Positions 1-64,000 of a stretch of DNA of 64,000 bases are shown here, one piece after another. The stretch spans positions 1 through 64,000 of the forward strand of contig JADZEJ010000002.1 of the NCBI GenBank assembly GCA_020850575.1. Reading direction: 5' to 3'. The stretch's first letter is position 1. Each line of letters starts with the position of its first letter. The translations under genes and the position numbers were made by a program. The notes below the pieces were generated by a model. That model did not search any database. It had not been told where the DNA came from and saw only the letters and a list, made by a program, of their open reading frames with translations. Source of the DNA: Candidatus Uhrbacteria bacterium (lineage in GTDB: Bacteria; Patescibacteriota; Patescibacteriia; 2-12-FULL-60-25).

Positions 1-29
1 AAATTAAGGATCGAACCGTACTTTTTGAG

Positions 30-107
30 CCACGCGGAGCGTGGAAAAACCTTTTGGATTCGGGAATTTTTGGCGGGAATGCGTTTGTGTCGCGCCTGCG
101 GCGCGAC
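30..107. repeat. pair of short GC-rich hairpins
   Basis: Two perfect GC-rich inverted repeats lie in an otherwise AT-rich non-coding stretch: CCACGC/GCGTGG (30-35 and 39-44, loop of 3) and GTCGCGCC/GGCGCGAC (89-96 and 100-107, loop of 3). They resemble short REP-like palindromes. Neither is followed by a clear T-tract in the direction of a neighbouring gene, so I do not call them terminators. Positions 1-140 hold nothing else I can identify. Confidence 0.4.
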
Positions 108-140
108 CCCATTTCGGCTTCCGATTCGGATTTTCAATTT

Positions 141-230
141 TGGCGGAGAGGGCGAGATTCGAACTCGCGGTAACCTTACAGCTACGACAGATTTCAAGTC
201 TGTTGCTTTAGACCACTCAGCCACCTCTCC
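141..230 (-). tRNA. tRNA-Ser (anticodon UGA), CCA encoded
   Basis: Read on the minus strand, the acceptor stem GGAGAGG pairs with the 3' CTCTCC, and a genomic CCA follows the discriminator G. The anticodon stem ACAGA/TCTGT encloses the loop CTTGAAA, which gives anticodon TGA and so decodes UCA-type serine codons. A long variable arm is present, as expected for serine tRNA, and the T arm contains GTTCGAATC. The gene stands alone and faces away from the next plus-strand gene. Confidence 0.95.
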
Positions 231-355
231 AGGTGGAGCATTTCTCATCTTGAAAAATGTGGTCGTAGCTTATCAATTCTTGTTCATTAAATCAAGTACA
301 AATTAGAACAAAAAATATCGGTTTAGTTAGAATCTACACAGTCATAGAACTAAAA

Positions 356-364
356 TGGTATACT
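356..364 (+). promoter_or_regulatory. extended -10 promoter element
   Basis: The sequence TGGTATACT is an extended -10 (TGn plus TATACT). It lies 8 nt before the ATG at 373, so transcription should begin at or next to the start codon. I see no good -35 box, which is usual for extended -10 promoters. Confidence 0.55.
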
Positions 365-372
365 GGTATTAT

Positions 373-879
373 ATGCCTTACACTAAAGAATTTTTAGAAG
401 AAATGGCGTCTGCTCAAGATACTTTTGTTTGGGAATCTCCGCTTTGGGAAGCACATCCGCGAAGTTCACGTTGGTATTGGTGGATGGCTTTGGTGGTGGT
501 TCTTTTTTTTGGATATGCGTTGTTTACAGCCAATTATCTGTTTGCTTTTATCGTCATTTTAACCGGTATTATTCTTGTTTTGGCTGGAAATGAAGCTCCA
601 CGTCGAGGTTTGGTTCAAATTGGTCATAACGGAATCGTGTATGATGGCACTTTTTATCTTTACGAAAAAATTCATGATTTTGCGCTCGTCTATCAGCCTC
701 CAGAGCTAAAATTGCTTTACATACAGCCGAAAAATGCTTTAAAGCCGCGTTTACGCATTGAATTAGAAGACCAGGACCCAATTTTACTCAGGAATCATTT
801 AAAGACATATATTGATGAGAACACGGTCTTGCGCGGAGAGCATTATTCTGATATATTCGCTCGACTATTGAAGCTTTAA
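373..879 (+). CDS. small membrane protein with two TM helices, unknown function
   Basis: I do not recognise the family. The 168-residue protein begins with a short cytoplasmic stretch rich in aromatic residues. Two closely spaced hydrophobic helices follow (about residues 37-75, around MALVVVLFFGYALFTANY and the next segment), then a hydrophilic beta-rich domain of about 90 residues. This tail resembles a PH-like or bPH domain on a membrane hairpin, but that is a guess from the hydropathy layout. An upstream in-frame ATG at 355 overlaps a TATACT box, so I prefer the ATG at 373, which sits 8 nt behind that box. The tRNA-Arg gene follows 27 nt later on the same strand. Confidence 0.75.
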   Translation: MPYTKEFLEEMASAQDTFVWESPLWEAHPRSSRWYWWMALVVVLFFGYALFTANYLFAFIVILTGIILVLAGNEAPRRGLVQIGHNGIVYDGTFYLYEKIHDFALVYQPPELKLLYIQPKNALKPRLRIELEDQDPILLRNHLKTYIDENTVLRGEHYSDIFARLLKL

Positions 880-906
880 GGATGTACCTGAGCTTATATA
901 AGTTAA

Positions 907-983
907 GCAGCCGTAGCTCAGCTGGATAGAGCGCCTCCCTGCGAAGGAGGAGGTCAGACGTTCGAATCGTCTCGGCTGCACCA
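907..983 (+). tRNA. tRNA-Arg (anticodon GCG), CCA encoded
   Basis: The acceptor stem GCAGCCG/CGGCTGC is perfect and CCA is encoded. The anticodon stem CCTCC/GGAGG encloses the loop CTGCGAA, giving anticodon GCG for arginine CGC/CGU. Most bacteria use an ACG anticodon that is edited to inosine by TadA, so a G34 tRNA-Arg is unusual. D and T arms are normal (TTCGAAT in the T loop). A terminator hairpin follows directly. Confidence 0.95.
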
Positions 984-987
984 CAAG

Positions 988-1010
988 AACTCCGTAAAAA
1001 CGGAGTTTTT
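988..1010 (+). terminator. intrinsic terminator after tRNA-Arg
   Basis: AACTCCGT and ACGGAGTT form a perfect 8-bp stem around a short A-rich loop, and a T-run follows on the plus strand. It begins 5 nt after the tRNA. On the minus strand no T-run follows, so it probably serves only the tRNA. Confidence 0.85.
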
Positions 1011-1039
1011 GTTATGCAGTTATTTAGATTCATTATAAC

Positions 1040-2581
1040 TTAAGCGTTTTGGATGTGTAAGATATGATCTAATCTAAAACTTCGTTCAGATTGACGCAGT
1101 TCACAAAATGCATACACAACAAGGTAGGGGACTGTACCGGAGATGTTTTTTTTAATTTTACTTGGGAGGATAATGCGTTCAGTTTTTTCATTTTTCGATG
1201 TAAGGTAGATAATTTTGAGCCTTTGTTTTGATTCAATCATTTTATGCAAAAGATCTTTTTTTTGAATTTCATTTAACTCCGTTTCAGAATCAGGTTCTTT
1301 GAGTGACGATAAAAATTGAATGATGGATGGGTTAAGCTTGATATCACTCAGGTAAACAGGTTGCATAAGTGAAATACCTTCGAAAGAACGACAACGACTG
1401 AGTGCGACATAGGTTTGACCTGAGGTAAAAGCGCCGTTTCCCAGATCTATTGTGACATGGTCAAATGTTTTTCCTTGACTCTTATGAATAGTTATCGCCC
1501 AAGCTAATTTAAGAGGGATTTGGGTAAAGCTTCCGATTTTTTCTTGATCAAGCGTTTTTGTCTCTTCATTGAACGTGCTTCGATACATATTCCACGTGTG
1601 ATTTGTGACATTGATCAAGATGCCGTTATCCAGTTTTACCGTGACTAATGGCGTCGGTTCCATAGTACAGGCGATTACAAGCCCTAAACTTCCATTTACA
1701 AAACGACCTTGTGGATCATTAGCAATACACATTACGCGTGCACCTATTTTGAGTTTCATTGTGCACTCTGTCGGCATTTCTATATCTGAACAGACTCCGT
1801 GAGAAGTACTTTCAAAAAAGAAGGTTCTTCCAGAGAGTTGATTGAGATGTTGTAGATTTATTTTTTCAGCCGAAACATTGATTGTTGTAAGAATAATGGT
1901 TTGTTCCGGTGTTTTTGCGTGAAGACGTTGGTTCAATAATTTTAATTTTTTTTCAGAGATACTTTGATCACGAACGGCATTTAAGAGTGAGATGAAAGAG
2001 ATATCGGATTGTCGGTAGACTTTTTCGAGTTCAATACAGGTAATATCTCCTGTAGCGATAAGACGTTTGACGACATGTGAAGAAAAAAAATAGGGAGTTT
2101 CGTACATTTGTAAGAATGCTTTTTTTTCTTGAGTGGTGAGAATGGGTGGAAGTTGATAGAGATCACCGATGACGACAATGCGTAATCCACCAAACGGACG
2201 TTTATTGCGTCTGACCCCGCGCATAAAGTTGTCGATACAGTCGAGGAGATCAGCGCGAACCATTGAAATTTCATCAATTATTAAAATATCCGCTTTTTGG
2301 TAAATTTTGTTTTTGATTGATATGCAGCCTTTACGATAGGCTTCATTCGCCGTGATACCAGGTACAAAATGAAAAAAACGATGAATGGTTTCGCCTTGAA
2401 CATTTATTGCAGCGATGCCAGTTGGCGCTAATACCGGAGCAATTAATTTTGTTTGTTCTCGAAAGTGATTAAGAAGGGTACTTTTTCCTGTTCCGGCGCG
2501 GCCTGTAATAAAAGTAAAAGGACCGCCATGTTGCATGAGTTTGAAAGCCTTATCGAATTGTGCTGTACGTGACAAGCGCAT
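1040..2581 (-). CDS. PIF1/RecD-like superfamily 1B helicase with C-terminal WYL domain
   Basis: This 513-residue protein is a DNA helicase of the PIF1 type. The Walker A motif GRAGTGKST is at residues 27-35. Walker B (IIDEISMV) lies near 100, QLPPI follows, and the late motifs IHKSQGKTFDHV and VALSRCRSFEG lie near 365-400. The last 70 or so residues (QRLKIIYLT through SFRLDHI) match a WYL domain, a nucleic-acid or ligand-sensing beta-sheet module known from transcription regulators and some helicases. That fusion suggests the helicase is controlled by, or targeted through, the WYL part. A TATAGT box 6 nt before the ATG supports this start and a leaderless mRNA. The gene is not in an evident operon. 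Confidence 0.9.
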   Translation of the reverse strand: MRLSRTAQFDKAFKLMQHGGPFTFITGRAGTGKSTLLNHFREQTKLIAPVLAPTGIAAINVQGETIHRFFHFVPGITANEAYRKGCISIKNKIYQKADILIIDEISMVRADLLDCIDNFMRGVRRNKRPFGGLRIVVIGDLYQLPPILTTQEKKAFLQMYETPYFFSSHVVKRLIATGDITCIELEKVYRQSDISFISLLNAVRDQSISEKKLKLLNQRLHAKTPEQTIILTTINVSAEKINLQHLNQLSGRTFFFESTSHGVCSDIEMPTECTMKLKIGARVMCIANDPQGRFVNGSLGLVIACTMEPTPLVTVKLDNGILINVTNHTWNMYRSTFNEETKTLDQEKIGSFTQIPLKLAWAITIHKSQGKTFDHVTIDLGNGAFTSGQTYVALSRCRSFEGISLMQPVYLSDIKLNPSIIQFLSSLKEPDSETELNEIQKKDLLHKMIESKQRLKIIYLTSKNEKTERIILPSKIKKNISGTVPYLVVYAFCELRQSERSFRLDHILHIQNA

Positions 2582-2587
2582 TTTTGT

Positions 2588-2593
2588 ACTATA
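2588..2593 (-). promoter_or_regulatory. -10 box of the PIF1-WYL gene
   Basis: On the minus strand TATAGT is followed by six bases (ACAAAA) and then the ATG at 2581. The predicted transcription start coincides with the first base of the start codon. Confidence 0.5.
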
Positions 2594-2640
2594 ATTGTTA
2601 GGCTACAATTTGTCAGCTTTTTGTACTGTTATTATTGGAT

Positions 2641-3171
2641 ATGGAATACATTGCTTTTTTGCGTGGGATTAATGTTAGTGGAAATCATCGGATTAAAATG
2701 ACGGATTTGAAGTCTGCTTTTGAGAGTTTAGGTTGTATGCATGTCCAAACCGTTTTAGCGAGTGGGAATGTTCGGTTCTCAATAGAGAAGGAATCGGCTC
2801 CCGTATTAACTCGGCGAATTGAAGCTTGTTTAGAAAAGACTTTTGGCTTTTCGATTCCTATTCTTCTTCGATCTAGGAAAGACATTCAGAAATTAATCGC
2901 CCGTGAACCATTTAAGAAAATTAAGGTGACACCGGAAACTCGTCTGCATGTCACATTTTTGACTAAACCGGGGAAAGGTTCATTGAAAGCTCCATATCGT
3001 TCAAAAGATGGAGACTTTCAGATTCTTGAGGTAAATGAAAATGAGATTCTTTCGGCGCTTATTTTGTCTGATGGATGGAAAACGACGGATGCAATGGATA
3101 TTATGTTGAAGGAATTTGGAAATACGGTGACTACCAGAAATTGGAATACAGTGTGCAAAATGATCGCATAA
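2641..3171 (+). CDS. DUF1697 family protein
   Basis: The 176-residue product starts MEYIAFLRGINVSG and contains VLASGNVRFS near residue 40. Both are signature stretches of the DUF1697 family, whose biochemical role is unknown. Length is typical and the fold appears complete. An upstream in-frame TTG at 2635 would add two residues, but the ATG aligns with the family start. The YdeI-like gene begins 5 nt after the stop, so the two are probably co-transcribed. The promoter region is shared with the divergent PIF1-WYL gene within about 59 bp. Confidence 0.85.
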   Translation: MEYIAFLRGINVSGNHRIKMTDLKSAFESLGCMHVQTVLASGNVRFSIEKESAPVLTRRIEACLEKTFGFSIPILLRSRKDIQKLIAREPFKKIKVTPETRLHVTFLTKPGKGSLKAPYRSKDGDFQILEVNENEILSALILSDGWKTTDAMDIMLKEFGNTVTTRNWNTVCKMIA

Positions 3172-3176
3172 TTTAT

Positions 3177-3764
3177 ATGACAAGTTTATTAGTAAATAAA
3201 GAACTTCCAGTAAAAGCATTCTCTTCATCACAGGATTTTCGGTTATGGTTAAAGAAAAATCATGCAAAGAGCGATGGTATTTGGCTGCGTTTTTATAAAA
3301 AGCATTCAGGAAAAAAGACGATAACATACGATGAAGCGTTGGATGAAGCATTGTGTTTTGGCTGGATTGACAGTCAAAAGAAATCTTATGATGCGGATTC
3401 ATTTATTCAACGTTTTTCACCTAGACGATCACGAAGTATTTGGTCTGAACGAAATACTTTGCACATCGAACGTTTGATTAAAGATAAACGTATGATGGCT
3501 TCAGGTTTTGCTCAAGTCGAACAAGCAAAGAAAGACGGGCGATTTGCACAAGCTTATGCGTCGCAACGTAATGCAGTTATCCCAGCGGACTTACATAAAG
3601 AAATAGATTCAGATCCAAAATTGAAGTCTTTTGTTGCAAGTTTGAGTCGTTCTAATGTTCATGCGATTTCATTTCGATTACATACAGCCAAAAAACCAGA
3701 AACTCGTGAAAGACGTTTCCGGTTAATTATGGAGATGTTAAAACGCGGTGAAGCCTTTTATTAA
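3177..3764 (+). CDS. YdeI/OmpD-associated family protein
   Basis: This 195-residue protein matches the YdeI/OmdA family by LWLKKNHAKSDGIWLRFYKK, the motif ALCFGWIDSQKKS near residue 60, and RFSPRRSRSIWSERN after it. Family members are linked to stress or antimicrobial-peptide protection in some bacteria, but no activity is established. The reading frame extends upstream into the preceding gene; I chose the ATG at 3177 because it leaves a 5-nt gap and begins close to the conserved domain. The C-terminus (ETRERRFRLIMEMLKRGE) is the usual basic helix. It converges on a minus-strand gene after 6 nt with no visible terminator between them. Confidence 0.85.
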   Translation: MTSLLVNKELPVKAFSSSQDFRLWLKKNHAKSDGIWLRFYKKHSGKKTITYDEALDEALCFGWIDSQKKSYDADSFIQRFSPRRSRSIWSERNTLHIERLIKDKRMMASGFAQVEQAKKDGRFAQAYASQRNAVIPADLHKEIDSDPKLKSFVASLSRSNVHAISFRLHTAKKPETRERRFRLIMEMLKRGEAFY

Positions 3765-3770
3765 TGATTT

Positions 3771-4136
3771 CTATAATAGTTTCATTACTTTTCCATGAGC
3801 ATAGGCTATCTCCGGTGACTCTTGGAGTGCTACGAGGTATTTTTCAGTGAAAGATACATTTTTCTCGTTCGCAGTGAGAAGATTTTTTATTGACTTTTTT
3901 ATTTCAAAATCTTGTTTTTGATTTTCTTCTTTTTCCAAACCATCTGTTGTAACGATTGCCTCCGACAAGATTCTTAACCAAGCGAATGTCGGGTGTTTCA
4001 TGACAATATCAAGATAGGTATACGGATTATCTATTTTTCCATACAGTACTTCGTATTTTCGTTTTTCAAATTCAAGCAATGCTTTGTGAAGTTCGAGTAA
4101 TTCAATATGAATCTGGTTAAGTGATTTTGAAGACAT
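3771..4136 (-). CDS. hypothetical helical protein downstream of pirin
   Basis: I do not recognise this 121-residue protein. It is predicted to be mostly alpha-helical and cytoplasmic, with no signal peptide or membrane segment. The motif HPTFAWLRILSEAIV in the middle and charged helices on both sides suggest a small bundle. It begins 1 nt after the pirin stop codon, so it is almost certainly the second gene of a pirin operon under the same MarR-controlled promoter. It may therefore take part in the same stress or redox response, which is inference from context only. Confidence 0.75.
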   Translation of the reverse strand: MSSKSLNQIHIELLELHKALLEFEKRKYEVLYGKIDNPYTYLDIVMKHPTFAWLRILSEAIVTTDGLEKEENQKQDFEIKKSIKNLLTANEKNVSFTEKYLVALQESPEIAYAHGKVMKLL

Positions 4137-4137
4137 A

Positions 4138-5022
4138 TCAATTTTTTGTGTTTATTGTTCCAAAACGACCGTTTCGATAGTCGGTAATGGCTTCTAGGAT
4201 TTCTTTTTCGGTATTCATGACGAATGGACCATAGCGTGCTATCGGTTCGTTAAGTGGTTCGCCTGCTAGTACAATCATATTCAGTTTTTTTGTTGCGTTT
4301 GGTGCGGTTGCGATTTTTACATTTTCACCGTTTTTGGCAAAAATAACGATATCGCCTTCGGAAGCTTCTTCCATCTTTTCACCAAATTGACCCGATCCAT
4401 CAAGTATATAAGCAAAGACATTTGCCGTAGGAGAAAAATTTTGAAGAAAGACTCCTCCTGGCTGAATGTGCAAATGAAGATATGTGATTGGGATTCTAGT
4501 TTCAATTTGAGCCGATACACCAAAAATATTTCCGGCAATGACGGTCGCTTGTATTAATCCATCGGGTGAGGTGACCTTTGGAATCTTGTTGACAGAAATA
4601 TCTTGATATCGAGGCTTCATGCGCTTATCTTGTCGTGGGAGGTTGATCCATAATTGAATGCCATGCATTTTTCCACCGACAGCTTGGAATTCTTCGTCCG
4701 GCATTTCGGAGTGAATAATGCCATCGCCCGCCGTCATCCATTGAACATCCCCGGGTCCGATTATCCCTTTATTTCCGTGTGAGTCGGTGTGCTGCATGCG
4801 GCCAGAGAGCATGTATGTGACGGTTTCAAACCCACGATGCGGATGATCTGGTGCGCCTTGAGCCTCGCCGGGTCCATGTTCGGTTGGTCCCATTTCGTCT
4901 AAAAGCAAAAAAGGATCTATTTCAGGAATAGCATCCGTTGGGAAAGGTCGACGCACCTGGAAGCCTGAGCCTTCAAAGGTTTTTTTAGCAGCAAAAATAC
5001 GCTGAATGGTTCGGATAGACAT
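4138..5022 (-). CDS. pirin family cupin protein
   Basis: This 294-residue protein is a bicupin of the pirin family. The N-terminal cupin carries the metal-site segments APDHPHRGFETVTYM and MQHTDSHGNKG, then GDVQWMTAGDGIIHSEMP with the further His and Glu ligands. The second cupin (about residues 170-290) is more divergent, as is usual. Some pirins bind iron and act as quercetin dioxygenases or redox sensors; the activity here is unknown. I use the ATG at 5022 rather than the upstream TTG, which lies in the operator. A promoter TTGACA-18-TATATT ends 18 nt before it. The gene is divergent from a marR gene that probably represses both. Confidence 0.92.
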   Translation of the reverse strand: MSIRTIQRIFAAKKTFEGSGFQVRRPFPTDAIPEIDPFLLLDEMGPTEHGPGEAQGAPDHPHRGFETVTYMLSGRMQHTDSHGNKGIIGPGDVQWMTAGDGIIHSEMPDEEFQAVGGKMHGIQLWINLPRQDKRMKPRYQDISVNKIPKVTSPDGLIQATVIAGNIFGVSAQIETRIPITYLHLHIQPGGVFLQNFSPTANVFAYILDGSGQFGEKMEEASEGDIVIFAKNGENVKIATAPNATKKLNMIVLAGEPLNEPIARYGPFVMNTEKEILEAITDYRNGRFGTINTKN

Positions 5023-5040
5023 ATTATAATTTCTGATTTC

Positions 5041-5077
5041 AATATACTTGACAAGTAGTTGATATGTCAAGTAGTAT
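5041..5077. promoter_or_regulatory. overlapping divergent promoters with MarR-type operator
   Basis: An inverted repeat ACTTGACA (5046-5053) and TGTCAAGT (5065-5072) is centred at 5059. Each arm contains a perfect TTGACA -35 box. Plus strand: TTGACA 5048-5053, 18-nt spacer, TAGTAT 5072-5077, then 10 nt to the marR ATG. Minus strand: TTGACA 5070-5065, 18-nt spacer, TATATT 5046-5041, then 18 nt to the pirin ATG. The two promoters are exact mirror images, and ACTTGACAAGT is itself a typical MarR half-palindrome pair. A protein bound here would block both promoters. Confidence 0.8.
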
Positions 5078-5087
5078 CATTTACTAT

Positions 5088-5510
5088 ATGAACTCTACTT
5101 CCATTCAACCTAGCTTGACTTTTGTTTTAGCGCTCTCACGCTTACACGTTATTATGTCACGTAAAGGTTTTTTAAGTTTAGGTTATTCCGATTTTGTTAT
5201 CCTGCATTATTTAGCTCATGCACCTGAGGAAAAAATGCGCCGTATTGATTTAGCAGACCGTGTTGGTCTGACGGCATCCGGTATTACACGTATGCTTCTC
5301 CCGATGGAGAAGATTGGTTTAGTGGAACGTGAAACACACCCAACCGATGCCAGAGTAAGTTTTGTTGTTTTAGCGAAAGGCGGAAAGCGTTTATATGCAG
5401 AATCACTTGAATCAGTTGAACTGATGGCTGAGAATATTACCGAAGGTATTTCCGTGAAAGAATTACGACTCTTGGAAGCTGTTTTGCGGAATGCGGGCGA
5501 TCGTTTATAA
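5088..5510 (+). CDS. MarR family transcriptional regulator
   Basis: The 140-residue protein has the MarR winged-helix layout: an N-terminal dimer helix, then the DNA-binding helix RIDLADRVGLTASGITRMLL (about residues 57-76). The wing follows (VERETHPTDARVSFVVLAKGGKRL), ending in a C-terminal helix. The wing sequence THPTDARVSFV is diagnostic. I use the ATG at 5088; the upstream ATG at 5064 falls inside the promoter and would be transcribed only if initiation were much farther upstream. The operator between this gene and pirin contains matched arms, so autorepression and control of pirin are likely. No cysteine occurs in the region where OhrR-type oxidant sensors carry one, so a ligand-sensing type is more likely. 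Confidence 0.92.
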   Translation: MNSTSIQPSLTFVLALSRLHVIMSRKGFLSLGYSDFVILHYLAHAPEEKMRRIDLADRVGLTASGITRMLLPMEKIGLVERETHPTDARVSFVVLAKGGKRLYAESLESVELMAENITEGISVKELRLLEAVLRNAGDRL

Positions 5511-5543
5511 GCGTATTTCCATCTAAAGAGGGTTGTGATATCG

Positions 5544-5549
5544 TATAAT
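5544..5549 (+). promoter_or_regulatory. consensus -10 box, leaderless start
   Basis: A perfect TATAAT is followed by exactly six bases (TTACCT) and then the ATG at 5556. Initiation at the normal distance would place +1 on the A of the start codon. No Shine-Dalgarno sequence fits between them. Confidence 0.6.
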
Positions 5550-5555
5550 TTACCT

Positions 5556-6305
5556 ATGTTGCTTATACGATATATTGTTTATGTGTGTTTTGTTCTTTGT
5601 TTTTTTACGTTTATTCGATTACCTGTTCAAGCTGGAGAGGTTCCCGCATCAAAGTGTGTTACCGCCCGTACGATTAATTCGCATGCTGCAGTTACAGCGC
5701 GTTTTGAAAAAGATATCGCTCCCTATTTGAAGAACGAAAAAGCAGCCGGTGTGATAAAGGCATATCGTGATGCAGTTGATGTATCTTGGGATGCCATGAA
5801 GCAGCCATACTGTGGTTTTGGAGTATACGGCATTGCCTCTGCAGTGAAGTCATATACAAAAAGTACGGATAGAGCACGTTTGGCTTTTATAGAAGGTATT
5901 AAGCTTATCTCGAAAGCAGTATCAACTAAGACAGCATTTATTGCGACTCTTGCCGTTCCTGCCGCCGATTCCGGAAAGATTGAAGAACGGGTCAGTGCAC
6001 CAGCTGTAACGCCAGTAATTGTTAAAACAGCTATTTCCGCTAAGGATACACCGAAAAAAACGATACATATTCCACGTGGCTTAGTCCGTGGCATGCGAGG
6101 TGATCACGTGTCCGCATTACAAGCTTTTTTGGCTTCATATTTTCATATTGAAGACGCATCTTCGATTCAAACCGGTTATTTTGGATCGAAAACTAAAGCT
6201 TATTTGATCAGATATCAAATGGAGAAGGGGATTATTACGAATGAACATTCGCCGGGTGCAGGACAAGTCGGCCCAAGGACTGAAGAGAAAATAAATTCTA
6301 ATTAA
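5556..6305 (+). CDS. secreted protein with C-terminal peptidoglycan-binding domain
   Basis: The 249-residue protein starts with a hydrophobic signal peptide ending near LPVQAGE, so it is exported. A helical middle region follows, then a linker. From about residue 175 a PG_binding_1-like domain follows, with GMRGDHVSALQAFL, TGYFGSKTKAYLIRYQ and GQVGPRTEEKIN as the three repeated helices. Such domains anchor proteins to peptidoglycan, and no catalytic domain is visible. Its role may be cell-wall attachment. The ATG at 5556 is supported by TATAAT 6 nt upstream; a GTG farther upstream overlaps that box. The stop codon lies in the first arm of a terminator shared with the convergent RND operon. 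Confidence 0.8.
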   Translation: MLLIRYIVYVCFVLCFFTFIRLPVQAGEVPASKCVTARTINSHAAVTARFEKDIAPYLKNEKAAGVIKAYRDAVDVSWDAMKQPYCGFGVYGIASAVKSYTKSTDRARLAFIEGIKLISKAVSTKTAFIATLAVPAADSGKIEERVSAPAVTPVIVKTAISAKDTPKKTIHIPRGLVRGMRGDHVSALQAFLASYFHIEDASSIQTGYFGSKTKAYLIRYQMEKGIITNEHSPGAGQVGPRTEEKINSN

Positions 6306-6343
6306 CTAAAAACCCTCAATATATTATGAGGGTTTTTAGTTAA
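6302..6343. terminator. bidirectional terminator containing both stop codons
   Basis: Arms 6302-6318 and 6327-6343 form a perfect 17-bp stem rich in A-T at its base with a CCCTCA/TGAGGG core and an 8-nt loop. T-runs occur on both strands. The plus-strand stop codon (6303-6305) and the minus-strand RND stop codon (6340-6342) both lie inside the stem. Confidence 0.9.
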
Positions 6344-9300
6344 TTAATTCCTTTTTCTTGTTCCAATATTTTATGAGTGATCATTTGTTTGCTTTTATTT
6401 TGGTTTAGAATGGCGTACAGAGTCGGTACTACGAAGAGAGTAAAGAAGGAAGACATCATTAAACCAAAAATCATAGCTCCACCGAGTGCTCGCCACGTGT
6501 CATTTGATAATGTGATCGGGAGAATGCCTAAAATCGTACAAATTGAAGTGATAAAGATTGCTTCTAAACGTGAGCGACCTGCATCGATAATGGCTTCGAT
6601 GAAAGGAATGCCGAATTTTATATTCAAGTTTATTTTATCAACCAGAATGATGGCATTTTTTACTACAATTCCAAATAAGGCAACGATTCCGATTAATCCA
6701 GGGAATGAGAGATAGATACCAGTTATTGCAAGTCCTGAGAACACACCGATTAAGGCTAGTGGGATCGTAGCAAGTACTAAGATAGATTGACGGAATGAAT
6801 TGAATTGAACGATCATGGTTGAAATGATCAGTAAACTGGCGATTATCATCGCACGGAGAATAGACAAGACAGATTCATTATTTTGTTCATTTTGACCGCC
6901 AAAACTGATCGTGTAGTTATTTGGTAAGGTATATTTTTCTTTCAGTTCTTTTTGGAAGGATGCAACGACATCAGCTGGACGATGTTTTGCATCAACATCT
7001 GAAGTTAATTGGATTGTACGTTTGCGATTGATACGGGTAATGGTATCAACGCTTGGTTCAAGAGTAATTTTAGCGACATCTTTTAAAAATACAGGCTGAT
7101 GACGTGCATTCAGTACTTGTAAATTTTGAATGGCGTCCAGATTTGGAATACGATCTTTTTCAAAACGAGCTTGAACTTTAATTTCTTTTCCGTCACGAAT
7201 AACCGTCGTTATTTCTGAGCTTGAGATCGCTGTGCGCAAAACCGAACCAACAGAAGCGGCATTTAATTGATAGAGTTCAAGACGTTTTGGATCAAGGGTG
7301 AAGGTGTATGCAGCCGGGGAGCTTTTGAGTGAAATTGAAGAATTATACACGCCAGGGATCGCATCTAATATGGGTTTAAGATCTTTCGCAATTTTATCTA
7401 GTTGTTGCAAGTCTTCACCGGTAATTTGCGCGTCAAAGTCGGCGCCTGCTGGTGGTCCGCCAGCAGGAGAATTAACAGTTATTTTTGCTGTGGCAATATC
7501 AGCTAATTGCTGACGCATGTCGGAAGAAATCTCGTACGATTTTTTTGGACGCTCTTTTTCTGGTACTAAATGCACAGTAATTGATGCGAGATGGCTCGCT
7601 GATGATCCTCCTCCATTTCCATTTGCGCTTGATACGCCCACCAATGTTGAATAACTCACCACATATGGCATTTTCATGACACGTTCTTCAACAGTGCGAG
7701 TAATTTTATCGGTTTCAGTTAAACTGAGACCAGTTGGTCCTTCGATATTCACGTAGAGTAATTCTGAATCTGCGGCAGGGAAGAATTCCGTTTTGACGAT
7801 GCCTGTTATTGGCAGTGAGACGGCGCCTATAAAGAAGAGAGAGACGATGCTAAGCGTAATGAATTTATTTTTCCGTGTTGATAAAATCCACGACATGATG
7901 CGGCCGTAAATCGGTAACAACATGTCGAATTTAATTACGCCATGCATGATACGTGAGATTACATTTGAATCATGATGGCTCTGTTGCAGGAGTTTTTTCT
8001 TGATGAGATCGTCATCGATCCATTCTCTTTCGGTTAATTCAGCCGCCGCGGTTAAAGAGGTCTTACCACCACGGACATACCAGATTACTATTGAGATAAG
8101 TATTATTACAGCTAAGGCTGCGATTACCATTCCGATAAGTGTTTTACTCGCAACTCCGAAACCAGTGATTACAACAAGAATGAGACATTGAATTGCAAAT
8201 AATCCCTTGGTTAAACGGATTCGTTCTAAGATAGCTGCCAATGGATGATTAATGAAGAGTGCAATGAATAAGGAGGAGATTAATGTCACCGAAACGGTTA
8301 TTGGAATGGATTTAATATATTCACCGATGATGCCTGAAGCGGATAAGAGAGGAACAAATGCCCATACTGTTGTTAATGTTGTCGTTAAGAGCACGACTTT
8401 AAAGTCATTTAAAACCAACAGCACCGCTTCTTCAGGAGTAAATTTTCCTGAATTGAGGTATTGTTTGGTTGCACTTACGACTACGATAGCATCGTCTACC
8501 AAAAGACCGAGTGACAAGATAAGTGAGAAGAGAGATAAAAAGTTTAAACTTGTGCCCGTCATAAGCATGACGCCGAAGGTGGCGAAGAATACGAGCGGAA
8601 TTGCTAATCCTGCCACTAATGCTTCCTTCAATCCAACAATCAAAAAGAGAACCGTAAACACTAATACTACGGTGAGTAAAAAGTCATGTGTTAATTGATC
8701 AAAGTCTTTTTCAATCCGATCTGCTTGATTCGAAATAACATTATAAGTTGTACCGGCTGGAAGTTTTGAAATCGATTCTTGTAAACGTTTATTGATTTCT
8801 TCAACACTTTCGATGATATTGCCTCCAGTTTTTTTAATCACTTCAATCGTAATACTGTTTTGCGATGGTTGACCCGCTACGCCGAAACGGGATAATACCG
8901 TTTTTTCAATGGCTGTTTCACGTACGGTTGCGATGTCTCCGAGGGTAACAATGGCGCCTTTGTCACTATGAAATACTGGAATTTCTGCTAAGCTTTTCGC
9001 ATCGTAAAAACGAGCATCGGTACGAACCGGAAAATTATATTGTTTTCCTTCAAATGTTCCGCTTGGAATGGCTGTATTGGTGGCACGAATGATGGCATTC
9101 ACTTGATCAAGACTCAAACCATAATAGGTTAATTTACCTGGATCGTATGACACATCGAATTCACGTTCGTCGCCACCTGAAATACGTACGGTACGTACGC
9201 CGGGAATTTTTTCTAATTCATCTTTGATATCGTCAGCATTTTTGCGAAGTGTGAATCCGTCCATCGGACCTGTGAATGAGGCCGTCCAAATAGGCGTATC

Positions 9301-9783
9301 ATCTATGGAAACTTCTTGTACAACCGGTTCTTTCGCATCTGTTGGCAAATTCTTTTTTAGATTGTTCACCGCATCACGCAGTTTACGAAATGAATCGTCT
9401 AGATCCGCTTTCGCATCAAATTCAACGGTCACCGCGGAAAGAGAATTTGATGATTTTGAGGTTACCTTGTTTACATTTTTTAATCCGAAGATACCGGTTT
9501 CTACTTTTTTCGTAACCAGTTCTTCAATATCCGTTGGTGATGCTCCCGGATACGAGGTTATGATGACAGCAATCGGTATTTTGACTTCAGGATTTGATTC
9601 ACGAGGTAATTTCGCAAAAGAATAACTCCCAATCATGGTTAACATGATGATGAGCAAAACTACGACACGAAAATTGGTGACAAAAAAGTTGAGAATACTT
9701 TTACGTAGTTCAGGTTTGAAGCTGAGACGTTCCAGATATAAACGATCCGAAGAACCGTTTTGTTTTGATTGATGTTCTTCCAT
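6340..9783 (-). CDS. RND family efflux pump (AcrB/HAE1-like)
   Basis: This 1147-residue inner-membrane transporter has the duplicated RND layout: TM1, a large external loop, TM2-6, then the same again. The proton-relay aspartates are present in SLGLLVDDAIVV, and the partner lysine in FGIVVKNAIILVDK, so it should be an active proton antiporter. Oddly, about 100 extra residues occur between the two halves (from about residue 530), including two additional hydrophobic segments and a charged stretch before the TM7-equivalent WILSTRKNKF. It follows the membrane fusion protein by 1 nt and belongs to the marR-MFP-RND operon. No outer-membrane channel gene is nearby, which fits a cell without a standard outer membrane. 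Substrate unknown. Confidence 0.92.
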   Translation of the reverse strand: MEEHQSKQNGSSDRLYLERLSFKPELRKSILNFFVTNFRVVVLLIIMLTMIGSYSFAKLPRESNPEVKIPIAVIITSYPGASPTDIEELVTKKVETGIFGLKNVNKVTSKSSNSLSAVTVEFDAKADLDDSFRKLRDAVNNLKKNLPTDAKEPVVQEVSIDDTPIWTASFTGPMDGFTLRKNADDIKDELEKIPGVRTVRISGGDEREFDVSYDPGKLTYYGLSLDQVNAIIRATNTAIPSGTFEGKQYNFPVRTDARFYDAKSLAEIPVFHSDKGAIVTLGDIATVRETAIEKTVLSRFGVAGQPSQNSITIEVIKKTGGNIIESVEEINKRLQESISKLPAGTTYNVISNQADRIEKDFDQLTHDFLLTVVLVFTVLFLIVGLKEALVAGLAIPLVFFATFGVMLMTGTSLNFLSLFSLILSLGLLVDDAIVVVSATKQYLNSGKFTPEEAVLLVLNDFKVVLLTTTLTTVWAFVPLLSASGIIGEYIKSIPITVSVTLISSLFIALFINHPLAAILERIRLTKGLFAIQCLILVVITGFGVASKTLIGMVIAALAVIILISIVIWYVRGGKTSLTAAAELTEREWIDDDLIKKKLLQQSHHDSNVISRIMHGVIKFDMLLPIYGRIMSWILSTRKNKFITLSIVSLFFIGAVSLPITGIVKTEFFPAADSELLYVNIEGPTGLSLTETDKITRTVEERVMKMPYVVSYSTLVGVSSANGNGGGSSASHLASITVHLVPEKERPKKSYEISSDMRQQLADIATAKITVNSPAGGPPAGADFDAQITGEDLQQLDKIAKDLKPILDAIPGVYNSSISLKSSPAAYTFTLDPKRLELYQLNAASVGSVLRTAISSSEITTVIRDGKEIKVQARFEKDRIPNLDAIQNLQVLNARHQPVFLKDVAKITLEPSVDTITRINRKRTIQLTSDVDAKHRPADVVASFQKELKEKYTLPNNYTISFGGQNEQNNESVLSILRAMIIASLLIISTMIVQFNSFRQSILVLATIPLALIGVFSGLAITGIYLSFPGLIGIVALFGIVVKNAIILVDKINLNIKFGIPFIEAIIDAGRSRLEAIFITSICTILGILPITLSNDTWRALGGAMIFGLMMSSFFTLFVVPTLYAILNQNKSKQMITHKILEQEKGIN

Positions 9784-9784
9784 A

Positions 9785-11725
9785 TTATTGAATGATGGTC
9801 ACAATAGAACCTTCAGATGTAAGACGATTGCCATCAATAATGATCATATCGTTAGATTGAACATCTCCTTTTACTTCGGCTGTTTCGCCCATTATGCGTA
9901 TAATTTCTACCTTCACAATGTGAGCTTTTCCATCTTTGACAATGTTAATAAAATTTCCATTTTGAGTTACATCAATTGCGTTTAATGGCAAAAGGATATT
10001 TTGATTGGAAGCTATTTTTTTAAGTGGGACTTTTATATCGAGAATCGAACCGAGAGGGAAGTGTGTGGTATCACTGACATTTGGATGAATTTCAATTTGA
10101 TAGCGACGTGTTGCCGCATCCGCTTGAGGTGAAATACTGATTATGGTTCCACTCGCCACAAAGCTATCGGATGAAATTAATTCGACTTGTTGACCAACTG
10201 CAATCATGGATAAGCTTTCTTGGTCGATAAAAAATGTCGCTTTTAATCGATCAGGCGTTCCGACGGTTGCAAGAATTTGTCCTTGGCTAACTGTGTCGCC
10301 ATTAGAAACATTTTTACTAATTACAACACCTGTGATCGGAGAAATTGCACGATGCGCGTCTGTTACATTTTGTAAAGCAATAATGGCATTATTATATTGA
10401 ATTTCAGCCAAATTTACTTGAGAGTTCGCTGAACTTATTTGTCCGCTGGTACGAGATTTGGTTGAAACTAATTGATTGTTTGCACTTTGAACCGAATAGC
10501 CTGCCACGTCTATTTGTGAGAGATTACTCGCTTTTAAGTTGGCAACACTTTGAGCTGCACTCTGTTCTTGTTGCTGAGCAATTTCATATGCTTTTTTTAA
10601 GCCGTCTAAGATCGAATCATTATTTAAACCGGTGTTTGTTATGCTTTGTTTTGCTTGGTTTAATTGTGTTAAAGCTCCATTCATTTGCGCTTGATAGCCA
10701 ATTATTTGTGTTTGGATTTGTGCTAATGTGGTTTGAGGTAATTGGCTTGAAGGAATTGTTTTATCAAGCATATGACGGGTTGCGTCTGTTAATTCCTTTG
10801 TTTTGTTTATCAGAGAAGTGGCCGCTTCAATTTGAGTTGAGAAATCCGGAAAATTTGTTTTACGATATGTATTTAGAGCCTGAATCGCATCAATATATTT
10901 TTGATGAGCAATTTGAGAAGATTGTGAATCAAGTGCACCTAATTGATCGCGATAGGCTAACATGCCGCCTTTGTCTGTTTCGACACCTGTGGCTACATTA
11001 ATTGAAGCGATAACAGCGCCACTCGTATCAACAGCTGTGTTAATACTCACTTTGGTGTTAGCATCAGTGTCTTTGACGCTTTGTACTGAAACTTTTTGAC
11101 GATTTTCTAACGCTATTCGAGATTGTTCTGTTGCAATTTTTGCTGTTTCTAAGGCGAGTCCTGCTGATTTGAGGTTTTCATCCGTTGTTATTTTGAGATT
11201 TTGTTGGGCAGTCGTGCTTTGGTTTGCCGCAATTTCAGCTTGGTTTATATCGCGATTTGCAGTTTGTAATACGGTTGCATAGCTATTGCGAGATAACTGC
11301 AACGAGACTAATGCTTGTTGCACGGCTGCTTCTGCTTGTTTTACTTGGTTTGCACTAAAACCCGAAGCTCCACTTGTGCCGTTTGAGGTAATGTCGTCAA
11401 TCTTTACGAGATCCTGACCAAGAGTCACTTTGTCACCAATATTAAACTTGAGATTGGAAGCGGTTCCGTTCGTTTTGGCTATTACTATCGCTTCATTTTC
11501 AGATACGATTGTTCCCGGATAGACTACGTTTTCGATAGACTCACGACTATCATTGGCGGTACGTACGTGGACAGGAATGGCTGGTATTTGAGTAGGTTTT
11601 GATTCTGTTATTGCTTCGGTTTTTTGTAATTTCGTTGCGGCAAAACCGATGCCACAAAGTCCGATAATACCGATAGTGATGAGTCCGATAGCGCGAACAA
11701 CGTTTCGTGATAGGATAGTAGTCAT
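9785..11725 (-). CDS. membrane fusion protein (HlyD/AcrA-like) of the RND pump
   Basis: The 646-residue adaptor has an N-terminal hydrophobic helix (GLITIGIIGLCGIGFAAT). A split biotinyl-lipoyl domain follows (IAKTNGTASNLKFNIGDKV, paired later with ISPITGVVISKNVSNGD). Beyond the second half are beta-barrel and membrane-proximal segments (QQVELISSDSF, DAATRRYQIEI). Between the two lipoyl halves lies an exceptionally long alpha-helical hairpin of about 330 residues rich in Ala, Gln and Asn; AcrA is only about 400 residues in all. A long hairpin would allow the adaptor to bridge a thick wall layer. It lies 1 nt upstream of the pump gene and 9 nt after the marR gene. Confidence 0.9.
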   Translation of the reverse strand: MTTILSRNVVRAIGLITIGIIGLCGIGFAATKLQKTEAITESKPTQIPAIPVHVRTANDSRESIENVVYPGTIVSENEAIVIAKTNGTASNLKFNIGDKVTLGQDLVKIDDITSNGTSGASGFSANQVKQAEAAVQQALVSLQLSRNSYATVLQTANRDINQAEIAANQSTTAQQNLKITTDENLKSAGLALETAKIATEQSRIALENRQKVSVQSVKDTDANTKVSINTAVDTSGAVIASINVATGVETDKGGMLAYRDQLGALDSQSSQIAHQKYIDAIQALNTYRKTNFPDFSTQIEAATSLINKTKELTDATRHMLDKTIPSSQLPQTTLAQIQTQIIGYQAQMNGALTQLNQAKQSITNTGLNNDSILDGLKKAYEIAQQQEQSAAQSVANLKASNLSQIDVAGYSVQSANNQLVSTKSRTSGQISSANSQVNLAEIQYNNAIIALQNVTDAHRAISPITGVVISKNVSNGDTVSQGQILATVGTPDRLKATFFIDQESLSMIAVGQQVELISSDSFVASGTIISISPQADAATRRYQIEIHPNVSDTTHFPLGSILDIKVPLKKIASNQNILLPLNAIDVTQNGNFINIVKDGKAHIVKVEIIRIMGETAEVKGDVQSNDMIIIDGNRLTSEGSIVTIIQ

Positions 11726-11734
11726 AATATGAGG

Positions 11735-12193
11735 TTACTTGGTTATTCTTGATGAAGATTCTATTTTTTTATTGATGATTTCTAGAATGTTTATGATGTG
11801 CTCCCAGTCTTTTTGTGGAATTGAGTTTTCAAACTCTGCGATTTTCCATTCAAATATTTTCAGTAGAGCATGAGCTTGATTACGTCCTTTTTCAGTCAGT
11901 GTTATGAAGTTATGGCGCTGATCGGAATCAGGTTGTGGTTTTTCGTGAATAATAAGTCCTGCTTTTTTTAAGGTTATAAGACGTTGGCTGAGGTTTGATT
12001 TGGAGCAATCGGTTGCCTTAATTAGTTCACTAGGCGTTGCTTTGTTTATACGACTAAGAATCATTAAGATTTTTCCTGTTGACATGGTTAGATTGTGGGG
12101 AGTAAAAATATTTTTCTCAGCGGTATTTTCTAATGCATGAACAAGTTTAATGAGACGGATTATGGCTTTATGTGAAAAGCAGTTTTGATGCAT
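11735..12193 (-). CDS. MarR family regulator of the RND operon
   Basis: This 152-residue protein is a winged-helix MarR regulator: KATPSELIKATDCSKSNLSQ is the helix-turn-helix and KPQPDSDQRHNFITLTEKG is the wing. It is the first gene of the efflux operon, and a perfect 18-bp palindrome lies between its -35 and -10 boxes. Autorepression released by a pump substrate is the likely logic, as in MexR-type systems. The cysteines at the N-terminus (HQNCFSHK) and in the recognition region (TDCSKSN) could make it redox-sensitive, which is speculative. The start ATG is 11 nt from the -10 box. Confidence 0.9.
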   Translation of the reverse strand: MHQNCFSHKAIIRLIKLVHALENTAEKNIFTPHNLTMSTGKILMILSRINKATPSELIKATDCSKSNLSQRLITLKKAGLIIHEKPQPDSDQRHNFITLTEKGRNQAHALLKIFEWKIAEFENSIPQKDWEHIINILEIINKKIESSSRITK

Positions 12194-12203
12194 ACTAAAA
12201 GGT

Positions 12204-12234
12204 TAGTTTATGCATAAACTATTTTCTTTGTCAA
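12204..12234 (-). promoter_or_regulatory. promoter and operator of the efflux operon
   Basis: On the minus strand TTGACA (12234-12229) and TAAACT (12210-12205) are separated by 18 nt. The perfect palindrome TAGTTTATGCATAAACTA (12204-12221) fills the spacer and the -10 box. A MarR dimer bound here would exclude RNA polymerase. The ATG follows 11 nt after the -10, so the leader is only a few bases. Confidence 0.8.
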
Positions 12235-12315
12235 GAGTTATGAATCCGTTTTATTGATTTATTGCTGCGGTCTTGCTCTATTTGAGACGATTCGATACTA
12301 TTCCGCTACCTTCGT

Positions 12316-12406
12316 GGAGAGATACCCAAGTGGTTGAAGGGGCGGGATTGCTAATCCTGTAGGAGGGTCAAACCTCGCGAGGGTTCGAATCCCTCTCTCT
12401 CCGCCA
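12316..12406 (+). tRNA. tRNA-Ser (anticodon GCU), CCA encoded
   Basis: The acceptor stem GGAGAGA/TCTCTCC is perfect, discriminator G and CCA follow. The loop TTGCTAA flanked by CGGGA/TCCTG gives anticodon GCT, which reads serine AGC/AGU. The long variable arm is the class II type typical of serine. Confidence 0.95.
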
Positions 12407-12433
12407 TGACAATTTAGTATCGGATGACTAAAG

Positions 12434-12456
12434 AACCCGCTTGAACAACGGGTTTT
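12434..12456 (+). terminator. terminator after tRNA-Ser(GCU)
   Basis: AACCCG and CGGGTT form a 6-bp stem around a 9-nt loop, followed by TT and a T-rich stretch. It lies 27 nt beyond the tRNA. Positions 12457-12567 hold only the promoter region of the next gene. Confidence 0.65.
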
Positions 12457-12567
12457 GTCATTTTGAATATCATTTATTATAATTAATGTATTGTAATGAT
12501 GTTTTGGATGACTACTTAATTTGAATTTATCCATGGGAAATGGGGAGAATGCGTTAAAATATTTGAT

Positions 12568-12909
12568 ATGATGGTACATGAAATGAAGCTACAACCAGAT
12601 CCCTTTGAAGTGGTAAAAAATGGCACTAAAATTATTGAATCGCGCCTTTTTGATGAGAAGCGTCAGCTAATACAGTTAGGCGATCAAATTCTCTTTAGAA
12701 ACACAATCAATTTGAATGAAACACTGTTAGTCAGAGTTGATGGATTGCTGAGATATCCAACTTTTTCCGCTATGTTCAGTGATTTTTCGGCAGCTTCTTT
12801 TGGTGGAGAATCGAAAAGTGCACTCGAGGAGCAGATATACAGTTTTTATTCCAAAGAAGATGAAGCAAAATATGGAGTTTTAGGGATTCGGATTTTAAAA
12901 ATTTCGTAA
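12568..12909 (+). CDS. ASCH domain protein
   Basis: The 113-residue product matches ASCH-type small proteins: HEMKLQPDPFEVVKNGTK followed by IESRLFDEKRQLIQLGDQI, the GxKxxExR core that forms a predicted RNA-binding cleft. The C-terminal part (EEQIYSFYSKEDEAKYG) carries the usual helix and final strand. Such proteins are proposed to bind RNA or act on modified nucleosides; the role here is unknown. TAAAAT lies 7 nt before the first ATG (12568) and 10 nt before a second ATG (12571), so either start is possible. Confidence 0.85.
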   Translation: MMVHEMKLQPDPFEVVKNGTKIIESRLFDEKRQLIQLGDQILFRNTINLNETLLVRVDGLLRYPTFSAMFSDFSAASFGGESKSALEEQIYSFYSKEDEAKYGVLGIRILKIS

Positions 12910-12917
12910 GTTGATAC

Positions 12918-13015
12918 ATGCAAGGGCATGTTGAAGAAGCATTAATTTTATATAAATCAATTTTTGGTGGTGAGTTTGGAAATTATACAGTTTGCAGATA
13001 TTGTAAGCGCTGAAT
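12918..13015 (+). pseudogene. remnant of a VOC/PhnB-like gene
   Basis: A short frame beginning at the ATG at 12918 encodes GHVEEALILYKSIFGGEFGN before stopping within 31 residues. This matches the conserved N-terminal motif of PhnB-like glyoxalase/3-demethylubiquinone-type VOC proteins (EEALxFYKSxFGGEF). The rest of the gene is missing or unrecognisable before the AlkD-like gene begins, so it is most likely a decayed fragment. The match is by eye only. Confidence 0.45.
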
Positions 13016-13099
13016 TTTTGGTTACAGAAAGTGAATCTCGTACTATTTCGAGATAATACGGTATTGAATGGACGATGGAATGCGAGTATCTTCAGTAAG

Positions 13100-13819
13100 A
13101 TGACTCAACTTACCGCATCCTCCTTTCTTTTCCGTCTTCAGTCACTCAGTTCCTCGATTGAGCTTGAAAAAACGCTTCGTTTTTTTAAAACGGGCAAAGG
13201 TCAGTATAGCGAAGACGATATGTTTATCGGGGTCCGTATGGGGGCTATTTTTTCTTTAGCGAAAGAATATGTGGATATGCCACTTTTTGAATTAGAAAAA
13301 CTGTTGCAGGATCCCATTCATGAAGCTCGAGCCGGCGCTTTGAGTATTATGGGAAAAGCAACTCCAAATAAGAAAATGACAGCGGAAAAACTGAAACTAT
13401 TTTACGAGATGTATTTGCGTAATCATATTCATATTAATAATTGGGATTTGGTGGATATGGCCGCATACAAAGTGGTCGGAAGATATTTGTTGGATAAGCC
13501 ACGCACTATTTTATATCAGCTCGTCAAATCAAAGAATATGTGGGAGCGTCGGACGGCGATCGTGAGTACTTGGGCATTCAGCAAACAAGGAGATACGAAA
13601 GACGTATTTATGTTGGCGGAAATGTTATTACAAGATAAAGAAGATCTGCTTCATAAAGCAACGGGTTGGATGTTGAGGTCGGCTGGGTCTAAAGATCAAA
13701 AGGGATTGATTACGTTTTTAGATGCACATGCGGATGTGATGCCGCGCACGATGTTGCGATACAGTCTTGAGAAATTTCCCATGAAAGAACGAATGAAATA
13801 TATGAAAAAGAACGGGTAA
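13100..13819 (+). CDS. DNA alkylation repair protein, AlkD-like
   Basis: This 239-residue HEAT-repeat protein matches the AlkC/AlkD glycosylase superfamily. RFFKTGKGQYSEDDMFIGVR near the N-terminus is the family signature, followed by FELEKLLQDPIHEARAGAL, NNWDLVDMAAYKVVG and WERRTAIVSTWAF. AlkD enzymes remove bulky cationic alkylated bases without flipping them, and the acidic and aromatic residues in NNWDLVD and MWERR are in the expected places. I chose the ATG at 13100, because a TATCTT box lies 7 nt upstream and the preceding in-frame residues look like remnant sequence. The ABC exporter pair follows after about 40 nt with its own promoter. Confidence 0.88.
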   Translation: MTQLTASSFLFRLQSLSSSIELEKTLRFFKTGKGQYSEDDMFIGVRMGAIFSLAKEYVDMPLFELEKLLQDPIHEARAGALSIMGKATPNKKMTAEKLKLFYEMYLRNHIHINNWDLVDMAAYKVVGRYLLDKPRTILYQLVKSKNMWERRTAIVSTWAFSKQGDTKDVFMLAEMLLQDKEDLLHKATGWMLRSAGSKDQKGLITFLDAHADVMPRTMLRYSLEKFPMKERMKYMKKNG

Positions 13820-13822
13820 CTA

Positions 13823-13851
13823 TTGTGCAAATATTCAGTTTTTGTTATACA
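13823..13851 (+). promoter_or_regulatory. promoter of the ABC exporter pair
   Basis: TTGTGC (13823-13828), a 17-nt spacer and TATACA (13846-13851) with an extended TGT in front. The ATG at 13860 follows after 8 nt. Confidence 0.6.
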
Positions 13852-13859
13852 GGGTCATT

Positions 13860-15608
13860 ATGGAAAAATCGTCAAAGATTCAAACTACAAAAAAACCTAA
13901 TTTGTTTGCTTTATTAAAACCATATCGTTTTCAGGTATTTTTGCTACTGTTTTTAGCGGTAAGCTCGAATGCTTTAAATTTAGCATTGCCAAAGGTCATG
14001 TCGCACGGAATAGATGCTTTAGGAAAGGGACAATTTGTTGCATCTACTTTTGTTTTGCTGTTTGGCGGTATCGTGTTCGCTGCGTTTTGCGTGGCATATG
14101 GTCAGGTTGTGGCCCAAGTTATGGTATCCGAACGTGTGGCTCGTGATATGCGCGCACGTTTATCAGAAAAGATTTCGCGTCAAACATTTTCATTTGTACA
14201 ACAGGTAAGTCCATCAAAATTATTAACAAATCTTACATCCGATATTGATGCGGTTAAGGTTTTTGTTTCTCAAGCCTTGGTGTCAATCGTGTCTTCGATT
14301 GTCTTGATCATTGGTGCGAGTACTTTGCTTTTGATTACAAATTGGAAATTAGGTTTGGCAACCTTGGTCATTTTGCCGGTGATTGCGGTTACTTTTTTTA
14401 CCATTTTTTCGAAGGTTGGTGGTTTATTTAAGTTAGCGCAGGGAGTTGTTGATCGATTGAATAAAGTGATTAATGAAAGTATTTTGGGTGCCGCTTTGAT
14501 TCGTGTATTGAATGCTCAGGCTCCGGAATACGACAAGTTTTTAAAGGTAAATGCTGAAGCGCAGGGAATCGGTTACAGTATTCTTCGTTTATTTGCCAGC
14601 GTGGTTCCTATCATAACTTTCTTATCAAGTATTGCAACAGTGATTGTTCTGGCATTTGGCGGACACTTGGTTATTCAAGGACAGATGACTTTGGGTCAAT
14701 TGGCATCGTTCAATAGTTATTTGTCGATGTTAATTTTTCCAATCTTCATTATTGGCTTCATGAGTAATGCGATTGCTCGCTCCGCGGCTTCGTATGGTCG
14801 TGTACTTGAAGTTTTGGATGCGCCTGATACTGAAGATGTTGGAACCGTTATTGCAGACATTACAGGACAGTTAACAGTCTCGAACGTTAACTTGTCTTAT
14901 GCAGATGTTGCTGTGTTAAAGGATATTTCTTTTCAGATTCAACCAAAGACACGTAATGCGATCATTGGGCCGACTGCGGCAGGAAAAACGCAACTTATGC
15001 AGATTTTTACGGGTTTAACCAAGCCGAATTCCGGTCAAATCGCCTATGATGGTGTAAAGATAGGGGATTTTGATAAAAAATCACTTCATTCTCAAGTTGG
15101 ATTTGTATTTCAGGATAGCATTTTATTCCGCGCTTCTTTGCGTGAGAATATCGCTTTTAGTCAGGATGTGTCGTCTGAAGAATTTGATCGTGCAGTTGCA
15201 ACGGCTGAATTGGATGACTTTATTCATGCGTTACCTGAAGGTATGGAAACAATGGTTTCGGAACGCGGGAATAGTTTATCCGGGGGTCAAAAGCAGCGCG
15301 TGATGCTGGCTCGAGCGTTAACTTTGCATCCAAAAGTCTTGTTCTTAGATGACTTTACGGCTCGCGTTGATATTCAAACTGAAAAACGTATTTTGGAAAA
15401 TGTGCGTAAGAATTATCCGCATTTGACTTTAGTTTCGGTTACGCAAAAAGTTGCCTCAATTGAAGATTATGATCAAATTATCTTATTAATGGAAGGAGAA
15501 ATTTTGGCAGCCGGAACTCATGCAGAATTAATGGAAAAGTCTCCTGAATATGTGCAGATCGCTGAATCACAGAAAACAACGACAGAATATGACAAAACAA
15601 CCAACTAA
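13860..15608 (+). CDS. ABC exporter subunit with degenerate ATP site
   Basis: This 582-residue half-transporter has six N-terminal membrane helices and a C-terminal ATPase domain. Walker A is GPTAAGKT and the signature is intact (LSGGQKQRVMLARAL). However, Walker B ends LFLDDFTARVD, with Asp where the catalytic Glu normally stands, and the switch histidine is Gln (VSVTQKVASI). This is the pattern of the degenerate partner in heterodimeric exporters such as TM287/288 or BmrCD. The next gene supplies the complementary subunit and overlaps by 20 nt. The substrate is unknown; drugs, lipids or peptides are possible. The ATG at 13860 is 8 nt after a TATACA box; an upstream TTG lies inside the promoter. 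Confidence 0.93.
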   Translation: MEKSSKIQTTKKPNLFALLKPYRFQVFLLLFLAVSSNALNLALPKVMSHGIDALGKGQFVASTFVLLFGGIVFAAFCVAYGQVVAQVMVSERVARDMRARLSEKISRQTFSFVQQVSPSKLLTNLTSDIDAVKVFVSQALVSIVSSIVLIIGASTLLLITNWKLGLATLVILPVIAVTFFTIFSKVGGLFKLAQGVVDRLNKVINESILGAALIRVLNAQAPEYDKFLKVNAEAQGIGYSILRLFASVVPIITFLSSIATVIVLAFGGHLVIQGQMTLGQLASFNSYLSMLIFPIFIIGFMSNAIARSAASYGRVLEVLDAPDTEDVGTVIADITGQLTVSNVNLSYADVAVLKDISFQIQPKTRNAIIGPTAAGKTQLMQIFTGLTKPNSGQIAYDGVKIGDFDKKSLHSQVGFVFQDSILFRASLRENIAFSQDVSSEEFDRAVATAELDDFIHALPEGMETMVSERGNSLSGGQKQRVMLARALTLHPKVLFLDDFTARVDIQTEKRILENVRKNYPHLTLVSVTQKVASIEDYDQIILLMEGEILAAGTHAELMEKSPEYVQIAESQKTTTEYDKTTN

Positions 15609-17331
15609 AAAAATAAATTTTTCTGCGCTCAAAAAACTGTTTGTTTTATTGCGTGAAGATTATAGCCGTTTGTTTTTGGCATTCATGACCGTCATCGTGA
15701 CGACAAGTTTGAGTTTGCTCGCTCCATATATTTTTGGTCGAGCCATTGATCGTTTTGTAAGCGTCGGGGATTATAAGGGTGTGTTTTTGTCGGCCGGAAT
15801 TTTAGTTGTAGCTTATGCGATTACGTTTGGATTTCAATACGCGCAGATGAATTTAGTGGGTGGCGTTGGTCTGCGTGTCTTGTTTCGCTTGCGTAATGCG
15901 ATTTTTATCAAGTTACAGGTTTTGCCGATCGCTTTTTTCAATCGTCAAAAAGCAGGTGATTTGATTTCACGCATTAATAATGATACTGATAAATTGAATT
16001 CGTTTTTTTCGGAAACCTTGGTTCGGTTTATTGGAGGAGTATTCATGATTATTGGTTCCGGTATCTTTATTTTGGCGATTCAGCCTAAATTAGGCTTGGC
16101 AACATTGGTTCCGGCTTTGATCATTTTACTCGTCACTCGGGGACTTTCGTCTTGGGTTAAAACGCGTAACTTGGCGAGCTTACAGACTACGGGTGCTTTG
16201 AGCGGTGAGGTTCAAGAGAGTTTGGATAACTTTAAAGTGATTGCTGCTTTTCATCGTCGTGATTACTTCGTGTCTCGTTTTGTGGAAATGAATAAGGCTA
16301 ATTTTACTGCATCTGTACAAACAGGTTTGGCGAACGGTGTATTCTCACCACTCTATGACGCATTATCCGCCATGGCGGCATTAATCGTGATTACCTATGG
16401 CATATACTTGATTTCTCATGATCAATTTACGATCGGATTATTATTGAGTTTTTTGTTGTATGTTGAGCGTTTTTATATGCCGCTTCGACAGTTAGCGACG
16501 TTGTGGAGTTCATTTCAGCAAGCATTAGCCGGTTGGGAACGGGTCTCAATGATTTTAGAAAATTCAGAGGAACTGCCAATTATTTCAGATAATCGTACCG
16601 TCGTATCAGATCCTGCTGTTTTAGAATTTCGTCATGTTCATTTTCGATATTCGAATGGAAAAGAGGTTTTACATGATGCTCATTTTTCACTTCAAGCTGG
16701 AAAAACGTATGCCCTTGTTGGACCTACCGGAGGAGGTAAAACAACTACGGCTTCACTTATGGCCCGTTTATTTGATCCTGTTGAAGGTCATATTCTTTTA
16801 CAGGGAAAAGATATTCGATCTTATTCGTTAGAAGAAAGAACGCAGCGTATTGGTTTTATTTTGCAAGAACCGTTTTTATTTCATGGAACAATTTTAGAAA
16901 ATTTGTTTTTTGGAAATACAGAATATGCCGGTAAAGATGAAGGTATTTTGCGTGCTGTTTTGCATGATCATGGGTTTGACGGTCTTTTGTCGCGTTTTGA
17001 ACGAGGTGGGGTACTCACTTTAACGGCGGCAGCAACGAATTTGAGTTTGGGACAAAAACAATTGATCGCTTTTATGCGTGCGGTACTGCGTCGTCCAGAT
17101 ATTTTGATTTTGGATGAAGCAACAGCGAATATCGATACAGTGACGGAAAAATTATTGCAAGAAATTGTTGACAAGCTTCCTTCAACTTCAACTAAGGTTA
17201 TTATCGCTCATCGTTTAAATACGATTCAAAATGCAGATGAAATCTTCTTTGTGAATGGTGCAGAAATCACAGCTGCTGGTTCATTTGAGAACGCTTTGGA
17301 CTTACTCATGCACGGTAAGCGTCAGAGTTAA
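15589..17331 (+). CDS. ABC exporter subunit with catalytic ATP site
   Basis: The 580-residue partner has six membrane helices followed by an ATPase domain with Walker A GPTGGGKT, Walker B LILDEATANID with the catalytic Glu, and the switch His in IIAHRLNTI. Its signature motif is altered (LSLGQKQLIAFMRAVL). In the dimer, its Walker A and Glu face the intact signature of the first subunit and form the working site, while its altered signature faces the degenerate half. The first 20 nt overlap the upstream gene, which supports translational coupling. The gene ends 84 nt before a convergent minus-strand gene, and no terminator is evident there. Confidence 0.93.
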   Translation: MTKQPTKKINFSALKKLFVLLREDYSRLFLAFMTVIVTTSLSLLAPYIFGRAIDRFVSVGDYKGVFLSAGILVVAYAITFGFQYAQMNLVGGVGLRVLFRLRNAIFIKLQVLPIAFFNRQKAGDLISRINNDTDKLNSFFSETLVRFIGGVFMIIGSGIFILAIQPKLGLATLVPALIILLVTRGLSSWVKTRNLASLQTTGALSGEVQESLDNFKVIAAFHRRDYFVSRFVEMNKANFTASVQTGLANGVFSPLYDALSAMAALIVITYGIYLISHDQFTIGLLLSFLLYVERFYMPLRQLATLWSSFQQALAGWERVSMILENSEELPIISDNRTVVSDPAVLEFRHVHFRYSNGKEVLHDAHFSLQAGKTYALVGPTGGGKTTTASLMARLFDPVEGHILLQGKDIRSYSLEERTQRIGFILQEPFLFHGTILENLFFGNTEYAGKDEGILRAVLHDHGFDGLLSRFERGGVLTLTAAATNLSLGQKQLIAFMRAVLRRPDILILDEATANIDTVTEKLLQEIVDKLPSTSTKVIIAHRLNTIQNADEIFFVNGAEITAAGSFENALDLLMHGKRQS

Positions 17332-17414
17332 AATCTATATATTTTACGTCGAAAGATTTTGTTTAATTTTATCTTGCCATTAACATCAGATGCGATCATT
17401 TGAATCGAGCTTGA

Positions 17415-17684
17415 TTACTCTTTCCAATTCCACCAAAGACATTTTTTTGGTTCTGGTTTTGGGGTAGACATAAAATAGATTGCGCAACGAAAAGTGTAGA
17501 GTACACAGCGATCGACATGGACGCCGACATTTTTCTCTAATTGATTGTAGAGTTCTTCAGCATCTTTTTTAAGGAGATCTGTAGGTTGTAGAATGTCGAT
17601 ACTACGAAGATCTTGAGCGAGACTTGGTCCAATACCCGGAATATGTTCTAACTTTGTAGCCTGAGTGGGGATGCGAGCTTTCAT
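17415..17684 (-). CDS. Cdd1-like helix-hairpin-helix protein
   Basis: The 89-residue protein starts with a helix-hairpin-helix (LEHIPGIGPSLAQDLRSI, residues about 12-29). It ends with VDRCVLYTFRCAIYFMS and a tryptophan-rich tail (KCLWWNWKE), which are the diagnostic segments of the Cdd1/pathogenicity-locus family. The two cysteines and the terminal WWNW are conserved in that family. HhH motifs usually bind DNA non-specifically, but the function of Cdd1 proteins is not established. The length is normal for the family and the protein is cytoplasmic. Confidence 0.85.
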   Translation of the reverse strand: MKARIPTQATKLEHIPGIGPSLAQDLRSIDILQPTDLLKKDAEELYNQLEKNVGVHVDRCVLYTFRCAIYFMSTPKPEPKKCLWWNWKE

Positions 17685-17723
17685 AGTGTAAGCATACCAT
17701 TAGATTTGATATTTGAAATACAC

Positions 17724-17748
17724 AAAACCCCGAGTCATTCGGGGTTTT
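17724..17748 (-). terminator. terminator of the surface-repeat protein gene
   Basis: AAAACCCCGA and TTCGGGGTTTT form a strong stem with a four-base loop. T-runs follow on both strands. It lies 17 nt beyond the stop of the minus-strand surface-protein gene and upstream of the Cdd1-like gene. Confidence 0.85.
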
Positions 17749-17764
17749 AATGTGTTTGGATGAT

Positions 17765-20700
17765 TTATGGAAGCTTGAGACCTCCGTATGCCATACCGCG
17801 CATCGTGTCCCATTCAGTTGCATTGCTTGGAACTTTTCCAAAGATGCGACGGAATGAACGAATCGCTGCACGTTCGATGTTGAGATCGCGAATTTGGCTA
17901 CGGATACCATAGCTCATAATGAGAATGGTTTTATTATCTTTTTCTTGAGCACGATCTGCATCACGGCGATAGATCTTTTTGAAAAGAATACCAGCAGCTT
18001 GTTCGCGTTCAGGATTTAATTTACTTGGGGCTTTTGAATTGGCGATACGAATCGCTTCTTGCCATTCACAATCTGATTTTGGAACGTGTCCGTAGATTGC
18101 GCGGAAAGAATCGACCACACCGGCACGTTCACCGGCACCGAGGCGCACATTTGAGCGTGTGCCATAGGTGGTGAAGTTGTTGATGGCAGATTTTTCACCA
18201 TCAGTTGCCTCCGGAGGAGCGATACGACTGACGAGACGTGTGAGGAATAGTTGTTCGAGGTTTGTATCACGAGCGGTACCAAGTGCGGTGACAATATCTT
18301 GTGCATTGATCACGATTAAACCTGCTTCCGGTTCTTCTAAGTTACAAGCTCCTGCTGCAGTGTTGACGAATTCGATACCGAGCACGCGACCGATTGAGTT
18401 TACACTTGGAATAGAGGGTTCACTGAAGCCAGTTGCTCCACTGCCTGATGATGCCGGTAGACCTCCGGCACCGCCACTTCCACCTCCACCATTACCACCG
18501 CCATTTCCACCGGGATTAACTGTCATTGGAATATCGTCATTTGTGATAATACATGTGACCGTTTGACCTGGAAGAATCGTACCGGAGCAGTTTTCGCCAA
18601 GAGATGAGGTGTAATCTGCGTCTGGATCTTCAGTAACGCTGTAGCTACCAGACATGAGACTTACAACCGTGCCTTCTGATGAAGCCCCGAATTCGGCAGG
18701 AGAGGCTTCTGTGCCAGTAACGCGAATGTGGAATTCAGCTGGCGTCTTCTTTTTACCATTGTCATTGATGAGTTCTTTTTTCACGATCAAGGTTGCAGGA
18801 CCCGAGGTGAGCGTGTCGTCATTCGTGATGACACAAGTGATGGTTTGACCTGCGGCGATTGTACCGGAGCAGTTTTCGCCAAGGGTTTTAGTGTAGTCTT
18901 CATCAGTGAATTCGTCGACAGAATAATCACCAGCACCAATGACTACACGAGTTCCTTCGCTATTACCCGGAAAAGTGAGTTCGCTTGGAGCTTCTGTGAA
19001 GATCGCTGCGGCGCGATAGTGTGGTTGTCGAGCTTCTGATTCTTCTTGCGTTTCAGCCAAAGTAGGATTTTCACCATTGACACGCATGGTAAAGTCGTCG
19101 GCATCCTTTTTGCGGCCGTTGTCATTCACGACTTGTTTGACAACGATTAACGTGCCAGTTGTCTCAACAAATGGAGGCTCAACATAGGTATTGGTAAGTG
19201 TACATGTGTAGCTCTTACCGGCTTCAAGAAACATGTTTCCCGGTGGAAGACTTTGTCCATCTTGTTCTTCGTATTGTTGTTCTGTGCCGGCACAATCATC
19301 GCTAAAACTTGCTGTGTAGTTCCATTCTTCTGGATTTGCTTCTGAGACCATGTAAAATCCTGGAGCAACATCAATAGCTTGGCCAGATGTGACTGGGATT
19401 GGATCTTCTTCGCCATTATTGATTGAAAGAGGGAAGTCAGAAATTTCTTTTTGTCCACCGTTTTCATTATTGACGACCTTTGTGACGGTTATGTTTGCGT
19501 ATTGATATGTGTTGGTGACGATACATTCTTTTTGATCGCCAGATTCAATGGTGACATTTTTACAATTTTCGCCGTAACTGACGGTGTAGGAAGAAGATTC
19601 TTCTTCGTCTTCATTTTCGGTTACATTATAAGAACCCACTGGAACAATGGTAGATGTGCCTTGTTCACTTCCAGCAAAGGACGTGATGTGGTTTGCATTG
19701 GTGGTATCGATGCTTAATTCGAAATCTGCAGCACTTAGTGGACCGCCGATAACGACTTTTTTAACCACTAATGTACCGGTTTGAGGAGGTTCGACGGGGA
19801 TTTTGTTGTTGGTAACGATGCAGGTGCGCTTGCCATTGAGCGACATTCGTCCAAAACAACCGTTTGAATAGGTGGTTTCAAAAGCTGGATCCGGGTTGTT
19901 TTCGTTGACGCTGTAGCGACCTCGATTTAATTGGACTACTTCGCCAGCTTCATTACCGGTGACGGTTACTTCATCACCAAAGCGTGGCGTCACTTTGAGA
20001 GTAAAATCGGAAGCAGTTTTGTCGCCTTCCGTTGTTCCCGCAACGTGTTTAATAACGGTTAATTCACCTGGAATATCATCATTGGTAATTGTACAGGTTT
20101 TGGTTTCACCAAGATCGATAGTACCAGAACATTCTTCAGAATAGGTTTTTGCGTAACGAGAGTAATTTTGTTCTTTGACTTCAAAAGTTCCTGGAACAAT
20201 TGCTTTTTCAATGCCAGCTTCATCAGCCGTTAAGTTGAACCAAGCCGTTTTGGAATTATTGTTTAAAACACGGGCTTTAAAGCTTGAAGCATTTCGTTTG
20301 CCATTATTGTCATTTGTCACAACCTTTTTAATGATGACTTTTGATGCAATGTCATTTGCTGTTATGTGACATGTACGTGTTTCACCATTCAAGACCGGTA
20401 AGAGTTGAGGACAGTCAGTGATATCGAGTGCATAACCTGATGGACCGGTGATATAAATTGGCCAAGATTGTGCATAAATCACAACTGGTACGTCATTCGG
20501 CATCGGCGTTGTGTCCAAGAGCATGCTAAAATTTTCCACTGTTGCAGTTCCGCCGTTGTCATTTGTTATGTCCAAGTGGAAGGTAATCATTCCTGGTTTA
20601 TCAGTATTGGTGAGCGTGCAAACCGCATCTTGACCAGCACTTAACGAAATATTTCCTTGTTCATCACAGTCACCGCTAAAGGTACCGGTATAAGCGGCAT

Positions 20701-21298
20701 CTGGTAGTTCACTGACTGTGTAGGTTCCTGGTTGAAAGTAATTTTTTTCACCATTAATAACCGTTTGATTGTTTACTTGTAGTGTAAAATCATTTGCTTG
20801 CTTTGTGCCGCCGATTGAATTTGTTACCACTTTATTTACCGTTATGCTGCTCGGATTGCAGTTTTTTGTTGGATCGGAAATGTTCGCCGTAACAGAAATT
20901 GGTCCGCCGTTTAAAATACCCGGTGTGTTTAAGCGCCAAATGAGATCGCTCCCATCAAAGTTTACCGTAAAATTTCCACTTGTATTTGCGGCGAATATTG
21001 ATGGTTGACCGTGTGAAATACCATTTAAGCCGCCACCGGTTATGCGGTTAAACAAATTACTGATTAAAATCAACACTGGAAAATTGTTTGTATTTGACCA
21101 GGAGAATTTTGCGGAGTATTGGTTGCCAATAGCTTCCCAACAAACAAAATTAGGAGTAATTGCTTTTATTAGCGGGGGAGGTGCAGCTTGAACTGTGTTG
21201 ACTCCGAAAGGAAACAAAGGACTCAATACGAGTCCGGTTGCCATGAAACCGATACCGATATTTCGTGTATATTTTTTAAACATAAAAATGTGTGACAT
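17765..21298 (-). CDS. large surface protein with eight SpaA/prealbumin-like repeats
   Basis: The 1177-residue protein begins with a signal peptide (GIGFMATGLVLSPLFPFGV... ending at AA). Eight tandem repeats of about 90-130 residues follow, each with a KVVxNDNG-type start, a GxYxVxE core and a closing CxITNDD strand. Most contain a cysteine pair (for example GENCSGTI with TCVITND) that could form a disulfide. Near residue 930 comes a Gly-rich linker. The last 200 or so residues hold two copies of a helical motif (SFRAIYGHVPKSDCEW and SFRRIFGKVPSNATEW, each preceded by YGxRSxxR). The repeats resemble prealbumin-like stalk domains of Gram-positive surface proteins. No LPXTG or membrane anchor is seen, so the tail duplication may anchor it. 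An alternative ATG is at 21283. Confidence 0.82.
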   Translation of the reverse strand: MSHIFMFKKYTRNIGIGFMATGLVLSPLFPFGVNTVQAAPPPLIKAITPNFVCWEAIGNQYSAKFSWSNTNNFPVLILISNLFNRITGGGLNGISHGQPSIFAANTSGNFTVNFDGSDLIWRLNTPGILNGGPISVTANISDPTKNCNPSSITVNKVVTNSIGGTKQANDFTLQVNNQTVINGEKNYFQPGTYTVSELPDAAYTGTFSGDCDEQGNISLSAGQDAVCTLTNTDKPGMITFHLDITNDNGGTATVENFSMLLDTTPMPNDVPVVIYAQSWPIYITGPSGYALDITDCPQLLPVLNGETRTCHITANDIASKVIIKKVVTNDNNGKRNASSFKARVLNNNSKTAWFNLTADEAGIEKAIVPGTFEVKEQNYSRYAKTYSEECSGTIDLGETKTCTITNDDIPGELTVIKHVAGTTEGDKTASDFTLKVTPRFGDEVTVTGNEAGEVVQLNRGRYSVNENNPDPAFETTYSNGCFGRMSLNGKRTCIVTNNKIPVEPPQTGTLVVKKVVIGGPLSAADFELSIDTTNANHITSFAGSEQGTSTIVPVGSYNVTENEDEEESSSYTVSYGENCKNVTIESGDQKECIVTNTYQYANITVTKVVNNENGGQKEISDFPLSINNGEEDPIPVTSGQAIDVAPGFYMVSEANPEEWNYTASFSDDCAGTEQQYEEQDGQSLPPGNMFLEAGKSYTCTLTNTYVEPPFVETTGTLIVVKQVVNDNGRKKDADDFTMRVNGENPTLAETQEESEARQPHYRAAAIFTEAPSELTFPGNSEGTRVVIGAGDYSVDEFTDEDYTKTLGENCSGTIAAGQTITCVITNDDTLTSGPATLIVKKELINDNGKKKTPAEFHIRVTGTEASPAEFGASSEGTVVSLMSGSYSVTEDPDADYTSSLGENCSGTILPGQTVTCIITNDDIPMTVNPGGNGGGNGGGGSGGAGGLPASSGSGATGFSEPSIPSVNSIGRVLGIEFVNTAAGACNLEEPEAGLIVINAQDIVTALGTARDTNLEQLFLTRLVSRIAPPEATDGEKSAINNFTTYGTRSNVRLGAGERAGVVDSFRAIYGHVPKSDCEWQEAIRIANSKAPSKLNPEREQAAGILFKKIYRRDADRAQEKDNKTILIMSYGIRSQIRDLNIERAAIRSFRRIFGKVPSNATEWDTMRGMAYGGLKLP

Positions 21299-21341
21299 TC
21301 TATTTTATCTATAATTTTTTACGGGGGAAGTATACATACTT

Positions 21342-21360
21342 CGCTAGGTGATAACTAGCG
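21342..21360. other. small hairpin between two surface-protein genes
   Basis: CGCTAG (21342-21347) and CTAGCG (21355-21360) flank a 7-nt loop. No T-run follows on the minus strand, so it is not a canonical terminator for the CAP gene. It may be part of the leader or operator of the downstream surface-repeat gene. A TTGACA occurs on the minus strand just upstream (21368-21363), but I find no well-spaced -10 partner. Confidence 0.35.
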
Positions 21361-21372
21361 CTTTGTCAAGGC

Positions 21373-22596
21373 TTATAGTGCAAACAATATGGCAGCAAAA
21401 ATCATCACACCTAGAGTGTGGCTAACGACACTAATATGACGAATGCGAGATGTGCGTACACTTAAACCAATAAGGAGTGTTGCTCCAATAAATAGTAGAA
21501 AATAGAGGTAGCTGCGATGGATACCATCTTGCACATCACCAACGGAAATACCAAGAATTTTTGATTCAGAATTTGGTTTTTGAAAAACATATACATCGCT
21601 TGCTTCCGCATTTGGCGAGACGATGGCTAATGTGAATTGTTCCGTGGTGCCGGTTGCGTTGCGGATTATCGCTTGAACTGTTTCGCCGCTCGGCGGAAGT
21701 GTATTTTGATCTATTTCGATATTGCCAATAAATTCAGTACTTGTTGGTGTTACCGGTTTTAAGCTCGTTTGTTGTTGCCCGATTGAAACATTTACTTTTG
21801 CAGCTTTCGGCGCTTGGATTCGTACGGCGTACCCTGTTGGTGTGCGTTTAAGTTGTGTTTTTGTTGACATTTCACTTTCTTTTGCCGCTGAAAGTGTTTT
21901 AGGTGAATCATTGTTAGATTCTTGATTTTGTTTTTTATCAGGAGTTACATTGGGCGGTTTTGAAGGTTGCGGAATTTGTATTTGTTCGATTTTTTTTCCA
22001 AAAAACTGAACGACAAATTGTGTGGGTTCGCCTTCAAAGTCGCCATTTGCAATTCCAACGCCAATTTCGTTATAGCGAGGGTTTACGATATTTGCTCTAT
22101 GAGTAGGACTTAGCATCCAGCCATTATTGACTTCTTCGGCGGTTAAAAAATGAACCGCAAGATTTTCACCCGCATATTGGGCTTGATATCCTTGGGAATT
22201 GATCAGGTCAAGCGCGGTTTGTCCATTTGGTGAACGGTGGGCAAAATATTGTTTTTGTAACATGTCTAATGCTTTAGCGTGCGCAGCTTGAGCGAGTAAT
22301 GTGTTAGCGGTCAATATGGGAAGATGAAGCGCTTCACGGGTTGCATTGGTTAAGGCAATGATATTATTGGGGGTAATTGAGCTTGAAAAAATACTAGCGC
22401 TTGGAAAGGTGGTGGCAATTACAACTGCGATGACTTTAAGAAGGATAAAAATGGAGCTAAAGCCGGCTAAAACATGGTGCCGTAATACATGCGGATGATG
22501 ACCATTGCCTGCGTAAGGAATGAAGTGGTCTTTCAGATGATGAACAACCCGTTTTTTCATGAGTAAATAATAGTCTTTTTTGAGGGTAAAGTCCAT
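21373..22596 (-). CDS. membrane-anchored CAP (SCP/PR1, YkwD-like) domain protein
   Basis: The 407-residue protein has an N-terminal membrane helix (about residues 45-70, after a His-rich stretch HPHVLRHHVLAG). Its CAP domain carries AKALDMLQKQYFAHRSPNG, AGENLAV, and PTHRANIVNPRYNEIGVG, which are the conserved His/Glu cavity motifs. A proline- and Ser-rich linker, a beta-rich domain resembling an Ig-like fold, and two C-terminal hydrophobic helices follow. Bacterial YkwD-type CAP proteins are exported and of uncertain activity. Here the CAP domain is probably held outside the cell by helices at both ends. The ATG at 22596 or one at 22560 could be used. Confidence 0.85.
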   Translation of the reverse strand: MDFTLKKDYYLLMKKRVVHHLKDHFIPYAGNGHHPHVLRHHVLAGFSSIFILLKVIAVVIATTFPSASIFSSSITPNNIIALTNATREALHLPILTANTLLAQAAHAKALDMLQKQYFAHRSPNGQTALDLINSQGYQAQYAGENLAVHFLTAEEVNNGWMLSPTHRANIVNPRYNEIGVGIANGDFEGEPTQFVVQFFGKKIEQIQIPQPSKPPNVTPDKKQNQESNNDSPKTLSAAKESEMSTKTQLKRTPTGYAVRIQAPKAAKVNVSIGQQQTSLKPVTPTSTEFIGNIEIDQNTLPPSGETVQAIIRNATGTTEQFTLAIVSPNAEASDVYVFQKPNSESKILGISVGDVQDGIHRSYLYFLLFIGATLLIGLSVRTSRIRHISVVSHTLGVMIFAAILFAL

Positions 22597-22606
22597 TCAA
22601 AATAGT

Positions 22607-22645
22607 AGGTAAAAATATGATTATACCTTGACGATATTTTTACCT
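22607..22645. promoter_or_regulatory. 12-bp inverted repeat in a divergent intergenic region
   Basis: AGGTAAAAATAT (22607-22618) and ATATTTTTACCT (22634-22645) are perfect complements separated by 15 nt. The element sits between the CAP gene and the divergent unknown gene. A TTGACG -35 box of the plus-strand gene and a TATAAT on the minus strand both fall in the spacer. This is the geometry of an operator that could control both genes. Confidence 0.6.
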
Positions 22646-22656
22646 TATACTAATTT
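22628..22656 (+). promoter_or_regulatory. predicted promoter of the 22734 gene
   Basis: TTGACG (22628-22633), a 17-nt spacer and TAATTT (22651-22656). The predicted transcript starts near 22663, giving a leader of about 70 nt that begins with a hairpin. This leader contrasts with the leaderless starts elsewhere in the window. Confidence 0.45.
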
Positions 22657-22662
22657 TCTTTC

Positions 22663-22697
22663 ATTCTGCTTTTTTAGTAGACTAAAAAAGAAAGAAT
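22663..22697 (+). other. 5' leader hairpin before the 22734 gene
   Basis: CTTTTTTAGT and ACTAAAAAAG (22669-22678 and 22681-22690) form a perfect 10-bp stem with a two-base gap. ATTCT/AGAAT extends it outward with small mismatches. It would sit at the very 5' end of the mRNA predicted from the upstream promoter, where such a hairpin may protect against decay or mask ribosome access. Confidence 0.5.
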
Positions 22698-22733
22698 ACG
22701 GTTTTCAAATGCAAGCAATTGGAGGCATTTATC

Positions 22734-23720
22734 ATGTTGCAATCTCGCGACGGTAAAGAATGTCGAGTCATGAAAAAACATGACCTTGAAAAACAGGTTC
22801 TTAAATGCGCCGATTATGTAAAGATGAAGCAATTTGCTGAAGAATTTGATGCGATTATTGGTGAAGTGAGTGATGAACCGCTTTCGCTCGGGCATGTTCG
22901 GCGATTGATTCCAGTGGGACGTATTGTTGACGCCATCATTTACTTTCGTGAAACCGATAATAGTTTGGTTTTTTCTTTGCCATGGGAGTTTACTTTGGCA
23001 GCCATGCTGAAAGTGATTACGAACGTGAATGCCGCAGATCGGTACGATATGCACATCGCGCAGAACTGCAATTTGGACGAGCGACCATTGGCGGTTATTG
23101 ATCGTCATGAACGTACTGCGATTCTTACAAAAGAAACGCGTGCGGTTGCGAACCAAACGCATCGAGATATTCGTGTGCTCGAAGCGGAAATGTCTTCTTG
23201 GCACAGGGAGCGCGATAACGATCGATTTGCTGAGAATTGTGGATCTAATCGAGTTGTTTTTTTGGAAGATATTCCTGAATTTCAAGAAGAGCTTCCACGA
23301 CGTATGAGTAAGTATGCAGATCCGATGTTGGATTTCAGGCCGGTTTTGCTTTGGTGGAGCTTGCTCAAGCATCGAGATGATGCCGATTTTATTCTTCAGT
23401 ATGAAATTTTTCCACGCAGTATCGCGAGAAAATGCCGTTTGACCATGAGAGATGTGTTGTTGGTTGCAATATGGCAGGAGGCTTCATTTCCCGAGGACGT
23501 GTCTGATGTGCCTGATAGTTTGTTTAAAGAACATGAAATCGAATGGGAAGGAAATCTTGATTTGCTACAGCGACGTTTGTCGATTATTATCTCGAGCGCT
23601 TCAGGTCTTCTTCTAGAACATGTCGAAGCTGTACGTGACGAGGTTCTCGAAGATCTTGGCGTGCAGTTAGGTTTTACTCAACCCCCCGCTTTCCTTGTTG
23701 GGGGTTTTTTCGTAGGATAG
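22734..23720 (+). CDS. unrecognised 328-residue cytoplasmic protein
   Basis: I do not recognise this protein. It has no signal peptide or membrane helix and is rich in charged residues, with mixed alpha/beta character. A conspicuous acidic/basic segment (EAEMSSWHRERDNDRFAE) lies near residue 155, and a helical C-terminal half contains ILQYEIFPRSIARKCRLT. The start is unusually clear: GGAGG sits 9 nt before the ATG at 22734, one of the few good Shine-Dalgarno sites in the window. The last eleven or so codons run through an intrinsic terminator hairpin, so the natural C-terminus (PPAFLVGGFFVG) is encoded by the terminator itself. recG begins 4 nt after the stop. Confidence 0.7.
   Translation: MLQSRDGKECRVMKKHDLEKQVLKCADYVKMKQFAEEFDAIIGEVSDEPLSLGHVRRLIPVGRIVDAIIYFRETDNSLVFSLPWEFTLAAMLKVITNVNAADRYDMHIAQNCNLDERPLAVIDRHERTAILTKETRAVANQTHRDIRVLEAEMSSWHRERDNDRFAENCGSNRVVFLEDIPEFQEELPRRMSKYADPMLDFRPVLLWWSLLKHRDDADFILQYEIFPRSIARKCRLTMRDVLLVAIWQEASFPEDVSDVPDSLFKEHEIEWEGNLDLLQRRLSIIISSASGLLLEHVEAVRDEVLEDLGVQLGFTQPPAFLVGGFFVG
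23679..23710 (+). terminator. terminator embedded in the 3' end of a coding region
   Basis: AACCCCC and GGGGGTT pair around a 13-nt loop, and six Ts follow. The element lies wholly inside the open frame of the upstream gene, whose TAG is at 23718-23720. It also lies just before the recG start, so recG would need read-through or its own promoter. Confidence 0.75.
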
Positions 23721-23724
23721 TAAG

Positions 23725-25803
23725 ATGATTTCATGGAATGATCCGATTGCATTCATACGTGGACTTACGGCTCAGCAACGTAAAGCAGCCGCATTATTAG
23801 GTTGTGAGACTGTGGGGCAGTTATTGGATGTTTTTCCACGTAGATATGATGACTATTCACGAACGGTTCCGATTGCAGAGATTCAAGATGGTATTCCTGT
23901 GACCGTAGCTTGTCGTGTGGTTGAGATTTTTCAGGTGAAGACCTTTCGACGATCTTTTATTTTACTTAAAGCGAAAGTTGCAGATGCATCCGGAACTATT
24001 GATGTTACTTGGTTTAACCAACCGTGGTTGTTAAAAACCTTGTTACCGGGAACGGATATTTTTTTATCAGGCGTTGTAACACGCCGACCACGGCTTGGGA
24101 GAGGATTTACGTCACCATTATGGGAACTGAATAGTCCAGAAACGCTCGCCGCCGGAATTGTTGCTCCAGTTTATCCATTACATGGAGCAGTGTCGCAAAA
24201 AATGGTTCGGGCTTTATGTAAAGCGGCTGTAGAGCAAGTGACCTTTCTTGAAGATTGGTTGCCTGAAACGGTTCGTATACATGTTCGTGTATCGCCTTTA
24301 GATCAAGCCTACAGGCAGGTGCATCGACCGCACTCAATGCAAGATGCGGAGGCTGGTCGTACACGTTTTGCATTTGGAGAACTATTTTTGTATCAGTGTG
24401 CGTTGCGAATAGCTCGTTTTGAAGCCGATGTTGCCGGTGCGCCACAGGTTTTATTTGATACAAATTTTGCCAAACAATTTGTAGCGCAGTTACCATTTGA
24501 ATTAACAGATGATCAAAAAAAAGCGGTTTGGGGAATCATTCAAAATATGTCTACCAAGCGTCCAATGAGGCGTTTGTTACAAGGAGATGTTGGATCAGGA
24601 AAAACAGTCGTTGCAGCAATGCTCAGCGCTCTCGTATATCGTTCGCAACAATCAGCGGTTTTTATGGCACCAACTGATTTGCTCGCTAAACAACATTTTG
24701 AGACATTGCGTCGATTTTTATTACCGTTTCAAATTCCGATACTGCTCCGAACAGGTTCGGCTCGAATATTAGTTGAGGGCGGTGAAGAAAGAAAATTAAC
24801 CGTTGATCAGATAAATCAAAGAACTCTTCAGGGACGGATTGTATGCATCGGAACACATGCTTTGATTGAAAAAAATGCTGCCCCTCCTGATGTCGCTTTA
24901 GCAGTGGTAGATGAACAACATCGTTTTGGTGTTGTTCAGCGAGAAGCGTTAGCTGTGGCAAAAAGACATGACGGTTTGGTGCCACACTTACTTTCGATGA
25001 GCGCAACCCCAATACCCAGATCTTTAGCATTAACGTTTTTGGGTGATTTAGAGATGTCGATTATTTCCACTAAACCAAAAGGTCGCCAAGCGATTGAAAC
25101 AATGATTGTTGTTGGCGATCGGGGTCATGAAAAGGCGTATGAACGCATCAGATCCGAAGTAATTGCTGGACGACGTGCTTTTATCGTTTGTCCTTTTATT
25201 GAAGAGTCAGATGTTATAGAAGCAAGAAATGTAGAAGCGGAAGTTCGACGTCTTCAGAATGGTCCATTGAAAGGTTTAAGAATAGGTATGGTACATGGGC
25301 GCATTCCTACAAGAGAAAAAGATGCAACCATGCAAGCGTTTGCCGATGGCGGTTTAGATATTCTAGTGGCAACAACCGTTATCGAAGTTGGCGTGGATGT
25401 ACCACAGGCAACTGTTATTCTTATTGAAAGCTCGGAACGTTTTGGTTTAGCACAATTGCATCAATTACGCGGTCGCGTAGGGCGTTCATCATATAAATCA
25501 TATTGCTTTTTAGGATTGGCAGATGATGGCCCAGCAATTGGTCGATTACGTGTTTTAGAAAAAACGCAAGATGGTTTTGTCGTAGCTGAAGCGGATTTGA
25601 ATATGCGCGGAGAGGGGAATGTTCTTGGAACGCAGCAGAGTGGTGAAGTTTTGTTTAAGACTGCTCGTATTACTGATGTGAATTTGATTTCGACTGCAAA
25701 AGAACAGGCAGAGAAGTTAGCGGCACAAGATGCGACGTATCAATCTTATCCCGCCTTATATCGGCTTATTCAAATTATGAGAGAAAACCAACACCGAGAG
25801 TAG
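23725..25803 (+). CDS. recG: ATP-dependent DNA helicase RecG
   Basis: RecG rewinds and regresses stalled replication forks and branch-migrates Holliday junctions. The 692-residue protein has the N-terminal wedge/OB domain (VTVACRVVEIFQVKTFRR and VTWFNQPWL). The helicase core has Walker A GDVGSGKTVVAA near residue 287, the DEQH box (VVDEQHRFGVVQRE) near 395, SATPIPRSLALT, and the closing motifs TTVIEVGVDVPQAT and QLHQLRGRVGR. Its length is typical. The ATG at 23725 lies 4 nt after the preceding stop and follows GGATAG, a weak ribosome site. A terminator immediately upstream means expression probably depends on partial read-through or an internal promoter. Confidence 0.97.
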   Translation: MISWNDPIAFIRGLTAQQRKAAALLGCETVGQLLDVFPRRYDDYSRTVPIAEIQDGIPVTVACRVVEIFQVKTFRRSFILLKAKVADASGTIDVTWFNQPWLLKTLLPGTDIFLSGVVTRRPRLGRGFTSPLWELNSPETLAAGIVAPVYPLHGAVSQKMVRALCKAAVEQVTFLEDWLPETVRIHVRVSPLDQAYRQVHRPHSMQDAEAGRTRFAFGELFLYQCALRIARFEADVAGAPQVLFDTNFAKQFVAQLPFELTDDQKKAVWGIIQNMSTKRPMRRLLQGDVGSGKTVVAAMLSALVYRSQQSAVFMAPTDLLAKQHFETLRRFLLPFQIPILLRTGSARILVEGGEERKLTVDQINQRTLQGRIVCIGTHALIEKNAAPPDVALAVVDEQHRFGVVQREALAVAKRHDGLVPHLLSMSATPIPRSLALTFLGDLEMSIISTKPKGRQAIETMIVVGDRGHEKAYERIRSEVIAGRRAFIVCPFIEESDVIEARNVEAEVRRLQNGPLKGLRIGMVHGRIPTREKDATMQAFADGGLDILVATTVIEVGVDVPQATVILIESSERFGLAQLHQLRGRVGRSSYKSYCFLGLADDGPAIGRLRVLEKTQDGFVVAEADLNMRGEGNVLGTQQSGEVLFKTARITDVNLISTAKEQAEKLAAQDATYQSYPALYRLIQIMRENQHRE

Positions 25804-25866
25804 AAATTTTGTATTGTTTTGTTGACGTTTGAATCTTTATAGTTGTTTCAAGTACACTTCATGCAT

Positions 25867-26181
25867 ATGAAATCACTTAAACGTTTTACAGACTTTGTAC
25901 GAGAGCAGGGTGTGGTGGGATTAGCCGTTGGTTTTATCTTAGGTGGAGCCGTTTCAAAGGTTGTTTCATCAGTGGTGAATGATTTGATAAATCCAGTTTT
26001 GGGTTTGATTCTTGGTGCGGCTGGAAATTTGCGTACCGCTTCAATTCAAATCGGTTCGGCAAATATTACTTGGGGAAATTTTGCCGGCAATGTAATTGAT
26101 TTTTTGGTGATTGCTTTGGTTGTGTATTTTGGCGTGAAAGGACTTGGTTTGGATAAATTAGACAAGAAAAAAGACTCTTAA
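25867..26181 (+). CDS. mscL: large-conductance mechanosensitive channel
   Basis: MscL opens when membrane tension rises and releases solutes during osmotic downshock. The 104-residue form has the family start KRFTDFVREQGVVGLAVGFI, which includes the amphipathic N-terminal helix and the first pore helix. The loop and second transmembrane helix follow (DFLVIALVVYFGVKG), ending in a short basic tail (KLDKKKDS). It is shorter than the usual 130-150 residues, because the periplasmic loop and the C-terminal bundle are reduced. An ATG at 25861 is an alternative start. It ends 11 nt before the convergent radA stop. Confidence 0.9.
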   Translation: MKSLKRFTDFVREQGVVGLAVGFILGGAVSKVVSSVVNDLINPVLGLILGAAGNLRTASIQIGSANITWGNFAGNVIDFLVIALVVYFGVKGLGLDKLDKKKDS

Positions 26182-26192
26182 GCTGAATCTTT

Positions 26193-27539
26193 TTAACTGT
26201 ATTGTATGGCTTCGCGTAAGGTTCCGACTCCATGATAGGTGAGTCCTTTTGGAATTTGGATTTTTTTAATCTGGGGACCGATGACTGTGGTAAAACCTAG
26301 ACGAGAAAATTCTTTTAGACGAACTTCGGGGAGTGAAATTGGGCGAAGTTCTCCGGCAAGACCGATTTCTCCCATACAGCCGGTGCGAGGATCGAGGGCT
26401 TTTTCTTTGACGGCACTCATGATGGCAAGCGCCAGTCCAAGATCATTGCTTGGATCACGCGCATCAATACCGCCGGTGGCATTAACATAGACATCTTTGT
26501 CTAACGCATGTATGTTTGCACGTTTTGCGAGGACGGCTAATAAAATGCCAAGACGAGCTTGATCGATGCCGGTTGCTCGACGAATTGGTGTCCCGTATCC
26601 GGCTGATGTAACCAATGCTTGGAGTTCAATCAATACACAGCGATGACCTTCAAGAAGACACGTTATAGCTGTTCCGCTGGTATTGATAAGTCGATCACGC
26701 AGCAATTCTTCAGATGGGTCAGTGACGGTTTCCAGACCATGTTCAGTCATGGTCATGACTGCAATTTCATCCGTTGGACCAAAACGGTGTTTGAGACAAC
26801 GAAGCAAACGATAGCGATGCGCATTGTCGCCTTCGAGGAATAGGACGGTGTCCACTAAATGTTCTAAGATGCGTGGACCCGCTACATCTCCTTCTTTGGT
26901 AACTTGACCGACCAGAATAACCGGACATGAAGATGATTTAGCGGCAGCTGTTATTATAGCGGCAGAAGATTTTATTTGCGAAACACTCCCGGCTTCACCA
27001 TTTGCTTGTTCCGTACGGATGGTTTGGATTGAATCAATGATTGTTAGATCTGGTTTTTGATTGAGGATTGTGGCAGCAATAATGTCGGCGTTTGTTTCAT
27101 CTAAAGCGAATAGTGTTTCTGGTAATTTGGGTGAGAGTCGTTCTAAGCGTCGTTTGACTTGGGTTGGAGATTCTTCGCCAGTGACATACATGACACGTTT
27201 GCCGTTTTTTGTTACAGCGAGTGCACATTGAGCAAGGAGGGTGGATTTTCCAATACCAGGTTCACCGGCTATTAAACTCACAGAACCACTCACTAATCCT
27301 CCTCCAAGAATGAAATCGAGCGCATGTACATTGGTTGGAATCGTATTTGCGGTTGCATGAAACTTGTCAGAAAATAATTTTATTTTACCAGGTTTTGAGG
27401 TATTTTTTTCGGTTTCATGTGCAGTCGTTTGATTTTCTTCTTCTAAGACCGTACCCCAAGCACCGCAGCTTTCGCAACGTCCTGCCCATTTTGGGAATTG
27501 GTTACCGCATTTACTGCAGGAAAAGATGGAGGTTCGCAT
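26193..27539 (-). CDS. radA: DNA repair protein RadA (Sms)
   Basis: RadA is a RecA-like ATPase that drives branch migration during recombination. The 448-residue protein has the N-terminal zinc finger (CSKCGNQFPKWAGRCESC) and Walker A GEPGIGKSTLL near residue 90. The RadA-specific motif is LKHRFGPTDEI, here KHRFG in place of the usual KNRFG. The C-terminal Lon-like domain is VNATGGIDARDPSNDLGLAL. The His in place of Asn keeps the catalytic Lys and Arg, so activity is expected. It is the last gene of the long minus-strand run and starts 11 nt after the upstream stop. Confidence 0.95.
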   Translation of the reverse strand: MRTSIFSCSKCGNQFPKWAGRCESCGAWGTVLEEENQTTAHETEKNTSKPGKIKLFSDKFHATANTIPTNVHALDFILGGGLVSGSVSLIAGEPGIGKSTLLAQCALAVTKNGKRVMYVTGEESPTQVKRRLERLSPKLPETLFALDETNADIIAATILNQKPDLTIIDSIQTIRTEQANGEAGSVSQIKSSAAIITAAAKSSSCPVILVGQVTKEGDVAGPRILEHLVDTVLFLEGDNAHRYRLLRCLKHRFGPTDEIAVMTMTEHGLETVTDPSEELLRDRLINTSGTAITCLLEGHRCVLIELQALVTSAGYGTPIRRATGIDQARLGILLAVLAKRANIHALDKDVYVNATGGIDARDPSNDLGLALAIMSAVKEKALDPRTGCMGEIGLAGELRPISLPEVRLKEFSRLGFTTVIGPQIKKIQIPKGLTYHGVGTLREAIQYS

Positions 27540-27550
27540 GGGCTTAGAGC

Positions 27551-29485
27551 TTATTCTTTTGTTTCAGCATAGAGGACACCTGAAACGTCTCCCGGAGCTT
27601 CTTTTGGATCAATACCGATTTCTTTGAGGGAAGTGATAATATTTGCGTAATCTATTTCACTATTTGGTTTTGCTCCGCGCTGAAGACATTTATTCGTTTC
27701 TTGATCACGTTTAATACAGGTAGCACCTTCAACAAATAAATTACGTTTCTTAATGACGCCATTTTTTAGTTTTTGTTCCAATTCAATATCACGCTTACAA
27801 CCAGATGAGTCTTTAGAACCACATAAACAGTTCCTCTCAATAATAGCAGCAATTAATGGACCTTTGTCACCAGTAACTCCGGCGTAGGTACTCGCACCTA
27901 TACAGTAGGCAAATTTGTAAACGCTATCATTATACGGCATGCAATACTTTATGAACCCTAGGTGATTTGCTAAAAATTCTTGAGGACTATCAAATTTTCG
28001 GCTGCATTGAACAGATTCGTACCAATACTCATTTCCATCAAAACGAGCAGAAGCGTGTGATTTTTGAGGATAACACTTTGGTCCACAATTATTGTAGTTT
28101 GCTCGTGAAGAAGAACGAGCAGCTTCCATACAAACTGTTTCTCTTCCTGGAATGAAGCGATTAAATCTTGGATTTGGTCCATTTGGATCGTCAGCAGAGA
28201 TGCTCATTTTTTGGCTTTGTTGTCCAATGATGAAATACGTTCCAAAGGCAACGTTTGGACAAATATCCGATGGTACATCTTTTGCTGTGCAACCGATGCC
28301 GCCAAAATTATAATATTTTGTTGCATCTCCGCCACCACAAGAACTAATTGTAGGTTCGAATAAACTTAATAAAACGCATTTATTCCAGGTTTCAGTCAAC
28401 ATTTGACCGAGTAAGGTTCCAGCCGGGACTCCAGTAAGTGATTGTTCTTTCAAATATGCCATGATTACTTTTTCATCCAGTTTTAGATTCCGTTTTTTAT
28501 CGTATAACGCAAGTCTGCTACTCGGGTAGAGTCTTACTTTTCCAAGCATGGCAAACTCTTTTGGATTCACTAATGGATCGCGTCCGGGACATTCTTTTGG
28601 GATAGTTAGATCTGTTGGATATTTGGCAGTTGAAGGAGGCGGAATGTACTCTTTATCCGGATTTGGTTTTGCTTTTCCTTTTGAAGCTGATTTTCCCGGT
28701 GAACCAGAACCAGAACCCGCTTGGCTTCGAGAACCGGACCGTGCGGCGGAGCAATTAGCTTTAGCTGCAGCTGCTTTTGGATCGTCTGAATCAGTGTCGA
28801 TGAGATTAGGGTCGCAGGTGCGTTCATTATCAGGTGCGACATTGTCCGGATTTCTAGAACGCGGCTGAATACCCATTTCACCCAGTGTATTTGGTGCATC
28901 TTGATTTCCAGCCAAGTAAGAGAAAGCTTGTTTGCGGATTATTTTTACTTTTAGAGCGTTTAAGGGGTCATTTTGACCTCTTAATGTGAATAAAATTGTA
29001 TTGGCAGCTAGTACAAGAAATAAACCAATTAATGCATCTTTAATATATTCTTTTCCTTGACTGACTGATATGCCGCTGGAGCTTACGATGTATAAAAATC
29101 CTCCATAGGCGATCATGACTGCTGCAACGATGATTGATGCACCGATGAGATATTTGTAAATCGCTGCTATATATTGACCGAGGTAGGGAACGGTTATTTC
29201 TTGAGCAGGATTTAAAGTCGTGTCACCAAATTTTAAGCCAGGAATACGGATGTTTAATTCTGGAAATATGGGTTCGAACGGAGATACTTTTTCTTCAATT
29301 TTTAAGGTACCGGTGGCGGTTTGGATAGTGGTATTTATTTTTTGTTTTTCTTGGATTTTTGGGTCTATTAACGCTGCGTGTATTTCAGTGGGGAGTAAAC
29401 AAAAACTTATACTTAAACTTACAATAAGTATTTCACATTTTTTTATCAGATGATTAATCTTATTTTTCTGCTCTCTATTCGGCAT
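27551..29485 (-). CDS. TrbC/VirB2-like module fused to glucosaminidase-like domain
   Basis: The 644-residue protein has an N-terminal hydrophobic signal-like helix, then the module shared by four genes here: ELNIRIPGLKFGD, PYLGQYIAAIYKY, and two membrane helices (AAVMIAYGGFLYI and IGLFLVLAANTIL) joined by GKEYIKDA. A Ser/Gly/Lys linker follows. From about residue 340 a lysozyme-fold, GH73-like domain begins: PAGTLLGQMLTETWNK, with a candidate catalytic Glu, then YNFGGIGC. Many cysteines in the C-terminal part (CLCGSKDSSGC, CGPKCYP) suggest disulfides. It overlaps the upstream paralogue by 11 nt. I infer an exported muralytic enzyme held at the membrane; the catalytic assignment is tentative. 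Confidence 0.75.
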   Translation of the reverse strand: MPNREQKNKINHLIKKCEILIVSLSISFCLLPTEIHAALIDPKIQEKQKINTTIQTATGTLKIEEKVSPFEPIFPELNIRIPGLKFGDTTLNPAQEITVPYLGQYIAAIYKYLIGASIIVAAVMIAYGGFLYIVSSSGISVSQGKEYIKDALIGLFLVLAANTILFTLRGQNDPLNALKVKIIRKQAFSYLAGNQDAPNTLGEMGIQPRSRNPDNVAPDNERTCDPNLIDTDSDDPKAAAAKANCSAARSGSRSQAGSGSGSPGKSASKGKAKPNPDKEYIPPPSTAKYPTDLTIPKECPGRDPLVNPKEFAMLGKVRLYPSSRLALYDKKRNLKLDEKVIMAYLKEQSLTGVPAGTLLGQMLTETWNKCVLLSLFEPTISSCGGGDATKYYNFGGIGCTAKDVPSDICPNVAFGTYFIIGQQSQKMSISADDPNGPNPRFNRFIPGRETVCMEAARSSSRANYNNCGPKCYPQKSHASARFDGNEYWYESVQCSRKFDSPQEFLANHLGFIKYCMPYNDSVYKFAYCIGASTYAGVTGDKGPLIAAIIERNCLCGSKDSSGCKRDIELEQKLKNGVIKKRNLFVEGATCIKRDQETNKCLQRGAKPNSEIDYANIITSLKEIGIDPKEAPGDVSGVLYAETKE

Positions 29486-31181
29486 ATGGTCGAAAAATCA
29501 TAAGCACGCCATTAGATCCATAAGAGGCTTTTTTTAAGACTTTGTTTTTTTCACCGCAAGTTGGATAACATTGACTCCCTTTCCCTCTTGCTATGCAACC
29601 AGATTGTGGGCAATACGATCCATAGACCATTGTAGGTGTTATTTTTGTTTGAATATCTTCTTGCCAACTAATGTTTTTAGTATTGGCACCGCCAATAGGG
29701 CCGTTAAGACCGGGAATAACCATCCCAGGTCCAGATCCACCCATTTCAATAAAAGTAAATGGTACATCGCTTCTGCCACCGGTGTAGAGATAAAAATGCA
29801 TACCATTTTGCCCGCCTCCACCCGCTACATAAAAAACATCACCAAATTTAACACCACCTTTGGTATTAACAATTTTTTCAATCTCTTCAATCGGTGCTCC
29901 GATTTTGCCAAAATAAACCATTTGAGGTTTATTGACGAAATCTTGATTAGGTGTTCTGTTTGTTAAAATAGCTGTAACTGCGCTTTTAAATCCATTAGCC
30001 CACGTTGCAAAGTTTGCGTTTGCACATTGATATATTGACATAACAAAAGCGACACAATCAGATGCGTAAGCTTTCGCTTCTGCAATTTTTACATTAATTC
30101 TCTCATTATATAAATTTGCAGCCGGTTCTCGACATTCAGCCATGCCATCAACAGAACTTGGTTTTTCCTTATAAGCTTCGATACAATTCGGGTTATTTGG
30201 CCATACATCTTCCGGGGATAGACTAACACGTGATTTTAGTGCTTTCACTGCAAAACCTGTTGCTGGTGCACCTTTACCAATGGTACCGCTAGGTATGGAA
30301 GATACGCTAGCTTGCGAATACACACATTTTTTATATTGAATGCAAATTTTTTCAAAGCCTAAAACAGCTTTTGCGAGTAAATCTTGTCTTTTATCATATT
30401 CGGTTATCTTGCGAGAACTTGGACCATTACAGTATTTACCGATATTTCCAGGCCCACCCAGTGTTTTGTCATATGTGATGCCTGAAACATCGATATTTTG
30501 TGAATTACTTGGTGGAGCGATAGAGCTTTGGCTTTGTGTCGATGGAGAAGATGACCCTGTATAATTCGGATTTCTTCTTTCTACAATAGGTGTTTCGGTT
30601 CTTGGTGTTCCTAATTCTTTTTCTGTAGGAATAGGTCTATCAAGACTCGTCGTTCCATTTTCTTCTAAATAATCGGACAGTGGATCTTTATCAATGGTGA
30701 GAACTTCTAAAGATTTTAATTTTGTCGTCGCTGGAGATACCGTATTAAGGATAGTATATGCGCCGAATATGAGGAATAAACCAATACAAGCATCTACGAT
30801 ATAGGTTTTACCTTCAGTAACGCTGGCACCAGTTGATTTTATGATGTACAAAAAACCACCGTACGTAATCATGATCGCAGCAGCAATGATTGAAACACCT
30901 AAGAGAAATTTGTAAACAGCTGAAATATATTGAGCCAAATATGGTATTTGAAGTCGATTATTTTGACGGTTTACAGTGGTTTGTCCAAATTGTAAGTCTG
31001 GAATTGGAATATTCATTTCTGGAATAATCGGGTTTTTTTGGGGGGGTGCTTCTTCAGATGGAGTTGAGTTTTGTTGATCAGTTGTTTGTGCAAAAGTCGG
31101 TATCGCAAAAACTATTCCAAAAAAAATGAAAAAAATTGTGATAAACTTTGATAAGAAAAAATAACTCCTATATATTTTCAT
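29475..31181 (-). CDS. TrbC/VirB2-like module fused to NlpC/P60-like domain (paralogue 2)
   Basis: This 568-residue protein begins with a signal peptide (ITIFFIFFGIVFAIPTFAQ). The shared module follows: EMNIPIPDLQFGQ, IPYLAQYISAVYKF, AAIMITYGGFLYI, GKTYIVDACIGLF. After a Ser/Gln/Pro linker, the C-terminal half contains DCVAFVMSIYQC near residue 374 and FGDVFYVAGGGGQNGMHFYL near 455. The latter resembles the Cys and His blocks of an NlpC/P60 or CHAP-type amidase/endopeptidase. The glutamate in FIEMGG could complete the triad. It is very similar in layout to the next gene upstream. The presence of CCPxC-type pairs at its end (YGSYCPQSGC) fits extracellular disulfides. Confidence 0.72.
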   Translation of the reverse strand: MKIYRSYFFLSKFITIFFIFFGIVFAIPTFAQTTDQQNSTPSEEAPPQKNPIIPEMNIPIPDLQFGQTTVNRQNNRLQIPYLAQYISAVYKFLLGVSIIAAAIMITYGGFLYIIKSTGASVTEGKTYIVDACIGLFLIFGAYTILNTVSPATTKLKSLEVLTIDKDPLSDYLEENGTTSLDRPIPTEKELGTPRTETPIVERRNPNYTGSSSPSTQSQSSIAPPSNSQNIDVSGITYDKTLGGPGNIGKYCNGPSSRKITEYDKRQDLLAKAVLGFEKICIQYKKCVYSQASVSSIPSGTIGKGAPATGFAVKALKSRVSLSPEDVWPNNPNCIEAYKEKPSSVDGMAECREPAANLYNERINVKIAEAKAYASDCVAFVMSIYQCANANFATWANGFKSAVTAILTNRTPNQDFVNKPQMVYFGKIGAPIEEIEKIVNTKGGVKFGDVFYVAGGGGQNGMHFYLYTGGRSDVPFTFIEMGGSGPGMVIPGLNGPIGGANTKNISWQEDIQTKITPTMVYGSYCPQSGCIARGKGSQCYPTCGEKNKVLKKASYGSNGVLMIFRPYAE

Positions 31182-31280
31182 AGGAACAGGGCAACTTTTC
31201 GTACGGGTACAATTCTGTTTATTCTATCGACTTGTAGTTTGATGGGTATATTGTAGCACTACTTTTACGCTTTGTATTGA

Positions 31281-33269
31281 TTATTCACTTTTTTTGTCTT
31301 CAACACAGCGTTTTTGAGCTTTTGGTTTATCAGGATTCACAGGACAAGACCAGCCTTTTGGACACATTTCATCATCAAAACAGATCATACTTTTTTGTTT
31401 CATTTTTTCAATTCCTATGCTTTCATGACAGATATTTTTAATATTACAATCTGCGGCTACATATTTACCATTTTCTCGTTCACGATCTTTGTAACTACAG
31501 GTGCACCACTCGTTTTCTTTACAATCATTTTTTGATTTACAAGACACAAAATCATATGGTCGAGCAACAGTAACTGGCCAGGCTTTTCCTTTTATTGATG
31601 CGTAATATTTATTGTATGCTTCTTCTGACGTATTTGGATCTCTTCTTTTTGGATTGTAGGGAGGTTTGCCATAGCTTTCTACGTACTTGAAAATAGATCC
31701 TGGTGGATGGGTTCGCATTCCACCTTGGGTAAATGAGCCCCCACCGGGCAGGTTTATCGAAACCTGAGGACCAACTACGCCATCTAAGTTGCCTCCGCCA
31801 CCCATTTCGAATACCTCAAAAGGTATTCCAGGTATTCCACCTGTATAGAGAAAATTATGTTGAGACCCTCCTGCGCCAATAATAAAAATATCTCCAAATC
31901 TTGGTCCTCCAGCTGCCGTATATTGCTTTATAAGATCTTCCATATCTTTGGCATACCATACTGGAAAATCTTTACCAGGGGATTTTCCATAACCGAGTCC
32001 TCCTTGAGCGTTACTAGTATACTTATAATTGTTGATATAATTAAAAACACTAGCTGTTCCACCAAGCTTTGGTGGAGCCGGTCTACCGACGTCTCCACCT
32101 GCACATGAATATATTTGTGAAATTGTACTACCACAATCACCTCCAATATAACCTTTTTCTGTTAATTTTTTTACATAAACATCATTATATATAGTATTAA
32201 GATCATTGTTGCATAAGCCAAGATGATCAAAGTCGGCATAGGCTTGATCTATATTATCTTCCGGAAATTTTTCTTTTACTGCTTTTTTATTATAAATTCC
32301 GCCGTATGCACCATATTTAGTTTGTAAACCTTGCCATCTTGAAAGGCATTCTTGATTTGCCGATGCTTTAGTCGATCCAGAAAGTTTTTGACTCCAAAAA
32401 CTATAAATAAATGGATAGTCTTGTATCCCTGAACTGACCACTCCTGATTGTAAATCAGTAAAACCTGTACGAACATATGCGCAGCCACCTTCCTTGACAC
32501 ATATTTTATGAAAACCGAGAATTGTTTTAGCAAGTGCTGCAATTTTTTTTTCGTAAGTATCTAATAATTTTCGGTCAGCAAGAGATGTGCAGTAAGCTCT
32601 TATTCTTTGTGATGGAATATTTCCAACTTCTTGTACATCTGAGATGTTTATACCACCAGCAGCGGCTATATCTTGTGGATTTGGAGGAAAAGAAGTTCCA
32701 GCCCACCCATTTATACCTTCCATTTGAGATTCTAGTGCACCTGCTAGTGGAGTAGAGAAGCCAGGTCCAAATTCCATGAAATTAAATTCTTCTGGTTTAA
32801 TTGATTTTATTGGAATTGTTTTTGTTGTGATAAGTCTTGGAGTAATTAAATTTAGTAAGGTATATGCTCCAAAAACGAGGATTAATCCAATACATGCATC
32901 AACAATATAGGTTTTTCCATCACTGACACTTTGCATTGTACCTTTAATAATATAGAGAAAACCTCCATACGCTATCATAATTGCTGCAGCTATCACTGAT
33001 ATTCCAACGATAAATTTGTAAATCGCAGCAATGTATTGAGCTAAGAAAGGTACTTCAAGTTTTGCGTTTGGGTTTTCGACTTTAGTGGCAAATTCAAGAC
33101 CAGGAATTTGAATATTTAGCTTAGGTGTAATACCCGTGTAATCTTGCAAATTAGGTTCGGGTGTTGCAGATGCAGCACGTGCTGATTTTATAGGTATCTT
33201 AAAGTAACTACATATAACAAATATAAGACAAAAAAATATAATACAACGCTTCGCTATGTTGTTTTGCAT
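31281..33269 (-). CDS. TrbC/VirB2-like module fused to NlpC/P60-like domain (paralogue 3)
   Basis: The 662-residue protein has a hydrophobic N-terminus (CIIFFCLIFVICSYF), the shared membrane module (KLNIQIPGLEFAT, FLAQYIAAIYKF, AAIMIAYGGFLYI, GKTYIVDACIGL), a linker, and a catalytic-type domain. In that domain GGDCGSTISQIYSC lies near residue 379 and GDIFIIGAGGSQHNFLYTGG near 465, aligning with the Cys/His blocks of paralogue 2. The C-terminus adds a cysteine-rich tail (KSKNDCKENEWCTC and MICFDDEMCPKGWSC) that resembles small disulfide knots. It overlaps the upstream C39-like gene by 16 nt. A 99-nt gap separates it from the following paralogue. Confidence 0.72.
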   Translation of the reverse strand: MQNNIAKRCIIFFCLIFVICSYFKIPIKSARAASATPEPNLQDYTGITPKLNIQIPGLEFATKVENPNAKLEVPFLAQYIAAIYKFIVGISVIAAAIMIAYGGFLYIIKGTMQSVSDGKTYIVDACIGLILVFGAYTLLNLITPRLITTKTIPIKSIKPEEFNFMEFGPGFSTPLAGALESQMEGINGWAGTSFPPNPQDIAAAGGINISDVQEVGNIPSQRIRAYCTSLADRKLLDTYEKKIAALAKTILGFHKICVKEGGCAYVRTGFTDLQSGVVSSGIQDYPFIYSFWSQKLSGSTKASANQECLSRWQGLQTKYGAYGGIYNKKAVKEKFPEDNIDQAYADFDHLGLCNNDLNTIYNDVYVKKLTEKGYIGGDCGSTISQIYSCAGGDVGRPAPPKLGGTASVFNYINNYKYTSNAQGGLGYGKSPGKDFPVWYAKDMEDLIKQYTAAGGPRFGDIFIIGAGGSQHNFLYTGGIPGIPFEVFEMGGGGNLDGVVGPQVSINLPGGGSFTQGGMRTHPPGSIFKYVESYGKPPYNPKRRDPNTSEEAYNKYYASIKGKAWPVTVARPYDFVSCKSKNDCKENEWCTCSYKDRERENGKYVAADCNIKNICHESIGIEKMKQKSMICFDDEMCPKGWSCPVNPDKPKAQKRCVEDKKSE

Positions 33270-35200
33270 ATCGGAATAGGCGTATTATCTTTTCTTCGAA
33301 TATAAATAAGAACCGTATTATTTGTTAATTCTTTTTTTGATATAAAATTATATCTGCCCATGCTCGGATCATTTAGTGCATAGTTGCCGTCATCGTAGAT
33401 TCCAGTGAGGAGCATGAAATGACCACCAAATTTTTTTTCTGTAACAAATTTGCCATTTTCTTTTCTTTTAACCGTGCATCCTTGGCAAAGTACGATAACT
33501 GGTTTTCCTTCTTTTAAGGCTTGATTCAATAGTTGAATATTTTTTCCTTCTTTTTGTTTTTTTCTTGGTTGAGTAGTGTCATCAATTGAATAATCAATTT
33601 GAAAATCAGGATATCTTCCAAGATTGATTAATGCTCCGGGTGACATGCCACCGGAATTACAATTTCGCAAGTTGTTTTCAATACCAAGTTGACCTAATGT
33701 TTCAGGTGTCACATTTATACCGTATGATTTTAACACCATTGCTAATGCCGTTGGTCCACAGGCAGAATCGCCATATAACATGCAACAAGGTGCGCTAGCA
33801 GAATCTTTAAATGTGTTACGTTCATCCGGCGTGCAAGCTGGTTTTTTGCCGAATGGTTTTTGTCCCCAAGGTGCTTGAGCTTGAGCGAAACGTTCTATTT
33901 TATCAATAGGATTACAAACTTTTGAACTTGTTTTTTCAGATGATGAGGGTGCTGTACCGGGAGCTGCAGGAGGAGATGTTCCAGGAGATGAAGGAGAAGA
34001 CGAGCCTGGCGAGGATGGTGTTGGTTCAGGTTTGGCGGGAGGTTCGGGTCGAGCGGGAGTTTCCGGTGACGATCCTTCTTCGGCTATGTCTTCTACTGTT
34101 TGACCAGTCGCTCTTATATATCCGGACGCATCTTCACCCGGTGCCGGTCGAATTCCTTGATTTACTTCTTCGAGTGCGAGTCCAATGGGGCTAATGTTAC
34201 GGATTGAAATGTTGGTGTTCGTAACAGTCCCTGAGGCAAATGTTTTCAGTATGGTAAATAGCATGATTACTAATAGAAGACCAATAATAGCATCTGAAAT
34301 AATGCTTTTAGCTGTATTAATTGATCCTGCGCCGCTTGAACTCATGATGTAGAGAAAACCGCCGTATGCGATCATCACAGCTGCGGCAATTATTGATGCA
34401 CTGATCAGGTAGTTGTAGGCAGCTGCGATATATTGAGCGAGCCATGGGATATTGTATATCCCATTTTCACCGGTTATTGATGGTTTTAAAACAAGACCAG
34501 GTATTGGGATATTTAATTTAGGTGCCGAAGCAATTGGGGGTCCGGAATATTTGGTTCCGGTAAAATTTGCGGCATTAACAGGTTTATTTTTACAAAGCCC
34601 TTCCCCTCCTGGGAGGACGCTGGCACATTCATTTGCTGAAAGTTTTCGACAGATATAGGTTTTTAAAACCGGATTATTTGCGGTTTTTTCCATGTTCAAG
34701 CATGATTCGTTTGGTGAAACGACACATTCCGCATCACCTAATCCAACCCCGCATAGACAACATGCCTTATCTCCAAAACTATATTTTTCATCAATCATTC
34801 CAATACCGGGTCGGCAGCAGGCTTTATTAGAAAATGTGCCTTCACAAATACCGATCATTCCGTATGTTTCCTGGCATTTTGATGCCGTAATACCATTACA
34901 AGTGCCTCCAGAAGCGACACATTGGCCTGGGGTTAAAAGACTCGTTCCATTAGTTGGAGGCGCTTCAGGTTTTGCTTTGCAACAAGCGCTATCTACCATC
35001 GTTCCAAGACAAACGCCAACTTTATCTTCATTACTTGAACAGCTACTTGAGAAGGAATTACATTTACCAAGTTTTTGTTCGCATTGTTTTTTAGACTCAT
35101 CAGCTTCTTTGTCCGTTGTGGCACTAATCGGTTGTGTGAAGTAAATAAAACTTGTGAGCGACAAGTTTGCAATTGCCAAGATACGGACTAGGTGTTTCAT
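33254..35200 (-). CDS. Cys-rich protein with TrbC/VirB2-like module and C39-like peptidase domain
   Basis: In this 648-residue protein a signal peptide is followed by two cysteine-knot repeats (each C-x6-C-x6/7-C-x9-C-x8-CC, ending SACCKAK and KACCRPG) and a third cysteine cluster. The membrane module shared with three other genes is near residues 225-345: KLNIPIPGLVLKP, WLAQYIAAAYNY, AAVMIAYGGFLYI. After a Pro/Ser linker the C-terminal domain has GDSACGPTALAMVL (Cys near 480), FGGHFMLLTGI (His near 594) and LNDPSMGRYNF (Asn/Asp near 610), the layout of C39-type cysteine peptidases. It overlaps the DsbA-like gene as ATGA, so translation is coupled. Confidence 0.8.
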   Translation of the reverse strand: MKHLVRILAIANLSLTSFIYFTQPISATTDKEADESKKQCEQKLGKCNSFSSSCSSNEDKVGVCLGTMVDSACCKAKPEAPPTNGTSLLTPGQCVASGGTCNGITASKCQETYGMIGICEGTFSNKACCRPGIGMIDEKYSFGDKACCLCGVGLGDAECVVSPNESCLNMEKTANNPVLKTYICRKLSANECASVLPGGEGLCKNKPVNAANFTGTKYSGPPIASAPKLNIPIPGLVLKPSITGENGIYNIPWLAQYIAAAYNYLISASIIAAAVMIAYGGFLYIMSSSGAGSINTAKSIISDAIIGLLLVIMLFTILKTFASGTVTNTNISIRNISPIGLALEEVNQGIRPAPGEDASGYIRATGQTVEDIAEEGSSPETPARPEPPAKPEPTPSSPGSSSPSSPGTSPPAAPGTAPSSSEKTSSKVCNPIDKIERFAQAQAPWGQKPFGKKPACTPDERNTFKDSASAPCCMLYGDSACGPTALAMVLKSYGINVTPETLGQLGIENNLRNCNSGGMSPGALINLGRYPDFQIDYSIDDTTQPRKKQKEGKNIQLLNQALKEGKPVIVLCQGCTVKRKENGKFVTEKKFGGHFMLLTGIYDDGNYALNDPSMGRYNFISKKELTNNTVLIYIRRKDNTPIPICKTT

Positions 35201-35895
35201 GGAATTATATAGCTATTTATTTCGGCTTTTAGCTCTTCTTCAGAAGGAATTCCGTAACTCCCTTTGGTTCCGATGAATATCAATGGAACTCCGTTTACAC
35301 CATCACCGCGAGCTATTTCTATATTTGATTGTATTGCAGCAGATATTTCAGGTTCGGCACGACATGCACGCATGTTGTTTGGATCCAGTTTAAGCGCTTT
35401 CACGATTTGTGAAAAAGTACTTTCATTGATAATATCGGCATCCATAAGAGCGTCATGGGTTTCCCAAAATAAACCTTGACGATCAGCGCATTCAGCAAAG
35501 ATTGCTGCATCTAAGGCGATAGGATGCATGTCTACAATTGGAAGATGATGATAAATAAAACGAACCTTCCCATTATAAGCGGGTAGAGTATTTTGAATTA
35601 TTTTTGCGACTTGTTTACAGTCATCGCAAGCATAATCTCCGTATTCAATAACAGAAATACTCGAAGTCGCACTTCCATATCGCACATGATCTTGTGGGCG
35701 TATTGCCGGTGGTTTTAATTTAGTAACGTCAACCGTTGTCGGTGTGATAACTTGATTGATATCTTTTGGTGGTAAGCCTGCACGAAAACTATTTTTATGC
35801 GTATCGATTCCTTTCCATATAATCCATGTGCTTATACTAAGTGTGCAAAAGACAAGTATTGCTAATACGGTAAATCGTTCACGGCTAATAAGCAT
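35197..35895 (-). CDS. DsbA-like thiol-disulfide oxidoreductase, membrane-anchored
   Basis: The 232-residue protein has an N-terminal membrane helix (TVLAILVFCTLSISTWIIW) and an extracellular thioredoxin-fold domain of the Thioredoxin_4/DsbA type. The active site is CDDC near residue 90 (YGDYACDDCKQVAKI). A helical insertion follows, with the cis-proline loop GVNGVPLIFIG near 210. It should oxidise or isomerise disulfides in exported proteins. Because it directly precedes, with an ATGA overlap, a protein with about two dozen cysteines and three more cysteine-rich paralogues, I infer that those are its main clients. Confidence 0.88.
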   Translation of the reverse strand: MLISRERFTVLAILVFCTLSISTWIIWKGIDTHKNSFRAGLPPKDINQVITPTTVDVTKLKPPAIRPQDHVRYGSATSSISVIEYGDYACDDCKQVAKIIQNTLPAYNGKVRFIYHHLPIVDMHPIALDAAIFAECADRQGLFWETHDALMDADIINESTFSQIVKALKLDPNNMRACRAEPEISAAIQSNIEIARGDGVNGVPLIFIGTKGSYGIPSEEELKAEINSYIIP

Positions 35896-35902
35896 AGAAA
35901 CA

Positions 35903-37144
35903 TTATTTTAAATCGAAACTATATAATTTTCCGGTATTTATATCTGTGTAAAAAAATTTACTCTGATCCTTGTTTACAACCGGATTTGCAATCGGGATAT
36001 TTTGTTCCGGTGGATTAATTTTAACAGCTGAGCCACTTTTTAAATCGATATGATAAATATCATCTGGTTGTGTGCGGAACTCATCACGTGACAATCCAGC
36101 ATATTGTGGTAATTCTTGTGGAACACCGCAGTAAATATCCGTTTCACCAGACCAAGCACATTTATCCGCCCAGGTATTTAGCTTTAGATTACGACGACTT
36201 GCCCCGAGGGATTTTGGTTCACCTGAAACGATCCAAATTTGTGGTTTTCCATCGCTTTGCGATCCCCATACACTATATAAAATCTGTTTTCCCATCGGTG
36301 ACCAATTTGGAAGAAAACTTTGCCCAGGGACATTTAATGCTTTGATATTTTCACGGTTTGCTCCGACAAAATGAACTTGGGACCCTCCTTCCGGTTGAGG
36401 GTCTCCAATGTCGGCATACGCAACGATTGTGCTTCCTGGCGACCAAGTGGGAAATGCGAGATCACTATTTTCGCCAAGTGGTTCAATTGCTTTTGCTTCT
36501 GATCCGTCAGCATTTGAAATAAATAAAAAACGATTATTCGGATCTGAACCTATGCTTTTACCGACAATTTTGTCATCAGTCGGAGCAAAGTCGAAATCTT
36601 CCCAGTGATCGGGTAATTGCACCTGTTTTTGTGTTTGAAAATCATAAAAAACATTACGACCATCTGGAAATTCTAAAATTGTTTTATCGGTTGTATTACC
36701 CCAGCTTACATTTTTTACATTGAAAAATTGTTTATCGCTAATTGCTTTTGTGGAACCGTCTGAATTAATTTTATAAAAACGTCCATCGTCCGCATTATAA
36801 TACCGTGCTCCATTTCCATCCGCATTTGGAACTACTGCGCTCGTTGTACCACCGCTTATAAGTTTATTGCGGGGATTTGGATTTATTTCTTGTCCGGTTG
36901 GCGGAAGAGTTGGAAGTGCCGGTAAAGTAGAAAGTTGACCACCGCCTGTATTGGTTTCACTTGTTCCGGTTGGGGTTGTATTTGCACCGGAACTCGGTAA
37001 GCTTCCGCTAGGGAGTAGTGGTTCAGCTACTTCTGGTTCTTCTTGGGTTGATGGGAATAGGATGATATACACCATGTATCCCATGATGATCGTAGTAATT
37101 ACAAAACCAATACTGAAAAGAATTTTTTTGGTACGTTCTGACAT
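35903..37144 (-). CDS. membrane-anchored TolB-like beta-propeller protein
   Basis: The 413-residue protein has a short cytoplasmic start, one N-terminal helix (IGFVITTIIMGYMVYIILF) and a Pro/Thr/Gly-rich linker. An extracellular domain of PD40/WD40-like blades follows. Repeated blade cores include APTDDKIVGKSIGSD, TWSPGSTIVAYADIGD, NWSPMGKQILYSVWG, and VVNKDQSKFFYTDINTGKLY. TolB-type propellers generally serve as interaction platforms. The gene lies 7 nt upstream of the DsbA-like gene in the same direction. I infer a structural or docking role for the neighbouring enzyme set, but nothing in the sequence proves it. Confidence 0.82.
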   Translation of the reverse strand: MSERTKKILFSIGFVITTIIMGYMVYIILFPSTQEEPEVAEPLLPSGSLPSSGANTTPTGTSETNTGGGQLSTLPALPTLPPTGQEINPNPRNKLISGGTTSAVVPNADGNGARYYNADDGRFYKINSDGSTKAISDKQFFNVKNVSWGNTTDKTILEFPDGRNVFYDFQTQKQVQLPDHWEDFDFAPTDDKIVGKSIGSDPNNRFLFISNADGSEAKAIEPLGENSDLAFPTWSPGSTIVAYADIGDPQPEGGSQVHFVGANRENIKALNVPGQSFLPNWSPMGKQILYSVWGSQSDGKPQIWIVSGEPKSLGASRRNLKLNTWADKCAWSGETDIYCGVPQELPQYAGLSRDEFRTQPDDIYHIDLKSGSAVKINPPEQNIPIANPVVNKDQSKFFYTDINTGKLYSFDLK

Positions 37145-37180
37145 ATTACAAACAAGTGTACTACGTTTTGCATTCTTCTT

Positions 37181-40100
37181 CTAGAACATTTTTATCAGCG
37201 TAAATACGGCAGTGACTATTAAGGTAGCGAAAATAAGAAAAACAATGATTGGATAAATGATCCAGAAAAATACTATATTGAAAATAATCCAACAATCCAA
37301 CCAAATTGTTACAACATCCTCAATGAGCGTTTGGACGTTATCTGCAAAATCATTAAATTCATCCACGACATTATTCAATGTATCTTCTATCGCTCCAGTG
37401 CCCTTATCTTCTTCTGGTTTTATGGCAGCATCTTTAGCCATTGAGGCGGCTTTGCCAAAACCCTTTAGTACATATTTTAAGATTAATTGAAGATTCATTT
37501 GAACAATAAGCATGAGCCAGCTTATTGCTGCAGTTTCAGGACCAGATGCAGCTTCCGCGGTTTCCACCGCTATACGTGTGCCGCTTGATATGCCTTTCTG
37601 AACTACTTTTTTTGATATATTTTTTATTTGATTTTTGACACGAGCTTCTATTTTTTTTCTGGCTTCCTTGATCATTTTTTGACGTGTTTCTGCCATTTTT
37701 TGACGCATTAAATTACGAGCTCGATCTCCTTCATTAACAGGAGCGTTTTCACCTTCTACTTCATTAATGTTTTCGTCAGTAAACGTACCGCCAAGGCTTC
37801 CTTCATTCGTTTTTCCTCTAATGTTATCAGTAGTAAGACCACCTTCTATACTTGAAGTCTTGGTTGAAGAAGGACTGAAACTTGAGCTATCGCCGCCAAT
37901 GAAGTTTCTGCGGCTTTGTTGTTGAGCGCGTTGGAGTTGTCTGGCGCGAGCCGCTTGGTCACTTTCGCTTAATATTAAGCCGCCGCCGGCTTGAATATCA
38001 TTATCTTCTTCTGAAGTTATTCCTGAGGAAGCGAGTGCATTTTGACCTTCCGTATAAACATGATCATACAATTCAAGTAACGGAGCCAAAGCTTGATGTT
38101 GAAAAATACTACTATCGGTGATTTCAGTATCTGACAGCAGTTCTTGTAAATTACGTTCTCGACCAAGTTGTTCCGATTGTTTTTGTGATTGAAGGGCAAG
38201 TGCCGTGTTTATTCCGCTGCCTAAACGTGTTTTTGGCGGCAAGGCGCCGAGCAGACCAGGTTTACGCGCTTGTGAAAGGGGAGTCTGACCAATTGGTTTA
38301 AACTCAGCAGCAGCCTGTTCACGAGTCGGTAATTCAAATGGAGTGTTATCGAGTTTTGGTTCGGATAAAGCAGCTGGCGGAGGTATATCAATATCTTCAT
38401 CAGCAATATTATTAATCTTTTCAGAATCTAAAGTGCCTGTTTTTTCTGTTGATACCCCGTCCGTTGTATTGGTTTCATTTGGAAAATCTTCATCCCCTAG
38501 GGACATCATTTTTGCATATTTACTTAGACTTGCGGCTTGCTCTTTTGCTTCAGGTGACAGTTCGATCCCTTGATCACTTTTGCTTAAATCAGAATTAACC
38601 GCAAGAAGACGAGCGGCTGCTTTTCGAGAGATCGATAAACCTTGAAAGGTATTATGTAATGCTTTAATGGTTTGTTCTCTTCGTTTTGTTGTTTTTACTT
38701 CATCATTATCCGTTTCTTGTATGAGGCTATTATTGGTATAAATAGTCGAACTTATTTGTGCATTCTTGATGAGAGCATCCGTTTCAGATTCATTTAATTC
38801 TGAGGCGAAATTAATTGCCGGGGGAATTGGAAAGTTGAGTGCTTTTAAATCTTTCTTGTGATTTTTTGCGATAAAGGTAATTGCAGATGCAATTATTCTT
38901 GTGTTATGAATGATCGACTGGATCATCTTATCTCTTTCATCGGATTGCGGCTGTTTTAGAAGGAGTTCGATTTGAAGTTTTGAGTCTTGTAGAGTTGCTT
39001 TTTTATGCTTGATGCCTTGCTGAATAAGGACGTTAAGCTCTTTTGCAAGATGAATTTTTTTATTTGGATCACTTTCACTACGTAATTCTGCAGAAAGAAG
39101 AAACGTACGAGATTGTAATTCTTTAAATTCTTCAAAATTTTGTTTTAAGCGACGTTCAACTTTTCCTGAATATGACGTTTCAATTTGTGTGGAATATGGA
39201 GTATCTGTTTTTATCGTTGATGTCCTGTTCGTTGTATTGGTTTCTTGCGGAAAACCCTCATTTTTTAGAGGAATTATTGTTGCACTTTTACCTAGATTTG
39301 GAGTTTGTTCCTTTGCTTCAGGTTTCGCCTCGGGTTTTGTCTCAGGCTTTTTTTCAGAAATGATTGGTTGTTTACTCGGCGTTGGTGGGACAACTCCTTT
39401 TTCAGGAAAATCCTGCCATAATTTATCGGAACGTGTAATAGCAGAATCAAATTGTTTTTGAAGACTTGTTTGTTGTTCAGTCCCTGTACCAAAACGTGCC
39501 GGTGTTTTATCTGAAAATTGGTTTTTTTTCTCTGTAAGTAACGCAATAGCGCTTGAATCAAGTTTCCGACCGACTTGAATAAATCGTTCTAATTTTTTCG
39601 CGCTTTCTTCTTCATTTACATCGGCTGTATATCGCAAAATATCTTGCGCAGACCAAGATGAACGAGGATCTTTTGTAACAAGATCCGATTGTTGTTTTTG
39701 TAATTCTTTCTCAAATTTTTCAGCCAGTTTGTCGTGCTCCTTTGGTGTTTGTTCATCTGTTATTTGGATAAGACCGGTCTTTTTTCCGTATTCAAGCAAT
39801 GCATCACGACGAGCTTTGTGCAATGTTTCATCTTCTTTTTTTTCAATTTTTGGTTCTGATGTTGCGATGGCGCCCCCGGCTTTTTTTTGAATCGTTGCTA
39901 TTTTTGCGCGTTGTTTCGCGCTTTCTCTTTGTTGAGATTGGTGTTTTTTCTTTTCATCATTATTTTCCTTTACACGCTCTTCCGAGCTTTCTTTTTTGAT
40001 TGTTTTTTGTTTGCGTAGATCTTTTTCATTTATTTTATTTTGATTTTTCCAATTTTCAAAGAAGGTGGAAAACTTTCCTTTTTTGACATCGAATTTAGCA

Positions 40101-40699
40101 CCACCCGGAAGACTGATGCTTGAGATTGAACCGGCTGACTTAAGGTGTGATTGAACGGCTTGTAAGGCGGAACGTAATTGTATAAATTTTTCATTACCTT
40201 CAGAACCGATTTCTTTATCTAGTTTGTTGATGCTGCGTTGGATTTCATTTGCGGCTTGTTGTTGTTTCTTTTTGAGTTCTTCTTTTTGAATTTTATACTG
40301 TTCTACTTCAATACGACGCCAAGAATCATAGGTATTTTTGGCACGATAACTACTAGACGCGTATTCTGCTTGTAATTGGTTAATCGCTTTTTGATCACGT
40401 CGTCCTTTTGCAGCCGTTAGCGCTTGTTGAATGCGAGTCAGTTCTTGAACATCGGATGAAAAATTTCGTGCCGTGGTTATAGCTTGATCGTTTTCATTAT
40501 TTTGCGCTTCAGTATTAAATTTTACGACTTGATCTGAAATTTGTTTTAGACTTTTTTCTGGATTTGATGCCATTCCTGTCCAAGCTGAATCAAATGCATC
40601 AGCTTGAGATTCAAGGTTTACAGAAGTATTCGATTCTAAAGCACCCAAAGCTGAAATTTGGCTTGAAACTTCTTGAAGATTGTCGAATGAGTCAGGCAT
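37181..40699 (-). CDS. very large coiled-coil protein with C-terminal membrane segments
   Basis: I do not recognise this 1172-residue protein. The first 300 residues are predicted long helices (QYKIQKEELKKKQQQAANEI and similar coiled-coil stretches), with no signal peptide. The middle is low in complexity and rich in Lys, Glu, Thr and Pro (KPETKPEAKPEAKEQ). It contains a duplicated 40-residue segment, KEQTPNLGKSATIIPL and KEQAASLSKYAKMMSL, each followed by NETNTT-like sequence. The last 130 residues have two or three membrane helices (ISWLMLIVQMNLQLILKY; the final one is rich in Ile/Val/Phe). Such a tail-anchored cytoplasmic scaffold fits a secretion or assembly role. It lies 23 nt after clpC and 36 nt before the propeller gene. 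Confidence 0.7.
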   Translation of the reverse strand: MPDSFDNLQEVSSQISALGALESNTSVNLESQADAFDSAWTGMASNPEKSLKQISDQVVKFNTEAQNNENDQAITTARNFSSDVQELTRIQQALTAAKGRRDQKAINQLQAEYASSSYRAKNTYDSWRRIEVEQYKIQKEELKKKQQQAANEIQRSINKLDKEIGSEGNEKFIQLRSALQAVQSHLKSAGSISSISLPGGAKFDVKKGKFSTFFENWKNQNKINEKDLRKQKTIKKESSEERVKENNDEKKKHQSQQRESAKQRAKIATIQKKAGGAIATSEPKIEKKEDETLHKARRDALLEYGKKTGLIQITDEQTPKEHDKLAEKFEKELQKQQSDLVTKDPRSSWSAQDILRYTADVNEEESAKKLERFIQVGRKLDSSAIALLTEKKNQFSDKTPARFGTGTEQQTSLQKQFDSAITRSDKLWQDFPEKGVVPPTPSKQPIISEKKPETKPEAKPEAKEQTPNLGKSATIIPLKNEGFPQETNTTNRTSTIKTDTPYSTQIETSYSGKVERRLKQNFEEFKELQSRTFLLSAELRSESDPNKKIHLAKELNVLIQQGIKHKKATLQDSKLQIELLLKQPQSDERDKMIQSIIHNTRIIASAITFIAKNHKKDLKALNFPIPPAINFASELNESETDALIKNAQISSTIYTNNSLIQETDNDEVKTTKRREQTIKALHNTFQGLSISRKAAARLLAVNSDLSKSDQGIELSPEAKEQAASLSKYAKMMSLGDEDFPNETNTTDGVSTEKTGTLDSEKINNIADEDIDIPPPAALSEPKLDNTPFELPTREQAAAEFKPIGQTPLSQARKPGLLGALPPKTRLGSGINTALALQSQKQSEQLGRERNLQELLSDTEITDSSIFQHQALAPLLELYDHVYTEGQNALASSGITSEEDNDIQAGGGLILSESDQAARARQLQRAQQQSRRNFIGGDSSSFSPSSTKTSSIEGGLTTDNIRGKTNEGSLGGTFTDENINEVEGENAPVNEGDRARNLMRQKMAETRQKMIKEARKKIEARVKNQIKNISKKVVQKGISSGTRIAVETAEAASGPETAAISWLMLIVQMNLQLILKYVLKGFGKAASMAKDAAIKPEEDKGTGAIEDTLNNVVDEFNDFADNVQTLIEDVVTIWLDCWIIFNIVFFWIIYPIIVFLIFATLIVTAVFTLIKMF
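38430..39322 (-). repeat. internal duplication within the coiled-coil gene
   Basis: Two segments about 740 nt apart (38430-38564 and 39173-39322) encode similar 40-residue stretches and keep identical DNA cores (GTTGTATTGGTTTC and TTTGCTTCAGGT on the plus strand). The protein-level match is roughly half identical. This points to an old segmental duplication in the linker region. Confidence 0.65.
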
Positions 40700-40722
40700 T
40701 CAACCGTAGTATACGATTTTTC

Positions 40723-43206
40723 TTAGCGAAGCTTCAACCCATGTTTGGTTGCGGTGAGTTGAATCTTCTTTTTATTTGGTTTTTCCGTGAGAAGACGACT
40801 GATTACGGCTGTTACTTCACGTTCAATTAAATGACGAATGGCACGGGCTCCTTCTTCTTCCGGCAAAGGACGTTCTGATAGCCATTCGATCACATCATCA
40901 CCTGCGGTCCAGGAAATATGTTGTGCTTGTTCAATTCGTTCGAGAATTGTATTCAATTCTCGACGTAAAATAGTGCGTAAAACTTGTTTATCTAATGGTT
41001 TAAAGACAATGACGCGATCAAGACGGTTGAGTAGCTCCGGGCGGAAACGCTGTTTCAGTTCTTCCTTGACTTCATTTGAAAAATTATCATTTTTACTTGT
41101 AAAACCAAGTGATTTCATGGCTAAACGTTCGCTGCCTGCATTTGAAGTGATGATGATATAGCTATGTCGAAAGGGAATATGACGGCCGGTTCCATCGCTT
41201 AATTTTCCATCTTCTAGAATTTGAAGCAGAATGTTTTGGACATCCGGATGCGCTTTTTCGAATTCATCAAATAAAACCACGCTGTGAGGGCGTTTACGAA
41301 TTGCGTCTGTAAATTTATTACTATCACGGTATCCAACGTAACCAGCCGGTGAACCAACCAGTTTAGCGACGCTATGTCCTTCTGAAAACTCAGACATATC
41401 TATTTTAATCAAGGCATCTTCACGAACAAACAATAGTTTTGCCAAGCGACGAGCTAATTCGGTTTTACCTGTTCCTGACGGTCCTACGAATAACATAGCA
41501 GCCTTAGGCCGTGATGGATCACTAAATCCAAGGCGTGAACGAGTTACGACGTCAGAAAGCGCTTCAACAGCTTCATCTTGACCGAAAATATTTTCTTGTA
41601 GAGCACTTTGTAAATTGTGGAGTTGTTCACGATCTGTTGCTAAGACTGTATTTAGTGTCGCACCGGTCATGCGAGCAATAATGTCAGCAATATCAGTAGC
41701 GTTCACCATGCGTACATCTTTCGCGTGTTTTTGATCGATTATTTTTTGTAGAGCATCGGCTTGAGCTTGTAATTCTTGAATTTCTTTTGCTGCGGTTTCT
41801 GCGGCCGGAAGGTTATTTGTACGCACGGCTTCTTGTTTGTGTTCTTCGGCAGCAGAAATGGCTAAGTCTAATGTAGTGAGGCGCTCGCGTTCTTCAGAAA
41901 CTGAACGTTTTGCGATCACGCTAGCCGCGGCTTCATCTATTAAATCAATTGCTTTGTCAGGAAAGTAACGATCGGTGAGGTAGCGTTCAGCTAAACGAAC
42001 TGCGGTTGGTACAACGTCTTCAGCATATGTAACACGATGATGTTTGGCATAACTTGGAAGCAAGCCTTCGAGGATGGCGATTGTGGCTTCCGGCGTCGGT
42101 TCTTCGACAGCGATTGGTTGAAAACGACGTTCGAGAGCCGCATCCGGTTCAATATGTTTTTTGTATTCCGCCCACGTTGTAGCGCCTACGCAGCGGATCT
42201 CACCGCGTGCAAGGGCAGGTTTAAGGATATTCGCCGCATCGAGTGAGCCTGAAGTTGATCCGGCGCCAACGATATTGTGAATTTCATCGATAAAAAGAAT
42301 AACATTCGGATCAGCTTTTGCTTCGTCGATAATCTGTTTAAGGCGACCTTCAAATTCACCACGATACATGGTACCTGCTACGGTCATGGCTAAATCTAAG
42401 GATAATAATTTTTTTCCGTAAAGGGCTTCTGGGACATCGCCATCTGCGAGACGTTTTGCAAGACCTTCAACGATTGCGGTTTTTCCGACGCCCGGTTCAC
42501 CAAGTAAGATGGGGTTATTTTTTGTTCTACGGCACAAAATTTGGATAACGCGTTCCAATTCATTTTGACGACCAATGACCGGATCCAGCTGTTCTGCGAT
42601 ATGAGGACGGGTTAATTCGTGGGTAAATGAATCCAAAGCAGAAACAATTTGACCACGCTTTCCAGGCATACGCGGATCGTTCATTGATGCTTGTTGTGAT
42701 TGAGCCGGATCTTCACCTTCTTGTGATGATTCGAGTTGTTCCGCCAATTCCGGGAAGCGTGACGTTGATTTTAATACTGTCGTGATTTGCTCACGCATTT
42801 CTAAGATATTGATCTTTTGTTCGCGCAAATACGCGTCAACAACGCTCGCGTCACCATCAAGCAAGGCAAAAAGTAAATGTTCTGTTCCAACGTACTTATG
42901 TTCATGTAAATGAGCCGTTAAGACACATTTTTCAATAATTTTTTTTACAGCCGGTGATAAATCCGGAGTTACAATGTTTGTTGCCGGTGCCGGAAAACCA
43001 CGAAAAGCTTTTTCAGTTTTCTCTATGACGACTTTTTGTTTTGCTAATATTTCAGATGCGATTGATCCTTTTTCATGCAAAAGTCCGACTAAAAGATCAC
43101 CAGGTTCAACGGTGTCGCGTCCATTCATGATGGTGAAAGATAAGGCTTTTTGAAGTGCCTCTTTGAGATGAGCAGTAAAGCGATCGATTAAATCAGGGCT
43201 AAGCAT
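40723..43206 (-). CDS. clpC: ClpC-type AAA+ unfoldase
   Basis: The 827-residue protein unfolds substrates for ClpP or acts as a disaggregase. It has the double Clp N-domain, a first AAA+ ring with Walker [16 protein letters not shown] near residue 236, and [15 protein letters not shown] short middle helix pair follows. The second ring has [18 protein letters not shown] near 573 and the Walker B region [17 protein letters not shown] tripeptide in [10 protein letters not shown] matches the ClpP-binding loop of ClpC rather than ClpB, and the middle domain is too short for ClpB. No clpP is in the window. htpX and lemA lie upstream on the same strand, suggesting a protein-quality-control operon. 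Confidence 0.93.
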
Positions 43207-43215
43207 AGTGTGAGA

Positions 43216-44118
43216 TTAGATTTTTCCTATCATGCCTCGGAGTTTGGTAATTCGATCTTCGATCGGAGGGTGAGTGGAGAAGAGGTTCGAAATTTTTTGT
43301 GATATGCCTTGCTTAGTTGGGGCTGAAATCCATAGATGATTGGTCGCGCTTGATGTTCTACTCATTGGGATATTTGCGTCTCGGATTTTTTCGAGCGCTT
43401 GCGCAAGACCTTCGGGATAACGAGTAAGTAGGGCTCCACTTGCATCCGCAAGATATTCTCGACGACGAGAAATAGCGAGTTTCATGAGTTCACCGATTAT
43501 TGGAGAGATAATAATGAAGACGATTCCGAGGATCGCCAGTAATCCACCCATATCGTTTCTTTCATCGCTACGACGACGTCCGCCAAGACCAAAACGGATA
43601 AATCCATCTCCGAGCAATGAAACGGCGCCGACTAAAACTACAGCTAACATCATGACTCGGATATCGTAGTTTCCGATATGACTCATTTCATGCGCTAACA
43701 CGCCCTCGAGTTCAATTTTGTTTAATCTTTCCAGTAAGCCAGTTGTAACTGCGATTGACGCATGCTCGGGGTCTCTTCCGGTGGCAAATGCATTTGGAGC
43801 ATCATCCTCGATTATATAGATGCGTGGGCGAGGGATGCCGGCGGTAATCGCTAAATTATCTATACTATTCCAGAGCTGTGGAAGCTGATCGTGATTTGTA
43901 AGTTCAACCGCTCCGCTACTGGATAGGGCGATTTTGTCACCCGCAAACCAAGAAACGAATGTCATTCCTAAAGATACACATAGCGCAAACACGAGTCCAA
44001 ATGGGCCCGTGTCTGACAATAGATATCCGTAGACCCAACCTACGGCGACAAGTAATCCCGTTACACCGAGGATGAGAAACCAGGATTTTCTTCGATTTGC
44101 ATCGATTTGTGCGTACAT
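43216..44118 (-). CDS. htpX: M48 family membrane zinc protease HtpX
   Basis: HtpX cleaves damaged membrane proteins from the cytoplasmic side. The 300-residue protein has two N-terminal membrane helices (LILGVTGLLVAVGWVYGYL and FALCVSLGMTFVSWFAG). The zinc motif is VLAHEMSHIGNYDI (HExxH), and two further helices follow. The third zinc ligand is in SRRREYLADASGALL, where Glu lies in the REYLAD motif. The substrate groove segment PNAFATGRDPEHASIAVTTG is intact. It begins 9 nt after lemA and precedes clpC by 9 nt; LemA-HtpX pairs occur in many bacteria. Confidence 0.95.
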   Translation of the reverse strand: MYAQIDANRRKSWFLILGVTGLLVAVGWVYGYLLSDTGPFGLVFALCVSLGMTFVSWFAGDKIALSSSGAVELTNHDQLPQLWNSIDNLAITAGIPRPRIYIIEDDAPNAFATGRDPEHASIAVTTGLLERLNKIELEGVLAHEMSHIGNYDIRVMMLAVVLVGAVSLLGDGFIRFGLGGRRRSDERNDMGGLLAILGIVFIIISPIIGELMKLAISRRREYLADASGALLTRYPEGLAQALEKIRDANIPMSRTSSATNHLWISAPTKQGISQKISNLFSTHPPIEDRITKLRGMIGKI

Positions 44119-44127
44119 TGAATTTGT

Positions 44128-44670
44128 TTAGAACTTCACTTGTGGATTTGCTTTTTCGCTTTCAGCAATTTCGAAGAATTCGCGTTTGACGAAGCCGAGC
44201 ATGTTTCCAATTAAATTCGTTGGGAAGACTTGCAACTTGGTGTTGAAATCGCGGACGTTCCCATTGTAGAAACGGCGGGAAGCTTGGATTTTGTCTTCGG
44301 TATTGGTTAATTCTTCTTGCAGAGCCATGAAATTCTGATTTGCTTTTAAATCAGGATAGGCTTCGGATAAAGCAAAAATGCTCTTTAAGGTTTGAGATAA
44401 GGCATTTTCTGCTTGCGCATGTTCGCCCATGGTTTTTGCACCCATGGCGGAATTACGTGCGGAAATTACCTTCTCAAGAGTACCTGATTCATGAGAAGCG
44501 TACCCTTTTACTGTTTCTACCAAGTTTGGGATCAGATCATAACGACGTTTTAATTGAACGTCGATATCTGACCATGCTTCATCAGTGCGGTTCTTAAGGG
44601 TAATTAATCCGTTATATGTAAATATTGCCCATAGAGCAATCAGACCAAGTATAATGAGAACCCAAATCAT
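44128..44670 (-). CDS. lemA: LemA family membrane protein
   Basis: The 180-residue protein has an N-terminal membrane helix (IWVLIILGLIALWAIFTYN) and a long helical bundle with the family signatures DEAWSDIDVQLKRRYDLIPN, SARNSAMGA, NQNFMALQEEL and the terminal REFFEIAESEKANPQVKF. LemA proteins have an extracellular N-terminus and a cytoplasmic bundle; the exact role is not known, but they are commonly paired with HtpX, as here. It is the first gene of the long minus-strand series and is divergent from the phosphomutase gene. Confidence 0.94.
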   Translation of the reverse strand: MIWVLIILGLIALWAIFTYNGLITLKNRTDEAWSDIDVQLKRRYDLIPNLVETVKGYASHESGTLEKVISARNSAMGAKTMGEHAQAENALSQTLKSIFALSEAYPDLKANQNFMALQEELTNTEDKIQASRRFYNGNVRDFNTKLQVFPTNLIGNMLGFVKREFFEIAESEKANPQVKF

Positions 44671-44725
44671 AGTGGTGATAGAGATTTTATTGATAAGATG
44701 TTACTCTTTTAATATAGCTAAAATA

Positions 44726-44734
44726 TGGTATTTC
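44726..44734 (+). promoter_or_regulatory. extended -10-like element before the phosphomutase gene
   Basis: TGGTATTTC has an extended TGn and a degenerate -10 that sits 8 nt before the ATG at 44743. The layout copies the element at 356-364, including the TGGTAT core. It argues against the more upstream ATG at 44725. Confidence 0.4.
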
Positions 44735-44742
44735 GTCCAGAT

Positions 44743-46134
44743 ATGAACCAGTCCATTTCATCTGTTTTCAAAGCATACGATATTCGTGGATTATCTCCTG
44801 ATGAAATTGATGTCCATTTTTCTCTTAGATTAGGTAAAATTTTGGCTAAACGATTTCAACCTACACGAGTTTTAGTCGGTCGTGATATGCGAATTACCTC
44901 TGCTGAACTTGAGGATGCTTTGATTAAGGGATTATGCAGTGCAGGTGTTGAAGTGGTGCGGATTGGTTTGTGTTCGACCCCGTTATTTAATATTTCAATT
45001 CATTTAGCACATGGTCATTATGATTTTGGTGTCATGGTGACAGCTTCACATAATCCAGGAAAATATAATGGGTTTAAAATAACCATGGGTGATGGTCGTC
45101 CAGTAGGGCAGGGAAGCGGTATGGAAGAAATTCGCGATGCATTTTTGGATGAGTCGCAGTCGTTCGTTGACGCGATGACTCTTGGTTCAGTGTTGGATGA
45201 TTCAGAAGCTCTGGAGCGTTATGTCACGCATGTGATTTCATTAGTGGATCTTCCACACGACATGCCAAAAATGAAAGTGGCGATCGATATTGGAAATGGA
45301 ATGGCTGGAGCAGTGTTGCCGGAATTACTCAAGCGTCTTCCGTGGCTTGATGCAAAATTACTGTATTCAAATCCAGACGGAAATTTTCCTCATCATGAAG
45401 CCAACCCTCTTAAAGAAGAAACTTTGAAAGATCTTCAAGCTTTAACGATTGCCGAGCAGTGCCAGCTTGGTGTGGCTTTTGATGGAGATGCGGATCGAAT
45501 CGGTTTTGTTGATGAAAATGGTGAACCTTTGAAAGGTGATGTGATTACGGCTTTTCTTGCGCAAGAATTATTGCGTGAATATCCCGGATCAACCATTCAT
45601 GCCGATGTGCGTTCATCGTGGATTGTTCGTGAAACTGTAGAAGCGAGCGGAGGGCAGTTTTCCATGTGCCGTGTTGGACATGCCATGATAAAGCAACTCA
45701 TGAGGCAGACGAATGCTGTTTTTTCTGGTGAATTATCGATGCATTTTTATTATAAAGCGTTAGGAAACTTTGAATCCGGAGATTATACGTTTTTGCTTCT
45801 ATTGCGACGTTTGGCTAATGAGGGAAAGTCATTATCACAATTGACTGAAAAATTACGCATTTATGCAAAATCACCGGAAATTAATTTTCACGTAAAAGAT
45901 CCACAACAAAAAATTCAAGATTTGAAAAATATCTATGCAGAAAAGGCTAGTTCTACTATTGAGCTTGACGGACTTCGTTGTGAATTTAGAGATATTCAAG
46001 ATTCGTCGCAAGATTGGTGGTTTAGTGTTCGTGCCTCGAATACTGAACCGTTGCTTAGATTAAATCTTGAAGCTCGCAGCAAAATGGTATTAGATACACA
46101 CCTGATTGAATTACAGAAATTGATTTCTTTATGA
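44743..46134 (+). CDS. manB: phosphomannomutase/phosphoglucomutase
   Basis: The enzyme interconverts hexose-1- and hexose-6-phosphates for glycan precursors. The 463-residue protein starts ISSVFKAYDIRG. The phosphoserine loop is VMVTASHNPGKYNGFKI near residue 105, and the metal loop is VAFDGDADRIGFVD near 245. The sugar loop is GELSMHFYY, where family members usually have GEMSGH, and the phosphate-binding site is VRASNTEPLLRLN. The Gly-to-Met change in the sugar loop could affect preference between mannose and glucose forms. It overlaps murI by 4 nt (ATGA), giving a wall-precursor operon. An ATG at 44725 is less likely because it lies inside the -10 element. Confidence 0.93.
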   Translation: MNQSISSVFKAYDIRGLSPDEIDVHFSLRLGKILAKRFQPTRVLVGRDMRITSAELEDALIKGLCSAGVEVVRIGLCSTPLFNISIHLAHGHYDFGVMVTASHNPGKYNGFKITMGDGRPVGQGSGMEEIRDAFLDESQSFVDAMTLGSVLDDSEALERYVTHVISLVDLPHDMPKMKVAIDIGNGMAGAVLPELLKRLPWLDAKLLYSNPDGNFPHHEANPLKEETLKDLQALTIAEQCQLGVAFDGDADRIGFVDENGEPLKGDVITAFLAQELLREYPGSTIHADVRSSWIVRETVEASGGQFSMCRVGHAMIKQLMRQTNAVFSGELSMHFYYKALGNFESGDYTFLLLLRRLANEGKSLSQLTEKLRIYAKSPEINFHVKDPQQKIQDLKNIYAEKASSTIELDGLRCEFRDIQDSSQDWWFSVRASNTEPLLRLNLEARSKMVLDTHLIELQKLISL

Positions 46135-46901
46135 TTGGTATTTTTGATTCCGGTATCGGTGGTTTAACTGTCGTAAAAGAATTACTGCGCCAGGCGCCAG
46201 ATGTATCTTTTGTTTATTTAGGGGATACGGCGCGGACTCCGTACGGCAATAAATCAGCTGAAGTCGTGCGTCAATATGCATTGGAAGATGCTCAATTTTT
46301 GATTGATCAAGGCGCAACATCAATTATCATTGCCTGCCATACGGCGAGCGCTTTAGCCGAACAGAGTCTACGTGAATCGTTTCCTAAAATTCCTATTTTT
46401 GGCATGATACATCAGACGGTTGATGCGGCTTTAGCTTTAAAACCAAAACATCTTGGTGTGATTGGTACGCGGGCTACAATCGGTTCTAATGTCTATCCAG
46501 CAGTTTTGAAGGAAATGGGTGTTAAGAAAATAGCGGTTCAGCAAGTTGCTTGTCCTTTGTTTACGGTTTTAGCCGAAGAAGGTTTATTGGATGACCAGGT
46601 GACAAAACTTGTGGCAAAGAAGTATTTATCCGGTTTTCGTGCGCATCCGTTAGATGTCTTGATTATGGGGTGTACGCATTATCCGTTGTTGCGTGCAGTT
46701 ATACAGCATGCCGTGACTAAGCGTACAACCTTGATTGACCCCGCTCAAGTGACTGTGGCTCATATCTTAAACGTTTTGCCTGATATCGAGCGGACAAAAA
46801 AACAGGTTTTTTTTCTGTCGGATGTTGCATCACATACTGTACAAATTGCAACAAAATGGATGGGAAAAAAGATCGAGTTCGAAAAAGCTGTGTTACAGTA
46901 G
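46131..46901 (+). CDS. murI: glutamate racemase
   Basis: MurI makes D-glutamate for peptidoglycan. The 256-residue protein starts IGIFDSGIGGLTVVKELL, with the catalytic aspartate in FDSG. The first catalytic Cys is in IACHTASALA, where His replaces the usual Asn next to it. The second Cys is in MGCTHYPLL. The Asn normally helps bind the substrate, so the change may alter kinetics, but both Cys residues remain. Its ATG overlaps the phosphomutase stop, so translation is coupled. D-Glu synthesis fits a cell that makes its own peptidoglycan and remodels it. Confidence 0.95.
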   Translation: MIGIFDSGIGGLTVVKELLRQAPDVSFVYLGDTARTPYGNKSAEVVRQYALEDAQFLIDQGATSIIIACHTASALAEQSLRESFPKIPIFGMIHQTVDAALALKPKHLGVIGTRATIGSNVYPAVLKEMGVKKIAVQQVACPLFTVLAEEGLLDDQVTKLVAKKYLSGFRAHPLDVLIMGCTHYPLLRAVIQHAVTKRTTLIDPAQVTVAHILNVLPDIERTKKQVFFLSDVASHTVQIATKWMGKKIEFEKAVLQ

Positions 46902-46936
46902 ATGACAATTTATTCTTTTTTTGAGAAACTTCACCC

Positions 46937-48091
46937 ATGTCTGTTATTCTTTTTCTTCTTGTTCTTTCTGTTTTGGTTTTGATTCATGAAGCAGGTCATT
47001 ATCTTGCTGCACGTTTATTTGGCGTTAAAGCAGATGAGTTTGGTTACGGGTTTCCTCCTCGCTTGATCGGATTTGTTCGTGATGGAAAGAAATGGAAACG
47101 AGTTTCGGGTAAAGATACTAAGAGTTATCAGAATACGATTTGGTCAATTAATTGGTTGCCACTTGGTGGATTTGTGAAAATTAAGGGTGAAACTGAAAAC
47201 GGCATGAATGATCCGGATTCGATTCACGCTAAACCAGTTTGGCAACGTTTGACGATTATTGCTGCCGGTGTATTCATGAATTGGGTTTTAGCGGTACTTA
47301 TTTTTACCGCCGTATACACCATTGGTACGACTTTGGTGGTTGATGAGGTTGTCGGTGGTGCTATGATTCGTGACCGAGCTACGGTGATCACACAAATTTT
47401 ACCTGCATCTCCAGCAGAACGCGCAGGTTTGAAAGAAGGAGATGAACTCGTGAAAATTGCAAATACAGTGATTACTACATCAGCGCAAGTGAAACCTTTG
47501 ATTCAAGAAATTGCTGATAAACAAATTGAAGTTGTGATTAAACGCGATGGAAATTTACAAACTTTACAGACGACGCCGGAAAAAATTGTGCAGATTAATG
47601 CTTGGGGCATTGGTGTTGGTATGGCTGACATTGGAACAGTTTCTTTTCCTTTACCGCAAGCTTTTATTGCCGGCATTAAAACCGCTTGGCATATGATGGT
47701 GGCAATTTTGACAGCTTTTTTTGATATTTTTCGTGACTTGTTTACGAAACAACAAGTTAGCCAGGATGTATCTGGTCCGGTTGGAATCGCTGTGATGACT
47801 GGTCAGGTTGCGCAGCAAGGTATTATTCCGCTATTACAATTTGCTGCGATGTTATCGCTTAATTTAGCGGTGATTAATTTTTTACCTATTCCGGCTTTGG
47901 ATGGTGGACGCGCGGTGTTCTTGATTATCGAAGCTATTCGTCGTAAGCCAGTGAGTCGTCGATTGGAAATTTCAATTCATAATGTAGCCTTTTTGATGCT
48001 TATCTTACTCATCTTACTCATCACGGCGCGTGATGTTTCCAAATATAGCGGAGCGATTATGGGTGGATTGAAGGGATTAGTGGGGATGTAG
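46937..48091 (+). CDS. rseP: site-2 zinc metalloprotease, RseP type
   Basis: RseP proteins cut transmembrane segments of anti-sigma factors or signal-peptide remnants. The 384-residue protein has the zinc motif LIHEAGHYLAAR in the first helix. A single PDZ domain follows (ITQILPASPAERAGLKEGDEL), and the second metal motif is NFLPIPALDGGRAVFLI, with Asp as the third ligand. Four membrane helices are visible. The PDZ domain is single, as in Gram-positive RasP, rather than the double PDZ of E. coli. It begins 35 nt after murI and ends in a probable terminator. Confidence 0.95.
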   Translation: MSVILFLLVLSVLVLIHEAGHYLAARLFGVKADEFGYGFPPRLIGFVRDGKKWKRVSGKDTKSYQNTIWSINWLPLGGFVKIKGETENGMNDPDSIHAKPVWQRLTIIAAGVFMNWVLAVLIFTAVYTIGTTLVVDEVVGGAMIRDRATVITQILPASPAERAGLKEGDELVKIANTVITTSAQVKPLIQEIADKQIEVVIKRDGNLQTLQTTPEKIVQINAWGIGVGMADIGTVSFPLPQAFIAGIKTAWHMMVAILTAFFDIFRDLFTKQQVSQDVSGPVGIAVMTGQVAQQGIIPLLQFAAMLSLNLAVINFLPIPALDGGRAVFLIIEAIRRKPVSRRLEISIHNVAFLMLILLILLITARDVSKYSGAIMGGLKGLVGM

Positions 48092-48110
48092 ATTTGTTCT
48101 TCATAAAAAA

Positions 48111-48152
48111 AAGATGATAACCTACAAATTAGGCGGAATTTCATCGTTTTTT
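48111..48152 (+). terminator. probable terminator after rseP
   Basis: GATG and CATC enclose an inner hairpin CCTA/TAGG, and six Ts follow (48147-48152). The stem is weak and interrupted, so confidence is limited. The remaining bases up to 48200 are AT-rich and carry possible -10 boxes for the next gene. Confidence 0.45.
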
Positions 48153-48200
48153 CTCGTTTTTAACTTGTAATGTAATTATTTATTATCATTTGTGCATATT

Positions 48201-48773
48201 ATGATGAAATCATTTTGGATGAGATTTTGTGCAATGTGTTTTGTTTTTATTTTTCCGATAAATTCAGTTCACGCTGCATTATGGTATGAAAAATTTTATC
48301 CAGGTTTGGCACCTTATTCGTATGACGGTTGGACGATTTACAATCCGTCATATTATCCAACAAATTCCGGACTCCCATATGAAGTTGTCGATGAAACGAC
48401 ATGTAATGGATCAGATTTTGTGTATTCCAGTACTCCAGGTTCGGCGTCTTCTTTTGGTGTAAGTACAACAACTGAACTTGAAGCCTTGAGAAAAGTTCAT
48501 ATGATTGATATTACGCCTTGCGCGGCTTCTAAACTCGCTTTATCTAATGCAACTTTTCAAGTTTTTTATATCATCAACGGTGTTAATAGTGGTTTGTCAG
48601 CAATGTATACGGTTTCTGGATCAACATTTAAAGTTCTGCCTCCATATACTTTTAAGAATTTGTCGATACCTGCCGGATCAATACATTCGTTAGAAGTTGG
48701 TATTTTAAAAGGAAATTCACAATTGGTTAAACTTGGAAATATTCATATACGTTTATTTACTTCGGCGCCGTAA
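48201..48773 (+). CDS. secreted protein of unknown function
   Basis: I do not recognise the family. The 190-residue protein has a clear signal peptide (FCAMCFVFIFPINSVHA followed by a small residue). The mature part is beta-rich, with many Tyr, Ser and Thr residues and only two cysteines (DETTCNGSD and DITPCAAS), which could form one disulfide. The C-terminus runs as alternating strands (GNIHIRLFTSAP) with no anchor, so it is probably released or loosely attached. Two adjacent ATG codons (48201 and 48204) and an upstream GTG are possible starts. A convergent minus-strand gene ends 82 nt downstream. Confidence 0.75.
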   Translation: MMKSFWMRFCAMCFVFIFPINSVHAALWYEKFYPGLAPYSYDGWTIYNPSYYPTNSGLPYEVVDETTCNGSDFVYSSTPGSASSFGVSTTTELEALRKVHMIDITPCAASKLALSNATFQVFYIINGVNSGLSAMYTVSGSTFKVLPPYTFKNLSIPAGSIHSLEVGILKGNSQLVKLGNIHIRLFTSAP

Positions 48774-48855
48774 GAACTTGTTCGTCAAAATTAGTATTAG
48801 ATTCAAATACGGTTTCATCTTTCAGGAGAAATAAAAAAGTAAAAATGTGTGTTTA

Positions 48856-49650
48856 TTAAAAGCTCTGATCAGGGTGTGATCTTTCAAACAAAATTCGTTC
48901 ATGCGGTCTTGCATATTCCCAAGAGCTTCTTTGTTGCATCAGTTCTTCAAGCCTGCCGATTTTTTTCTGGGTGACATCTATGATCCATGGCTGACCGCTA
49001 GAACCAGTGTAACGAACCCAGACGTGAGCACCTTCACGACCTTCGTTTTCGAAGGCTATCGCATTACGTTCAATGGAAAAAGTCCCAAGAATCTTGAGTT
49101 CCGGTCTTTGTTCTTGTTTGAGTTTTTCGAGTAAATATCCAACGAGTAAGGCTTGTTGTCGGCAAACGCCAACTCCAGATAAGAGAAAACTTGATAGATG
49201 TACTTTTTTATCTTGTTCCCCTTGGGTTAATTGTTGTATGAGGAGTTTTACCTTTGCGTCATCATAGGGCATTTTTTTTAGTACGGTTTTAAAAATTTGG
49301 TTCAATGCGAGTTGTTTTGGAAGATATCCAATGCGTGCTGCTTTGGATTCAAGATTGGTTTTGAATTCTTGCTCGTAAAATCCGCGCAAAATTTTATCGC
49401 CTTCGGAATTTGTTTGATCGTCTACCACGATAGCCTCACGTGCACGGGCACCGAGATAGACACCGCCAATAATATTGGTCATACCGCTCCCGATTATTTT
49501 TCGATTTGCAAATATCCCATATGGTGCTTCAGGATGCGATGGATTCGGAGGGATAAAATTGGGGTTCCCCTGGAGCCGATTGTGTACGAGTTCGGTTCTG
49601 ATCCATTGGGCATTGATGGAGTTGTTTGATCGAGGGGTTTCGGTCTTCAT
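48856..49650 (-). CDS. transglutaminase-like cysteine hydrolase fold protein
   Basis: The 264-residue cytoplasmic protein shows the Cys-His-Asp order of the transglutaminase/EDR1-like fold: LSGVGVCRQQALLVGYLLEK near residue 160, GREGAHVWVRY near 215, and PWIIDVTQKK near 232. The spacing fits a papain-like core. An N-terminal segment of about 110 residues has no recognisable domain. There is no signal peptide. Such proteins may be proteases, transglutaminases or peptide cross-link hydrolases; activity is not assigned. It is a lone minus-strand gene between plus-strand blocks, converging on the secreted unknown. Confidence 0.75.
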   Translation of the reverse strand: MKTETPRSNNSINAQWIRTELVHNRLQGNPNFIPPNPSHPEAPYGIFANRKIIGSGMTNIIGGVYLGARAREAIVVDDQTNSEGDKILRGFYEQEFKTNLESKAARIGYLPKQLALNQIFKTVLKKMPYDDAKVKLLIQQLTQGEQDKKVHLSSFLLSGVGVCRQQALLVGYLLEKLKQEQRPELKILGTFSIERNAIAFENEGREGAHVWVRYTGSSGQPWIIDVTQKKIGRLEELMQQRSSWEYARPHERILFERSHPDQSF

Positions 49651-49690
49651 GGAACCAGTATAATCCAGACTGGAAAAACCTGCCGTTGCC

Positions 49691-49699
49691 TGCTACAGT
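49691..49699 (+). promoter_or_regulatory. extended -10 promoter of pheS
   Basis: TGCTACAGT has an extended TGn and a TACAGT -10 that is 8 nt from the pheS ATG at 49708. TGGAAA lies 17 nt upstream as a partial -35. A leaderless or nearly leaderless mRNA is predicted. Confidence 0.5.
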
Positions 49700-49707
49700 C
49701 CTGGCAT

Positions 49708-50766
49708 ATGCAGGATCAATTGAATGCCTTGAAGCTGGAAGCAGAACAGGCGATTGTACAAGCGGCTGATGTCGTGGTTTTGAATGAATTGGAAGTTAAA
49801 TTTCTCGGACGCAAAGGCGAATTAACTTCTTTACTGAAAGGATTGGCTGGAGTTTCGGCTGAAGATCGTCCAAAATTGGGTGCTTTGGCAAATGAGATTA
49901 AATTGTCTTTGGAACGTGCGGTCGCATTGCGTCGTGAAGGTTTTGAACAAGAAGCTTTGTCTAAATTAGCAGAAAGCGAACGGGTGGATGTGACCGAGCC
50001 GGGTAAAGCGCCACTCCAGGGTCATATTCATATTGTGAGTCAAGCGATTGATGAGATTACTGATATTTTTTCGAAGATTGGGTTTACGCGTACCCGCAAT
50101 CCAGAAGTAGATTGGGATTGGTATGCTTTTGAAAGCTTGAACATGCCTGGCGATCATCCAGCTCGTGATGAATGGGAGACGTTTTTTATGGATGCGCCTG
50201 TTTCGAAGAAAGGAAAGATGGTGCTCACTCCGCATACCTCAAATGCGCAGGCGCATGAATTGGAGCGCGGAGAATTTCCGGTGCGCATGATTAATATCGG
50301 TAAGTGCTATCGTCGGCAGATTGATGTGACCCATGTGCCAATGTTTCATCAATTTGAAGGCTTGTGCGTTGATAAGAATATTTCGATTTCTCATTTACGT
50401 GGAGTGTTGGATTATTTTGCTCGTGAATTTTTTGGTCCAGATCGTAAGACGCGTTTACGTCCATTTCATTTTCGATTTACGGAACCTTCATTTGAAATTG
50501 ATATTTCTTGTGGCGTGTGTGGCGGAACGGGGATTGGAGCGGATAAACAGAAGTGTCGTGTATGTAAACGTGGTTGGTTAGAGCTGGGCGGTGCCGGCAT
50601 GGTGCATCCAAATGTGCTTAAGGCTTCTGGTGTTGATCCGAATGTGTATTCTGGTTTTGCTTTTGGTTGGGGAGTTGAGCGTACCTATATGATGAAAGAA
50701 GGGATGAAATTGGATGATATTCGAACGCTCTATAAGAATGATTTGCGGTTTTTGCAGCAATTTTAA
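49708..50766 (+). CDS. pheS: phenylalanyl-tRNA synthetase alpha subunit
   Basis: PheS is the catalytic subunit of the heterotetrameric PheRS. The 352-residue protein has an N-terminal coiled coil and a class II core: motif 1 region FSKIGFTRTRNPEVDWDW, the segment VLTPHTSNAQAHELERG, motif 2 (INIGKCYRRQIDVTHVPMFH), and motif 3 (YSGFAFGWGVERTYMMKEG). A four-cysteine cluster (CGVCGGTG and CRVCKRGW) before GGAGMVHPNVL forms a probable zinc site; similar inserts are known in other PheS proteins. Length is normal. pheT is not adjacent: a membrane protein gene lies between them. Confidence 0.96.
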   Translation: MQDQLNALKLEAEQAIVQAADVVVLNELEVKFLGRKGELTSLLKGLAGVSAEDRPKLGALANEIKLSLERAVALRREGFEQEALSKLAESERVDVTEPGKAPLQGHIHIVSQAIDEITDIFSKIGFTRTRNPEVDWDWYAFESLNMPGDHPARDEWETFFMDAPVSKKGKMVLTPHTSNAQAHELERGEFPVRMINIGKCYRRQIDVTHVPMFHQFEGLCVDKNISISHLRGVLDYFAREFFGPDRKTRLRPFHFRFTEPSFEIDISCGVCGGTGIGADKQKCRVCKRGWLELGGAGMVHPNVLKASGVDPNVYSGFAFGWGVERTYMMKEGMKLDDIRTLYKNDLRFLQQF

Positions 50767-50848
50767 TATATCATATTTACTTTTATAGTTGGCGTAACAA
50801 GGAGAAAAAGGAGGTTGAAAAATTAATTCTTAAGCAAAGTGTATACAT

Positions 50849-51361
50849 ATGAATTTTGATTGGTTTTATCCCGCTTTTTTTGGACTTACTGCGGTGATTG
50901 TTATCTTTAGCGTCTATCGAAAGATTCAAATGCTTCGTGGATTGAAGACGGCGATTAAAACCGGAGATACTTCTTCAATACGTGCATCTGAATCTGAAAA
51001 TGAAGTTGGATTGATTATTATGATAGCTGTTTTATATAGCTTTCTTGGTTTTTGGGATGCGAGTTTAGGAAAGGTGAGAACGGGTGATGTCGCGATGTAT
51101 GTGATCTGGTGGCTTGCTTGTGTACGTATTTTTTTGACGATCTTCGCTTTGTCGGTGATTGGTCTTATGGGTTTACGTTTTATGGTGAAGCGCAAACCAG
51201 AATCAGAATTTGCGAAGAAATTTGCAGTTGATGCTCCAAAACTAAAAATTATTAAAAATAGATTAACTTTGTTTTCTTTTTTCTTGGTATTTTTTACGAT
51301 TATTGGGATGGTAGCCTTGGTTTTTTTGAATCCGGAAGTGCGAGCATTGAATGGGATGTGA
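50849..51361 (+). CDS. membrane protein of unknown function between pheS and pheT
   Basis: I do not recognise this 170-residue protein. It has four predicted membrane helices (YPAFFGLTAVIVIFSVY; LIIMIAVLYSFLGFWDA; WWLACVRIFLTIFALSVIGL; and FSFFLVFFTIIGMVALVFL). Short charged loops separate them (SIRASESENEVG and KRKPESEFAKKFA). Its position between pheS and pheT is unusual, since those two subunit genes are normally adjacent. A TATACA lies 1 nt before the ATG, too close to drive it, so transcription may come from farther upstream. Positions 50767-50848 include AAAGGAGG, too far upstream to act as the ribosome site for this ATG. Confidence 0.72.
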   Translation: MNFDWFYPAFFGLTAVIVIFSVYRKIQMLRGLKTAIKTGDTSSIRASESENEVGLIIMIAVLYSFLGFWDASLGKVRTGDVAMYVIWWLACVRIFLTIFALSVIGLMGLRFMVKRKPESEFAKKFAVDAPKLKIIKNRLTLFSFFLVFFTIIGMVALVFLNPEVRALNGM

Positions 51362-51400
51362 GATGACAATTTTGGTTTAACTCTGTAAGATTTGTATGCT

Positions 51401-53818
51401 ATGAATTCCCTCGTTTCCTATGACTGGCTGTCAGAATATGTGGACCTTTCCAAGGTCACTCCGGACGAATTTGCGCGTCGGATGTCTTTGTCTGGACCGG
51501 CGGTTGAAAAGATTATTCCACAAGGAAAAGACTTGGATGGAATTGTTGTTGGTTTTGTGACCGAAGTGAAGCCACATCCAAATGCGGATAAATTGCGTTT
51601 GGCGACGGTTAATGCTGGTGAAAAGGGTATGTTGTCGATTGTGTGCGGCGGCTCAAACTTGGCTCAGAATCAATGGGTGGCCGTTGCTTTGGTAGGTTCG
51701 CGTGTACGTTGGCATGGAGAAGGCGATTTGATTACCTTAGTGCCAACAGAAATTCGAGGCATTCCAAGTGAAGGCATGATTTGTGCCGCCAATGAAATTG
51801 GCTTGTTTGATGCTTTTCCTCATAGTGAACGTGAGATTTTAGATTTTGGCATTGCTTTGCCTGAGATGAATGTGAAGGCTGGTACGCCAGTTGCAGATGC
51901 GCTTGGGTTGTCTTCTGATTCTGTGATGGATATCGAAGTCACCTCGAATCGAGTTGATGCGATGGGTATGGTTGGGATGGCGCGTGAAGCGGCGGCTATT
52001 TTGGATGAGAAATTTTTGTGGAAAGAGTCTAAAGTTTTAGCTCCCAAGAAAGGGAAGGCAGAGAAAGGAAATTTGTCTGCGAAGATTTTAGCGAAAGAGG
52101 CTTGTACACGTTATATGGCGGTGCGTATGGAAGGCGTTACGTTGAATACAACACCTTGGTGGATGAAGCGCCGATTATTGTCGGCCGGAATTCGTCCAAT
52201 CAATATTGCGGTCGATATCTCTAACTATGTGATGTTGGAATTGGCGCAGCCTATACATATTTTTGACGCGGATGCGGTGAAAGGCGGTTTGCAGATTCGC
52301 TATGCTCAAGCGGATGAATCAATTTTAGCTTTAGACGGTAAAATCTATACTTTGCCAGACTCGGTTTTGGTGATTGCAGATGCCGAAAAACCTGTTGCGA
52401 TTGCTGGTGTGATGGGTGGCGAAATGAGTGGCGTAAAGAGTCAGTCTTCTTCGATCATTATCGAAGTGGCGACTTTTGATGAAGTTATTATTCGTCGTGG
52501 TTCGCGTAAATTGAATATTCAAACTGATGCACAGTTACGCTATGAAAAAGGATTGTCGACGGCTGCTCCTGCCTTTGCTTTAGCTCGAGCGGTTGAATTG
52601 TTGACGGAATTAACTGGTGCAAAAGTTGTAGGCGAAGTCGTTGATCTTGGACAAACGATGTATAAAGCAAAAAGTTATTCGATTACATCCGACGAAGTGA
52701 ATCGCCAGATTGGAATTACCATGACTCAAAAGAGCATGGTGGATATTTTAAAGCGCTTGGGTTTTGCGGTGAAAACAGTTGGAAAAAAAATTCAGGTTAC
52801 GGTTCCATGGTGGCGTGATCATGATATTGAAGATGGTCGTGACTTTGTTGAAGAGATCGCTCGTATTCAGGGATACGCGTCCATTCCGGCGGAAATTCCT
52901 TTTGGATTGATGCCACGTCCGATTGATCAGGAACTTGTGTGGGAACGACGTATACGCGAAACTTCTAAAATGCTAGGTATGACAGAAATTTATTCGTATT
53001 CGTTTGTTTCTGAAGCATTACTTACAAAAGCGGGATATGATCCGAAGCGAATGTTATATGTTCAAAATCCATTGACGGCTGATTTTGCCGTCATGCGGAC
53101 AACCTTGCTTCCATCTTTACTTGAGATAGCAGCGCAAAATCAAGAACGTTTTACAGAGCAACGTTTATTTGAGGTTGCGAACGTGTATTATCCGCAATCT
53201 GAAACTTGGAACACATTGCCGGATGAGCAATTGGAAATCGGTGCTTTGTTTATTGGTATGGATGAAGCTTGGCGTGCTGCGAAAGGATATGTAGAAAATA
53301 TACTGTCCTCGCTTGGTTTACATGAGGTTGCTTGGAAAAGATTGTCCGGAGATTCTTTTTGGCATCCCGGTCGGAGCGTTCAAGCTTTTTATAAAGGTGA
53401 TTTGGTTGCAACGGTTGGTGAAGTGTCACCAGCACTTTTAAAGAATTTTAAATTAGAACGTGCTGCGATGGTAGATATTCCATTGGAAAAAATTCTGCCT
53501 CATGCAAGTTCCACAAAAACATATCATCCTGACTCCGTCTTTCCGGAAGCAAAACGTGATTTAGCAATTGTGATAGATCGTCATGTTGAATACGATGATA
53601 TTGCACGCGCCATTCGTCGTGTTGATCCATTAATTCGTGGTGTTGAATGGTTTGATACCTATGAAGGTCAACATGTTGCCCCGGGTAAAAAATCATTGGC
53701 AATGCATTTGGTTTTTTCACATGCAGATCGTACGCTTGAGAGCGCTGAAGTCGATGCGTTAATGGAACGTCTTTTGTTAGCATTAAAAGAACACTTTAAG
53801 GCTGAATTGCGAGGATAA
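51401..53818 (+). CDS. pheT: phenylalanyl-tRNA synthetase beta subunit
   Basis: PheT supports tRNA binding and edits mischarged Tyr-tRNA(Phe). The 805-residue protein has the N-terminal EMAP/OB domain (VGFVTEVKPHPNADKLRLATVN), a B3/4 editing-type domain near residues 200-400 (DIEVTSNRVDAMGMVGMARE and IFDADAVKGGL), the B5 domain, the inactive class II core (YSYSFVSEALLTKAGYD), and the C-terminal FDX anticodon-binding domain (FPEAKRDLAIVIDRHVEYDD). Its length is normal. The ATG at 51401 is 9 nt after TAAGAT; an upstream TTG is in the promoter. A second transcript start separate from pheS is therefore plausible. Confidence 0.96.
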   Translation: MNSLVSYDWLSEYVDLSKVTPDEFARRMSLSGPAVEKIIPQGKDLDGIVVGFVTEVKPHPNADKLRLATVNAGEKGMLSIVCGGSNLAQNQWVAVALVGSRVRWHGEGDLITLVPTEIRGIPSEGMICAANEIGLFDAFPHSEREILDFGIALPEMNVKAGTPVADALGLSSDSVMDIEVTSNRVDAMGMVGMAREAAAILDEKFLWKESKVLAPKKGKAEKGNLSAKILAKEACTRYMAVRMEGVTLNTTPWWMKRRLLSAGIRPINIAVDISNYVMLELAQPIHIFDADAVKGGLQIRYAQADESILALDGKIYTLPDSVLVIADAEKPVAIAGVMGGEMSGVKSQSSSIIIEVATFDEVIIRRGSRKLNIQTDAQLRYEKGLSTAAPAFALARAVELLTELTGAKVVGEVVDLGQTMYKAKSYSITSDEVNRQIGITMTQKSMVDILKRLGFAVKTVGKKIQVTVPWWRDHDIEDGRDFVEEIARIQGYASIPAEIPFGLMPRPIDQELVWERRIRETSKMLGMTEIYSYSFVSEALLTKAGYDPKRMLYVQNPLTADFAVMRTTLLPSLLEIAAQNQERFTEQRLFEVANVYYPQSETWNTLPDEQLEIGALFIGMDEAWRAAKGYVENILSSLGLHEVAWKRLSGDSFWHPGRSVQAFYKGDLVATVGEVSPALLKNFKLERAAMVDIPLEKILPHASSTKTYHPDSVFPEAKRDLAIVIDRHVEYDDIARAIRRVDPLIRGVEWFDTYEGQHVAPGKKSLAMHLVFSHADRTLESAEVDALMERLLLALKEHFKAELRG

Positions 53819-53836
53819 GAAAATTACTTTTTTATA

Positions 53837-53845
53837 TGTTATACT
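53837..53845 (+). promoter_or_regulatory. extended -10 promoter (TGTTATACT)
   Basis: TGTTATACT is 10 nt before the ATG at 53856. The identical nonamer occurs at 58626-58634, before the GGDEF gene. Confidence 0.6.
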
Positions 53846-53855
53846 ACTTTTTAGT

Positions 53856-54176
53856 ATGACTCTTTCAAATACTCAAGATTTGTTTTTTCTTGTTCTTTCG
53901 ATTGCAACAGGATGGATTGCGGTCTTTTTTTGTTGGGCATTGTATGAAATTGCAAAATTACTTCATCAAGGAAACCAGGTTGTCACTGAGACACGTGAAA
54001 AAGTCACAAAATTAGAGGCAACGATTTTGAATGTAAAAGATCGTTTAGAATCATCGATGTCTTATTTGGGTATGATTGCTGATGGGGGAAGAGCCGTCAT
54101 GTCGTATTTTAAGAAAGATAAGAATGAAGATGAAGATGAAGAAATTGAGATTGTGCGGAAACGTCGAAAGAAGTAG
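53856..54176 (+). CDS. small membrane protein with coiled-coil tail
   Basis: This 106-residue protein has one N-terminal membrane helix (FLVLSIATGWIAVFFCWALYE). A helical coiled-coil-like stretch follows (VVTETREKVTKLEATILNVK), then a strongly acidic and basic tail (KNEDEDEEIEIVRKRRKK). I do not recognise a family. Its layout resembles small DUF948-like or YtxH-like membrane proteins, which is only a topological comparison. It is followed after 9 nt by another small membrane protein, and the two may work together. Its start is supported by TGTTATACT 10 nt upstream. Confidence 0.72.
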   Translation: MTLSNTQDLFFLVLSIATGWIAVFFCWALYEIAKLLHQGNQVVTETREKVTKLEATILNVKDRLESSMSYLGMIADGGRAVMSYFKKDKNEDEDEEIEIVRKRRKK

Positions 54177-54185
54177 GATATTAGA

Positions 54186-54644
54186 ATGGATCGATTTCTT
54201 GAAAAACTTCGTCAATTTGAACCATTGCTGAATATTTTTGTTTTACTTGCATCTGGAGTAGGGATTTATTTAGCTTATCAAATTGGTTTACAACAAAATG
54301 ACATTAATGCACGAGCTGTTCAGCTCGAAAATTATGTAGAGATTTTTGTCTATCCGAATCAAGGTAATGTGAATGTTGTGAATGTTGGTACGCGTCCGAT
54401 TTATTTGAAAGAGTTTACGTTAAATGGAAAAACGGAATCAATGGGAGGCGGTGCTTTACCGAATGCTGGCGAGCATTGGTATGCGATACCACTATCTTCT
54501 GAAAATATTTCTTCCGGTAAAATTGATTTACTCATTACATATGAAGATTATCAGGGTCAGCTTTATGAAAGCCGTCATCAAGGGACACTAGGAGCTCGTG
54601 GATGGAAGATTGAATCAGCGAAAAGTCACGTTATTGGCAAATAA
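54186..54644 (+). CDS. single-pass membrane protein with beta-rich outer domain
   Basis: The 152-residue protein has one membrane helix near the N-terminus (LLNIFVLLASGVGIYLAYQI). A beta-rich domain of about 100 residues follows (YVEIFVYPNQGNVNVVNVG and KIDLLITYEDYQGQLYE). The alternating pattern suggests an immunoglobulin-like or similar sandwich outside the membrane, with a short amphipathic end. I do not recognise a family. It starts 9 nt after the preceding small membrane protein, so they are probably one operon. No signal peptide cleavage is evident. Confidence 0.72.
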   Translation: MDRFLEKLRQFEPLLNIFVLLASGVGIYLAYQIGLQQNDINARAVQLENYVEIFVYPNQGNVNVVNVGTRPIYLKEFTLNGKTESMGGGALPNAGEHWYAIPLSSENISSGKIDLLITYEDYQGQLYESRHQGTLGARGWKIESAKSHVIGK

Positions 54645-54713
54645 TGGACGGTTGGCTAAGATACGATTTATTGAATTTTCCTTTTTTTCGCAGGCTTTAA
54701 GCCGTCAGCGAAT

Positions 54714-57700
54714 ATGCGTATGTCTGAATCAAACACTTCCGAAAGATCCGTGGAAGAAACGTTAAAATCGCCTTTTGTTCATTTGCATGCACATTCGATG
54801 TATTCCTTGTTGGATGCCGTCGGAAATGTGGAAGAAATTGTTGGACGTGCCAAGGAGCTTGGATATGATAGTTTTGCTTTGACTGATCACGCGGCATTAT
54901 ATGGAGCGATTGAGTTTTATGAAGCGGCAAAAAAAATTGGAATAAAGCCGATTTTAGGTGTAGAAGCTTATATTGCGCCAAATAAACATACTGATAAGCG
55001 TCCAAGAATTGATGAATATGTATCGCATTTAACGATCTTAGCTGAGACAAATGAAGGATATCAAAATTTATTACGACTTATTTCCGTTTCATATTTAGAA
55101 GGCTTTTACTATAAGCCACGAATGGACAAGGATTTACTGCGTCAATTTCATACAGGTTTAATTGCGCTCTCGGGATGTTCAAAAGGCGAGATTCCAAAGG
55201 CATGTCAATCACGTGATTTTGAAAGAGCGGAACATTTAATAAAAGAATATATTGATATTTTCGGTCAAGAAAATTTTTTTCTTGAATTGGTGCATCACCC
55301 AGAATCTTCCACGCAAAATGATATTAATGCTAGTTTGATTCAATTAGCTCGTAAAACTGGAACTCCATTAGTTGCAACAAAGGATGTCCATTACATTCAT
55401 GCGGATGATGCAGATGCACAAGATGCATTACAATGTATACATGATGGTAAGGTTTTGACTGATAATAATCGGTATTCAATTAGCACAATTGATCATTCAT
55501 TAGTCAGTCCCGAAGAAATGATTGTTGCTTTTTCGGAAACGCCTGAAGCGATTACAAATACACGTTTGATAGCGGATCGATGTAATGTCAGCCTTGAAAT
55601 AGGTGTGAATAAGCTTCCGGTATTTGAGGTGCCTGATGGACAAGATCCCGATCTTTATTTGCGTGAATTGTGTCAACTTGGTTTACATGAACGATACGGG
55701 TTACAGCCTATACCAGAAGCACAAGAACGATTGGATTTTGAGTTGGCGACTATTTTACGCATGGGTTTTTCTGCATATTTTTTGATTGTGCATGATTATG
55801 TCAATTGGGCAAAGAAAAATGGTGTGATTGTAGGACCTGGTCGTGGTTCAGCCGCTGGTTCAATCGTCGCTTATGTACTTCGTATTACGAATTTGGATCC
55901 ACTTAAATATGGTTTGTTGTTTGAACGTTTCTTGAATCCAGATCGTATATCAATGCCTGATGTGGATATGGATTTTGATGATGTCAAACGTAAAGACGTT
56001 ATCGAATACGTGTCGAATAAATACGGTCATGACCGTGTTGCCGGTATTATTACTTTTGGAACAATGGCTGCGCGTGCTGCGGTGCGTGATGTGGGGCGTG
56101 TCATGGGTATGACTTTTCAAGAAGTTGATCAAGTAGCCAAGATCATACCTCCGCCTGTTCAAGGAAAACATACTCCGCTAGCAGAATCGGTAAAAGAATC
56201 ACCAGATTTGAGAGCTATTTATGAAAATGACTCGCGGGTACATCAATTGATTGATTTAGCTATTAAATTAGAAGGTACTACACGTCATGCTTCGCAGCAT
56301 GCTTGCGGTATTGTTATTTCACCTCGTCCATTGGTAGAATTTGCACCTTTACAAAAAGCTCAAGGCGGTGATGTTGATCAGGTGATTCAATATTCATTAC
56401 ATTCTTCTGAATCAGTGGGTTTATTGAAAATGGATTTTCTTGGTTTATCAAACTTAACCGTTATTCGTGAATGTATTGATATTGTGGCTGCCGTACATGG
56501 TATTTCTGTTGATATTGATTCGATTCCTTTGGATAATCCGGAAACATATGAATTACTTGGACGAGCAGAAACGACCGGTGTTTTTCAATTGGAATCAGAT
56601 GGAATGAAGCGTTATATTAAAGAATTAAAACCTACAGTGATTGAAGATATTATCGCTATGGTAGCGTTGTATCGTCCCGGTCCAATGCAATTTATAGATT
56701 CATTTATTGCGCGTAAACACGGCAAGGAAAAAATTGTTTATCTTCATCCTCTGTTGGAAAATGCTTTGAGAAATACGTATGGTATTCCAGTGTATCAGGA
56801 ACAGGTCATGCAGGTATCTAAAGACATGGCCGGTTTTACCGGTGGAGAGGCTGATACTTTGCGTAAAGCCATGGGTAAGAAAATTGCGAAGTTAATGGCA
56901 GAGATGCGTGAAAAGTTTATTGTAGGTTCGATGAAGAACGGAGTTCGTCAAGAAATTGCGCAAGAAATTTTTAAACAATTTGAAGAATTTGCTGCTTATG
57001 GTTTTAATAAATCACATGCAGCTTGTTATGCCTTGGTGGCATACCAAACGGCTTATTTAAAAGCGCATTGGCCGGAATGTTTTATGGCAGCGCTTATGAA
57101 TTCAGATTCAAGTAATTTGGATCGTATTACGATTGAGATTGAAGAGTGTCGCCGTATGGGTTTGGTGGTATTGGCACCGGATATAAACGAATCCTTTGCA
57201 GGATTTTCGGTGGTTAAGGGATCTAAGCCGCGTACGATTCGATTTGGATTAAAAGCTATTAAAGGTTTAGGTGAAGACGTCGTAGAACAATTTATTACGG
57301 AGCGTAAAAAGCACGGCGCTTTTACGGATCTTGCAGATATTATTTCACGTGGTCCAGGAAAAACGATTAATCGAAAATCATTGGAAAGTTTAATACGTTC
57401 AGGAGCCTTTGATCGTTTTGGGGATCGTAACCAAATGGTTTTTAATGTCGATACCTTATTAGATTTTCATAAACAACAAAAAAATGAAGCATCCAGTGGA
57501 CAATTTAATTTATTTGCGGCTCAGGCGGATTCAGTAAAGGCACAATTGCAATTGAAACCTGCTCCACCGGGAAATCCGCGTGAATTGCTTTCTTGGGAAA
57601 AAGAATTGTTGGGATTGTATGTTTCAGCTCATCCATATCGTGAATATAGCGAGCGTTTAGCAGCGATTACTACACCCATTTCTCACTTGCGTGAACTTAA

Positions 57701-58256
57701 AAAAGAAAAGAAGATACGTGTGGGAGGGGTATTGATTTTATCTAAGAATATTTTAACTAAGAATAATGAGCACATGGTTTTTGCAAAATTGGAAGATTTA
57801 ACGGGTTCAACCGAAGCAATCGTGTTTCCGCGTGTACTAGCGGACACAGCGCAGGTGTGGGTTGAAGATAAAATCGTTATTGTTTCTGGCCGACCGCAAG
57901 AAAAAGATGGAGAGATGAAAATTCTGGTTGAAACGGCTTTTGAAGTAACAGCGCAAAACATTGATGAAATTTTACAGGGTACCGAGCTTCAACATGGATC
58001 ACCTGCACAAATAGCAATTGAACAAACACATTCTGTGCAATTGCATATGCGAGCGAATTTACCAGACTCTATTTTGACTTTTTTACGGCATATTTTTGAT
58101 GAATTTCCTGGTCAATACCCCGTTATTTTTCTGATTGATGATATAGATGGCGTCCGTCGAATAAAATCGAGTGCACACATTGCTTATACAGAAGAAGTCG
58201 TACGACGGATAGAAGCGGTCATAGGTAAGGGAGCGGTAAAGTTGTTAAAGAGTTGA
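54714..58256 (+). CDS. dnaE: DNA polymerase III alpha subunit
   Basis: DnaE is the replicative polymerase. The 1180-residue protein has an N-terminal PHP domain with intact metal ligands (VHLHAHSMYSLLDAVG and FALTDHAALYGAIEF), so it may proofread itself. The catalytic palm has PDVDMDFDD near residue 414. The fingers contain FNKSHAACYALVAYQTAYLK. A QFNLF clamp-binding motif follows near 929, and the OB domain (VGGVLILSKNILTKNNEHM) lies near the C-terminus. Length is typical. Two ATG codons (54714 and 54720) are possible starts. The gene has a leader of uncertain length that includes a GACGG/CCGTC inverted repeat. Confidence 0.97.
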   Translation: MRMSESNTSERSVEETLKSPFVHLHAHSMYSLLDAVGNVEEIVGRAKELGYDSFALTDHAALYGAIEFYEAAKKIGIKPILGVEAYIAPNKHTDKRPRIDEYVSHLTILAETNEGYQNLLRLISVSYLEGFYYKPRMDKDLLRQFHTGLIALSGCSKGEIPKACQSRDFERAEHLIKEYIDIFGQENFFLELVHHPESSTQNDINASLIQLARKTGTPLVATKDVHYIHADDADAQDALQCIHDGKVLTDNNRYSISTIDHSLVSPEEMIVAFSETPEAITNTRLIADRCNVSLEIGVNKLPVFEVPDGQDPDLYLRELCQLGLHERYGLQPIPEAQERLDFELATILRMGFSAYFLIVHDYVNWAKKNGVIVGPGRGSAAGSIVAYVLRITNLDPLKYGLLFERFLNPDRISMPDVDMDFDDVKRKDVIEYVSNKYGHDRVAGIITFGTMAARAAVRDVGRVMGMTFQEVDQVAKIIPPPVQGKHTPLAESVKESPDLRAIYENDSRVHQLIDLAIKLEGTTRHASQHACGIVISPRPLVEFAPLQKAQGGDVDQVIQYSLHSSESVGLLKMDFLGLSNLTVIRECIDIVAAVHGISVDIDSIPLDNPETYELLGRAETTGVFQLESDGMKRYIKELKPTVIEDIIAMVALYRPGPMQFIDSFIARKHGKEKIVYLHPLLENALRNTYGIPVYQEQVMQVSKDMAGFTGGEADTLRKAMGKKIAKLMAEMREKFIVGSMKNGVRQEIAQEIFKQFEEFAAYGFNKSHAACYALVAYQTAYLKAHWPECFMAALMNSDSSNLDRITIEIEECRRMGLVVLAPDINESFAGFSVVKGSKPRTIRFGLKAIKGLGEDVVEQFITERKKHGAFTDLADIISRGPGKTINRKSLESLIRSGAFDRFGDRNQMVFNVDTLLDFHKQQKNEASSGQFNLFAAQADSVKAQLQLKPAPPGNPRELLSWEKELLGLYVSAHPYREYSERLAAITTPISHLRELKKEKKIRVGGVLILSKNILTKNNEHMVFAKLEDLTGSTEAIVFPRVLADTAQVWVEDKIVIVSGRPQEKDGEMKILVETAFEVTAQNIDEILQGTELQHGSPAQIAIEQTHSVQLHMRANLPDSILTFLRHIFDEFPGQYPVIFLIDDIDGVRRIKSSAHIAYTEEVVRRIEAVIGKGAVKLLKS

Positions 58257-58328
58257 CATATTTGCTATTCTTTGCTTTACTCATCTATTGATCTTTTGTA
58301 TAAGATTAGTTTAAAGGATGATTTCTTT

Positions 58329-58616
58329 ATGACGATCGACGACAACAAAGATATGATCATTCTGGCGGAAACGCTCAAACAACGTATTAGGGATGCGCAA
58401 AGCCCTTTTTCACAGACTACCATTTGCGGTTTGCTTCAAGCGGAAATGGTGCGTAAGGGACACAAAGTTTCCCTTAAGCGTCTTACCGATTTCGATGCGT
58501 TTACCACTGAACAGATTCAAATGGCAGAAATTATTTTGCCGACCGTTATCGGTTCATCACTTTCTGATCAAACGATCCAAGAGATCGCCGTTTCCCATCG
58601 GACTACGCCTAAGTAG
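58329..58616 (+). CDS. small hypothetical helical protein
   Basis: The 95-residue protein is not recognised. It is predicted cytoplasmic and mostly helical, with segments MIILAETLKQRIRDAQ and ICGLLQAEMVRKGHKVS. The layout is like a small DNA- or protein-binding helical domain, but I see no diagnostic motif. The start ATG at 58329 follows AAAGGATG, a possible ribosome site 9-11 nt upstream; longer in-frame starts lack one. The last seven or so codons (SHRTTPK and the stop) lie inside a strong terminator hairpin, so transcript and protein end nearly together. Confidence 0.65.
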   Translation: MTIDDNKDMIILAETLKQRIRDAQSPFSQTTICGLLQAEMVRKGHKVSLKRLTDFDAFTTEQIQMAEIILPTVIGSSLSDQTIQEIAVSHRTTPK

Positions 58617-58626
58617 TCCGTTTTTT
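58599..58626 (+). terminator. terminator overlapping the stop codon
   Basis: CGGACTAC and GTAGTCCG form a perfect 8-bp stem around a six-base loop, with six Ts after it. The TAG stop of the small helical protein (58614-58616) lies in the 3' arm. The next gene's promoter starts within the T-run. Confidence 0.92.
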
Positions 58627-58634
58627 GTTATACT
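58626..58634 (+). promoter_or_regulatory. extended -10 promoter (TGTTATACT) of the GGDEF gene
   Basis: TGTTATACT starts at the end of a terminator T-run and lies 8 nt before the ATG at 58643. Terminator and promoter are abutted in fewer than 40 nt, which is a compact arrangement. Confidence 0.65.
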
Positions 58635-58642
58635 CTTTATGT

Positions 58643-61018
58643 ATGGATTCCATTCGTGAAAAATTTCGTATTAAGGAAACACCAAAACACATTTTAGCGT
58701 CTCAACAGTTTGAAACACGAATTTCAATTTTACGAGCCGAGGGAAAAACTGATGGACTTGAATTAGCTGAAAATGAATTTGAATTATTTTTATGGCAACA
58801 TGATGCGACGGGTGCGTTTAAAGAAAATCGATTTGGAAAAGATTTGTATACGTTATTTGATGACGCCCAATTATCCCGAGATCCAGACGGGAAGCCTAGA
58901 GCAGATACGGAAAAATTACGTAGAACTCATCTTATCCAAGTAAACATGAGTGAGCTTGACCGTCTTAACAGTTCAGGTGATCACGCATTAGGTGACGCAG
59001 CATTAGAGCGAACTTTTCTCGCCTGTCATGATCGAACGATGGAAGTATTACGCAGCACTTTTCCAGAAGCGGACGAAAAAGATTTGCTTTATCATTTTGA
59101 TATTTATCGAACTGCGGGGAACGATTTTACGATTATCTTGAAAGACATTTCTTCAGAAGACGCTTTGCAATTACGAGAACATATGTCGCGTGGAGTTTCT
59201 ATTAAAGATATTCGACCAGATCAAGATGATGTTCCTTTGTCAGCAAGTCAGATGTCGTTAGTGGAATCTTTTCATTATTTAGAGAGTATGGATGGGGTTC
59301 AATCAGAAAAAGGGATTAGCGATCAATCGGTTGCGATTAGTTTCATGCGTGAAAAATTACAGACAGTTAACGATTTTGATAAGGTTAGAACTCGTGGGGA
59401 TCGCATGCTTGAAAAAATGCTCATCGGTAGACAACAGGGCGGTGATTCACAAGCGTCGGCTAAAACCTTGTATGAACAATTTTTAAAGAAATATGTCGGA
59501 TTACTTGTGATAGAGGAAGGGGAGGTTCAACCACCTGATTTTGATGAATTTTCTAAAAGGTTGCAAAAATTAGGAGCTTTTGATGCACATCCTTTGCTGT
59601 GGAAAAAACACGTTTTTGAACGGTCTCGCGATGAGGCTTTACGCCAGTTACAAAGACGATCAGGGGATAGACAAAAACAGTCTGAGGTTATTATCAGCAG
59701 CATTTTGTCATCGCTTCAACAAGAACAATCAATTGTAGGATTAGAACAAGTCGCACAGCCAAATTTAGAACGAACAAGCACAAAAAAACTACGTGAACTT
59801 GGTGAAGCTGATAAAGAAGCTCAACAAGCTTTTACAGCTGTTTTGCAAGAATTTGGACAAACAGAAGGACAAGTTTCTTTACAAAAATTACGACAAGAAG
59901 CAACGCTATTAGCTGATCGTCCGGAGACGGATATTGAACGACGCAAAGCTGAAACGAAGTTAGCTCTTGAAGAAAGTAAACGAGATTCTTTAACAGGTTT
60001 ATATGGTCGCGGAATGTATTTTGAACAGTTGGAGTCTTCTTTGAAAAAAGGGTTGCCACAAACGGTTTTGTCGATAGATATGGCATTTTTGAAATTTTTT
60101 GATAAAGAAGGTGGATCTAAAACTGGGGATGTTGCGATTGAAGCAGCTGGTCGTATTTTGGACGTTGCAAAACGTGAAATGGGCAAAAGGGGGTTAAAAA
60201 CTGAAGCATATCGTGTTGGAGGTGATGAATTTTCGATGATAGTAGAAAGTCCCGATCCGCAAGTGTCTCATGATATTTCTCGTATTTTACAACAACTTTC
60301 TCAAGAAAAGTTACATGAAATTCCTCCACAAGTAGGGGCAGCAGATACATATCATCCTGAAGCCTTGCAATTTAATGTGGGAGGGTATTCCATTGCTTCG
60401 ATGGATCAATTTCAAAAAGAGTTAGATCGGATGGGAATGCCGCCATTCCGCGGTGAGCCTAATTCTACTGAAATGATCAGATATTTGGCTGATGAAGTGA
60501 CGCATCTAGCTGATGCACGTATTGATTCTGAAAAATCACTGAATCGAATGGCTTTTTTATTAGGAAAATCATTAGAAGCCGCACAAGTTGATGATTTGTC
60601 CGGTGAACGTCGGAAACAGTTGGAAGTTTTAATGACTTATTCAGAAAAATCTATTTTTGGAGCGGAAGGTCGGCTGAAGATTTTAGAATGGACTCAAAAA
60701 ATTCAGTCTGATGAATTATCAGTTAAAGATATTGTTTCTCAAGAGTTACCAAAATTCGTTACTGAAGAATTAAAAAAGAAAGGGAAAGAAGAAGTTAATT
60801 TTGAAAAAACATCGTTAGAACGTTTAGAAATGGATGTGAAATTAACTTTGTTGCGTAGGAGATTGGAGGAAGTGGAACGTGATATGATTGCTTTGGTAAA
60901 AGAATTCGGTGACGTGCATTCTAAAGTCGATGCTCAAAAAATTCATATCGCTGACGTTGAAAGTCAATTAAGCGAAGTTATTTCAATAAGACAAAAGTTA
61001 GATACACATTCGTCATAA
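58643..61018 (+). CDS. cytoplasmic protein with two GGDEF-like domains
   Basis: The 791-residue protein carries a C-terminal GGDEF domain (DSLTGLYGRGMYFEQLE near residue 450, then YRVGGDEFSMI near 526). That core is canonical for diguanylate cyclases, although the usual DxDxFKxxND stretch is altered to LSIDMAFLKFFDKEGG. An N-terminal domain (residues about 95-175) has the same layout: VNMSELDRLNSSGDHALGDA and IYRTAGNDFTIIL. It looks like a degenerate GGDEF with AGNDF. No RxxD inhibitory site precedes the second motif. No membrane helix or other sensor is visible, so the N-terminal copy may be a GTP- or partner-binding domain. Helical segments link and follow the domains. Activity as a cyclase is plausible. 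Confidence 0.82.
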   Translation: MDSIREKFRIKETPKHILASQQFETRISILRAEGKTDGLELAENEFELFLWQHDATGAFKENRFGKDLYTLFDDAQLSRDPDGKPRADTEKLRRTHLIQVNMSELDRLNSSGDHALGDAALERTFLACHDRTMEVLRSTFPEADEKDLLYHFDIYRTAGNDFTIILKDISSEDALQLREHMSRGVSIKDIRPDQDDVPLSASQMSLVESFHYLESMDGVQSEKGISDQSVAISFMREKLQTVNDFDKVRTRGDRMLEKMLIGRQQGGDSQASAKTLYEQFLKKYVGLLVIEEGEVQPPDFDEFSKRLQKLGAFDAHPLLWKKHVFERSRDEALRQLQRRSGDRQKQSEVIISSILSSLQQEQSIVGLEQVAQPNLERTSTKKLRELGEADKEAQQAFTAVLQEFGQTEGQVSLQKLRQEATLLADRPETDIERRKAETKLALEESKRDSLTGLYGRGMYFEQLESSLKKGLPQTVLSIDMAFLKFFDKEGGSKTGDVAIEAAGRILDVAKREMGKRGLKTEAYRVGGDEFSMIVESPDPQVSHDISRILQQLSQEKLHEIPPQVGAADTYHPEALQFNVGGYSIASMDQFQKELDRMGMPPFRGEPNSTEMIRYLADEVTHLADARIDSEKSLNRMAFLLGKSLEAAQVDDLSGERRKQLEVLMTYSEKSIFGAEGRLKILEWTQKIQSDELSVKDIVSQELPKFVTEELKKKGKEEVNFEKTSLERLEMDVKLTLLRRRLEEVERDMIALVKEFGDVHSKVDAQKIHIADVESQLSEVISIRQKLDTHSS

Positions 61019-61049
61019 TTTTAAGAATTTGATATCATTCTTTTATTGT

Positions 61050-62225
61050 ATGGCAATACGTTCTTCTCCTCGTTCAGTATCTCGTGATCCGTTTCCACGA
61101 CCGCCAGCCCCGGCTTTGTACCGGAATATCGCTTTTTCATTTTTAGGTATTACTATTTTGGTCGTTTTGGGTGTGCTATGGCTCTCATCAGTACGTGCAC
61201 GTGTTGTGATTTCGGTCAAAAGTGATACTACATCCGCACAGGCTTCAGTTGAGGTTTCTCAAAGTCCAGAACAAGGACAATTACGAGGAAAAGTAGTGCA
61301 AGGTAACTTTGATAAAATGCAAGAATTCAGTGTAAAACAACGTGAAGATGCTCAAATTGCGCAAGATGTGGAAGTGAGTGGAACCGTGAAAGTGATAAAC
61401 AATTATTCCAGGCAGCAGACTTTGGTAAAAAATACACGCTTATTAACATCTGATGGTCGTTTGTATCGTTTGGATAAAACAATTGTCCTTGATCCAAAGG
61501 ACACAGTTACAGTAACAGCAAAATCCGATCAAAAAGGACGACAGTATGTTATGGCTGCTGGAACCAAGTTAAGTATTCCAGGTTTATGGATAGATTTGCA
61601 GAAATGGATTTATGCTGAGTCTGTAAGCGGCTTTACGGGTGGTCAATTGTCGAATGTAAAGGTGGTAAGTCAGTTGGACGTGAATGAATCACAGAAAGCT
61701 TTAGAAGATGCAGTCTATGAACAAGCGGTAAAAACGTTAACGGCAGAGGCGGGTGTTTCTCCGGATTGGAAGGCGTATTTTACAAAAAAAGTTATTGAAA
61801 AAAAGACAAATGTGACACCTGGACAATCATCGGATAATTTTTTAGCTTCTGTAAAATTAGAGGTTACCGGTGTCTTTTTTCCAAAAGCAGATATGGAGGC
61901 GTTAGTTCGTCAAAAATTACGCGAACGTTTACCAGATGGTCGTGATTTAATTAATTTTGATTCAAATGCGATTACCTATAACGTAGAACAAGTTGACGCA
62001 GAATTGCAACGAGCTCGTTTTTCGGTGTCTTCGCAGGCATTATCACGTTTGACGGATAAAAGTCCGGCATTATCAACCGATGTGTTTGCCGGACTTTCGA
62101 TTGATGAAGCAAGAACGAAGCTTATGAGTGTAGATGGAGTTCAGGATGTTCAGATTGAGGTGTATCCAGGTTGGATTAAAAAAATTCCTTCAAATGTTAA
62201 ACATATCGAAGTGATTGTAAAATAA
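61050..62225 (+). CDS. membrane-anchored protein with large outer domain, unknown
   Basis: The 391-residue protein has a basic N-terminus with Pro/Arg clusters (SSPRSVSRDPFPRPPAP). One membrane helix follows (IAFSFLGITILVVLGVLWL), then an extracellular domain of about 320 residues. A recognisable part is GTVKVINNYSRQQTLVKNTRL with DGRLYRL, which resembles Ig-like adhesion or baseplate-J-like domains found in CPR proteins. Near the C-terminus DEARTKLMSVDGVQDVQIEV looks like a repeated alpha/beta unit. I cannot assign a function. A TATCAT box lies 11 nt before the ATG at 61050; the TTG at 61029 is less likely. It is followed by the T-box leader of thrS. Confidence 0.72.
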   Translation: MAIRSSPRSVSRDPFPRPPAPALYRNIAFSFLGITILVVLGVLWLSSVRARVVISVKSDTTSAQASVEVSQSPEQGQLRGKVVQGNFDKMQEFSVKQREDAQIAQDVEVSGTVKVINNYSRQQTLVKNTRLLTSDGRLYRLDKTIVLDPKDTVTVTAKSDQKGRQYVMAAGTKLSIPGLWIDLQKWIYAESVSGFTGGQLSNVKVVSQLDVNESQKALEDAVYEQAVKTLTAEAGVSPDWKAYFTKKVIEKKTNVTPGQSSDNFLASVKLEVTGVFFPKADMEALVRQKLRERLPDGRDLINFDSNAITYNVEQVDAELQRARFSVSSQALSRLTDKSPALSTDVFAGLSIDEARTKLMSVDGVQDVQIEVYPGWIKKIPSNVKHIEVIVK

Positions 62226-62243
62226 TCTATACCTGGGATTTTG

Positions 62244-62272
62244 TTGACTTTTGAAATACTGTTTATTATGCT
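62244..62272 (+). promoter_or_regulatory. promoter of the thrS leader
   Basis: TTGACT (62244-62249), a 17-nt spacer and TATGCT (62267-62272). The predicted start is near 62279. This would truncate the outer base pairs of the candidate stem I that begins at 62275, so one of these two predictions may be slightly off. Confidence 0.5.
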
Positions 62273-62274
62273 GT

Positions 62275-62466
62275 ACACATTGGATTCACCAACCAAGTGT
62301 TTTATTCGGTCGCGAAATGCGGACGTATAAGATAAAAATATAGAATAAGTGTCTATACAATTTGTTACATTGTATAGAAATACGGGTGGAACCGCGGTTA
62401 GTTAATGCTAATCGTCCCGATGTTTTTTGTTAATCTTTAGGGATTACGTTAGGGCATCGGTTTTTT
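62275..62466 (+). ncRNA. T-box riboswitch upstream of thrS
   Basis: The diagnostic T-box GGGTGGAACCGCGG is at 62384-62397. Its right arm (GCGGTTAG) pairs with CTAATCG after a six-base loop, and GGG pairs with CCC at 62416-62418: the antiterminator. The alternative terminator pairs CCGATG (62417-62422) with CATCGG (62455-62460), followed by six Ts, and reuses the antiterminator 3' arm. A hairpin CTATACAAT/ATTGTATAG precedes the T-box as stem III. A possible stem I (ACAC-TTGG with CCAA-GTGT) has the loop ATTCACCAA, containing ACC, a threonine codon. Uncharged tRNA-Thr should favour thrS expression. Stem I seems unusually short. Confidence 0.85.
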
Positions 62467-62517
62467 AGTTTCCGATTTTCTTCTCATTTCATTTATTTAA
62501 TTTATCTTTCTATTTTT

Positions 62518-64000
62518 ATGGATTTTCCTCTCGAAACTCGTCGTCATAGTGCGGCGCATGTGATGGCTGCGGCAATCAAACGTTTGTTTCCATCGGCGAA
62601 GTTTGGTGTTGGTCCAGTGATTGAACATGGTTTTTATTATGATATCGATATTGGTCGTTCATTAGAACCAAATGATCTAGAAGATATTAATAAAGAAATG
62701 ATCAAGATCGTGAAGGAGAATCCATCTTTTGAACGGATTGAGCTTCCGATTGATGAAGCGATTGTTCAATTTAAAACATTGGGTCAAGTGTATAAGGTTG
62801 AATTGTTGAATGACTTAAAGACACGTGGCACAACGAAGATGTCCGCTGAAGATTTACATGACTTTGGAGCTGATGTATCTACTGTCTCTATATATAGAAC
62901 AGGTGATTTTATCGATTTATGTCGTGGTCCACATGTAAATGAAGCACGTGATATTGGTGCTTGGAAATTACATAAATTTTCTGCGGTTTATTGGCGAGGT
63001 AAGGATGAAAATCCATCTATGCAGCGCATTTATGGTTTGTCTTTTGCAACCAAAGAGGATTTACAGGCTCATATTCAGATGATGGAAGAAGCTGAGAAAC
63101 GTGATCATCGTAAACTTGGAAAAGAACTTGGATTATTCGTATTTTCTGAATTAGTGGGTTCTGGTTTGCCATTATGGACGCCAAAAGGAACTATTATGCG
63201 AGAATTGTTACATGATTTTGTGTGGCAATTACGTAAACAGCATCATTATCAAAAAGTAACGATTCCACACATTACTCGTAAGGATTTGTATGAGGTTTCT
63301 GGTCATTGGGCAAAGTATGCCGATGATTTGTTTAAAATTGAAACACGCGATAAGCATTTGTTCGCGATGAAGCCTATGAATTGTCCTCATCACACGCAAA
63401 TTTATGCGAGTGAGCAGCGTTCGTATCGCGAATTACCTGTTAGATATGCAGAAACAACCATGGTGTATCGTGATGAGCAGTCCGGTGAATTATCCGGTTT
63501 ATCACGAGTTCTTTCGATTACGCAAGATGATGCTCACGTTTTTTGCCGCGTGAATCAGGTAGCGCAGGAAGCGGAGATTGTGTGGAATATTATTTCTGAA
63601 TTTTATGGTACTTTTGGATTTGAATTGCAACCTCGCTTGTCACGTCGTGATCCTCAAAAACCAGAAAAATATCTTGGAAGCGTGGAGGATTGGGATTCGG
63701 CAGAACGTGCTTTAAAAGGGATATTGGAAGAAAAGCAATTGCATTGGATTGATGGACCCGGTGAAGCAGCTTTTTATGGGCCAAAAATCGATTTCATGGC
63801 TAAGGATTCCATTGGAAGAATACATCAAGTCGCGACAATTCAATTGGATTTTAACCAGCCAAAGAATTTTGGTTTGAATTGTATCAATGAGGCGGGGGAA
63901 AAAGAGCAAATTTTGATGATCCATTGTGCAATAATGGGCTCAATTGAACGGTTTATGGCTGTTATGATCGAGCATTTTGCGGGATCTTTTCCATTGTGGT
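62518..64000 (+). CDS. thrS: threonyl-tRNA synthetase, partial at the window end
   Basis: ThrRS charges tRNA-Thr. The frame is open to the window end (about 494 residues). The protein starts directly at the editing domain (ETRRHSAAHVMAAAIKRLFP, with the H-x3-H metal motif) and lacks the N-terminal TGS domain. The class II core shows the zinc cysteine in KPMNCPHHTQIYA near residue 288, motif 2 RYAETTMVYRDEQSGE, QDDAHVFC with the second ligand, and motif 3 MIHCAIMGSIERF. In motif 3 the usual HRA reads HCA. The C-terminal anticodon domain lies beyond the window. Expression is controlled by the T-box leader immediately upstream. Confidence 0.95.
   Translation, partial: MDFPLETRRHSAAHVMAAAIKRLFPSAKFGVGPVIEHGFYYDIDIGRSLEPNDLEDINKEMIKIVKENPSFERIELPIDEAIVQFKTLGQVYKVELLNDLKTRGTTKMSAEDLHDFGADVSTVSIYRTGDFIDLCRGPHVNEARDIGAWKLHKFSAVYWRGKDENPSMQRIYGLSFATKEDLQAHIQMMEEAEKRDHRKLGKELGLFVFSELVGSGLPLWTPKGTIMRELLHDFVWQLRKQHHYQKVTIPHITRKDLYEVSGHWAKYADDLFKIETRDKHLFAMKPMNCPHHTQIYASEQRSYRELPVRYAETTMVYRDEQSGELSGLSRVLSITQDDAHVFCRVNQVAQEAEIVWNIISEFYGTFGFELQPRLSRRDPQKPEKYLGSVEDWDSAERALKGILEEKQLHWIDGPGEAAFYGPKIDFMAKDSIGRIHQVATIQLDFNQPKNFGLNCINEAGEKEQILMIHCAIMGSIERFMAVMIEHFAGSFPLW

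Follow-up and report, generated by a model that had tools for sequence, protein, structure and literature searches.

Regulators of the MarR family often control their own gene together with a divergent gene, typically in response to a phenolic or other small ligand, and in Escherichia coli the bioA/bioBFCD locus has face-to-face overlapping promoters served by one BirA operator. A divergon with a MarR regulator is furthermore known from Streptomyces formicae, namely ForZ/forAA, where the partner is an exporter gene and where, in the available passages of the source, autoactivation by ForZ is proposed (PMC12421854). The locus considered here lies in a window of 64 kb (bases 1-64000 of its contig, in a 1.04-Mb genome rated 100% complete), and judging from its sequence the region 5041-5077 is quite likely an autoregulated MarR divergon as well, with a predicted operator at 5055-5074 that would serve both a marR and a pirin gene (Table 1).

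The gene calls of an earlier note on this DNA, marR and pirin, are borne out by Pfam MarR and pirin domains. The pirin contains both the N- and the C-terminal cupin domain (PF02678, PF05726), the MarR winged-helix domain exceeds the curated cut-offs (PF12802 with 38.5 bits against a cut-off of 27, PF01047 with 36.5 against 24.6), and the 148-aa frame from 5064 matches MarR_2 at 1.3e-9 and MarR at 4.4e-9. For pirin the ATG at 5022 is favoured over the TTG at 5070, since alignments with its best homologues begin at residues 1-4. For marR the start is probably the ATG at 5088 rather than the ATG at 5064, which falls within the predicted operator, and the gap from operator to ATG, 13 nt in the window, is mostly about 11-22 nt in marR relatives. 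The MarR scores far below the cut-offs of all the named NCBIfam subfamilies HpaR, SlyA, OhrR and FabT (e.g. HpaR 39.5 vs 121.2), and the reactive cysteine of thiol-redox (OhrR-like) MarR proteins is absent, there being no Cys in the 148-aa translation; a thiol switch is therefore unlikely and a small ligand the better guess. Downstream of marR, a frame at 5535-6305 is hydrophobic at its N-terminus and has a peptidoglycan-binding match below threshold (PF01471, 21.7 bits), and an RND-type efflux pump gene at 6340-9783 (ACR_tran 1.9e-178) converges on the marR side.

Table 1. Positions of genes, promoter elements and repeats at the marR-pirin locus, numbered from the first base of the window.
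Feature	Positions	Strand	Remarks
pirin gene, 294 aa	4138..5022	-	start ATG 5022; Pfam Pirin 7e-37, Pirin_C 9.8e-28
marR gene, 140 aa	5088..5510	+	probable start ATG 5088; Pfam MarR_2, MarR
pirin -10 TATATT	5041-5046	-	18-nt spacer; promoter 11/12
Extra perfect half-site ATACTTGA	5044..5051	+	overlaps marR -35 and pirin -10; left arm of the repeat in the earlier note
Inverted repeat of the earlier note, 9+9 bp	5045-5073	.	arms TACTTGACA 5045-5053 / TGTCAAGTA 5065-5073, 11 nt between
marR -35 TTGACA	5048-5053	+	sequence match; layout as in L003, L004, L018, L021
Predicted MarR operator GTAGTTGATATGTCAAGTAG	5055..5074	.	13/16, centre 5064.5; consensus of 31 marR relatives
pirin -35 TTGACA	5065-5070	-	inside predicted operator; placement as in L153, L154, L158
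marR -10 TAGTAT	5072-5077	+	18-nt spacer; promoter 10/12

Facing promoters at 5041-5077

In the sequence of the region, AATATACTTGACAAGTAGTTGATATGTCAAGTAGTAT, the earlier note had read a TTGACA, an 18-nt spacer and a -10 box on both strands as well as a symmetry centre at 5059, and both readings hold, the two promoters occupying exact mirror positions about that centre and having 23 bp in common. The -35 boxes do likewise form the arms of an inverted repeat as had been proposed, each arm being in fact one base pair longer than was written; beyond them there is little symmetry, with 22 of the 37 positions equal to the reverse complement. When both strands were scored out of 12 and an overlap of at least 20 bp was demanded, a single coincident promoter pair of at least 10/12 on both strands was present in the 64 kb of the window, and none in the windows simulated from a first-order Markov model (n=60). 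Lowering the cut-off to 9/12 gave 5 coincident pairs in the window against a simulated mean of 2.2, which is ordinary, and inverted repeats of the 9+9 size are not rare either, the window having 12 where five simulations gave 2-6.

A predicted operator for both genes

The operator was sought among relatives of the MarR, which occur, its own genome aside, in 12 of 143 related genomes and, within the class sample, in 31 of 379 others. The two sets overlap, and the second comprises genomes of 0.6-1.7 Mb; such kin, and the small size of the window's own genome, point to a Patescibacteria/CPR lineage. The consensus ATACTTGA-N4-TCAAGTAT was read off the upstream regions of the first 12 relatives, and in scans from -120 to +45 around the start of the tblastn match it is reached with at least 13/16 by 28 of the 31 relatives (the others being L010 and L034 with 12 each and L018 with 10), whereas pooled dinucleotide shuffles reach 13 in 0.19%. 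Among the loci fetched after the motif had been read off, 17 of 19 attain 13/16. The TTG of the left half, the T at column 13 and the A at column 19 are invariant in all 31. The window site, which has its TTGA-N4-TCAA core at 5059-5070, is with its 13/16 among the weaker ones. A genome-wide search for a regulon, using the pattern with at most three mismatches, returned 4 sites while the reversed control gave 7, and a score of 13/16 is therefore not in itself significant outside this position; with a shorter pattern there were 20 matches forward and 16 reverse, against 12 and 6 in the controls, mostly with one mismatch.

The predicted operator spans the pirin -35 together with the marR spacer and the edge of the marR -10. 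A palindromic candidate operator is thus located in the promoter of the MarR's own gene, and the locus is a divergon in the sense that the promoters of its divergent genes share the site predicted for the regulator. In 22 of the 31 relatives the marR -10 (mostly TATACT) is found at the start of the operator, in five (L003, L004, L018, L021 and weakly L028) the operator occupies the spacer, and in four the -35 of the best promoter is inside it. The arrangement of promoter plus operator is conserved in front of related marR genes. The window is another case of the operator in the spacer, and its register is that of L003 (TTGACA-18-TATTAT), which also carries the MarR nearest to that of the window in the MarR tree (81/84). 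Upstream of marR, L031 and L032 each have a tandem pair of operator-like sites (28 bp apart, counted by hand), of which the one lies on the marR -35 and the other on the marR -10, and L012, L030 and L034 resemble these with a weaker first site.

What sequence and comparison show is that the promoters match, that an operator is conserved and where it lies, and that the marR-pirin pairing recurs with this operator class; the circuit they suggest is a simple one. A MarR dimer would bind at 5055-5074, between the marR -35 and -10 and over the pirin -35, whereby one dimer would exclude RNA polymerase from both promoters, and an inducer would free MarR from the operator and allow both pirin and marR to be expressed. 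Because the promoters share their 23 bp, the facing promoters would be occupied one at a time, and it is from this geometry of promoters and operator that we infer mutual exclusion of RNA polymerase in addition to autorepression. As estimated from the -10 positions, the leaders would measure about 4 nt for marR and about 12 nt for pirin. At the extra half-site a further subunit or dimer may bind more weakly, or the half-site may be no more than the overlap of a -35 with a -10. The compact autoregulated divergon of the earlier note is in other words retained as regards overlapping divergent promoters and a shared operator, but the operator would be centred at 5064.5 and not at 5059.

The pirin partner and alternative readings

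It could be argued that MarR controls itself alone, that the overlap with the pirin promoter is due to chance and that pirin is not regulated by MarR, since the operator is kept in relatives that have varying neighbours and no adjacent pirin, and since TTGACA resembles an operator half-site so that overlaps easily arise. Pirin was indeed not found beside marR in any of the 31 loci of close relatives searched (12 and a further 19), and the pirin side can therefore not be checked by way of close orthologues; of 143 other genomes just one has a pirin relative, in the phylum sample the count is 3 of 378 others, and a neighbour common to the marR relatives was not found among 20 neighbouring frames. 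Self-control alone is nonetheless unlikely, since the pirin -35 lies inside the operator, so that binding should block the pirin promoter, and since the marR-pirin pairing with the same class of operator recurs in another phylum.

Among 84 other pirin loci, a profile of MarR relatives detected a MarR frame in three (L071, L084 and L085), a number that may miss more distant MarR neighbours of pirins, the profile having been built from the relatives of the window MarR, and some of the pirin contigs end near pirin. L084 and L085 belong to Actinomycetota and have marR and pirin divergent, while L071, from Melainabacteria, has them in the same direction. L085 carries ACTTGAAGAGTCAAGT (12/12) and L084 carries ACTTGACCCATCAACA (10/12), and none of 30 other tested pirin upstream regions with no divergent MarR exceeded 9/12. 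The order of L085 was searched in 198 genomes, and 4 of the 33 marR loci examined there have an adjacent divergent pirin, namely L153 (= L085), L154 (= L084), L158 and L160; in three further loci the pirin match is weaker and non-adjacent. Each of the four intergenic regions contains two or three TTGA-N4-TCAA sites: two that are 40 bp apart in L153, and three with spacings of 27 and 20-21 bp in L154, L158 and L160, counting near-matches by eye in L154 and L160. The pirin-ward -35 is inside the first site in L153 (TTGACG) and in L154 and L158 (TTGACA), with a 17-nt spacer and a score of 9/12 each and with poor pirin-ward -10 boxes in the latter two; in L160 there was no pirin-ward promoter above the cut-off and no clear -35 (TTGTCG). 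Over the operators of the relatives without pirin, an antisense promoter reaches 11/12 in none of 31 and 10/12 in two. In the pirin tree, the pirin of the window groups with L086 and the four Actinomycetota pirins that are linked to a MarR, the support being modest (84/87), although its highest identity, 57-58%, is to a Myxococcales pirin. In L071 (1822-2421), where pirin follows marR, CTTGA-N2-TCAAG repeats of a different spacing precede marR.

The earlier note had taken both arms of the inverted repeat as binding sites of one regulator dimer pair, and the operator might accordingly be the wide palindrome centred at 5059, bound by such a pair or by a single dimer that reaches across the two -35 arms. 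The arms are perfect (9+9 bp) and both contain an ACTTGA half-site, and by hand count the outer half-sites lie 11 bp, i.e. about one helical turn, farther apart than those of the conserved operator. The right arm is the right half of the predicted operator; the left arm amounts to the marR -35 preceded by ATAC and is in most relatives not conserved beyond the -35 hexamer. ATAC does precede TTGAC in the best promoters of 5 of the 31 relatives (L005, L023, L031, L032 and L033), and in L031-L033 it belongs, together with the -35, to a full operator site; having -35 boxes in operator halves is therefore a habit of the family and not a peculiarity of the window. Since N4 is the spacing conserved across the 31 relatives, and since the left arm, besides being poorly conserved, lacks a good partner half at that spacing (3/8, hand count), the wide palindrome is improbable as the operator and a dimer pair placed on it is not the preferred interpretation. 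The N4 spacing kept by the relatives is also why the ACTTGACA/TGTCAAGT repeat around 5059 was discarded as the principal operator. That both promoters are covered by the operator stands, but one dimer at 5055-5074 would suffice to block them. A circuit in the manner of ForZ, with MarR repressing the divergent gene and activating its own, can point to the ForZ operator overlapping the -35 region of the regulator gene in the available passages (PMC12421854), but it is very improbable here, since the window operator lies in the marR spacer and touches the marR -10 and since the operator overlaps the -10 in 22 of 31 relatives, both of which favour repression.

Comparison with described systems

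On the preferred reading, a shared operator centred at 5064.5, ATACTTGA-N4-TCAAGTAT becomes a concrete predicted operator for a group of MarR proteins that occurs across a class of bacteria with small genomes, and a MarR is linked in two phyla to pirin, a protein found widely whose role is unclear. Our literature searches found no paper on a marR-pirin pair or divergon, nor any on MarR promoters, leaderless transcripts or transcription starts in Patescibacteria; on facing or overlapping promoters, PMC12421854 was the one useful paper that they yielded. The Actinomycetota pairs are like the window in having divergent marR and pirin genes, TTGA-N4-TCAA sites and, in three of four, the pirin -35 in the first site, but they have two or three sites, not one, and a MarR of a distant clade, a separation in the tree that is due in part to the different queries with which the two groups were collected. 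It is a tentative idea, and one we hold as possible rather than probable, that in distinct lineages (the small-genome one of the window, the Actinomycetota order and perhaps the co-directional Melainabacteria case) MarRs reading TTGA-N4-TCAA took on pirin as their divergent partner, the operator doubling as the pirin -35 each time and the mutually exclusive facing promoters making up a portable switch responsive to small molecules.

The bioA/bioBFCD locus is like the window in that two facing overlapping promoters are blocked by a single operator, as predicted here, but its regulator is BirA, not a MarR, and is encoded elsewhere. ForZ/forAA shares with the window a MarR regulator and a single imperfect palindrome between divergent genes, and in the available passages it also has, as is predicted for the window, no other genomic site and a leaderless regulator transcript (PMC12421854). 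It differs in its exporter partner, in the sequence of its operator and in the proposed autoactivation, and the mirror-coincident promoters are a feature of the window that is absent from the description of ForZ/forAA in those same passages (PMC12421854). The type of circuit is thus already familiar, and what is added here is the corrected operator and the recurring pirin partner.

Follow-up and report, generated by a model that had tools for sequence, protein, structure and literature searches.

A short threonine T-box leader upstream of thrS in an ultrasmall bacterium of the Patescibacteria

Published T-box riboswitches of classes I to IV contact their tRNA through the IDTM, which acts on the tRNA elbow, through the S-turn of stem II at the anticodon, or through both (PMC10482949). 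In transcriptional T-boxes the IDTM has been called essential, as it serves to catch the tRNA before RNA polymerase reaches the terminator (PMC7583486). The leader of the threonyl-tRNA synthetase gene studied here raises the question of which contacts suffice: in the family of its host neither an IDTM nor a stem II is visible, yet the predicted control is transcriptional. We suggest, with a probability of roughly 0.88, that this leader is a minimal form of a transcription-attenuating threonine T-box riboswitch, a reading built on sequence comparison and folding.

The leader and its recognition by covariance models

The window, a 64-kb stretch of DNA from an ultrasmall member of the Patescibacteria, carries the leader at positions 62280-62466 of the forward strand, where it precedes thrS; the stop codon of the gene upstream of it lies at 62225. 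The encoded threonyl-tRNA synthetase (ThrRS) was recognized by the NCBIfam model TIGR00418 (513 bits against a cut-off of 384). The part of ThrRS encoded in the window (62518-63999) starts near the second additional domain, and a Pfam match to the N-terminal TGS domain was not obtained for it. The elements of the locus are as follows:

62244-62272, forward strand: predicted promoter TTGACT-17-TATGCT with a predicted +1 at about 62279; its geometry is repeated in relatives
62280-62296, forward strand: specifier hairpin, the whole of stem I, with a 4-bp stem (TTGG/CCAA) and the 9-nt loop ATTCACCAA; supported by covariation and the hold-out match
62288-62290, forward strand: specifier codon ACC (Thr), for tRNA-Thr(GGU); loop position common to relatives, and a tRNA-Thr(GGU) gene is present
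62297-62346, forward strand: linker with an optional, unconserved hairpin; the S-turn and F-box of a stem II are not recognizable
62347-62351, forward strand: RRRNG motif AAGUG, 5' of stem III; motif found in 18 of 19 family leaders
62352-62378, forward strand: stem III, TCTATACAAT/ATTGTATAGA; all 7 of its 7 pairs covary in the family
62383-62419, forward strand: antiterminator with helices A1 (CGGG/CCCG) and A2 (GCGGTTAG/CTAATCGT), -14.9 kcal/mol; supported by folding and covariation
62387-62393, forward strand: 7-nt T-box bulge UGGAACC, inside the antiterminator
62417-62466, forward strand: terminator hairpin CCGATG/CATCGG followed by U6, -15.7 kcal/mol
62518-63999, forward strand: thrS (threonyl-tRNA synthetase), ATG at 62518, extending past the edge of the window

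A search of the whole 64-kb window with the Rfam T-box model RF00230 did not reach the gathering score. A local scan aligned the model end to end with positions 62271-62422 (37.4 bits, E = 5.8e-7; gathering score 93), and this shortfall was counted against the T-box reading. It is explained by the long stem I that the model expects, as only 12 nt of the leader stand opposite the model's 85 nt of stem I. Because RF00230 found almost no match in this section, a separate covariance model was built from the leaders of 11 relatives, with the window excluded. The thrS leaders of relatives had been collected via a protein search together with an RF00230 search, and the same parts are present in them. 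With the hold-out model the leader scored 58 bits in the window (64 kb searched; E = 2e-12, as against 0.32 for the runner-up), and the thrS leader is its sole match in the 1.04-Mb genome of the host. Across 12 family leaders, standard pairs occupy 94.8% of the pair cells, and both sides have changed in 15 of the 22 pairs; slid controls reached at most 55.5% paired cells and 9 double-changed pairs. The hold-out match and the TIGR00418 gene confirm that the T-box leader before thrS is real and lies where the preliminary description had placed it, with its boundaries now refined.

The specifier hairpin and the start of the transcript

In the preliminary description, the best candidate for stem I was a single short hairpin whose nine-base loop holds ACC. 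This hairpin has proved to be conserved among relatives: 100% of its stem cells are paired, and three of the four pairs have changed on both sides. The specifiers of the relatives (ACC, ACA, ACG and ACU) are synonymous and always encode Thr, so that the specifier matches the regulated amino acid both in the window, with ACC before thrS, and in relatives, with ACN. ACA occurs in leaders L009 and L152, ACG in L017, L100 and L165, and ACU in L103. Genome G010, with an ACA specifier, possesses a tRNA-Thr(UGU) with U73, and genomes G008 and G017, with ACG, possess a tRNA-Thr(CGU), also with U73. A loose search finds such hairpins in 19% of shuffled leaders as well; reliance is therefore placed on codon identity, covariation and the hold-out model.

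The promoter geometry recurs in 19 of 20 family leaders, and a promoter score of 9 was reached by 2.9% of shuffled upstream sequences. In 17 of the 19 family leaders with a promoter, the distance between the predicted +1 and the hairpin ranges from -3 to 5 nt; the hairpin would therefore form the 5' end of the transcript, as judged from predicted promoters. An extension of the stem to 8 bp by ACAC/GTGT (62275-62278 with 62297-62300) was rejected, since the predicted start of transcription comes after ACAC. The hold-out model recovered no longer stem I either, and the promoter just upstream leaves no room for one. The long stem I, IDTM and internal specifier loop that characterize Classes I and II are hence absent from the window's leader.

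Discriminator, terminator and proposed mechanism

The discriminator of the leader is canonical, consisting of RRRNG (as defined in PMC7778990), stem III and AA, the UGGAACC bulge and an antiterminator/terminator exchange. AA follows stem III (62379-62380) in the window and is found in 19 of 19 family leaders. Folding indicates that the terminator takes up the 3' strand of antiterminator helix A1. A terminator scan with a loop limit of 8 nt gave no match on the leader, but folding does show the hairpin, and terminator-like hairpins with a U-run are found in 71 of 87 related leaders. The T-box core, the stem III and the exchange reported initially are thus all borne out by family covariation and folding, and the predicted terminator with its U-run, together with the exchange, agrees with the transcriptional control proposed there. 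A further expectation, that UGGA in the bulge calls for a tRNA-Thr ending in UCCA, holds for all three of the host's own tRNA-Thr genes (GGU, UGU and CGU); each ends in UCCA, and UGGAACC can thus pair with U73 of every isoacceptor. Of the two findings that the preliminary description had named as refuting its view, a longer stem I and an incompatible tRNA-Thr discriminator, neither was obtained.

The sequences establish the hairpin, the identity of its codon, the matching tRNAs, the discriminator, the terminator and the position of the promoter; from these parts we infer tRNA binding, the sensing of tRNA charge and the direction of control. Transcription would start at or a few bases from the short hairpin, whose apical loop would display ACC. 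The anticodon of an uncharged tRNA-Thr(GGU) would pair with this specifier, and the UCCA at the tRNA 3' end would pair with UGGA of the T-box bulge, thereby stabilizing the antiterminator and permitting RNA polymerase to read into thrS. The 3' end of a charged tRNA would be unable to dock, and the terminator would form. The tRNA could be caught early by a codon loop that has the shape of an anticodon loop before binding and stands at the very beginning of the transcript; a strong codon with two G-C pairs may help in the capture, with the UCCA contact supplying the remainder. More tentatively, binding that lacks an elbow-binding module and a stem II might depend mainly on the anticodon-like codon loop and the UCCA/UGGA pairing.

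Comparison with known classes, alternatives and distribution

The thrS leader resembles Class II, represented by Bacillus subtilis glyQS, in its transcriptional control, its stem III and antiterminator, and the single-stranded linker found where other classes have stem II, but it has none of the long stem I, IDTM and internal specifier loop of glyQS. Class I-type leaders also occur in the host's own class (L168, L185 and L215); they resemble the window's leader in the regulated gene thrS (L168, L185), the ACC specifier (L215), the discriminator and the terminator, whereas they retain a long stem I with an AGAGA-type distal loop. With Class III (Nocardia/Mycobacterium ileS, with an ultrashort stem I) it has in common the short stem I, the apical specifier, the canonical discriminator and the lack of an IDTM. 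The Class III loop comprises 5-6 nt as opposed to 9 nt in the window and 7 nt in the wider class, and the leaders of the host's family possess neither a conserved stem II or IIA/B nor a K-turn. Furthermore, control by a sequestrator, isoleucine and Actinobacteria on the one side stand against a terminator, threonine and Patescibacteria on the other, and the mostly translational control of Class III is not found here.

The leader might nevertheless be a Class III-like T-box of the actinobacterial ileS type, in which the linker conceals a divergent stem II that laterally stabilizes the apical specifier. Class III itself combines a short stem I and an apical specifier with the lack of an IDTM (PMC10482949), the 55-nt linker of the window folds into a hairpin that may be a private, divergent stem II, and a K-turn-like GCAATGA..GGAGC lies beside the apical specifier in some Saccharibacteria thrS leaders and in the host's own proS leader. 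We regard this alternative as unlikely. Family linkers span 22-76 nt including RRRNG and usually only 22-39 nt; many are unstructured, no conserved stem II was found across them, and linkers of the usual size could not accommodate both a stem II and a IIA/B pseudoknot. Neither an AGUA/GAA S-turn nor an F-box was seen in the window's linker, which was judged by inspection only, and the loops of 7 or 9 nt and the transcriptional control likewise speak against Class III.

Less probable still is that the specifier loop serves mainly as an internal lock, its UUCACC being paired to GGUGGAA in the T-box bulge until tRNA-Thr releases it. Predicted minimum-energy folds do contain this pairing: that of the isolated leader lacks the specifier hairpin and joins the specifier loop to the T-box bulge, a point against the minimal T-box reading, and GGU of the T-box core is complementary to ACC. 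This complementarity follows, however, from ACC being a Thr codon; relatives with an ACG loop, as well as the loop ACUAACCAA, can form only 3 pairs, and glycine leaders present GGC, and in all of them the hairpin is still kept. That the leader is a degenerate or dead remnant could be argued from several relatives (thrS at 69-75% identity) that have no T-box upstream of the gene, but we consider it very improbable, as no part of it is damaged, the promoter spacing, the discriminator motifs and the terminator being preserved as well, and compensatory changes keep the pairs.

Collecting leaders from relatives, as the preliminary description had advised, revealed that the minimal threonine T-box with a short hairpin is the rule in the host's family and common in its class. 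A 12-sequence model built from short forms, so that the counts favour these, matched in 192 of 381 genomes of the host's class (E of 0.01 or less) and in 68 of 380 genomes of the phylum (E of 0.001 or less). Among 110 loci fetched from the class, 88 group with thrS and eight with glyS by their downstream protein. About 40% of the sampled members of the host's family gave no match to the model, which indicates that the element is dispensable. We found no description of T-box riboswitches in Patescibacteria, Saccharibacteria or the Candidate Phyla Radiation in the open-access literature.

A second specifier arm, N6-GAUUG-N6-YUACCAA-N6'-...-CUAA-N6', was found in 50 leaders of the wider class; its parts are P0, GAUUG, a 6-bp stem, the 7-nt loop YUACCAA, and CUAA. 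P1 is paired to 98% and P0 to 87%, with 288 double-changed cells versus 77 after shuffling; P0 is somewhat favoured in these figures, as the CUAA site was chosen among several by P0 pairing. P1 hairpins were selected by the pairing of their four inner pairs, which makes codon identity the more independent test: 51 of 136 7-nt loops carry a Thr codon at the specifier position, where 3.45 are expected after shuffling. Here, too, the promoter places the predicted +1 where P0 begins or close to it; in 44 of 48 cases GAUUG follows 3-12 nt downstream. Anticodon loops follow the pattern Y32, U33, three bases, A37 and A38, and the loop CUACCAA fits it; the window's 9-nt loop resembles an anticodon loop less closely than do the 7-nt loops found across the wider class.

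Several further leaders were observed in the course of this survey. The host's own genome carries a second T-box before proS, on contig C1 at 141158-141315 (L021 1659-1816, reverse strand; RF00230, 53.5 bits). Its short hairpin, with the loop TTCCCAG, is flanked by a K-turn-like GCAATGA..GGAGC, and an F-box-like CCGTTA is also present. Either CCC or CCA can be read in this loop, while tRNA-Pro(UGG) and tRNA-Pro(CGG) are the sole proline tRNAs of the genome. T-boxes with Thr specifier loops (CUACCAA/CCACCAU) are located immediately before GNAT acetyltransferase genes in L166, L176, L182 and L206, and a threonine-related function of these proteins is possible. In glycyl-tRNA synthetase leaders (L188, L237, L238, L241, L244) a short apical loop carries GGC, and some of these leaders also possess a K-turn-like GCAATGA..GGAGC; hence, the apical specifier form is not confined to Thr. 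L256 is a T-box with the 7-nt loop TCTTAAA (Leu UUA specifier) upstream of a D-aminoacyl-tRNA deacylase gene. Canonical long-stem-I T-boxes that exceed the RF00230 cut-off are found at L001 1501-1743 and L002 1501-1735; their specifier may be UGG (Trp), and the gene following L001 has a weak match to a glutamate--cysteine ligase model, with that of L002 similar by eye.

We lean slightly towards viewing these leaders as a fifth T-box class, widespread in Patescibacteria, that would be transcriptional without an IDTM or stem II and would hold the tRNA by the UCCA/UGGA contact together with an apical 5' codon loop resembling an anticodon loop (Y-U-codon-A-A); in the wider class, a new P0/GAUUG/CUAA junction would carry this loop. 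The Rfam model misses such leaders at its cut-off, and many are therefore probably unannotated. If this view is correct, a widespread transcriptional form without IDTM and stem II would show the smallest sufficient set of contacts, it would become testable whether the codon loop mimics an anticodon loop, and T-boxes would be extended to the Patescibacteria, a group whose gene regulation is poorly known.
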